Shown here piece by piece: positions 1 to 36,102 of a stretch of 36,102 bases of DNA. The stretch is from Dehalococcoidia bacterium (GTDB taxonomy: Bacteria; Chloroflexota; Dehalococcoidia; Bin125). How positions within the stretch are numbered: position 1 is the first letter of the stretch; every line of letters starts with the position of its first letter. The position numbers and the translations under genes are program-made. The notes under the pieces were generated by a model that saw only the letters and a program-made list of their open reading frames with translations, had not been told where the DNA came from and did not search any database. Location: assembly GCA_022822375.1 (NCBI GenBank), contig JAJEBU010000158.1, forward strand, positions 1 to 36,102, in the 5' to 3' direction.

Positions 1-4
1 ACCC

Positions 5-802
5 ATGACCCTCGAACCCGACGCCTACACCACCATCGACATTGAGAAGCGCTCGAACGGGATTGCCGTTGCGACGCTCAACCGGCCCGAGAAGCTCAAC
101 GCCGTCAACGCCGCGATGCACCGCGAGCTGGCCGCGCTGTCCGTCGACGCCAACCGGGACCCGGATGTTCGCGTGCTCGTCCTGACTGGCGCTGGACGCG
201 CCTTCTGCGCCGGTGGCGACTTCTCCGGCAGCCGCGACGAGCCGATGGGCGGACATTACCTCAACCGACTCAACGAGGCCCGACTGATCGTTGACAACTG
301 GCTCGACTGCGAGAAGCCGACCATCTGCGCGGTCAACGGCTACGCGCTGGGCTTGGGCGCCACCGTCGCGCTGCTGTCCGACGTGGTCTACATCGGGCGC
401 TCCGGCGTGCTCGGCGACACGCACGTCAACATGGGCATCGGGGCGGGCGACGGTGGCGGCGTGGTCTGGCCGATGTTAGTCGGCCCTGCGCGAGCCAAGT
501 ACTACCTCATGACCGGCGAGCACATCCGCGCCGAGCAGGCCAAGGAGCTCGGCCTCGTTCAGGATGTCTGCGAGGACGACGACCTGATGCCCACCGCGCT
601 CGCCCTCGCCGAGCGCCTGACCAACGGCCCGCTCGCCGCCATCTCCGCCTCGAAGGTCCCGATCAACAAGTGGATCAAGCACGTCAGCAACATGGTCCTG
701 CCCGTCTCGCTGGCGATGGAGCAGGTCACCATGGACGGCGCTGACGCAGCCGAAGCGCAGGCCGCGTTCCGAGAGAAACGCCAACCGAACTATCGGCGAT
801 AG
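5..802 (+). CDS. Crotonase-family (enoyl-CoA hydratase/isomerase-like) protein
   Basis: A 265-residue protein of normal crotonase length. The N-terminal NRPEKLNAVN motif, the oxyanion-hole segment AFCAGGDF (about residues 66-73) and the second oxyanion segment NGYALGLGA (about 111-119) are clear. By eye alignment, the two catalytic glutamates of classical enoyl-CoA hydratase are not conserved: threonine stands in the ALGGGCE position and histidine in the QPE position. The exact reaction on its acyl-CoA substrate is therefore uncertain; isomerase, hydrolase or another crotonase activity is possible. The ATG at 5 is the first in the window and gives a family-like N-terminus, but an upstream start outside the window cannot be excluded. 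No other gene shares its transcription unit visibly. Confidence 0.9.
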   Translation: MTLEPDAYTTIDIEKRSNGIAVATLNRPEKLNAVNAAMHRELAALSVDANRDPDVRVLVLTGAGRAFCAGGDFSGSRDEPMGGHYLNRLNEARLIVDNWLDCEKPTICAVNGYALGLGATVALLSDVVYIGRSGVLGDTHVNMGIGAGDGGGVVWPMLVGPARAKYYLMTGEHIRAEQAKELGLVQDVCEDDDLMPTALALAERLTNGPLAAISASKVPINKWIKHVSNMVLPVSLAMEQVTMDGADAAEAQAAFREKRQPNYRR

Positions 803-907
803 CCCATAGTTCCATTCTGTCGATACGCTGAGTCTGATCGCGGAAGTCTGCGAACGGCAGTGGCGGCTCGTGAGCGGCGGGCAGCCGGTAGAGGTGTGCG
901 TCGGGTG

Positions 908-2620
908 ATGACCGTCCTCAACAGCGTCTGCGCACTTCTCTCGGTACTCGCGAGGGCCAGGCCGTCGCGGAACTCGACCCACTCGATCATTGGCTTGGCG
1001 CTCCTGCTCATGGCCGCGTTGGGCGCCGCCTCCTGCACGGATGACCAACCCCAGCAGCAACAGTCCCAGATGCAACAGCAGGACGCCACGGCGTCCGAGC
1101 AGCCCGACCAGCGGGACGCTGATCAGCAGCAAGCCCAGTCTGACGCTGACGTTGCTGCACAGCAGCATGAACAGTCCGACAGCGAGCCGTCCGACGTCCA
1201 ACAGACCAGCCAGCAACAGCAGCGTCAGTCCGACGACGAGGACGAGCCGTACGCCACAGACGCGATGACGTCGGAAGACCAGCAGCAGGCGACGGAGAAC
1301 ATCCCCCCGATCCGCCGTTGGCTCGTCGATGGTGTGCCGCTCAATCCCAGCGCGCCCGCCGAAGGCGACGAGTACGGCTGGGGCGCAGCGATCGAGGGTG
1401 ATGTGCTCGCCGTGTCGGCGCCCTACCACGACGCCAAGGGCCAGGACACCGGCGCCGTGTTCGTCTTTGAACGCAGCAACGGCGAGTGGGTGGAAACCGC
1501 CTACCTGACGCCTGACTACCCCGACTCGCACGGTTGGTTCGGCCGCTGGATCGCACTCGATCAAGGCCGACTCGTGATCGGCGCGCCCTACGAGGACATG
1601 ATCGGCATCGACGGTGTCAGGATCGATGACTCTGGCATCGCCTACGTCTATGAGAAGGTCGGCGGCGCGTGGCGGCGCACGGGCACCTTGCTCCCAGCGG
1701 TGCCGCAGGCCGGCGCCTCATTCGGCTGGAGCGTCTCAAGCTGGGGCGACCGGATTGCGGTCTCGGCCTGGCAAGACTCCGTCGACGACATGATGGTCGG
1801 ATCGGTCACGACCTACATCCAACGCAAGGGACTCTGGCAGCCTGAAGCCGTCTTCCACCCGCAGGATCCCAGTCAACTGCACATGTTCGGACGCGACATC
1901 GAGCTGTACGAGAACATCCTCGTCGTCGGCGCGCCCGGTGACGACACCATCGCCGAAGACGCCGGCGCGCTCTTCGTCTGGCACTACTACGCCAACCAGT
2001 GGAACTTCGCCGGCAAGCTGCTCGCCTCCGACGGCGCGGCCGCCGACCGGCTCGGCAGTCAGGTCGCGCTGCATGACGGCTGGCTTGCCTCGGGCGGATA
2101 CGACCACGACACGCCCGCGTGGAGCAACGGCGCCGTCTACGTCTGGAAACTCGACAATCTCTGGAACTTCCACTCCAAGCTGCAGCCGTCCGACCTGCAA
2201 CCCGGCGACTGGTTTGGCTACTCTGTCGACATCAACGACGGCATCCTCGTCGCCGGATCGCCGCATCGAGCGCATCCCGAGACGGGCACATACCGCAGCG
2301 GCGCGGCCTACGCGTTCGAGCTGATCGACGACCGCTGGGTCGAGATCGGCGTCTTCGGCCCCGTCGACGCCATTGAGTCCGGCGCGAGCGCCGAGTTCGG
2401 CTGGGTTACCGAGGTCGACGGCATGACCTCAGTCGTCGGCGCGTGGCTCGCCGATGCCGAGGCGGGGCCAGACGCGGGCGCAGCTGCCGTCTATGAGATC
2501 CCCGAAGACTTCGACCAGAGCGCCCAGGCAGAGGACGAGGAAGAGTCAGAGGACGAGGTAGAGGACGGGCCAGAGGCTGATGGGGACCAAGAAGAGTCTG
2601 AGGCAGTGGACGACAGCTAG
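908..2620 (+). CDS. FG-GAP repeat putative lipoprotein with Q-rich linker and acidic tail
   Basis: About 570 residues. From the ATG at 908 the N-terminus has arginines, then a hydrophobic stretch (about 27-41) and a lipobox-like AASC with Cys43, so export and possibly lipid anchoring are inferred. Residues about 47-120 are low complexity, rich in Gln, Asp and Ser. From about 145 to 530 the protein consists of repeated units with FGW/WFG, DGxLVVGAP-like and GAVYVW/GAVFVF signatures, the pattern of FG-GAP/integrin-alpha beta-propeller blades. The last 40 residues are almost all Glu, Asp and Ser. FG-GAP proteins are usually cell-surface binding or adhesion proteins; the ligand is unknown. A GTG at 905 is an alternative start; the longer reading from 860 adds an arginine-rich stretch unlike a signal peptide. 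Its stop codon overlaps that of the convergent dehydrogenase gene. Confidence 0.8.
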   Translation: MTVLNSVCALLSVLARARPSRNSTHSIIGLALLLMAALGAASCTDDQPQQQQSQMQQQDATASEQPDQRDADQQQAQSDADVAAQQHEQSDSEPSDVQQTSQQQQRQSDDEDEPYATDAMTSEDQQQATENIPPIRRWLVDGVPLNPSAPAEGDEYGWGAAIEGDVLAVSAPYHDAKGQDTGAVFVFERSNGEWVETAYLTPDYPDSHGWFGRWIALDQGRLVIGAPYEDMIGIDGVRIDDSGIAYVYEKVGGAWRRTGTLLPAVPQAGASFGWSVSSWGDRIAVSAWQDSVDDMMVGSVTTYIQRKGLWQPEAVFHPQDPSQLHMFGRDIELYENILVVGAPGDDTIAEDAGALFVWHYYANQWNFAGKLLASDGAAADRLGSQVALHDGWLASGGYDHDTPAWSNGAVYVWKLDNLWNFHSKLQPSDLQPGDWFGYSVDINDGILVAGSPHRAHPETGTYRSGAAYAFELIDDRWVEIGVFGPVDAIESGASAEFGWVTEVDGMTSVVGAWLADAEAGPDAGAAAVYEIPEDFDQSAQAEDEEESEDEVEDGPEADGDQEESEAVDDS

Positions 2621-3405
2621 CGGTCGGGACCGCGCACCGTGACTCCGCCGTCAACGGGCAGGATCACACCCGTCACGTACTTCGCCTCGTCGCTGGCGAG
2701 AAACACCGCAGCCCAGGCGATGTCCCACGGCTCGCCCTCTTGCCGGAGCAAGCTGGCGTTCTTGCGGCGCTCTCGCAGCTCGTCCGACATCCCCGCGGCG
2801 TAGACCATCGGTGTGTAGACCGGACCTGGCATGATGCAGTTGGCGCGGATGCCGTCGCGGCCGTGATCGACCGCGAGAGCCTGGGTCAGTGTCGCCACTG
2901 CTGCCTTGCTGACGCTGTACGCCGTCAGCCCGCGCGGTCGCAGCGCAGCGATCGACGACACATTGGTGATCGCGCCGCCGCCGCTCTCGCGCATTGCGGG
3001 CACTGCGTACTTGCAGGTCAGCATCATCGACGTCACATTCACCCGCTGCACGTGCTCCCAGTCGGCCAGCGAGATGTCCTCCACCGTTCCGCGTCCGCCG
3101 ATCCCAACGTTGTTGTGCAGGATGTCGAGCTTGCCGTTGCGCGAGACCGCCTCGGCCACGATCCGCGAGCAATCTTCGGTCGAGGTCACATCAGCGACAG
3201 CGACGGCTGCGTCGTTGCCCTCGGCGCGGATCATCTCCAGCGTTGCCTCGACAGCCGCCTCATCACGGTCAACGAGTAGGAGGTCTGCGCCCTCGCGGGC
3301 GAACAGGATGGCCGTCGCGCGGCCGTTCCCAATCCCGTCAGCGCGAGATCCCGCACCCGTCACGATTGCGGACTTGCCCGAGAGTCGTCCGGTCTGTTCT
3401 GGCAT
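2617..3405 (-). CDS. Short-chain dehydrogenase/reductase (SDR) family protein
   Basis: A 262-residue classical SDR. It has a glycine-rich NAD(P)-binding stretch TGAGSRADGIG (about 16-26, with a longer-than-usual spacing), the NNVG motif (about 98-101), catalytic Ser150, Tyr163 and Lys167 in the YSVSK motif, and the C-terminal PVDGG signature of bacterial SDRs. It likely oxidises or reduces a hydroxyl/carbonyl on a small substrate in the cytoplasm; the substrate cannot be read. The GAGAGGA before the ATG is a good ribosome site and lies across the end of the upstream MFS gene, which stops only 10 nt before this start, so the two form an operon and may act on the same compound. Confidence 0.92.
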   Translation of the reverse strand: MPEQTGRLSGKSAIVTGAGSRADGIGNGRATAILFAREGADLLLVDRDEAAVEATLEMIRAEGNDAAVAVADVTSTEDCSRIVAEAVSRNGKLDILHNNVGIGGRGTVEDISLADWEHVQRVNVTSMMLTCKYAVPAMRESGGGAITNVSSIAALRPRGLTAYSVSKAAVATLTQALAVDHGRDGIRANCIMPGPVYTPMVYAAGMSDELRERRKNASLLRQEGEPWDIAWAAVFLASDEAKYVTGVILPVDGGVTVRGPDR

Positions 3406-3415
3406 GGTGGTCCTC

Positions 3416-4756
3416 TCAATCAGTGGTCAGGGTGCTGGTTGGCGCCGGCTGGGGTGGACGCTGCGGCTTCCAGAGTGCTTCGCGCCGCCAGCCGGGGAGG
3501 AGCGCGGACGGCAAGAGCGTGCCTCGTTCCTCACGGTCGGCGCGGACCCACAGGATCATGATGATCAGCAGCAGCGGCCCAAAGAACGCGGCCAGGCCGA
3601 GGAACACCGTGGGCAGTGAGTATGCGTCGACGATGCTGCCGAAGATTGGCAGGAAGGGCAGCATGATCAGCGCCCAACCCATGTGGTTGAGCGACAGCGC
3701 CGTCGCCCGCAAGCGCGACGGAATGCGGCGGTTCAGGTAGCCCTCCATCAGCGGCATCTGCGCGCCCCGCGCGAGTCCGAGGATGATGAAGAATGCGATC
3801 GCGCCCAGATGGTCGATCAGCGAGATCGCCGCGTAGACCAGCACCACCCAGAACGGCAGCGACGCCAGCGTGCGCACGATCCCCAAGCGAGTCGCCAGCC
3901 AGAAGGCCAGCGCGGCGGCGAAGACCGTCGCAATCCGCGCCGGCGCTTGCAACGCCGTGAAGGCCCATCCCACTTCCAGACCTTGCTCTTTCAGGAACGG
4001 CTGCAGCAGATAAAACTCGGGCACCATCGAGGCGATCAGCAGCGCCGAAAAGATCAGCGAGTAGCGAATCGTCGGCGTGCGGCCGGCCAATCGCAGCGTC
4101 TCCCGCAACAACTGCATGTACGACGGACCGCTTGCTTGCAGATCGTCCTCGTGGCGCGGAGGCTCGCGGAAGAACAGCGAGACGATCAGCGCGAGGCCAG
4201 TCGCGGTCGTGCCGGCCAGCAGTGCGTAACGCGCCCCGATCTCTCCCGCGATGGCGCCGCCGGTGATGGTCGCGATCACCAGCGCCAACGACCGCACCGC
4301 AAACGCACGTCCCGCCTGCCGCTCGAACTCCCGCTCGCGGCCCAGCGATTGCAGTGTGTCGTGCAAGAACGCGCTGTCGGTGCCGGTCAGACAGACCATC
4401 GCCAGACCCCACAGCGACCAGGCGACAGCGGCCATCCAGAAGGAGTCCGTGAACGCGAACCACGACGTGAACGCCATAAAGATGATCAGCGAAGCGCGAA
4501 TCGTCCGCACACGGCCGAAGCGATCGGCCAGCGCGCCGGCGAGCGGCTGTCCGAATGACGTGATCACATAGAACGCTGGTCCAATCGCGCCCAGCTGCGA
4601 CCAGGACAGCCCGACCTCGTCGGTGGCGTAGATGATCCAGATCGGCATCCAGAAGTGCAGATCGTGGAGAAAGTAGAAGACCGGATACAGTCGCAGGTTG
4701 CGCTGCCAGCGGCGGCGTTGATCGGGCGCAGGTTGGGGAAGATGGGTCAGGCTCAC
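3416..4756 (-). CDS. Major facilitator superfamily transporter
   Basis: A 446-residue polytopic membrane protein with about 12 hydrophobic segments. The loop after the second segment reads GALADRFGRVRT, the MFS motif A (about residues 77-88), and a large charged central loop (EPPRHEDDLQ region, about 197-210) separates two six-helix halves, as in MFS carriers. The start is GTG at 4756; no ATG occurs before the first membrane segment and no obvious Shine-Dalgarno site precedes it. It is cotranscribed with the SDR gene downstream. Direction and substrate are unknown; a drug or metabolite efflux role is common for this group but is not shown here. Confidence 0.9.
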   Translation of the reverse strand: MSLTHLPQPAPDQRRRWQRNLRLYPVFYFLHDLHFWMPIWIIYATDEVGLSWSQLGAIGPAFYVITSFGQPLAGALADRFGRVRTIRASLIIFMAFTSWFAFTDSFWMAAVAWSLWGLAMVCLTGTDSAFLHDTLQSLGREREFERQAGRAFAVRSLALVIATITGGAIAGEIGARYALLAGTTATGLALIVSLFFREPPRHEDDLQASGPSYMQLLRETLRLAGRTPTIRYSLIFSALLIASMVPEFYLLQPFLKEQGLEVGWAFTALQAPARIATVFAAALAFWLATRLGIVRTLASLPFWVVLVYAAISLIDHLGAIAFFIILGLARGAQMPLMEGYLNRRIPSRLRATALSLNHMGWALIMLPFLPIFGSIVDAYSLPTVFLGLAAFFGPLLLIIMILWVRADREERGTLLPSALLPGWRREALWKPQRPPQPAPTSTLTTD

Positions 4757-4821
4757 GGGCGCAGGCTAGCGGCATATAGACTCAGCCCAATAGCTCTCAG
4801 AACGACGATTGGACGCAGCAG

Positions 4822-5604
4822 ATGACCGAACAGCAGATCCTGACCGAAACGATTGGCCGCGTTGGCGTGATCCGTCTGAACCGTCCCGAGAAGCTGAACG
4901 CCTGGACCAGCATCATGGCCAACCAGATGACGCGCCAGATCCGCGCCTGGAACGATGATGACGCCATCGGCGCGATCGTGATCGCGGGCGAAGGCCGAGC
5001 CTTCTGCGCCGGCGCCGATCTGCAGGGCTTCAACCAACGGCTCGCCGATGATCCCGACGCAGCCGCCCCGAACGAGCGCGAAGCCAACTGGACGCAGCTG
5101 ATCCGCGAATCGAAGCCAGTCATCGTCGCAATCCACGGCTACGCCGTCGGCGTTGGTCTGACGCTGGCGCTGCCAGCCGACGTTCGCTACGCGGCCGAGG
5201 GCGCGCGGCTGTCGATCCGATTCGTGAAGGTTGGGCTCGTGCCGGAGCTCGGCTCGACTCGGCTGCTGGCGCAGCTGGTCGGGCTCGGCCACGCGACCGA
5301 CATCTGCCTGTCGGGCCGCATGGTACCGGCGGACGAGGCGTACCGGATCGGACTGGTGTCCGCAGTCGTCCCGCAGGACGATCTGTTTGCCACAGCGCTG
5401 GCCAAGGCCGAGGAACTGGCCAACAATCCGACCGCGGTCGTGCGCAAGATCAAGACGCTGCTCAACGACAACGCGACCGAGCCAGACCTGATGCGAGTGA
5501 TGGAGCGGGAAGGTGCGCGCGACCGCGAGTCGCGGCGTCTGCCCTCGCACACCGAAGCAGTCACCGCGTTCCTCGAAAAGCGGGAGCCGGTCTTCAATCA
5601 GTAG
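4822..5604 (+). CDS. Crotonase-family protein (enoyl-CoA isomerase/hydratase-like)
   Basis: A 260-residue crotonase with NRPEKLNAW near the N-terminus, the oxyanion motif AFCAGADL (about 64-71) and HGYAVGVGLTLAL (about 101-113). As in the first crotonase of the window, the hydratase glutamate following the second oxyanion loop is replaced by threonine. A GLVPELGSTRLL segment places a glutamate where several isomerase-type crotonases (PaaG-like) have an acidic residue, so double-bond isomerisation of an acyl-CoA is a reasonable guess. It is transcribed divergently from the MFS gene across a 65-nt gap and faces the HAD gene tail to tail. Confidence 0.92.
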   Translation: MTEQQILTETIGRVGVIRLNRPEKLNAWTSIMANQMTRQIRAWNDDDAIGAIVIAGEGRAFCAGADLQGFNQRLADDPDAAAPNEREANWTQLIRESKPVIVAIHGYAVGVGLTLALPADVRYAAEGARLSIRFVKVGLVPELGSTRLLAQLVGLGHATDICLSGRMVPADEAYRIGLVSAVVPQDDLFATALAKAEELANNPTAVVRKIKTLLNDNATEPDLMRVMEREGARDRESRRLPSHTEAVTAFLEKREPVFNQ

Positions 5605-5618
5605 TCAGGCGCTTGGCG

Positions 5619-6281
5619 TCAGCCGCCGAGCAAGTGGGCGCGCACCTCGTCGAGGTCGCGCGCGATATGCGTCGCCCCCTGCGCCGTCAGGAACTCGGCG
5701 TCGCGCACGCCCACGATGCCAATCACCCCGGCGAACCCGGCGTTCCGTCCCGCGCCCATGTCGGACTCAGTGTCGCCGACCATCGCCGCCGACGCCGCCG
5801 CGCCGCCCAGACGCTCGAGGGCCAGGCAGAGCGGCGCGGCGTCTGGTTTGGGCTGCGCCGCCGTGTTCGAGCCGAGGATGGTCTGGAAGCAGTCCGCCCA
5901 GCCGAGCAGATCGACCGTCTTGCGTCCCGCGTCTTCGCGCTTGTTGGTCACAATCGCGAGCGGCACGTCCGCCTCGCGCAGCGCGTCGAGCAGCGATTGC
6001 GCGCCCGGCAGCGGAGTCGTGCGCGGCATGTAGTCGCGCTCGTAACGGCCCAGATAGTCCATGTAGATCGGCTGTGCCGCCTCGGCGCTCAGGCCCAGCA
6101 TGTGGTCGAGCATGATCGGCAGCGGCGGACCGATGTATTGCAGCAGCTGCGGCTCGTCGACCGCGTAGCCGTGCGCGTTGATCGTCTCCAGCATGCAGCC
6201 GATCACCAGCGGTTCGGTGTCCGCCAGCGTGCCGTCCAGATCGAACACGACCGACCCATAGCGAGCCTGAGAAGCACTCAT
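5619..6281 (-). CDS. HAD-superfamily hydrolase, phosphoglycolate phosphatase-like
   Basis: A 220-residue protein starting MSASQARYG. HAD motif I is FDLDGTLADTEP with Asp14 and Asp16, motif II is the VTNK segment, and motif III/IV is MVGDTESDMGAG with paired acidic residues. The helical cap sits between motif I and II (C1 cap), as in Gph/PGMB-type phosphatases. Likely a Mg2+-dependent cytoplasmic phosphatase acting on a small phosphorylated metabolite. The reading frame is open farther upstream to 6389, but that extension is arginine-rich and unlike the family, so the ATG at 6281 is chosen. The gene is convergent with the crotonase gene, 14 nt apart. Confidence 0.88.
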   Translation of the reverse strand: MSASQARYGSVVFDLDGTLADTEPLVIGCMLETINAHGYAVDEPQLLQYIGPPLPIMLDHMLGLSAEAAQPIYMDYLGRYERDYMPRTTPLPGAQSLLDALREADVPLAIVTNKREDAGRKTVDLLGWADCFQTILGSNTAAQPKPDAAPLCLALERLGGAAASAAMVGDTESDMGAGRNAGFAGVIGIVGVRDAEFLTAQGATHIARDLDEVRAHLLGG

Positions 6282-6385
6282 GGCAGGCGGATCCGCCAGT
6301 CGTCGGAGCCGGGCCGGTCCCGCTCGCAGACAGCGAGTGTGCCGCTGACGAAGACGCTCACACTGAGCGCCGGGCCAGGAATCGT

Positions 6386-6514
6386 TCAATCCTTGGCCGA
6401 CGGCCGTTCGGCCGCGGCGGCGGTGTTGCGAATCTCGTCAAGCAGCGCGTCGGCGTCAACGGCGAGCAGCTCGGCGGCGTCAGGAATGCTGAATGTTTGA
6501 ATCGGTGTCACCAT
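6386..6514 (-). CDS. Possible 42-residue small protein
   Basis: A short reading frame beginning MVTPIQTFSIPDAAELLAV, in the otherwise gene-free 318-nt gap between the HAD gene and the CNNM gene. It is rich in Ala, Asp, Glu and Leu and its composition suits a helical soluble peptide; the SIPDAAELLAVDADALLDEI segment vaguely resembles a small helix-turn-helix of excisionase type. No ribosome site is visible, and the frame is open much farther upstream because of high GC. I do not recognise a family. It lies upstream of, and in the same direction as, the HAD gene. It could equally be noncoding; this is a weak call. Confidence 0.3.
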   Translation of the reverse strand: MVTPIQTFSIPDAAELLAVDADALLDEIRNTAAAAERPSAKD

Positions 6515-6598
6515 GTCATCAGGGTAGCGTAGGTGCCAACGCGGGCGCGTCGACGGCGTCGCACGCGGCACGGACGGCACAGAAGGTGGGAGACGGTC

Positions 6599-7849
6599 GT
6601 GTTTGAGTACTTCGTCCTCTTGCTGGGGCTGCTGACGCTGTCGGCCTTCTTCTCCAGCTCGGAAACGGCATATCTGTCCATCGAGGGCGTGCGCATGGAG
6701 CACGAGCGGCAGCGGCGGCTGCCCGGCGCGGACCGCGCCGCGGCCCTGCTCAGCGAGCCGCGCCGTCTGCTGGCCTCGATTCTGGTCGGCAACAACCTGG
6801 TCAACACGGGAGCGGCCACCGTCGGCGGCGTGATCGCCCAGGAACTGGTCGGCGGCAGCGAGGGCCTCAGCATCATCGTGGCCACCGTGGCGGTCACCGT
6901 GCTGCTCGTCATCTTCGGGGAGATTGGTCCCAAGTCGGTTGCCCTGCACCACAATCTCACGATGGCCCGCTACTACTCGCTGCCGCTGATCTGGTGGAGC
7001 CGCCTGATCGCCCCGGCCGTGGCCGCGCTGGACTGGACGTCACGCATCTGGCTGCGGATCGTGGGTGGCGAGGAAGAAGCTCACTCGGCGCTCTCGCTCG
7101 GCGAGCTGCGCACCGCGATCGTCCAGGCCCGCGACGAGGGCGAGATCGCCGTGGGCGATACGTCAGTGTTGCTGGGCGCGCTCCGTCTGGGCGAGACGCA
7201 AGTGCGCCGCGTGATGACCGCTCGCACGGCGATCAGCTCTGTGGACGCCAACGCGACGCTCGAAGAGGCCGGTCGGGCGTTCGCGATCGCCGGCTTCTTG
7301 CGCTTGCCCGTGCGCTACGGCTCGGCCGACGACTACATCGGCTATCTGCACGGCTCCGACGTCCTGGCGGAGCTGGGACAGGGCAACCGCGACGGCGTCG
7401 TGCGAGACGTCATGCGCGAGGCGCCGCTGGAGTCGGAACGCGCGTCGGTCCAGCGCGTGCTCACCGAAATGCAGACGACCGGCCAGCATCTGATGCTGTT
7501 GATCGACGAATTCGGGGCGACGACTGGCCTGGTCACGCTCGAGGACATCCTGGAGCTCGTCGTCGGCAACATCCGCTCGGAAACGCGGGCGGGATCGGAG
7601 CCGGTGCCCGTGCGCATCGCCGGGGAACAGTTCGTGGAAGGCCGGCGCGGCCTGACCGATCTGGGCGCGGAGCTGGAGATCGACTTCTCGCCAGAGGAGG
7701 CGGAGACGGTCGCGGGCATGCTGCTGCAGCGGTTCCGACGCTTCCCGCGGGCCGAGGAGTCGCTCGATCTCTATGGGTACCGCTGGACGATCGTGGACGC
7801 GGACGAACGGCGCATCCGCCTGGTCCGCTTCAGTCGGCTGAAGAGCTGA
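6599..7849 (+). CDS. CNNM/CorC (HlyC)-type transporter-associated CBS-domain membrane protein
   Basis: About 416 residues from the GTG at 6599, which is preceded by AAGGTGG at good spacing. The N-terminal DUF21 membrane region (about 1-140) begins with a hydrophobic segment and FFSSSETAY, includes LVGNNLVN and ends with the FGEIGPKS signature. A pair of CBS domains follows (about 190-320), containing VMTAR and LIDEFGATTGLVTLEDI. The last 80 residues form the CorC_HlyC transporter-associated domain. Family members are linked to Mg2+/Co2+ or Na+ transport and are regulated by adenine nucleotides through the CBS pair. An earlier ATG at 6533 would add an arginine-rich leader and is unlikely. The gene ends just before the tRNA-Leu gene. 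Confidence 0.9.
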   Translation: MFEYFVLLLGLLTLSAFFSSSETAYLSIEGVRMEHERQRRLPGADRAAALLSEPRRLLASILVGNNLVNTGAATVGGVIAQELVGGSEGLSIIVATVAVTVLLVIFGEIGPKSVALHHNLTMARYYSLPLIWWSRLIAPAVAALDWTSRIWLRIVGGEEEAHSALSLGELRTAIVQARDEGEIAVGDTSVLLGALRLGETQVRRVMTARTAISSVDANATLEEAGRAFAIAGFLRLPVRYGSADDYIGYLHGSDVLAELGQGNRDGVVRDVMREAPLESERASVQRVLTEMQTTGQHLMLLIDEFGATTGLVTLEDILELVVGNIRSETRAGSEPVPVRIAGEQFVEGRRGLTDLGAELEIDFSPEEAETVAGMLLQRFRRFPRAEESLDLYGYRWTIVDADERRIRLVRFSRLKS

Positions 7850-7873
7850 GATGCTGATAAGCTGGAGGCGTGT

Positions 7874-7959
7874 GCCGAGGTGGCGGAATGGTAGACGCGA
7901 TGGTCTCAAACACCATTGGGCGAAAGCCCGTGCCGGTTCGAGTCCGGCCCTCGGTACCA
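7874..7959 (+). tRNA. tRNA-Leu (anticodon CAA)
   Basis: Acceptor arms GCCGAGG and CCTCGGT pair (one G-T), the anticodon loop CTCAAAC gives anticodon CAA, and the long variable arm TGGGCGAAAGCCCG marks a class II tRNA as expected for leucine. The T arm carries GGTTCGAGTCC and CCA is encoded at 7957-7959. It would decode UUG codons. It directly follows the CNNM gene and is 17 nt before tRNA-Gln. Confidence 0.96.
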
Positions 7960-7976
7960 AGCCACTGGAAGAGCGA

Positions 7977-8050
7977 TGCCGAGTAGTGTAACGGTAGCAC
8001 TAGGGACTTTGGATCCCTCAGTTCAGGTTCGAATCCTGGCTCGGCAGCCA
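7977..8050 (+). tRNA. tRNA-Gln (anticodon TTG)
   Basis: Acceptor arms TGCCGAG and CTCGGCA pair perfectly, the anticodon stem AGGGA/TCCCT closes loop CTTTGGA with anticodon TTG, and the T arm carries GGTTCGAATCC. CCA is encoded at 8048-8050. It lies at the left border of the lower-GC accessory patch that holds DUF3800 and hicAB, a usual position for integrated elements, although I found no direct repeat of its 3' end. Confidence 0.96.
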
Positions 8051-8136
8051 TAACCGCGACCATTTAGTGAGTGCGGCACGCCGATAGAGCGAAGCAGGTA
8101 ACAGCCGCTGCAGGCCCGAAATCGCCAGAAGGCCCC

Positions 8137-8166
8137 TTGACTGCTCTGCCAAATTCCGGCTAGAGT
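8137..8166 (+). promoter_or_regulatory. Predicted sigma70-type promoter for the junction RNA
   Basis: TTGACT at 8137-8142 and TAGAGT at 8161-8166 are separated by 18 nt, a close match to the primary sigma consensus in a genome where such matches are rare by chance. The predicted start (about 8172-8174) falls only a few bases before the folded element at 8180. No plus-strand protein gene follows, so the promoter points to a noncoding RNA or an antisense transcript across the 3' end of the DUF3800 gene. Confidence 0.5.
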
Positions 8167-8179
8167 GCGTGCAAAGGTT

Positions 8180-8235
8180 CCTCCCCGACGAAAGAGCCCA
8201 TGGGGCTCTCTCCGCTTGCGGAGTAGTCGGGGAGG
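8180..8235 (+). ncRNA. Candidate structured RNA: perfect three-way junction
   Basis: The closing stem P1 is CCTCCCCGAC (8180-8189) with GTCGGGGAGG (8226-8235), ten perfect pairs. Inside are two hairpins with no spacer between them: P2 AGAGCCC (8193-8199) with GGGCTCT (8203-8209), and P3 CTCCG with CGGAG (8210-8223) capped by the stable tetraloop CTTG. GAA and TA join them to P1. A good promoter ends 13 nt upstream, so it would be the 5' end of a transcript. No T-run follows, so a simple terminator is unlikely. It begins 129 nt after tRNA-Gln and ends 27 nt before the 3' end of the DUF3800 gene. I do not recognise a known RNA family. Confidence 0.45.
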
Positions 8236-8262
8236 TCAATTCGTTAACGTAAGCTGGTAGGT

Positions 8263-8985
8263 TTAGTAGTAGAACGTGCTTCCCCTTCTGAAGATGTCAA
8301 ACTCGCTGTTGATGGCAGGGCTGATTTGCTGATAGTGCAACGGGTCATTCCGTTCCCACTTTCGAAAGATCGCCCATGAGCAATAGTCCGCGATCTGCAA
8401 GCCATAGTGGGATCGCGATGTATGGTGAAGGATCCTGTAGCTAACCTGAGCAGGAATCGTTGTGTTCAGGACGCGTTGAATGCCTTTCGCGACCGCCTGT
8501 CGTTGCCGCTTGACCGGCAGCGTATCAGTAATGACGATCAGCATACGATTGCCGACGTTATCTTCGCGTGGTAGCACGTACTTGAGATGGTAACCTAGCA
8601 TCTCTGGATAGAATCGCGCTTCGGTTGTCAGGGCGGGCCCTGTCTTGGGTTTCTCCACGATGAGACTGTGAATCCTCAGGCTGTCCAGAGCTGCAGCGAT
8701 ACAAGCGAACACATCCGCCCGCACTGCTTTGCTGTCTTCGGCGGCATGGAAGGACTCTAAATCAAGGCCCGATTGAATCAAATCGTATCTGAGTGAATCC
8801 AGCAGCTCCCGCGCAGGAAACGGTCTCGTCATGCTCACGCTGGTGAGGACGAAGTATCGAGTTCCCGATGGGCTGAAGTCGAGGTTTCCAGATTCATCAA
8901 GGAATATGTAGATCGGTGGATCGATCAACAGAATGCTGCGTCCGCTCGAGTGGTGAGTCAGGCTGATGGGCTCACCAATTCGCAT
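8263..8985 (-). CDS. DUF3800-family protein
   Basis: About 240 residues. The core IFLDESGNLDF near the N-terminus is the hallmark DxESG motif of DUF3800 proteins, followed by the YFVLTSV strand, a VITDTL acidic strand, and LQIADYCSWA near the C-terminus (the conserved QxAD motif). The fold is thought to be RNase H-like, suggesting a metal-dependent nuclease, but activity is not established. The start is uncertain: the ATG at 8985 overlaps the end of hicB by 28 nt; an ATG at 9033 or a downstream TTG just before the IDPP segment are alternatives. The gene is third in a hicA-hicB-DUF3800 run and has visibly lower GC than its surroundings (one counted 60-base line near 8341 is 53% GC, against 73% in the CNNM gene near 7381). 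DUF3800 genes are frequent in mobile and defence-associated regions. Confidence 0.82.
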   Translation of the reverse strand: MRIGEPISLTHHSSGRSILLIDPPIYIFLDESGNLDFSPSGTRYFVLTSVSMTRPFPARELLDSLRYDLIQSGLDLESFHAAEDSKAVRADVFACIAAALDSLRIHSLIVEKPKTGPALTTEARFYPEMLGYHLKYVLPREDNVGNRMLIVITDTLPVKRQRQAVAKGIQRVLNTTIPAQVSYRILHHTSRSHYGLQIADYCSWAIFRKWERNDPLHYQQISPAINSEFDIFRRGSTFYY

Positions 8986-9173
8986 GCTGGCACGGGTATC
9001 GGATCGCCGAACTCCGTTGCGGTATCGATCCACAGAGCCATGGCAACCTGTACCTCTCGCAAAGCTTCATCGTACGTCTCGCCGAGCGCTGAACAGCCGG
9101 GAAGTTCGGGAACAGCGGCGACGTACATGCCGTCTTCATTGCTCCAGAAGATATTGATCTGGTACTGCAGCAT
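8958..9173 (-). CDS. hicB: HicB-type antitoxin
   Basis: A 71-residue protein with the HicB partial RNase H-like fold: an INIFWSNEDGMYVAAVPELPG stretch (strand, turn, strand), GCSALGETYDEAL, then a helix REVQVAMALWID. This is the short HicB form lacking an obvious C-terminal DNA-binding domain, although PIPVPACELVSPSA forms a short tail. HicB binds and neutralises the HicA mRNA interferase. It lies 11 nt downstream of hicA in the same direction, the usual toxin-first order, and its 3' end overlaps the likely start of the DUF3800 gene. Confidence 0.88.
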   Translation of the reverse strand: MLQYQINIFWSNEDGMYVAAVPELPGCSALGETYDEALREVQVAMALWIDTATEFGDPIPVPACELVSPSA

Positions 9174-9184
9174 GACGCAACTCC

Positions 9185-9436
9185 TTAGACCCTTCGCAGG
9201 TCGTGTTTCTGCAGCGTCTTGCGCAGCTCGCGCAATTGGTATGGCTTCGCATCGGAGCCGATTGGCTGCAGGTTTACCTTCTCCACGATGCCCGCCATTC
9301 TGTACGTGTGATGGCTGCCCCGGATTCGCTCCTCGAAGCCGAGTCTAGCAAGCAGGGCACGGACATCGTCGAATCGGATGTTGGCCAGGTGTGAACCGTC
9401 GAGGATGCGGTTGAGCAGCCGTTGATGCCTATCCAC
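9185..9436 (-). CDS. hicA: HicA-type mRNA interferase toxin
   Basis: An 83-residue protein containing the dsRBD-like HicA core: FDDVRALLARLGFEER, then RGSHHTYR with the catalytic histidine in the G-S-H motif, a strand KVNLQPI, and a C-terminal helix LRELRKTLQKHDL. HicA toxins cut mRNA in a translation-independent way and are blocked by HicB. It is slightly longer at the N-terminus than minimal HicA (about 60 residues), with a lead segment MDRHQRLLNRILDGS common in the longer subfamily. It sits at the right end of the patch, next to tRNA-Asn. Confidence 0.88.
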   Translation of the reverse strand: MDRHQRLLNRILDGSHLANIRFDDVRALLARLGFEERIRGSHHTYRMAGIVEKVNLQPIGSDAKPYQLRELRKTLQKHDLRRV

Positions 9437-9464
9437 GGTGACGCCGCCTTCGACAGGGAAGTGA

Positions 9465-9540
9465 TGGCTGCCCGGGCAGGACTTGAACCCGCAACCTAGC
9501 GGTTAACAGCCGCCCGCTCTACCAATTGAGCTACCGGGCA
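9465..9540 (-). tRNA. tRNA-Asn (anticodon GTT)
   Basis: Read on the minus strand, the acceptor TGCCCGG pairs with CCGGGCA, the D arm has AGCTCAATTGGTAGAGC, the anticodon loop CTGTTAA gives GTT, and the T arm has GGTTCAAGTCC. CCA is encoded (9465-9467). Its 3' end faces the hicAB/DUF3800 patch, so the patch is bounded by the 3' ends of two tRNA genes. Confidence 0.96.
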
Positions 9541-9554
9541 TCACCTCATCGATC

Positions 9555-10829
9555 TTAGCGAGATTCCACCGCTCGGTCATCCCCGTCTGACCACCGCGAC
9601 GCAGACAGTCGATCTTCGACCTTCACCGGATCCTTTGAGTGCGGTCGGTCGATCCGCAGCGTGACCTGACCGTCGAGCGCACGGATCAGTGCATCGCCGA
9701 TCACTTCTGCCCGCCAACCGGAGAGCAGATCGGGCCGTCGTCCGGGATTGCGACCGTTGCGATGCCAGGCGATGACTGAACGCAGCTGCGCGCTGCCGCC
9801 AACGACCTCCGAACTCACCCCATGCTCGGCGCAGGCGGCAGCCAGAACCGACTCGAGGAACAGCACGACCGCGCGCTGAGGCCTCGGCGTGCTGCGGTGC
9901 CTGGACAGTTCGGGCAGTGCCTCCTCAGGCAGCCGCAACGCCTGCTCGATGCGTTCCAGCGCCGACTCGTAGTCCGTCGCCTTCAGTTTGCCTGCCCCAC
10001 GGACGCTGGACAGCTCTGCCGCCGTGGTCGGGCAGGTCGCTGCGATGGCGACGAGCAGATTGTCGTCCGCGATTCGCTGGCGTGGCACATTGCGGCGTTC
10101 GGCGAGCGCGTCTCGCCAACCGGCCAGCTCGCGCAGGACCGCGCGCGCGCGCCTGCTCAGCTTGTTCACCCCCGACATGCGCCGCCAGCGGTCGGCGTCG
10201 CGCTCTTGCATGCGGACCAGCCGCTGGGACGTCTCCTCCCGCAGCCATGCTGAGTGCTGGCGCTGGTCCTGCCGTTCCCAGCGACGCAGGAAGCGGTCGT
10301 GCAGCTTGAACAGCCAGCGGACATCATCGGCTGCGTAGCGTTGCTGGGCGTCTGTCAAGGGCCGACGCAGCCAGTTGGTCCGTGACTGCGATGGTCCGAG
10401 CGACGCACGAAACTCCGACTCCACCAGCTGCCCGTAGGCGATGGGAAAGTGGTGCCCGCTGAAGGCCGCGGCCAGCTGGACATCGAACAGGTTGCCCGGC
10501 GGTTGCCCGCTGCGTTGGAGGCAGAACTGCGACTCGTGCTCGTGCGCGTGGACGATCGTGCGGACCGACGGGTCGGCCATCGCCTCCCAGATCGGTTCGT
10601 CGGTCGGACCATCCGGGTCGCCGACGAGCGGGTCAATCAGATAGCAGCCGTCCCTCGTGGCCACCTGCAACAACGCAAGCGCGGGACGGTAGCTGTTCTC
10701 GGAAATGAACTCGGTGTCCAACGCCATCGCGCCGTCGCGCCGAATCTGGTCGGCGAGCCTGGCCACCTCGGCGTGGCGCGTCAACATCATGATGGAGGAC
10801 GGAGCGTGCGAGACGGTGTCGTCGGGCAT
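9555..10829 (-). CDS. rnd: Ribonuclease D (3'-5' exonuclease, HRDC domain)
   Basis: 424 residues. The DEDDy exonuclease domain begins ALDTEFISE (about 36-44, Asp and Glu of Exo I) and ends with [16 protein letters not shown] (about 166-181), which supplies the Exo III acidic residue. An HRDC domain follows (about 225-300, with [22 protein letters not shown]). RNase D trims 3' ends of tRNA and other stable RNAs in the cytoplasm, and it is fitting that tRNA-Asn lies immediately downstream. The C-terminal 120 residues are longer than in E. coli Rnd (about 375 total) and less conserved. The first ATG at 10829 has a GGAGG about 14 nt upstream; paired ATGs a little downstream are possible starts. 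Confidence 0.9.
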
Positions 10830-10973
10830 AGAGAGCAGGAGCCTCCCAGCGTCACTCGATCAGATCATAGCCGCAGCTGGCCCTGGTCGAATCCGAAGGC
10901 GTTCCGTCACGCGGGCCTCAGTCGCCGCGCGGGAGTCGTGTTACGCTGCGTCCAGAACGAATGGTGGAGCCGC

Positions 10974-11090
10974 ATGAAGGTTCGGGCATCAGTCAAGAAG
11001 CGCAGCCGCGACGACCAAATCGTCCGTCGCAAGGGGCGCGTGTACATCATCAACAAGAAGAACCCCCGCAACAAGCAGCGGCAGGGGTAG
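10974..11090 (+). CDS. rpmJ: Ribosomal protein bL36, zinc-ligand-free (C-minus) form
   Basis: A 38-residue protein starting [14 protein letters not shown] and ending NPRNKQRQG, exactly the length and frame of bL36. GGTGGAG precedes the ATG. The four zinc ligands of the usual form (Cys11, Cys14, Cys27, His33) are Ser11, Asp14, Asn27 and Asn33, so it cannot bind zinc in the normal way. The [10 protein letters not shown] core resembles the C-minus paralogues. bL36 is a component of the large ribosomal subunit. The gene stands alone rather than in the ribosomal-protein cluster, divergent from RNase D and just before the first phosphotransferase gene. Confidence 0.93.
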
Positions 11091-11115
11091 ACCGGTCACT
11101 CGCGCTGAGCGGCCA

Positions 11116-12078
11116 GTGAGCGACCAGGCCGCCCGGCGACGGTCTGATCTCGCACACGCGCAGACCGCTCTGGATGCGTGTGGTGTTGGCGGGCGCGCCG
11201 TGTCTGCGGAACGCTTGCGCGGTCAATCACACATCAGCTGGAAGGTCGAACGAGACGCCCGTCCGCCGGTCGTCCTGCGCATGACGCCACGGCGGGGGAT
11301 TCTGCCGCCCTACGATCTGATCCGCGAAGCCGCGCTGATGGATCGGCTGCGGGAAGCCGGGCTCCACCTGCCGGCAGTGCTCGGCCGCACGGACGAGTTG
11401 GCGCCCACAGCGCGAACGACCGGCGGCTGCTTGGTCCTCGAATGGATCGACGGAGCGGCGCTCAGCAACGCTCCCATGGATGCACAGTCTGCCGCTGTCT
11501 ATTGCCGGACCCTGCAGCAGATTCACTCGCTCGACTCGACGACGCTCGCGCTGCCCGATCTGGAGCCGCCTCCGCGAACTGGCGCAGCCATGCGGGAGCG
11601 TGAAGAGATTCGACGGCGTCTCGAGTCTTTCAATCTCCTTGACGTCGCGCATATCCGACGCCTGCGCGAGGCGCTGGCGGGTCGTGCGCCGTCGATCGTC
11701 GAACCCATGCTCGTCCACGGCGACGTCAACTTCGGCAACATCATCCTGCAACCCGACGGCCGCGCCGTCGTGCTTGATTGGGAACAGGCGCACCTGGGCG
11801 ATCCACTGTCTGACTGGGGACGCTTGGCCGCTGAGGACCTGCTGGGCAATCTGGAACTGACGTCGGACGCGCGGACGACAATCGCGAGCGCCGTCGCCGA
11901 CTACGCTCGCAGCGCCGAGGACCTCCACTACTGGACGCTGCATCAGCTGTACAAGCACGCCTCAGCGACGGGAGCGCTCACGGTGCTGCGCGGCTGGGAT
12001 ATGGAGCAGATCGCCGCGATGTACGACGAGCCGACACGCGCCCTGCTGTCAGCGGAACCTCCCGCGATCTGGACGTAG
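11116..12078 (+). CDS. Aminoglycoside phosphotransferase-fold kinase (ACAD10/LvaA-like), copy 1
   Basis: 320 residues with an APH-type kinase fold. The N-lobe has SHISWKVE and VVLRMTP (ATP-lysine equivalent region); the catalytic loop is HGDVNFGNI (Brenner motif, Asp and Asn present) and the metal site is LDWEQAHLGDPLSDWG. The phrase DWEQAHLGDPL is typical of the APH-fold kinases associated with acyl-CoA metabolism (ACAD10/11, LvaA), some of which phosphorylate 4-hydroxyacyl-CoA. True antibiotic resistance is unlikely. The start is GTG at 11116. It is 9 nt upstream of the hotdog thioesterase gene; the thioesterase gene has a TAGACT six bases before its ATG that overlaps this stop codon. Confidence 0.87.
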   Translation: MSDQAARRRSDLAHAQTALDACGVGGRAVSAERLRGQSHISWKVERDARPPVVLRMTPRRGILPPYDLIREAALMDRLREAGLHLPAVLGRTDELAPTARTTGGCLVLEWIDGAALSNAPMDAQSAAVYCRTLQQIHSLDSTTLALPDLEPPPRTGAAMREREEIRRRLESFNLLDVAHIRRLREALAGRAPSIVEPMLVHGDVNFGNIILQPDGRAVVLDWEQAHLGDPLSDWGRLAAEDLLGNLELTSDARTTIASAVADYARSAEDLHYWTLHQLYKHASATGALTVLRGWDMEQIAAMYDEPTRALLSAEPPAIWT

Positions 12079-12087
12079 ACTCTGTAT

Positions 12088-12513
12088 ATGGCAGACGACA
12101 TCCGCTATCTCGTGCCGTTGTCTGAGATTGAGGCCCGCTATGGGACGACGTCTCTGTTTGGTGAGCGGTTTACAGCGATAGAGCGCGGACGGACCGTGCT
12201 GGAGATGCCGATCACGCGCGACACCGCCGGCGGTGCGCGGGGCGGCGTTCACGGCGGCATCCTCGCGTCCCTGGCCGACATCGGCGTCGTCGCCGCCGTG
12301 CTGACCACCTGCCGCGTCGGAGAGCAGATGCAGGGCACCGCCGAGCTCAACATCTCCTACTTGCGGCCCGCCGTGGGCAGCAGCATCCGCGTCGAGTCCA
12401 CCGTGATCAAGAAGGGTCGTGCACTCGCGGTCGGCGATGTCGACCTGCTGAGTGATCAGAACAAGCTGATCGCGAAGGCGCGTGTGACCTACTCCATCGC
12501 GCAGACCGATTGA
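12088..12513 (+). CDS. PaaI-type hotdog thioesterase
   Basis: 141 residues with the hotdog-fold signature: RGGVHGGILASLADIGVVAA, giving the long central helix, then TAELNISYLRPA and a C-terminal strand pair. The HGG motif and following acidic residue fit the PaaI/YbgC-like acyl-CoA thioesterases, which hydrolyse acyl- or aryl-CoA esters in the cytoplasm. It sits 9 nt after one kinase gene and 4 nt before the next, so the three are almost certainly cotranscribed, though TAGACT at 12076-12081 followed by the ATG could also serve a leaderless transcript. The exact CoA substrate is unknown. Confidence 0.88.
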   Translation: MADDIRYLVPLSEIEARYGTTSLFGERFTAIERGRTVLEMPITRDTAGGARGGVHGGILASLADIGVVAAVLTTCRVGEQMQGTAELNISYLRPAVGSSIRVESTVIKKGRALAVGDVDLLSDQNKLIAKARVTYSIAQTD

Positions 12514-12517
12514 CCCG

Positions 12518-13465
12518 ATGGACTCGGATTTGACCCCGCAGTTGGCGACCGAATCGCTGGACGCCGCTGGCGTCGGGGGACGCGTGCGGTCCGTGGCGCG
12601 GCTGGACGGCGGCGTGTCCAACCTGACCTGGCGCGTCGACCGCGAGGGCGCCGATCCCGTCGTGCTCAGACTCCAACGCGAACGTGGCATCTTCCAGCCC
12701 TACGACATCCTGCGCGAGGCCCGGGTGATTGCCTGTCTGGAGGCTTCGCCGATTCCAGTCCCCAGGGTGTTGGGTACAGCCGGCGCCGAGTCACCGCTGG
12801 GTGCGCCGTTCGCTGTCCTGTCCTGGCTCGACTTCCCGCACATGGGACAGACCGCGATGACCGCCGGCGTGATCGTCCGCTACCGCTCAATGGTGGAGTC
12901 CATCCACTCGCTGGACTGGCGGGCGTTGGGACTGGGATTTCTCGATCCACCGTCGGCGGGCCCCGAGGCCGCGCAGCGCGATCTGGATGCCGTCCATGCG
13001 CGAGCGGTGGATTTTTCCTGCGCGGACGATCCGCAGATCGCCCGTCTCGCCGGTGCGCTGCAGGCGAATCTTCCAGACTCGCCAGAGCCGATGCTCTGCC
13101 ACGGCGACATCAACGTCTTCAACTACCTGGTGGGACCGGACGACCAGATTGCGGGCGTGGTGGACTGGGAGCAGGCGCATCTGGGCGATCCGCTCTCTGA
13201 ATGGGGATTGATTACGGCGCTGGGATCGCTGCGCGGGATCGACGCGCCGCCGGAGGCCCAGCCGTTGGCGGCACCGGCTCTGCAACGGTCAGGCCGCCGT
13301 GCGAGCGATCTGCGGTACTGGATGCTGCACCAGATGTACAAGCTGGCTGTCATCCATTGCATTTGGTCGCAGATTGGCGACGAACCACCCTGGTACACAT
13401 GGGCAGACGTCGAGCGAGTCTCGGCACACTCGGTCTCGTATCTGCTCGACTCAGTTGACCTGTAA
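12518..13465 (+). CDS. Aminoglycoside phosphotransferase-fold kinase (ACAD10/LvaA-like), copy 2
   Basis: 315 residues, clearly paralogous to the kinase at 11116 in order and motifs: GVGGRVRSVARLDGGVSNLTW at the N-terminus, VVLRLQRERGIFQPYDILREA, HGDINVFNYLV for catalysis and VDWEQAHLGDPLSEWG for metal binding. Both catalytic aspartates are present, so it should be active. The tandem arrangement around a thioesterase suggests successive or alternative phosphorylation of hydroxylated acyl-CoA substrates; this is inference. Starts at ATG 12518, without a clear ribosome site, which suggests translational coupling to the thioesterase gene ending 4 nt before it. Confidence 0.88.
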   Translation: MDSDLTPQLATESLDAAGVGGRVRSVARLDGGVSNLTWRVDREGADPVVLRLQRERGIFQPYDILREARVIACLEASPIPVPRVLGTAGAESPLGAPFAVLSWLDFPHMGQTAMTAGVIVRYRSMVESIHSLDWRALGLGFLDPPSAGPEAAQRDLDAVHARAVDFSCADDPQIARLAGALQANLPDSPEPMLCHGDINVFNYLVGPDDQIAGVVDWEQAHLGDPLSEWGLITALGSLRGIDAPPEAQPLAAPALQRSGRRASDLRYWMLHQMYKLAVIHCIWSQIGDEPPWYTWADVERVSAHSVSYLLDSVDL

Positions 13466-13518
13466 TCAGCCTCAACAGCCCGCCACGCCTGCGGTTGTGG
13501 AGATCGTTGCTTCACCCG

Positions 13519-13541
13519 TCATTCCAGACAAGCTGGAATGA
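13519..13541. terminator. Small palindromic hairpin between convergent genes
   Basis: TCATTCCAG (13519-13527) and CTGGAATGA (13533-13541) form a perfect nine-pair stem with loop ACAAG. It sits in the 146-nt gap between the second kinase gene and the convergent accC gene, where it could end transcription from both sides, although no T-run follows. The sequence resembles a widespread class of intergenic small palindromes (CGTCATTCC-type), so it may instead be a repeat element. Apart from this, the gap shows nothing coding. Confidence 0.4.
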
Positions 13542-13611
13542 CCGATGTGAGAACAACGCACAGACATTCGTGCCTGGTCCGTGGATTGCGGACGGGATGT
13601 CGTACCAGGCC

Positions 13612-14964
13612 TTACGACCTCAGCAATGCGTCGGTCAGGGTGACGTCGTAGTTGCCGTCGATGAAGGGCTGCGCCTCGAGCACTCGCTGCAGGAACGGCA
13701 GGTTGTGTTTCAGGCCCTCGATGCGCGTGGCCGCGAGCGCGATGCGCAGACGGTCGACCGCCTGCGACCGATCCTCGCCGTGCACGATCAGCTTGGCCAT
13801 CAGCGGGTCGTAGAAGTGCGACACCTCGTCGCCCGAGGCAACGCCGGCGTCCAGGCGCAGCCACGGCTCGTCGGGCGTCTCCAGCACATCGATCGAGCCT
13901 GGGCTCGGCAGCAGCGTGTCCGGATCCTCGGCATAGATGCGTGTCTCGATCGCGTGGCCCGTGATCGGCGGCGGATCGCCGAAGCCGGGCAGCTCCGTGA
14001 GCGGCTCGCCCGCGGCGATCCGCAGCTGCCACTCGACCAGGTCGAGGCCCGTCACCATCTCCGTGACCGGATGCTCGACCTGCAGGCGCGTGTTCATTTC
14101 CAGGAAGAAGATCTCGCCCGATGCGTCGAGTAGGCACTCGACCGTGCCCGCGTTGCGATAGTTAAGTCCAGCCACGGCCTCGCGGACCTGTCCGTAGAGG
14201 CGGTCTCGGACATCGGCGCTGAAGTGCGGCGCAGGCGCGGGCGCTTCCTCGATCACTTTCTGATGCCGCCGCTGCACGCTGCACTCGCGATCACCAAGGA
14301 TCGCCGCGTTGCCCTGGCCGTCGCCGAAGACCTGCAGCTCGATGTGGTGCGGCTCGACGAGCAGCCGCTCGAGATAGACCTCGTCCGAGCCAAACGCGCG
14401 TGATGCGGACGACCGCGCCCGCCGCAGCGAACGGCTGAACTGGTTGGGACGCTGGACGGTCGCCATCCCGATCCCGCCGCCACCGTAGGAGGCCTTGATC
14501 AGCAGCGGATAGCCCACGTCCTCGGCCACCCGTTCCGCGTCGTCGTCGGAGACGGTCGCGGCCGAGCCGGGAATGACGGGCATGCCCAGCTCGCGCATGG
14601 TGGTGCGAGCCTGGTTCTTGTTGCCCATCAGCTCCATGTGGCCGGCGTCGGGGCCGATGAAGGTGATCCCGCGCTCAGCGCAAGCCTGTGCGAAGTGGCC
14701 GTTCTCCGAGAGCAGGCCGTAGCCGGGGTGCACCGCGTCGCAGCCGGCCTGCACGGCGGCGTCGAGCACAGCGTCGACGTTGATGTACGACTCGGCGACC
14801 GGCGCCGCGCCGATGTGCGTCGCGCCGTCCGCCTCGCGGACGTGCAAGGCATCGGCGTCGGCGACGGAGTAGACCGCGTGCGACTCGATCCCCAGCCGTC
14901 GGCAGGTTCGCGAGACGCGGGCCGCGATCTCGCCTCGATTCGCGATCAGGACGCGCTGAAACAT
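13612..14964 (-). CDS. accC: Biotin carboxylase
   Basis: 450 residues, the length of AccC. The N-terminal ANRGEIAARV (about 8-17), HPGYGLLSEN, the ATP-grasp glycine loop KASYGGGGIGM, the EMNTRLQVEHPVTE segment (catalytic Glu/Arg) and the C-terminal DPLMAKLIVHGEDR segment are all present. It carboxylates the biotin carried by a partner protein using ATP and bicarbonate. The partner is the biotin carrier gene 19 nt upstream in the same operon. No carboxyltransferase subunit is in the window, so the acceptor (acetyl-CoA, propionyl-CoA or another) cannot be decided. Confidence 0.95.
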   Translation of the reverse strand: MFQRVLIANRGEIAARVSRTCRRLGIESHAVYSVADADALHVREADGATHIGAAPVAESYINVDAVLDAAVQAGCDAVHPGYGLLSENGHFAQACAERGITFIGPDAGHMELMGNKNQARTTMRELGMPVIPGSAATVSDDDAERVAEDVGYPLLIKASYGGGGIGMATVQRPNQFSRSLRRARSSASRAFGSDEVYLERLLVEPHHIELQVFGDGQGNAAILGDRECSVQRRHQKVIEEAPAPAPHFSADVRDRLYGQVREAVAGLNYRNAGTVECLLDASGEIFFLEMNTRLQVEHPVTEMVTGLDLVEWQLRIAAGEPLTELPGFGDPPPITGHAIETRIYAEDPDTLLPSPGSIDVLETPDEPWLRLDAGVASGDEVSHFYDPLMAKLIVHGEDRSQAVDRLRIALAATRIEGLKHNLPFLQRVLEAQPFIDGNYDVTLTDALLRS

Positions 14965-14983
14965 GACAGGCTCGACGTTCCAG

Positions 14984-15199
14984 CTAGTCGCTGAGCGTCA
15001 CGAGCACGTCGCCTTCCTGGACCTGGTCGCCTTGCGCCACGTGCAGCTCGCTGACCGTGCCGGCGCCTGGCGCCTCGACCGGAATCTCCATCTTCATCGA
15101 CTCGAGGATCACGAGCTCGTCTCCCTCCTCCACCGCGTCGCCGACAGCGGCGATCAGCTCGAAGATGGTGCCGGCCATGGGCGACTTGACCTCAGCCAT
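14984..15199 (-). CDS. Biotin carboxyl carrier (biotinyl-lipoyl domain) protein
   Basis: 71 residues comprising only the biotinyl domain. The ESMKMEIP motif carries the biotinylated lysine at position 36, with PMAGTI before it and GDQVQEGDVLV after it. The ATG at 15199 has an excellent AGGAGG just upstream; the longer open frame to 15415 has no family resemblance. It swings biotin between the AccC-type carboxylase encoded downstream and a carboxyltransferase. It lacks the proline/alanine-rich N-terminal extension of classical AccB, as seen with small carriers of acyl-CoA carboxylases. Confidence 0.93.
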   Translation of the reverse strand: MAEVKSPMAGTIFELIAAVGDAVEEGDELVILESMKMEIPVEAPGAGTVSELHVAQGDQVQEGDVLVTLSD

Positions 15200-15309
15200 A
15201 TGTGATTCCTCCTCAACGGCGCGTGTGTCTCGCTGATGCATTCCCAGAGTTGACGTACAGTATTGCAGTATCCCCGCAGACGTCAGCACGGGCAGCGAAC
15301 GGATGGCAG

Positions 15310-15513
15310 ATGAGACGCGAACTGGTCGATCAACTCGTCTGTCCTGTGACCAAAGATCAGCTGCGGCTGGAAGTCGTGCGCGAGGACGACAACGGCGACG
15401 TGATCGAAGGCGCATTGGTCTCGGACAAGATCAGCTTCCGCTACCCGATTGAAGACGGCATCCCCAATCTGCTCCCGCCCGATATGCAGCGCCGCCCCGA
15501 GGAGTCGGTCTGA
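15310..15513 (+). CDS. Trm112-family small protein
   Basis: 67 residues. The DQLVCPVTKDQLRLEV start and YPIEDGIPNLLP ending match the Trm112/YcaR-like domain. Only one cysteine of the usual CPxC is present (CPVT), so zinc binding is doubtful. Bacterial members may act as small partners of methyltransferases or have unknown roles. The ATG at 15310 is chosen as it gives the family N-terminus; the upstream extension to 15202 runs across the divergent biotin carrier promoter region. Next downstream is the pyr leader, 89 nt away. Confidence 0.8.
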   Translation: MRRELVDQLVCPVTKDQLRLEVVREDDNGDVIEGALVSDKISFRYPIEDGIPNLLPPDMQRRPEESV

Positions 15514-15602
15514 CTCATCCACACGCTCCACCGCCGACCCGTGGGCAGGTATCGAACATGACAGAAGGATGGCGGGCGGGGCGCTAGGCTCAGTCAAACG
15601 CC

Positions 15603-15741
15603 GTTGGACTTTAATCCGGTCCCGTGAGGCCGGGAAGGTCAACCGAATGCCTGGACGCGATCCGCACCCGCAGACCATCTTGGCGTACGCCGCGCAGGCG
15701 TGGTATTGCCCGTTGAACCAGCGTTCTGCGCTGGTTTTCTT
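15603..15741 (+). promoter_or_regulatory. PyrR-responsive attenuator of the pyr operon
   Basis: Three elements can be read. (1) A PyrR-binding hairpin at 15603-15643: lower stem GACTTT/AAGGTC plus GTT/AAC, an internal bulge, upper stem CCGG/CCGG and the loop TCCCGTGAGG, which matches the known PyrR loop consensus (UCCnnnGAGG). (2) An antiterminator in which GGTCAAC (15637-15643), the 3' strand of that hairpin, pairs with GTTGAACC (15712-15719) with one bulged A. (3) An intrinsic terminator at 15716-15741. Pairings 1 and 2 exclude each other, and 2 overlaps the terminator arm. UMP-bound PyrR would stabilise the hairpin, favour the terminator and switch off the operon; low UMP leaves the antiterminator. 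Confidence 0.85.
15716..15741 (+). terminator. Intrinsic terminator of the pyr leader
   Basis: AACCAGCG (15716-15723) and CGCTGGTT (15729-15736) form an eight-pair stem with loop TTCTG, followed by TTCTT. It lies 18 nt before the pyrR ATG and is the terminator arm of the attenuator. Confidence 0.8.
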
Positions 15742-15759
15742 GTATGCGGGGACCGTCCG

Positions 15760-16308
15760 ATGATGCAGTCGATGGACGGCCCTGCCATCGACCGCGCCAT
15801 CGCGCGGATCGCCCACGAGATCGTGGAGCGCCACCCTGATCCCGAGCCGCTGGTGCTGGTCGGCATGCGCACCCGCGGCGTCCCGCTGGCGGAACGCCTC
15901 GCGCGGCGCGTCGAGAGCATCGACCACCGCCGCGTCCCGGTCGGCGCGATTGACATCTCGCTGTACCGCGACGACCTGGCGCAGCGCCCGCAGACTCGGA
16001 TGCAGCCCTCTCGGATTCCTGTCGACATCGACGGCGCGGTGATCGTCCTGGTCGACGATGTGCTCTACACCGGCCGCTCGATCCGCGCCGCGCTGGACGC
16101 GCTGATCCACTACGGACGACCGGCCTCGATTGAGCTCGCCGTGTTGATCGACCGTGGGCACCGTGAGCTGCCGATCCGCGCCGATTACGTGGGCAAGAAC
16201 GTCCCCACCCGGCGCAGCGACGATGTGCGCGTGTCGCTGGTCGAGATCGACGAGGTCGACACCGACCAGGTCTCGGTGTTTGCGGAGGAGCTGGCCAATG
16301 GTCGCTAG
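15760..16308 (+). CDS. pyrR: PyrR bifunctional regulator / uracil phosphoribosyltransferase
   Basis: 182 residues starting at ATG 15760 (a second ATG follows directly), with GGGGA 7 nt upstream. The PRPP-binding motif is [21 protein letters not shown], and the [12 protein letters not shown] segment near the C-terminus is typical of PyrR. It binds the leader of the pyr transcript in response to UMP and may also make UMP from uracil. Its gene is immediately behind the attenuator, so it controls itself. The pyrB start overlaps the last 11 nt of pyrR. Confidence 0.95.
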
Positions 16309-17329
16309 ACCTCCGACCGAATCTGTCGTGCCAGCGGCGCCGTCGCTGCTGACACCCTTCGCCGAGCCTGCGGCGGGTTGGACTCGCCGGCATCTGCTGG
16401 ACGTGGACACGTTCTCGCGCGGCGAGATAGCGCAGGTGCTCGACACCGCCGGCGCGATGGCCGAAGTGCTCTCCCGCAAGGTCGCGCGGACGCCGGCGCT
16501 GAACGGCGTGACCATCTTCAACCTCTTCTATGAAGCATCGACGCGGACGCGGTCGTCGTTCGAGTTGGCCGGCAAGATTCTCGGCGCTGACGTGATCAAC
16601 GTCTCTGGCTCCGGCTCCTCGATCGAGAAGGGCGAGTCGCTGATTGAAACGCTGAACACGATCGCCGCCGTTGGCGCGGACGCCGTCGTGATGCGGCATG
16701 GCGCGTCCGGCGCGCCCTGGCTGGCCGCGCGGACGATCCCCGGCCACATCATCAACGCCGGCGACGGACAGCACGCGCATCCCACGCAAGCGCTGCTTGA
16801 CGCCTTCGTGCTGCGCGAGGAGTTTGGCGACCTGACTGGCCGACAGATCGTCATCGTTGGCGACATCTTGCACTCGCGCGTGGCCCGATCCAACATCTGG
16901 TCGCTCACGACGCTGGGCGCGCAGGTGACGCTGGTCGCGCCGCGTCCGCTGCTGCCCGCAGCGCTCGCGCCGGGCGCGTCCCAACCCGAACATCCGCTGG
17001 GCTTGCCCAATGTGCGCGTCTGCGCAGACCTCGACGACGCCATCGTCGGTGCCGACGCTGTGATGGCGCTGCGCATCCAGAACGAGCGGCTGCGCGGCAA
17101 GCTGCTGCCGTCCACAGCGGAGTACGCGCGCCGCTACCAAATCACGGCCGAGCGCATGTCCCAGGCCGCGCCTCACGCCATCGTGATGCATCCGGGCCCC
17201 ATGAACGAGGGGGTCGAGATTGCGGTCGACGTCGCGCACAGCCCACAGAGTCGGATTGAGGCCCAGGTCTCGGCCGGACTGGCCGTACGGATGGCGATCC
17301 TCTTCCTCCTGATTCGAGGCAGCGCATGA
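16298..17329 (+). CDS. pyrB: Aspartate carbamoyltransferase catalytic subunit
   Basis: 343 residues from the ATG at 16298, inside the last codons of pyrR. The carbamoyl-phosphate motif STRTRSSFE, the HPTQALLD motif and the [11 protein letters not shown] ending identify aspartate transcarbamylase, which joins carbamoyl phosphate to aspartate. No pyrI regulatory chain is nearby; in this operon type the catalytic trimer often partners with PyrC. An N-terminal extension of about 30 residues precedes the first conserved helix ([13 protein letters not shown]). It overlaps pyrC by ATGA, so translation is coupled. Confidence 0.96.
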
Positions 17330-18654
17330 CGGCGGAGAGACAGCTGATCGTTCGCGGCGGACGGGTGATCGATCCCGCATCTGGCACTGACGCGCTGCTC
17401 GACGTGCGTGTCGTGGACGGCCGCATCGCCGAAGTTGGCGCCGCACTGTCCAACGCAACGGCTGAAGTGATCGACGCGACGGGACTCGTGGTGTCGCCGG
17501 GGTTCGTCGATCTGCACGTCCACCTGCGAGAACCGGGACAGGAACACAAGGAGACCATCGCGTCGGGCGCGCGCGCGGCGGCTCGGGGCGGCTTCACGAC
17601 GATCTGCGCGATGCCCAACACCCTGCCAGCGATGGACACAGCAGCCACCATTGACGCCGTCGTTCAGCGCGCGCGGAACGCGGACTGCCGCGTATTGCCG
17701 ATCGGCGCGGTGACGGTCGGCCGTCGCGGCCAGGAACTGACTGAGCTCGCCTCGCTACGTGACGCAGGCGCGGTCGCGGTCTCCGACGACGGCGACGCGG
17801 TCGCTGACAACGCGATCGCGCGGCGAGCGTACGAGTACCTCGCTGATCTTGACCTGCCCTTGGCCGAGCACTGCGAAGACCCTGGTCTCTCCCAATCCGG
17901 CGTGATGCACGAGGGCGCCGTCTCAGCGCGGCTTGGTCTGCGCGGACAGCCGGCTCAGGCGGAGCTCGCCATCGTTCAGCGAGACATCGCACTGGCCGAT
18001 GCGGCCGGCGCGCAGTTCCACGGCTGCCACATCTCGACCGAAGCGGCCCTCGCGGCCATCGGCGACGCCCGCGCCCGCGGTCTGCGCGTGACCGCCGAGG
18101 TCACGCCGCATCATCTCTTCCTCTCGCACGACGCCGTCGCCGGCGACAGCGCGGAACTGCTCTACGACACCAACGCCAAGGTCAATCCGCCGCTGCGCAC
18201 CGACGCCGACATCGAGGCCTGCATTGCAGCGCTCGCAGCGGGCGTCGTGCAGGCAGTGGCGACCGATCATGCGCCGCACGCCGCCGTGGACAAGTGCTGC
18301 GAGTTTGACCGCGCCGCCTTTGGCATCTCCGGATTGGAATCCGCCTGGCCGGTCGTCAACACGCTGGTCTCTCGCGGTCGTCTCTCACTGGCCGACGCCA
18401 TTGAGCGGATGACGATTGGCCCCGTGCGGGCATGGAATCTGGACACGGGGGATCTGCGCGGGCTGGGCTCGCTCGGTGTCGGCGCACCGGCGGACATCAC
18501 CCTGCTCGCGACGGATGCGTCGTTCACGGTCGACCCCGAACAATGGGAGTCCGCCGGAAAGAACACACCGCTGGCCGGTCATCTGTTGACAGGCGCCGTC
18601 GCAGCGACGATCTCACAAGGACGCATCGTTTGGGATGGACGGGAGTCGGCATGA
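17326..18654 (+). CDS. pyrC: Dihydroorotase
   Basis: 442 residues of the class I dihydroorotase/allantoinase type. The metal-binding DLHVHLREPG (about 63-72) is followed by GGFTTICAMPNT, later histidine segments EHCED and HGCHIST, and ATDHAPHA with the catalytic aspartate. It cyclises carbamoyl aspartate to dihydroorotate. Starts with the ATG in the pyrB ATGA overlap and ends in an ATGA overlap with carA. Confidence 0.95.
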   Translation: MTAERQLIVRGGRVIDPASGTDALLDVRVVDGRIAEVGAALSNATAEVIDATGLVVSPGFVDLHVHLREPGQEHKETIASGARAAARGGFTTICAMPNTLPAMDTAATIDAVVQRARNADCRVLPIGAVTVGRRGQELTELASLRDAGAVAVSDDGDAVADNAIARRAYEYLADLDLPLAEHCEDPGLSQSGVMHEGAVSARLGLRGQPAQAELAIVQRDIALADAAGAQFHGCHISTEAALAAIGDARARGLRVTAEVTPHHLFLSHDAVAGDSAELLYDTNAKVNPPLRTDADIEACIAALAAGVVQAVATDHAPHAAVDKCCEFDRAAFGISGLESAWPVVNTLVSRGRLSLADAIERMTIGPVRAWNLDTGDLRGLGSLGVGAPADITLLATDASFTVDPEQWESAGKNTPLAGHLLTGAVAATISQGRIVWDGRESA

Positions 18655-19814
18655 GCGGAACGAGCGACTGGGCCGAACATCACGAGGCGGCGTTGGTGCT
18701 GGCCGATGGCGCGGTCTTCCGCGGCACGGGCATCGGCGCCGCCGCCGACACCTGGGGCGAAGTCGTCTTCAACACTTCCATGACCGGGTACCAGGAGATG
18801 CTGACCGATCCGTCCTACGCCGGCCAGATTCTGGTCCTGACCTATCCGTTGATCGGAAACTACGGCATCGACCCGCCGATCGACGAGTCGCGACAGGTGC
18901 AAGTGCGCGGTCTCGTGGTTCGCTCGGAGTGCGACACGCCGTCGCACCCGCGCGGCGGCATGAGGCTGCACGACTACCTCGCGGCAGCGGACATCCCGGG
19001 CATCGCCGGCGTCGACACCCGCGCAATCACGCGGCGGATCCGGCACGACGGTGTGATGCTCGGCGTGATTGTCCCGATCCAGGACGTCGACGCCGCCCAG
19101 CAGCGTCTCGCAGAGCTGCCCGCCTACGACTCGCAGGACTTCATCAGCGTGGGCGTCGAGCAGCCGTACCGCTGGAGCGATGGGCGTCCCCAGCAGATCG
19201 CCGATACGTCGGCGGAGCCGGGCCCGCACATCGTGGTGCTCGACGAGGGGCTGAAGTACAACATCCTCCGCCATTTGCGGACGCGCGGCTGTCAAGTGAC
19301 CGCGATGCCGCCGAGCTCGAGCGCCGCCGACATCCTCGCCGTCAAGCCCGACGGAGTGCTGCTCTCGCCTGGTCCTGGCGATCCGCAACTGCGCGATGTC
19401 CAGGTGGCCGCGGCCAAGGCGCTGATCGGGAACCTGCCCGTCATGGGCATCTGTATGGGACACCAGGTGCTCGGACGCGCCTTTGGAGCGGACACCTTCA
19501 AGCTCAAGTTCGGGCACCGCGGCGGGAACCATCCTGTGCTCGAGACCGCGACCGGCCGCGTCGCCATCACGGCGCAGAATCACGGCTACGCCGTCGATCC
19601 AGACGCGCTCGCTGCTGACGTCGACGTCACCCACATCAACCTGCATGATTCGACCGTCGAGGGTCTGGCCCACCGCACCGAGCCGGTCTTCTCGATCCAG
19701 TACCACGCCGAAGCATCGCCGGGGCCGCTGGACAACGGGCACCTCTTCGACCGCTTTCTAAATCTGATCGCCGAAGCCTCGCCTCACGGATCGGCGAAAG
19801 GGAGAGTCCGATGA
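18651..19814 (+). CDS. carA: Carbamoyl-phosphate synthase small (glutaminase) subunit
   Basis: 387 residues, normal for CarA. The N-terminal half has GAVFRGTGIG, FNTSMTGYQEMLTDPSYAGQ and GVDTRAITRRIR. The C-terminal class I glutamine amidotransferase domain has GLKYNILRHL, SPGPGDP, the nucleophile in MGICMGHQVLG, and the histidine/glutamate in QYHAEASPGP. It supplies ammonia from glutamine to CarB. The ATG at 18651 overlaps the pyrC stop, and the stop overlaps the acetyltransferase start by ATGA. Confidence 0.97.
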   Translation: MSGTSDWAEHHEAALVLADGAVFRGTGIGAAADTWGEVVFNTSMTGYQEMLTDPSYAGQILVLTYPLIGNYGIDPPIDESRQVQVRGLVVRSECDTPSHPRGGMRLHDYLAAADIPGIAGVDTRAITRRIRHDGVMLGVIVPIQDVDAAQQRLAELPAYDSQDFISVGVEQPYRWSDGRPQQIADTSAEPGPHIVVLDEGLKYNILRHLRTRGCQVTAMPPSSSAADILAVKPDGVLLSPGPGDPQLRDVQVAAAKALIGNLPVMGICMGHQVLGRAFGADTFKLKFGHRGGNHPVLETATGRVAITAQNHGYAVDPDALAADVDVTHINLHDSTVEGLAHRTEPVFSIQYHAEASPGPLDNGHLFDRFLNLIAEASPHGSAKGRVR

Positions 19815-20287
19815 CCCACCACAAGCCCGCGCCTGAGTCTGATGTGGTCTACCGTCTGGCCACCGCGGACGACGCACTCGCGATTGCCGCTGTCATCCGC
19901 GATGTGGTGGAAGGCCCCAATCCAGTCGTGTTCGACCGTCCCTGGGACAGCGACGAAGTGCTGATGTGGCGTCGCCGGCTGGGAAACAGCGGCGCGATCT
20001 ACGTCGCGATCGAGGGCGGCGCATTGATCGGGTTCGGCTCGCTCGACTACGACACGCGCGTGCCCGACACGGCCACGCTCGGCGTCTGGCTGCGTTCCGA
20101 ATGGCGGCGTCGTGGGATTGGGCGCGTCTTGGCCGAGCATCTGCTCGCCCACGCGCGGGAGCAGCGCTTCAGCCGCATCGTCGGATCGCTGCCCGACAAC
20201 AACGAGGCCGCGCTCGCCTTCCTCAGCTCGATCGGAGCGCTCGCTCCGCTGATCAACCCCGATTCCCGATTCGAACTGCCGCTCTAG
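19811..20287 (+). CDS. GNAT-family N-acetyltransferase embedded in the pyr operon
   Basis: 158 residues. VVYRLATADDALAIAAVIRD opens the GNAT fold, the acetyl-CoA pyrophosphate loop is RRRGIGRVLAEHLL (about 98-111), and DNNEAALAFLSSIG is the typical C-terminal helix. The substrate is unknown. It starts in an ATGA overlap with carA and ends 44 nt before carB, so it is translated within the carA-carB unit. An acetyltransferase here is not part of the pathway; it might acetylate a protein or small molecule linked to it, or be a chance insertion. Confidence 0.88.
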   Translation: MTHHKPAPESDVVYRLATADDALAIAAVIRDVVEGPNPVVFDRPWDSDEVLMWRRRLGNSGAIYVAIEGGALIGFGSLDYDTRVPDTATLGVWLRSEWRRRGIGRVLAEHLLAHAREQRFSRIVGSLPDNNEAALAFLSSIGALAPLINPDSRFELPL

Positions 20288-20331
20288 CGGCCCATCCGAC
20301 GATGACGATGTGCGCTGAAGTGGAGGCATGA

Positions 20332-23658
<3,327 letters not shown>

Positions 23659-23662
23659 CCGC

Positions 23663-24469
23663 ATGCGACGCGCTCGCGCCGAGCTGGTCGAGACTGAGGA
23701 AATCTACCCCGGCACGTTCGTGACCTGGTACGACGCGCCCGCGCTGGCGCAGCACGCCGCGCCGGGACAGTTCGTGATGGTCGACCCTGGCGCAGAGCGC
23801 GGATCGAGCGATCCGCTGCTGCCGCGCGCGTTCTCCTACTACCGCTTCCGCTACGCGAGCGCGGCCAGTTCTGATCGGCAGTTCGCATTGCTCTACAGCG
23901 TCATCGGCCGCGTCACGGAGCGAATGGCGTCGATGCGTCCCGGCGACGGCGTCGACATGCTCGGTCCGCTGGGCAAGGGCTTCGACGTGCGGCGGACGGC
24001 GTCGAACCTGCTGCTCGTGGGCGGCGGCGTTGGCATCGCGCCCCTGGTGGCGCTCGCTGACGCGCAAGCAGAGCACGGCGGCCGTGCGCCGTCCATCGTG
24101 CTCTGCTTCGGCGCGCGCTCTGCCGACGGCGTCTATCCCGCCGAGCTGTTGCCGCCGCAGGTGGAGTACCAGGTCGCGACCGAAGACGGTTCGATGGGAC
24201 GGCAGGGCTTCGTCACCGACCTCTTCGCCGAGTATCTCAGCTGGGCCGACCAGTCGTTCGCATGCGGCCCGGTGCCGATGTTTCGAGCCATGTCGCCCAT
24301 CGTCCGTCGCGACGGCCTGAACCGCTCCGTCCAGATCCTGATGGAGACGGAAATGGCATGCGGCACCGGCCTTTGCTACGGCTGCGCCGTCTTCACCAAA
24401 CGCGGCGTCAAGCTCTGCTGCAAAGACGGCCCTCGCTTCGAGCTGTTGGATGTGTATCCCGGCGGCTGA
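23663..24469 (+). CDS. pyrK: Dihydroorotate dehydrogenase B electron-transfer subunit (PyrK)
   Basis: 268 residues. The N-terminal FAD domain contains APGQFVMVDPG and RAFSYYRF, the NAD domain begins LLLVGGGVGIAPLVAL, and the C-terminus has the [2Fe-2S] cysteine cluster CGTGLCYGCAVFTKRG..LCCKDGPRFEL. PyrK passes electrons from class 1B dihydroorotate dehydrogenase (PyrD) to NAD+. The gene is last in the operon, 4 nt after carB. The partner pyrD, which usually follows, is not in the window. Confidence 0.92.
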   Translation: MRRARAELVETEEIYPGTFVTWYDAPALAQHAAPGQFVMVDPGAERGSSDPLLPRAFSYYRFRYASAASSDRQFALLYSVIGRVTERMASMRPGDGVDMLGPLGKGFDVRRTASNLLLVGGGVGIAPLVALADAQAEHGGRAPSIVLCFGARSADGVYPAELLPPQVEYQVATEDGSMGRQGFVTDLFAEYLSWADQSFACGPVPMFRAMSPIVRRDGLNRSVQILMETEMACGTGLCYGCAVFTKRGVKLCCKDGPRFELLDVYPGG

Positions 24470-24480
24470 GGTGAGCTTCG

Positions 24481-24819
24481 ATGCCAGAGATTCCCTACGG
24501 CGGCATCACGGGAAACGATGCGACTGATGAGCATCTGTGGAAGCACGGGCTCATCTTTCGTGACGCGGTCTCTGTGTGGGAGGGGCCGGCGTAGTACTTC
24601 GCTCAAGGGGAATCCTCAATGGTCGTTGCGTCGGGAGAACTGCGTACGCGTCCAGCACGCACGATCATGATTGGCCCCGATCGAAGGGGACTCTTGCTGA
24701 CTGTGATCTTGACATTGCCGGGACAGGACGAGGTGGCGCACGTGGTAACCGGTTGGGCGTCAACACCCGGTGAACAATCCCGTTACCATCAGCCTGGAGG
24801 AAGGATGCGGGTCCGATGA
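24481..24819 (+). pseudogene. BrnT-like toxin, interrupted by an in-frame TAG
   Basis: The frame from ATG 24481 reads MPEIPYGGITGNDATDEHLW then KHGLIFRDAVSVWEGPA, meets TAG at 24592-24594 (codon 38) and continues in the same frame as YFAQGESS...GEQSRYHQPGGRMRVR to a TGA at 24817-24819. Aligned with the intact copy at 33485, the TAG stands at the Lys codon of WEGPAKFF; the rest aligns with little length difference (112 against 111 codons). The toxin fold (short helix with H-LW-HG, then five strands) is like BrnT RNases. A single substitution is the simplest explanation. The second half could restart at ATG 24619. It overlaps the antitoxin by ATGA. Confidence 0.75.
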
Positions 24820-25088
24820 GCGAACCACCGACTGACCAGGGTGATGAGTGGCACTCGATGAACCCTTCTATTGAGGAGGCGCGTGAGCTTCCCGTTGACC
24901 ATTCCAGGAAGGGGCCAGGTCGCTTCACCATCGAGGTGAGCTTCAATCGTCAAGAGATTGATCGGATCTATGACGGCCTGCCACGAGGTCCGCTTGGGAT
25001 CACTCGGTTCATCAAGGAGGCCGCACTCGCTGAGGCCGACCGTCGCGCTACGGAGATTGATGCCCACGAGTTGCAGGAAGCTGACTAG
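24816..25088 (+). CDS. BrnA/CopG-like antitoxin of the first cassette
   Basis: 90 residues. The N-terminal half is acidic and probably flexible. The C-terminal half FTIEVSFNRQEIDRIYDGLP and GITRFIKEAALAEADRRATE has the strand-helix-helix order of ribbon-helix-helix DNA-binding antitoxins. The second copy (33820) shares this core. A GGAGGAAGGATG ribosome site lies inside the end of the toxin frame, so the antitoxin can be made although the toxin upstream is broken. Function of the family is inferred from the toxin partner and gene order. Confidence 0.72.
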   Translation: MSEPPTDQGDEWHSMNPSIEEARELPVDHSRKGPGRFTIEVSFNRQEIDRIYDGLPRGPLGITRFIKEAALAEADRRATEIDAHELQEAD

Positions 25089-25104
25089 TGAGAGCGGAGC
25101 GGTG

Positions 25105-25950
25105 ATGAATCGTGAAGCTCGGTTGATTCTGGATGGGCTGGTCTTCCCCGAGGGCCCGCGATGGTTTGAAGGACGGTTGTGGTTCTCGGACATGCATGCG
25201 CATGAGGTCGTCGCGGTGACGCCCGATGGCGAGCGGGAGACGATCGTCGAGGTACCACATCAACCATCGGGACTGGGCTTCCTGCCCGACGGACGGCTGC
25301 TGATCGTCTCGATGCTGGACCGCAAGCTGCTGCGCCTGGACCCTGACGGTCTGTGGGACGTGGCTGACCTGTCGACGCTCGCGCCCTTCCACTGCAACGA
25401 CATGGTGACCGACGCGGAGGGCAACTCATACATCGGCAACTTTGGCTTCGACCTGACGGCCGGCGACTCGCCGAAGGCCACCAACCTGGTGCTGGTCAGG
25501 CCCGACGGCGACGCCTCCGTCGTCGCAGATGGTCTGCAGTTTCCGAACGGTACGGTCATTACTCCAGACGGCAAGACGCTGATTGTCGGCGAGAGTTGGG
25601 GCCAGCGGCTGACGGCGTTTGACATCGAGTCCGACGCGACGCTCTCCAACCAGCGTGTCTGGGCCGATCTCGGGTTCCCGCCGGACGGCATCTGTCTCGA
25701 TGCCGAAGGCGCGATCTGGGTCGCGGTGCCGACCAACCCCGGTGCGCTGGTGCGCGTCGCCGCGGGCGGCGAGGTGCTGGAGCGAATCCCCGTCTCCGAA
25801 ATGGGCGTGTACGCCTGCATGCTGGGCGGCGCCGAGCGCAAGACGCTGTTCTCCCTGGAGGCTCCGACATCGAATCCGCAGCCAGGCGACCCGCGCCTGG
25901 GCCGGATTCGAGCGTTCGACGTCGAGGTCGGCGGCGCGGGAATGCCCTAG
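25105..25950 (+). CDS. SMP-30/gluconolactonase/LRE-family protein
   Basis: 281 residues. The segment FPEGPRWFEGRLWFSDMHAHEV at about 13-34 is the SMP-30 start with the metal-binding glutamate, followed by propeller signatures CNDMVTDAEGNSYIGNFG, LQFPNGTVITPDGKTLIVGES and DGICLDAEGAIWVAVP. A six-bladed, metal-dependent lactone hydrolase is likely; the substrate (sugar lactone or other) is unknown. The start is the ATG at 25105 (a GTG lies three bases before). It follows the antitoxin by 16 nt and its stop overlaps the next gene by one base. Confidence 0.9.
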   Translation: MNREARLILDGLVFPEGPRWFEGRLWFSDMHAHEVVAVTPDGERETIVEVPHQPSGLGFLPDGRLLIVSMLDRKLLRLDPDGLWDVADLSTLAPFHCNDMVTDAEGNSYIGNFGFDLTAGDSPKATNLVLVRPDGDASVVADGLQFPNGTVITPDGKTLIVGESWGQRLTAFDIESDATLSNQRVWADLGFPPDGICLDAEGAIWVAVPTNPGALVRVAAGGEVLERIPVSEMGVYACMLGGAERKTLFSLEAPTSNPQPGDPRLGRIRAFDVEVGGAGMP

Positions 25951-26525
25951 TGGCGGACACGACCGGCAAGGCTGCTCTGCGACGTCGTCTGCGCGAGATG
26001 CTCGCGTCGCTGCCCGAGGAGTTGGTCGACGGTTGGTCGACCGCGGCGATGTCCCGATTGACCGGAGGAGCGCTCTGGCGAAACGCCTCGTCCATCCACA
26101 CCTACGTCGGATCGCTGCCCGGTGAGGTGCGAACCTCACGGTTGATTGAACGCGCGCTGGACGAGCGCAAGTCGGTTGTCTGCCCTCGCATTCGGCCGCA
26201 CGGACAGCTCGATCACCACGACGTGACGTCGCTGTCGCAGTTGTCCGATGGTGCATTCGGTGTTCGAGAACCTGATCCGCAGTTGGCGCGTCCGGCAGAG
26301 ACGGCGATGTCAGACGTGATCATCGTGCCCGGCGTTGGGTTCTGCCTGGACGGCTCGCGGCTGGGGATCGGCGGTGGATACTACGACCGCCTATTGAGCT
26401 CGCACGACGGGGCTCGAGTCGCGTTAGCGTTTGAGTGCCAGATCGCAGATTCCCTGCCTCAAGCGGCGCATGACCAGCGCGTTGATCTGATCGTGACGGA
26501 GCTACGAGTGATTCAATGCCGCTGA
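25950..26525 (+). CDS. 5-formyltetrahydrofolate cyclo-ligase family protein
   Basis: 191 residues from GTG 25950, overlapping the stop of the preceding gene. The ATP-binding signature GSRLGIGGGYYDRLL (about 134-148) and the VIIVPGVGFCLDG lead-in identify MTHFS, which converts 5-formyl-THF to methenyl-THF with ATP. The N-terminal KAALRRRLREMLASL is the usual helix of this enzyme. It is followed by the GyrI-like gene with a 10-nt overlap. Confidence 0.9.
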   Translation: MADTTGKAALRRRLREMLASLPEELVDGWSTAAMSRLTGGALWRNASSIHTYVGSLPGEVRTSRLIERALDERKSVVCPRIRPHGQLDHHDVTSLSQLSDGAFGVREPDPQLARPAETAMSDVIIVPGVGFCLDGSRLGIGGGYYDRLLSSHDGARVALAFECQIADSLPQAAHDQRVDLIVTELRVIQCR

Positions 26526-26974
26526 TCTCGCATCTGGCCCGGCGCCAAGCCGCCGTGTTTCACGCTGTCACGACTCGGCCTGAGCTGATCGGGGCGTTCG
26601 CCGAACTCTACCCAGCCGTCTGGCAGGCGCTGCAGGAGCAGGGACCGCCCGAACTCGGCGCAGTGGTCGCCGTCTACCACCAAATCGGGGAGGCAGAGCT
26701 GGTGCTCTCGGCCGGCGTCGAGGTGCCGGACGATTTCACGCCGCGCGATCCATTGGCGAGCCTCCAGCTGGGCGGCGGCGACGCGGGCAAGGTTGATCAC
26801 TGGGGCCCGTACGTCTTCGACGATTTTCGAGTCACGCAGGCGCAGCTGGAAGCGGCCCTGGCCGAGGCAGGCCGCACGCCGACAGGTCAGGTCATCGAGC
26901 GTTACTTGACGGTGCCCGAGGACGAACCTGACCAATCGAAGTGGCACACGGAGATCTGGCTGCCATTGGCGTAG
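26516..26974 (+). CDS. GyrI-like small-molecule-binding domain protein, copy 1
   Basis: 152 residues of the SOUL/GyrI-like (AraC effector-binding) fold: an N-terminal strand RRQAAVFHAVTTRPEL, a helix with FAELYPAVWQALQEQG, a central AVYHQ strand and the closing WHTEIWLPLA. Such stand-alone domains bind or hydrolyse small hydrophobic molecules; no DNA-binding part is present. It overlaps the MTHFS gene by 10 nt and is followed 36 nt later by a paralogue. Confidence 0.82.
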   Translation: MPLISHLARRQAAVFHAVTTRPELIGAFAELYPAVWQALQEQGPPELGAVVAVYHQIGEAELVLSAGVEVPDDFTPRDPLASLQLGGGDAGKVDHWGPYVFDDFRVTQAQLEAALAEAGRTPTGQVIERYLTVPEDEPDQSKWHTEIWLPLA

Positions 26975-27010
26975 CATCGGTCGAGCCCACCGTCAGAGAG
27001 GAACGAGCCC

Positions 27011-27469
27011 ATGCCAGAGATTGTTCAACTGCCGGCCCGGCGGATGGCGGTCATACATACATCCGCCTCGACTGCGGAGCTACCCGCCGAGTTCGCGCGC
27101 ATCTTCCCCGCCGTCCATGCCGCGCTGCTCGAGCAGGGCGTCGCCCAGTCGGAAATGGGCCATGTGATCGCGGTCTATCACACGATGGACGCGAATCAGA
27201 TGGAGCTGTCGGGCGGGATCGAGATCGGTGAAGGCGTCGCGGTCTCGCCGCCGCTCGAGTTGCTGGAGCTGCCGGCATGCGAGGCGATCAAGGCCGACCA
27301 CATTGGCCCGTACGATCAGCTGGCGACAACGCATGAGGCAGTCTGGGCGTACGTGCAGGAGATTGGTCGCGCGCCCGCCGGCGGCCCGACGGAGCGCTAC
27401 ATCACCGATCCGCAGGCGGAGCCGGATGCATCGAAGTGGCACACGGAGATTCTGTTGCCGCTGCAGTAG
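27011..27469 (+). CDS. GyrI-like small-molecule-binding domain protein, copy 2
   Basis: 152 residues, exactly the same length as the preceding gene and plainly a tandem duplicate: RRMAVIHTSASTAELP, FARIFPAVHAALLEQG, AVYHTMDAN and SKWHTEILLPLQ match position by position. The middle part is diverged, suggesting a different ligand. GAGAGGAACGAG precedes the ATG. Followed by the tRNA-Gly gene on the opposite strand. Confidence 0.82.
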   Translation: MPEIVQLPARRMAVIHTSASTAELPAEFARIFPAVHAALLEQGVAQSEMGHVIAVYHTMDANQMELSGGIEIGEGVAVSPPLELLELPACEAIKADHIGPYDQLATTHEAVWAYVQEIGRAPAGGPTERYITDPQAEPDASKWHTEILLPLQ

Positions 27470-27512
27470 GCGTCCGAGGCATCCAAGCCTCACACCGTGC
27501 AGCGTGCAAGCG

Positions 27513-27587
27513 TGGAGCGGGGGACGGGATTCGAACCCGCGGCCACCTGCTTGGAAGGCAGGAGCTCTACCCCTGAGCTACCCCCGC
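27513..27587 (-). tRNA. tRNA-Gly (anticodon TCC)
   Basis: On the minus strand the acceptor GCGGGGG pairs with CCCCCGC, the anticodon stem CTGC-type closes loop CTTCCAA with anticodon TCC, and the T arm reads GGGTTCGAATCCC. CCA is encoded at 27513-27515. It lies between the second GyrI-like gene and the sigma factor gene. Confidence 0.96.
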
Positions 27588-27603
27588 CCGCTCCGCTTGC
27601 AGC

Positions 27604-29271
27604 TTAGCGCTCGTTGGCGTCCTTCAACGTCGGGTCGCGCCGCAGCTCGCGCATCGCCTTGGCTTGCAGCTGGCGAATCCGCTCGCGCGTCAGGCCGAAC
27701 TGATCGCCCACCTCCTGCAGCGTGCGGGTCATACCGCCGTCGTTGAGGCCGTAGCGGCTGCGCATCACCTGTTCCTCGCGCGGGTCGAGCCGGGCGAGCG
27801 CGTCGTACACGAGTTGCCGGTTCTCGTCCGACATGACCTCCTGCTCCGGCGTCAGCGCGTCGGGATCAGTGATGAACTGCTCCAGGCTCGACTCGTCGTC
27901 CTCGTTCGAGATGTTCTTGTCCAGGGAGGCCGGCGTCAGCGCAAAGCGCCGCAACTGTCTGACCCGGGGCTCATCGATCTCAAGCACCAGGGCGATCGCC
28001 GAGTCCGACACTTCGCCGATGCCCTGCTGTTCCAGACGGCGCTCGGCCAGCTTGAACTTGTTGATCATCTCGGCCGTGTGAACCGGGATTCGGATCAACT
28101 GGCCGTACTCCGACACGCCCCGCGTCACGGCCTGCCGAATCCACCACGTGGCATAGGTCGAGAACTTGTTTCCCTGTCGGTAGTCGAACTTCTCCACCGC
28201 GCGCATCAGTCCCACGTTGCCTTCCTGGATCAGATCGAGCATGTGCAAGCCGCGGTTCTGGTACTTCTTGACGACCGACACGACGAGCCGCAAGTTGGAG
28301 TTGTAGAGCGTCGTCTCGGCGTCGTAACCGTCCCACTTCGCAGCGATCAGGCGCCGCTCGATGCGGCGGACGAGCTTCGCGTCCGCTGCGATCCGTTCTG
28401 CGCCATCAGCCGGGACGCCGTCAACGAGCGGATCCTGTCCCAACGTCTCGGCGGACAGCCGGTAGAGCCGACTGTCAACCAGCGTGGTCAGGATCGACAG
28501 GCCGATGAGCAGGTCACGGACGCGTTCGCTGTCCGCGTCCCAGCCGGCGGCAATCTGATCGATCAGATGCGTGTCGGCCTGGCCGTTGGCCGCTTCGCCG
28601 TCGACGGCGTCGCGGAAGCGCGGTTCGCGAACCACCTCGCTCAGATCGAGGTGGTGACGGTATTGGTAGTGGGCCGCGATCTCGACGAGCGGCCGCAGCG
28701 TGTGCAGCTGCTCGAGCAGCTTGACCCAGACCAGGGTCGGGCTCGGCTCCAGACCGCGTGGGCCGCGCGGGCCGCTCTGCTCGCGCAGGAGGCGCTCGAC
28801 CTCGTCGATCCAGCGGGCCTGTTCGATCTGCACGCCGAGCCGCTGCTCGTCCTCGCGGTCGAGCAATTCCCAGCGGCTGATGTCCTGGAAGTAGCGTCGC
28901 ACGGCGTCAGCCTCGTCGGAGTGCTCGCCGGTGCGCTTGGGCTTGCGGCGCTTGGGCGCGGATCTGCCGTCTGCGCTGCAACGGTCCGTCGCGTCGATGG
29001 CCAGTTCAGCCGGGATGTCGTCCAGCCAATCCCAGCGGACCCCGTCGGCGCCGCTGCGGACGGCCGGGCGAGCGGAGTGCTTCATCCGCTTGCGCCAGAG
29101 GGCGGCGGTGTCCTTGGACGGCGCGCGCACCTCCGACACGTCGAAGTCGGGCAGCATGTCCGTCCAGGCGTCGGCCTTCGCGGCGAACAGATCGTTCAGC
29201 TCGGCGCACTGCTGCGGCGTGTGGTCGGTCCGCCGGCAGACTCGTCGGTTCGTTCGGTTCGTGGTGTCCAT
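27604..29271 (-). CDS. rpoD: Primary-type RNA polymerase sigma-70 factor
   Basis: 555 residues. No clear region 1.1; region 1.2 is at about 121-155 (AVRRYFQDI..DREDEQRLG). A long non-conserved stretch to about 300 precedes region 2 with NLRLVVSVVKKYQNRGLHML, DLIQEGNVGLMRAVEKFDY and FSTYATWWIRQAV (-10 recognition and melting). Region 3 has RIPVHTAEMINK, and region 4 the helix-turn-helix LQEVGDQFGLTRERIRQLQAKA (-35). Regions 2 to 4 match housekeeping SigA/RpoD. AAGGGGG lies seven bases before the ATG. Whether it is the main or one of several primary-like sigma factors cannot be told. Confidence 0.93.
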   Translation of the reverse strand: MDTTNRTNRRVCRRTDHTPQQCAELNDLFAAKADAWTDMLPDFDVSEVRAPSKDTAALWRKRMKHSARPAVRSGADGVRWDWLDDIPAELAIDATDRCSADGRSAPKRRKPKRTGEHSDEADAVRRYFQDISRWELLDREDEQRLGVQIEQARWIDEVERLLREQSGPRGPRGLEPSPTLVWVKLLEQLHTLRPLVEIAAHYQYRHHLDLSEVVREPRFRDAVDGEAANGQADTHLIDQIAAGWDADSERVRDLLIGLSILTTLVDSRLYRLSAETLGQDPLVDGVPADGAERIAADAKLVRRIERRLIAAKWDGYDAETTLYNSNLRLVVSVVKKYQNRGLHMLDLIQEGNVGLMRAVEKFDYRQGNKFSTYATWWIRQAVTRGVSEYGQLIRIPVHTAEMINKFKLAERRLEQQGIGEVSDSAIALVLEIDEPRVRQLRRFALTPASLDKNISNEDDESSLEQFITDPDALTPEQEVMSDENRQLVYDALARLDPREEQVMRSRYGLNDGGMTRTLQEVGDQFGLTRERIRQLQAKAMRELRRDPTLKDANER

Positions 29272-29477
29272 GCGTGCCCCCTTTCAGAAGGCCCAACCCG
29301 CTCGACGAAACGCTCGCCAGCAGTCGGTTCACAGACGATACGAATCTGGAAGGCAACTTGTTCCCGCCGTCCAGTGCATCTGCATCGGGCGACACGAGAA
29401 GTGTGATCACCGCGCGGCACCCCAGGATTTCTGTTCCGTTGGAACGGCCTGGGCGCGTAGTTGGTTACAGAGGAGAG

Positions 29478-30077
29478 CTAGTCGGCAAGCACGGCCACGG
29501 CCGATGTTGCCGCATCTGGCTCGTGGCGGACGTCGTTCGCGTCCAGCGAACGGGTCCAGGCAGCGAACTCCAGCATGATCCCGTCGGGGTCGTAGAAGTA
29601 CACCGATCGCACGAAGACTCCCTCGTGGTTGTCGCGGGCGATGCCGCGCGGGGAATCGTCGTGGTTGAGGATCGGTGTGCAGCGGACGCCGGCCGCGATC
29701 AGCCGCTCGCGCATCTCTTCGATCTCATCAGCGTCGACGTTGAACGCGACGTGGTTCATCGACGCGACCGCGGTTGTCAGCTCGGCGCTGGGGTCGAAGA
29801 ATGTCTGCGGATCGGGAGAGGCGATGCCAGGCACGGCGTCGGGCGCGTCGGGGAAGTTGAAGAACGCGAGACAGTCGCCGTTGCCGATGTCAAAGAAGAA
29901 ATGCTGACCGCCGCCGTTGGGCAACTCGATGGTCTTGACCAGCGGGAAACCCATCACGCCCTCGTAGAAGTCAACGGTGCGCTGCATGTCACGGCAGACC
30001 AGCGCGAGGTGGTTGATGCCGGAGACGTTGAAGCGACCAACCTTGGTGCGGGTCTGCTCGTCGAAACTGGTGGCCAT
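29478..30077 (-). CDS. VOC-superfamily (glyoxalase/extradiol dioxygenase-like) protein
   Basis: 199 residues beginning MATSFDEQTRTK. The first VOC unit starts INHLALVCRDMQRTVDFYEGVMGFPL with a metal-ligand histidine, the second has NHVAFNVDADEIEEMRERL and the last has the glutamate ligand in YFYDPDGIMLEF. A metal enzyme of the glyoxalase/dioxygenase type is likely; the substrate is unknown. The start at 30077 is preferred over an ATG five codons upstream because AAGGAG sits six bases before it. It is 206 nt upstream of the sigma factor gene in the same direction; this gap shows nothing coding. Confidence 0.88.
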   Translation of the reverse strand: MATSFDEQTRTKVGRFNVSGINHLALVCRDMQRTVDFYEGVMGFPLVKTIELPNGGGQHFFFDIGNGDCLAFFNFPDAPDAVPGIASPDPQTFFDPSAELTTAVASMNHVAFNVDADEIEEMRERLIAAGVRCTPILNHDDSPRGIARDNHEGVFVRSVYFYDPDGIMLEFAAWTRSLDANDVRHEPDAATSAVAVLAD

Positions 30078-30249
30078 CTCGATCTCCTTCACGCGCTCTT
30101 GCGCTGCTCAGCGCAGGTTGGCGGCTGCGCTGATCCTCCTGGTGCTGTGCCTCAGGTTACTCGGTCGGCAAGCCGAATATCGGCGGTCGAACTGGGGCCG
30201 CAACAGGCCGTGATCGCTTGCGTTTCGGGGTCGAGAACTATCGACTCAG

Positions 30250-30278
30250 TTGGTATTGATATTGAAGTTTCCTATCGT
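30250..30278 (+). promoter_or_regulatory. Possible promoter of the glyoxylate shunt genes
   Basis: The 316-nt gap between the divergent VOC and malate synthase genes turns AT-rich near 30240-30320, unlike its surroundings. TTGGTA at 30250-30255 and TATCGT at 30273-30278 are 17 nt apart, a reasonable sigma70 match. A second TTGACG at 30294 has a weaker TACCTT 16 nt on. No operator could be identified. Confidence 0.35.
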
Positions 30279-30393
30279 ATTGCCCAGTGACTATTGACGC
30301 GCCCACCAGCATTTCTACCTTAATCAAACGTTCACACAGGCGCCGCGTTCAGCCGAGCCGGACGCGGACAGCGCGCGGAGACCGAGCAATCCG

Positions 30394-31989
30394 ATGACCC
30401 AGTCCACAGAACTCACCATGCCCGACGGCGTCGAAGTCGTTGGCGCGCTCCAGGAACGCTTCGACGAGATTCTGACGACGGACGCACTGGCCTTCGTCGC
30501 CAACTTGCATCGCACCTTCAACGCCCGTCGACAGGCGCTGATCGAGCGGCGCGCCGAGCGTCAGGTTGAGTTTGACGGCGGCGCCCTGCCCGACTTCCTG
30601 TCAGACACCGAGGAGATCCGCTTCGGCTCCTGGCAGGTCGCGCCGACGCCCGAGGACCTGCAGCAGCGCTGGGCCGAGATCACCGGCCCGGTCGACCGCA
30701 AGATGATGATCGGCGCGCTGAACTCCGGCGCTGACGCGTTCATGGCCGACTTTGAGGACTCGCTCGCACCGACCTGGGACAATGTCGTCAACGGCCAGAT
30801 CAACTGTCGCGACGCCGTCCGTCGTGAGATCACCTTTGAGAACCCGGACGGCAGCGTGCGCGAGCTGAATGACCAGATCGCGACCCTGCTGATCCGTCCG
30901 CGCGGTTGGCATCTGGACGACAAGCATGTGCTGGTCGACGGCGAGCCGATCTCGGCATCGTTGTTCGACTTTGGCATGTACATGTTCCACAACGCCGCGG
31001 AGCGGATCGCGCGCGGCACCGGTCCGTACTTCTACCTGCCCAAGCTCGAGTCGCACCTCGAGGCGCGGCTGTGGAACGACGCGTTCATTCAGGCGCAGGA
31101 CGAGCTGGGCCTCCCGCAGGGCAGCATCCGCGCGACCGTGCTGATCGAAACCTTGCCCGCAGCGTTCGAGATGGAGGAAATCCTCTACGAGCTGCGCGAT
31201 CACTCCGCCGGACTCAATGCCGGCCGCTGGGATTACATCTTCTCCGCCGTCAAGCGCTTTAAGTCGCAACCAACCTTCACCCTGCCGGACCGCGCCCAAG
31301 TGACGATGACCACGCCGTTCATGCGCGCCTACACGGAGCTGCTCGTCCGTACCTGCCACAAGCGTGGCGCCCACGCGATGGGCGGCATGGCGGCATTCAT
31401 TCCCTCGCGACGTGACCCAGAAATCAACGAGATCGCCCTCGCCGGCGTCCGCGCCGACAAAGAGCGCGAGTCGACCGACGGCTTCGACGGCACCTGGGTC
31501 GCGCACCCTGACCTGGTCAACGTCGCCCGCGAGATCTTCGAGACCAACCTCGGCGGCGCGCGCAACCAGCGCGAGCGGATGCGTGAGGACGTCACCGTCA
31601 GCGCCGGTGAGCTGGTCTCGCTGGATGAGTCAGGCGGTTCGGTGTCCGAAACTGGCCTGCGCGCCAACATCTCGGTCGCGTTGCAGTACATCAACAGCTG
31701 GCTCAACGGCGTCGGCGCGGCCGCGATCAACAACCTGATGGAAGACGCGGCCACGGCGGAAATCTCGCGGGGCCAGATTTGGCAGTGGATTCAGCACTCG
31801 GCCGCGCTCGACGACGGCCGCACGATCACCGCTCAGCTCTATGAGTCACTGCGCGACGACGAACTCGCTGCTCTGGGCGGCGCGTCCGAGTCCCGCTTCG
31901 GCGATGCGGTCGAGATTCTCGACCAACTGGTTTTGAACGAGGAGTTCACTGAGTTCCTCACCCTGCCCGCCTACGAGTATCTCGACTAG
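30394..31989 (+). CDS. aceB: Malate synthase (isoform A type)
   Basis: 531 residues, the size of malate synthase A. The segments [63 protein letters not shown] and [17 protein letters not shown] are all family hallmarks and contain the catalytic arginine and aspartate. It condenses glyoxylate with acetyl-CoA to malate. The partner isocitrate lyase gene follows 92 nt downstream in the same direction, so the complete glyoxylate shunt is here, allowing growth on acetate or fatty acids. Confidence 0.97.
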
Positions 31990-32081
31990 GCGGAACAAGT
32001 ACGGGCACTTCGGCTGGGGACAGCCGTCAACACGTGATCCGACGCCACGGATCGGACACGCGAAGCCACGGAGGAATCCTG

Positions 32082-33407
32082 ATGACGACAAACGGCACGA
32101 ACGGGACCGGCAACCCACCGGCCAGCGCCGCCGCCGCGCTCGAACACGAGTGGGCGACGAATCCGCGCTGGGAAGGCGTCCAGCGCAACTATACGGCCGC
32201 CGACGTCCTGAAGCTGCGCCCCTCGCTGCTGCCCGAGTCCGCAATCGCCCGCAACGGCGCCGAGCGGCTCTGGACGCAGATGCAGCAGAATGAGTTCGTG
32301 CGCACCTTCGGCGCGGTCACCGGGGCGCAAGCGGTGCAAATGGCCAAGGCCGGACTCGAGGCCATCTACGTCTCCGGCTGGCAGGTCGCGGCCGACGCCA
32401 ACACCTCCGGACACACCTACCCCGACCAGTCCCTCTATCCCGTCAACAGCGTGCCGTCGCTCGTTAAGCGACTCAACAACGCCCTCATGCGCGCCGACCA
32501 GATCGACCGACTCGAGAGCCGCGAGGCCGTTGACTACTACCTGCCGATCGTGGCCGACGCTGAGGCTGGCTTCGGCGGTCCGATCCACGCCTTCGAGCTG
32601 ATGCGCAACATGATCGAGGCCGGCGCCGGCGGGGTCCACTACGAAGACCAGCTGGCAGCCGAGAAGAAGTGTGGACACATGGGCGGCAAGGTGCTCGTGC
32701 CGACCGCCCAGCACGTGCGCACGCTGCAGGCTGCCCGACTCGCCGCCGACGTGATGGACGTGCCTACCATCCTGATGGCTCGCACCGACGCCCTCTCGGC
32801 CACGCTGATGACCACCGACATCGACGAGCGCGACCGCGAGTTCACGACCGGCGAGCGAACGGCCGAAGGCTACTTCGGTGTGACCGGCGGGATCGACTCC
32901 GCGATTGCTCGCGGCCTCGCCTTCGCGCCGCACGCGGATCTGATCTGGTGCGAGACCTCGGTGCCCGACATCGGTGAGGCGCGCGACTTCGCTCAGGCGC
33001 TCAAGGCCGAGTTCCCCAACAAGATGCTTGCCTACAACTGCTCGCCGTCGTTCAACTGGAAGCGTCACCTGGACGACGCGACCATCGCGAACTTCCAGGA
33101 ACAGCTGGCCGAGATGGGCTACAAGTTCCAGTTCATCACCCTGGCCGGCTGGCACGGCATCAACTACCACACCTTCAACCTCGCCTCCGGCTACCGCGAC
33201 CGCGGCATGGCCGCCTACGTCGAGTTGCAGGAAGGTGAGTTCGAGGCCGAGGCCAACGGCTACACCGCCACGAAGCACCAGCGCGAAGCGGGCACCAGCT
33301 ACTTCGACGAGGTGTTGCTCACGGTCACGGGCGGCGACGCGGCCACGACCGCGCTCAGCGGCTCGACCGAGTCGGCCCAGTTCGAAGAGGCCGTCACCGC
33401 CGACTAG
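32082..33407 (+). CDS. aceA: Isocitrate lyase
   Basis: 441 residues. The catalytic [14 protein letters not shown] segment with its active cysteine (about 197-210), [12 protein letters not shown], and [14 protein letters not shown] identify isocitrate lyase, which splits isocitrate into glyoxylate and succinate. The ATG at 32082 has a good GGAGGA six bases before; the earlier ATG at 32034 would add a charged leader with no family match. It is followed 27 nt later by a strong hairpin. Confidence 0.97.
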
Positions 33408-33434
33408 TCCCCACCTCTCTCCAGGCTCTGACTT

Positions 33435-33464
33435 CACACAGCCCCGCCGAGGCGGGGCTGTGTG
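33435..33464 (+). terminator. Strong hairpin terminator after isocitrate lyase
   Basis: CACACAGCCCCGCC (33435-33448) and GGCGGGGCTGTGTG (33451-33464) are fully complementary; with the innermost pair open the stem has 13 pairs and loop CGAG. The T-run is weak (CTACTT), so a strictly intrinsic action is uncertain, but position right after the shunt genes fits termination. Confidence 0.7.
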
Positions 33465-33484
33465 CTACTTCGGCGGCAGTCGAA

Positions 33485-33820
33485 ATGCCAGAGATCCCAT
33501 TCGGCGGACTACTGCCAAGCGAAGGCATCCATGATCATCTCTGGCGTCACGGCCTCGCTTTCTTCGATGCGGAAGACGTGTGGGAGGGCCCAGCGAAGTT
33601 CTTTCCGCAACCGCCTCGGACGCGGACGAACGAAGATGGTTCCCATTACCGCCAGCCTGAGCGAATGAAAATGGTCGGGCCCGACGACGGCGGCCGCATG
33701 CTGACCTTCATCCTCTCGCTCCCTGATGAGTTTGGACATTCTCTTGTGATCACGGGATGGAACTCAACCGTAGGCGAACAAACTCGGTACCATCGACCAG
33801 GAGGAAGGATGCGCCGCTAA
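33485..33820 (+). CDS. BrnT-like toxin (intact copy)
   Basis: 111 residues starting MPEIPFGGLLPSEGIHDH. The segment HDHLWRHGLAFFDAEDVWEG corresponds to the KHGVSFEEA-like helix of BrnT, followed by strands around HYRQPERMKMVG, RMLTFILSLP and HSLVITGW, ending GEQTRYHRPGGRMRR. BrnT proteins are small RNases neutralised by a DNA-binding antitoxin encoded next in line. The family placement is from pattern resemblance only. The antitoxin start overlaps its stop (TAATG). GC is lower than in neighbouring metabolic genes. It is paralogous to the interrupted gene at 24481. Confidence 0.72.
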   Translation: MPEIPFGGLLPSEGIHDHLWRHGLAFFDAEDVWEGPAKFFPQPPRTRTNEDGSHYRQPERMKMVGPDDGGRMLTFILSLPDEFGHSLVITGWNSTVGEQTRYHRPGGRMRR

Positions 33821-34083
33821 TGCCCGAGCATCATGACCACGTTCACATCGACACTCCCATAGACGATATGGAAGAAATCCCGTACGACCCCGCCTTGAAA
33901 GCGCCCAGGAACTTGAAGATCGAGCTAAAGTTCGACGGTGGCGAGATCGACCGTCTCAAGGCCGGTACGCCGCGCCCGGTGCATCTGCACAACTGGATGA
34001 AGGAAGCCATCCTCGAAAAGGCCGACCGCGAAGCCCAACGCGCGGCTCGGAGCAGCGAACGAAGCGTCGAAGCCGCCGACTGA
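33820..34083 (+). CDS. BrnA/CopG-like antitoxin of the second cassette
   Basis: 87 residues from ATG 33820. The acidic N-terminal part is variable; NLKIELKFDGGEIDRLKAG and HLHNWMKEAILEKADREAQR match the ribbon-helix-helix core of the first copy. GGAGGAAGGATG in the end of the toxin frame provides the ribosome site. Likely neutralises the toxin and represses the cassette; inferred. Confidence 0.72.
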   Translation: MPEHHDHVHIDTPIDDMEEIPYDPALKAPRNLKIELKFDGGEIDRLKAGTPRPVHLHNWMKEAILEKADREAQRAARSSERSVEAAD

Positions 34084-34162
34084 CGAGCGTTCTGTCAAGT
34101 GATCGGAGCACGCTGAGGTAGCCTACCCGCGCCTGACCGAGCGGATAGGACCCCCGTTGTTG

Positions 34163-34180
34163 CCCCCCCCCCCCCCCCCC
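34163..34180. repeat. Homopolymeric run of 18 C
   Basis: Eighteen cytosines in a row directly upstream of the metallopeptidase coding region. No other homopolymer of this size is in the window. A run this long is prone to slippage during replication, and also to sequencing or assembly error. An AGGA (34147-34150) and a pair of TTG codons (34157, 34160) lie just upstream; they are in a different frame from the peptidase unless the tract changes by +1 or -2. Confidence 0.85.
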
Positions 34181-34218
34181 AATGCCTGATTGACCACATC
34201 TCGAAGCGCTTGGCCGCC

Positions 34219-36102
34219 ATGCTGGCGGTCGTCGCTCTACTGGCGGCGCTCGGGACCGTCAGCACAATCACGCAAGCCGCGGATACACCACCAGAGACAC
34301 GCACCGAGACGCTGCAGCCCGGCGACAACCACGTCGGCTGGGTCGGCCAGCCGATTGCGGTCGCCGACATCTTCGAGCAGATTCCCCAAGCCAGCCTGAT
34401 CTACACGTGGGACGCGATCTCACGCAGTTTCGTCTCGGCCACCGCGGACGACGGCGGCGATCTCGAGACCATCGAACCTGGCATGGCCGTCACGATCCGC
34501 ATCGACGGCCGTCGTTCGGTCAAATGGGAGCGACCGCTGACGCCCGCCAAGGGCTCGGTCACGCTCTACAGCGGGGTCAACTGGGTGAGCTGGTTGGGAC
34601 GCGAAGACTGGCCGCTCGACCAGGTCGCGCGAGGCATCGGCACATCGCTAGTCAGCATCCGCGTCGATGGGCAGACATGGCCTGTGCCATTCGACAACAG
34701 CGTCGACGATCTGCCAACACTCAGCCGCGGAGACGCGCTGGAAGTAACAGTCAACCGCGACCTACTCTGGCTCCAACCAACCGGGATCATGCCGGAGATC
34801 GTGTTCCTTGGCGATCCGCCCCAGGATGTACAGAAGAGGTTCACCGCCGACGCTCGTCGCGTCTTGGACCTCTTCGCCGACGTGTTTGCAGTAGAGACAG
34901 ACTTCGCGGACACGACTCTGCTGATGTTCTACACCGTCGAAGCCGCACTCGAACACGAGGCGTCGGAGGCGCATCCGCATGTGGGTAAAGGGCCCGGCTG
35001 GCTGCGCAACAAGCTGGTCAACCGATCCCAAACCTCAGTCTTCCCTTGGGGTGTGCACTACACGCTTTGCCCTTGGGACGTACGCCAGGCCGAGTCCTGC
35101 GACGCCTGGGGAATCACAACGTTTCTGCATGAGTGGTTCCATGTCTTCCAGTATCAGTTTGGTGCAGCTCATTTCGACGCACCCAAAGTTACGACGGCAT
35201 GGATAGAAGAGGGAGTCGCTACCTGGGCCGAATGGCTGTTGCCTGACGAAGTCAGGGATTGGCCTTCCCAAGAGGATCGCCAAAACCGCCTCGATCGCAT
35301 TGCCAGGACCTCCGTGACGCTTGAGAGCATCGAGCAGCACAATCACACTTGGGCGTATCACCTGGGCGCACTCGCAAGCGAGCAACTCGCGGAGATCAGC
35401 AGCCCTGAAGCGCACATGGAGTACTTGCGACTCTTCCACCCACAGATCACCGGCAAGGAGCGGCACTGGGTCGAACCGTCTACCTGGCAAGAGGCGTTCG
35501 AGCGCGCATTCGGGCTCACGCCTGCCGCGTTCTATCGACACTTTGAAGCATGGCGCGCAACGCTCCCTGTACCAGATGAGCTGTACGACTACGAGCGGGG
35601 CGACATTCCGCTGACAGGCACCGTTCGATTCCATGACGGCACGCCCGCTGTTGGATATCGATTGCAGGCGACACCAATGCGCGACGGCTTTGCGATCGGT
35701 ATTGAGCGTCAGACGATTGTAGATGAGACAGGGGCGTTCTCAATCGAAGTGACTCCGGAGACGATGCAACGCATCTGGCTCTCGCACGATGGCTGCTGGC
35801 TCGCACTTGGCAAGGACGGCCCCTCACTAAGAGGTTTGGACGATGATCAGTACCGAGACCTCGACACAAGGAGCCTCCCCAAGTCTCTAGACCTGACACT
35901 GCCCGAGGGCGCCTGCGAGAGTGAGATACGTGTAAACGTCATCAAACTGCGCGGCGACGATCGACAAATCGACGTCCTCCTCAACAGCGAGGACGGGGAC
36001 GAGTGGATTGCTGCGTCCTCTTCAGACGATACCTACACCGCTCAGGTGCCCGGTCCGGGGCGTTATCGCGTACGAGTCGATATCGACGGGTGCTTCCTCT
36101 GG
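34219..36102 (+). CDS. Secreted HExxH metallopeptidase, 3' end outside window
   Basis: At least 628 residues; the frame is still open at the window end. A hydrophobic segment MLAVVALLAALGTV ending in a TQAAD signal-peptidase-like site indicates export. Residues about 34-98 and 116-180 look like two copies of one domain (GDNHVGWVGQ; GVNWVSWLGR). A zinc-binding HEWFH (304-308) is followed by WIEEGVATWAEW with a glutamate ligand, as in gluzincins. Near residue 458 to 530 is a carboxypeptidase regulatory-like beta domain (GTVRFHDGTPAVGYRLQATP). The start is uncertain: ATG 34219 has no ribosome site and would lack the basic KR just upstream; the frame is open from 34117 but has no ATG or GTG there. 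The poly-C tract lies in that open part. Confidence 0.75.
   Translation, partial: MLAVVALLAALGTVSTITQAADTPPETRTETLQPGDNHVGWVGQPIAVADIFEQIPQASLIYTWDAISRSFVSATADDGGDLETIEPGMAVTIRIDGRRSVKWERPLTPAKGSVTLYSGVNWVSWLGREDWPLDQVARGIGTSLVSIRVDGQTWPVPFDNSVDDLPTLSRGDALEVTVNRDLLWLQPTGIMPEIVFLGDPPQDVQKRFTADARRVLDLFADVFAVETDFADTTLLMFYTVEAALEHEASEAHPHVGKGPGWLRNKLVNRSQTSVFPWGVHYTLCPWDVRQAESCDAWGITTFLHEWFHVFQYQFGAAHFDAPKVTTAWIEEGVATWAEWLLPDEVRDWPSQEDRQNRLDRIARTSVTLESIEQHNHTWAYHLGALASEQLAEISSPEAHMEYLRLFHPQITGKERHWVEPSTWQEAFERAFGLTPAAFYRHFEAWRATLPVPDELYDYERGDIPLTGTVRFHDGTPAVGYRLQATPMRDGFAIGIERQTIVDETGAFSIEVTPETMQRIWLSHDGCWLALGKDGPSLRGLDDDQYRDLDTRSLPKSLDLTLPEGACESEIRVNVIKLRGDDRQIDVLLNSEDGDEWIAASSSDDTYTAQVPGPGRYRVRVDIDGCFLW

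Follow-up and report, generated by a model that had tools for sequence, protein, structure and literature searches.

A three-way-junction RNA beside convergent DUF3800 genes of Dehalococcoidia, with solitary copies on phages

DUF3800 proteins are widespread and are met as accessories in CRISPR systems. RNAs without an explanation have long been known next to their genes, and DUF3800-associated RNA is an established kind. A series of DUF3800 motifs was reportedly described by Weinberg et al. in 2017. The DUF3800-VI, DUF3800-VII and DUF3800-IX RNAs (RF02915, RF02967 and RF02968) are all small RNAs located by a DUF3800 gene; DUF3800-IX is convergent with that gene and occurs on phage contigs too, where DUF3800 is missing on 3 of 6 viral records. 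The protein itself has been described as a nuclease of the RNase H fold, tied to CRISPR V-A2 and VI-F loci and to putative ncRNAs (PMC10910872, PMC12669027). Outside DUF3800, the abiF RNA of AbiF/RCd22 is an RNA antitoxin that binds its protein directly and so neutralises it, whether supplied in cis or in trans (PMC12373285). The ToxIN nuclease system is defeated by a phage with a toxI-like RNA (PMC10853763), and phages carry RNA anti-CRISPRs, termed Racr (PMC10651486).

The locus compared here with these systems lies in a stretch of 36,102 nucleotides from a Dehalococcoidia bacterium, hereafter the window. An earlier note had read positions 8137-8235 as a near-consensus promoter followed by a perfect three-way-junction RNA. 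Both elements are real and far from chance, and the features of the locus are as follows.

8137-8166, plus strand: promoter from a consensus scan, with -35 TTGACT (8137-8142), an 18-nt spacer and -10 TAGAGT (8161-8166).
8172-8242, plus strand: small structured RNA gene with a DUF3800-IX-like three-way junction, exact 5' and 3' ends inferred.
8180-8189, plus strand: 5' strand of P1, pairing with 8226-8235 over 10 bp; two-sided changes in 7 of 10 pairs among 47 homologues.
8190-8192, plus strand: junction GAA, in which GA hardly varies among family members (G in 46 of 47, A in 47 of 47).
8193-8199/8203-8209, plus strand: P2 hairpin of 7 bp with an ATG loop; 5 of 7 pairs covary.
8210-8214/8219-8223, plus strand: P3 hairpin of 5 bp with a CTTG loop that varies among homologues; 5 of 5 pairs covary.
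8224-8225, plus strand: junction UA, present in 47 of 47 family members.
8226-8235, plus strand: 3' strand of P1, from the fold; in many homologues GUCRUUUUUU follows at once.
8263-9033, minus strand: DUF3800 gene (PF12686, Pfam E 1e-13), tail-to-tail with the RNA, encoding a predicted RNase-H-fold nuclease.
8958-9436, minus strand: HicB-like (PF15919) and HicA-like (PF07927) genes, recurrent in this hotspot with and without the RNA.

The promoter is the sole sigma-70-like site within 7000-9500, with 9 of 12 matches to consensus where shuffles expect 0.5 +/- 0.8 sites. It is conserved in two congeners, as TTGACA-18-TAGGCT and TTGACA-18-TAAAGT, with both hexamers at the same positions and the 18-nt spacing kept while the spacer sequence has changed. 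A promoter-like site at p < 0.05 lies upstream of 16 of the 47 homologues, and five elements in the same scan sit inside phage transcription units, where a clear promoter of their own is absent. The fold is exactly as proposed, with stems of 10, 7 and 5 pairs and with P2 and P3 directly abutting within 8180-8235. Dinucleotide shuffles give -23.5 +/- 3.2 kcal/mol, and none of 200 is as good as the element, whose minimum free energy is -38.0 kcal/mol (z -4.6).

The RNA is ~65-75 nt long, both ends being inferred, and is the product of a single-copy gene. Conserved flanks border it (5' CAAAGGU, 3' GGUCA), and models R1 and R2 match 8169-8242 at 100.5 and 87.7 bits. From the GUCRUUUUUU that directly follows P1 in many homologues, P1 probably doubles as a terminator; in the window the U-tract is weak. 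An Rfam scan of the window returned tRNAs only, and up to E 10 no credible match was found in 8050-8350. A dispersed repeat of the REP type, which the earlier note had named as a possible undoing of its claim, is ruled out by the single copy of the element in its 2.7-Mb genome.

Of the many matches from a broad DNA search of 148 relatives, three are real, two of them in congeners and one in a genome of the same family, each directly following tRNA-Leu/tRNA-Gln; the remainder, at E > 0.005, are chance. Between close relatives the element is nearly invariant while its flanks diverge. The covariance model R1, built from four sequences, found strong matches in nine more genomes of the class, and scanning 85,000 genomes for the pattern added RNAs in Gammaproteobacteria, Rhodospirillaceae, Rhodocyclaceae, Yoonia and others, with one of 12 matches looking like chance. 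The first viral pattern scan gave 29 matches, near the level expected by chance by estimate, of which 7 clearly passed the model. Searching INPHARED by blastn with single phage RNAs yielded almost nothing, and hence a covariance model is needed to find relatives. The RNA is mobile, being distributed over Chloroflexota, Proteobacteria, plasmids and phages.

Across 47 aligned homologues, 96.9% of pair cells pair and 17 of the 22 pairs show two-sided compensatory change, in an alignment that was fitted to a model of the same structure and so favours it. Covarying pairs fall in P1, P2 and P3, as the earlier note had anticipated for a real RNA. Two-sided cells number 159 versus 36.9 +/- 5.4 after shuffling, the covariation score is 0.481 versus 0.177, and none of 500 shuffles reaches the alignment on any measure. 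When partners are slid by 1-3 columns as a control, pairing is ~41-52%. The sequence of P1 turns over fully, from CCUCCCC to GGGCCAG-like, with pairing retained. The alignment holds 77 G-U cells versus 11 A-C cells, an imbalance that identifies the plus strand as the functional one.

The existence of this RNA family and its partnership with DUF3800 are near certain. Starting from the RNA within the class, 12 of 16 matches adjoin a DUF3800 gene, convergent in every case. Starting from the protein is the stronger test, because it is independent of the RNA: among 393 genomes of the class, 16 loci encode a protein with at least ~35% identity to that of the window, and every one has a convergent RNA beside the 3' end of the gene, seven of these RNAs scoring only 24-36 bits while lying in the right place at E 1e-5 or better. 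The RNA is likewise present at 5 of 5 viral DUF3800 loci, one of them weak at 15.6 bits, and at 3 of 3 plasmid or phage loci (Phaeobacter and Ruegeria plasmids and Gordonia phage Kenna). Protein-first loci lacking the RNA number 0 of 24. The RNA lies 0-27 nt from the DUF3800 stop codon, and its type tracks the protein clade, as window-type and IX-type DUF3800 proteins split at 100/100 support. DUF3800 in general exceeds the Pfam cut-off in 108 of the 393 genomes. The RNA is thus compact, covaries well and is matched one-to-one with a protein that was not found without it. As a separate observation, tandem RNA pairs 130-160 nt apart follow a single DUF3800 gene at four loci; tandem copies were recorded in four genomes.

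The open reading frame at 8263-9033 is the version with a GTG start; translation probably begins near 8930. An AlphaFold2 model of the protein (pLDDT 77.9) adopts an RNase-H-like fold, with RNase HII (1eke, E 4.6e-6) as top PDB match at modest TM-scores. When nine relatives are aligned, the invariant columns include D46, E47, D170 and D216, and on this basis the protein looks catalytically intact. It is matched by the PADLOC model DUF3800_VII, which may be linked to type VII retrons; NCBIfam contained no model.

In contrast to the protein, the RNA does occur alone. DUF3800 is absent from the whole record in 9 of 11 RNA-bearing IMG/VR records, counted per record since these are fragments, as well as in a prophage of Mycobacterium and a plasmid from Yoonia. 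By sequence, the solitary IMG/VR records represent five viral lineages, in addition to the prophage and the plasmid. One solitary copy adjoins a terminase gene and another has a strong promoter of its own (TTGACA-17-TATACT). In three phages a shared block of 126-523 nt starts at the RNA while the upstream genes are unrelated, which suggests that the RNA moves between them as one unit. Bacterial solitary copies are often accompanied by DUF3800 remnants (three loci), and at another locus only sequence upstream of the DUF3800 gene remains. In our own tally by lineage, where lineages are not fully independent, intact DUF3800 is lacking in 13 of 28 RNA-first lineages versus RNA missing in 0 of 24 protein-first ones (Fisher p 6e-5). 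This asymmetry of loss fits an antitoxin, but also a short tolerated RNA or an RNA with a second use; a short RNA is more readily retained than a gene.

The genomic setting is an accessory cargo hotspot between tRNA-Gln and tRNA-Asn (8050-9465). Congeners differ in its cargo, which comprises DUF3800, HicA/HicB-like and other proteins, and it is nearly empty in two genomes. One of the options in the earlier note was that the RNA belongs to a toxin-antitoxin/DUF3800 locus. The DUF3800 part of that option stands, and the HicA/HicB part does not: HicB-like genes also flank RNA-less cargo, at four loci for example, and since they occur with and without the RNA, HicAB is a neighbour and no partner. 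In one genome the RNA is alone in the hotspot (locus L006, 1499-2443) with HicB/HicA-like genes and a protein judged AbiJ-like by eye, DUF3800 being absent; NCBIfam did not confirm the AbiJ-like identity. In another genome DUF3800 adjoins a tRNA-Sec gene (locus L200, ~1250-1350), and the 3' flank of locus L201 is very similar; tRNA-Sec may be a further insertion site for DUF3800 cargo.

In our preferred reading the promoter at 8137-8166 would drive the RNA gene, which makes up a mobile accessory module of two components with the DUF3800 gene convergent to it. The invariant GA and UA of the three-way junction and the P2 hairpin would be the likely surface for protein recognition. The DUF3800 nuclease would be a presumably toxic defence effector with putative anti-phage activity, and the RNA would bind it directly and keep it inactive as an RNA antitoxin, control running from RNA to protein. 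On phages that have the RNA alone, it may serve as a decoy by which the effector stays bound. We put the probability that DUF3800 is an RNase-H-fold defence effector restrained by its RNA, with the solitary phage RNAs as decoys, at about one in two. It is preferred because of the asymmetry between RNA-first and protein-first counts, the siting in the hotspot and at phage immunity, the solitary phage copies with intact recognition elements, and the precedents of AbiF/RCd22, toxI-like RNA and Racr. The siting counts for defence through the hotspot, the plasmids and phage Kenna, in which the DUF3800 gene adjoins the immunity repressor. In type III systems the antitoxin usually precedes the toxin gene as an array of tandem repeats in the same orientation; a convergent, downstream and mostly single RNA therefore counts against the antitoxin.

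This antitoxin and decoy reading is ranked above an obligate cofactor, which we regard as rather unlikely. There, the RNA would be a scaffold or recognition element in a stable RNP needed for DUF3800 activity, and the solitary phage RNAs would be regulators or relics. Strict pairing with the protein and the conserved junction agree with such a role, as does the place of DUF3800 as an accessory to CRISPR systems with crRNA; RNase-H-fold proteins working with structured RNA do exist, namely TnpB and Cas12. However, the RNA has no variable guide segment, it persists at loci with a broken or deleted DUF3800, which is unexpected for a pure cofactor, and phages keep the conserved structure without the protein.

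It is much less probable that the RNA acts like a type I antisense RNA on the 3' UTR of the DUF3800 mRNA. The earlier note had the transcript run antisense into the 3' end of the gene, and the tail-to-tail arrangement at 0-27 nt from the stop codon would indeed give full complementarity if the mRNA reads through. A mainly antisense role is at odds with the turnover of P1, whose compensatory changes preserve the intramolecular fold, and with wobble pairs that favour one strand. Solitary copies, moreover, have a different P1 sequence and no adjacent target, and the U-tract right after P1 would stop the transcript before the gene in many homologues.

Slightly less probable again is that the element does no more than terminate transcription in both directions or, as a hairpin, stabilise RNA at the DUF3800 3' end. 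The GC-rich P1 followed by a U-tract on the plus strand of many homologues points in that direction, but the promoter of its own, the invariant junction and the covarying P2 and P3 do not; on the gene's own strand no U-run follows the stem in the window, and plasmid and phage copies lie away from any DUF3800. Least probable of all is a primarily selfish or transposable end travelling near DUF3800, for although the three related phages share homology from the RNA on with different upstream genes, and an accessory hotspot would suit such an element, the single genome copy, the lack of terminal or target repeats around the cargo and the obligate partnership with one protein clade leave the earlier suggestion of a mobile-element end as main function without support.

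Should the restrained-nuclease reading hold, "DUF3800 RNA, function unknown" would become an RNA-restrained nuclease with phage decoys, a directly testable hypothesis. Whether DUF3800 with a convergent three-way-junction RNA would also constitute an unrecognised class of RNA-antitoxin defence, countered by solitary phage copies as decoys, is a proposal we advance tentatively and with somewhat less than even odds in mind.

The closest described system is the DUF3800-IX RNA. Both share a P1 of ~10-11 bp, a short GA-containing 5' junction, a 7-bp P2, a 5-bp P3 and a UA before P1 closes, and both lie beside a DUF3800 gene. The unknown family of the earlier note thus holds at Rfam thresholds, and not in fold and partner. 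The window element gives no RF02968 match even at E 10, and the best related locus, an intermediate, reaches 29.4 bits, below the cut-off of 36.8 bits. The window RNA differs in P2 sequence and in its 5' AAAGGU, and its partner proteins form a separate 100/100 clade; R2 does not retrieve DUF3800-IX loci, and hence the two RNAs are kept apart. Judged from sequence, through Rfam models and with the DUF3800 motif set covered in part, the window RNA is a sister that has diverged from DUF3800-IX and is paired with a protein clade of its own; Rfam 15 misses it. It belongs to the broad kind of DUF3800-associated structured RNA by its covarying structure and by the DUF3800 neighbour of most members, while DUF3800-VI and DUF3800-VII are other families, without a match to the window element.

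More distant systems share single aspects. The abiF RNA motif (RF03085) is, similarly, a conserved RNA motif adjoining one defence-type protein, but that protein, Abi_2, is unrelated, and the RNA is upstream and co-directional, with two motif copies. ToxIN resembles the proposed module as a nuclease with an RNA antitoxin mimicked by phages; its ToxN is not DUF3800, and its toxI RNA consists of tandem repeats that precede the toxin gene. Instead of the co-directional upstream array of type III systems, the window has a single, convergent, downstream RNA, tandem pairs occurring only in some homologues, and instead of the ToxN/AbiQ fold a DUF3800 protein with an RNase HII-like fold. Racr RNAs are solitary, phage-borne versions of the RNA component of a defence system, as the solitary copies described here would be, and differ in mimicking CRISPR repeats. 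As far as can be told, the strict dependence of the protein on its RNA and the solitary phage copies are new observations among these systems.
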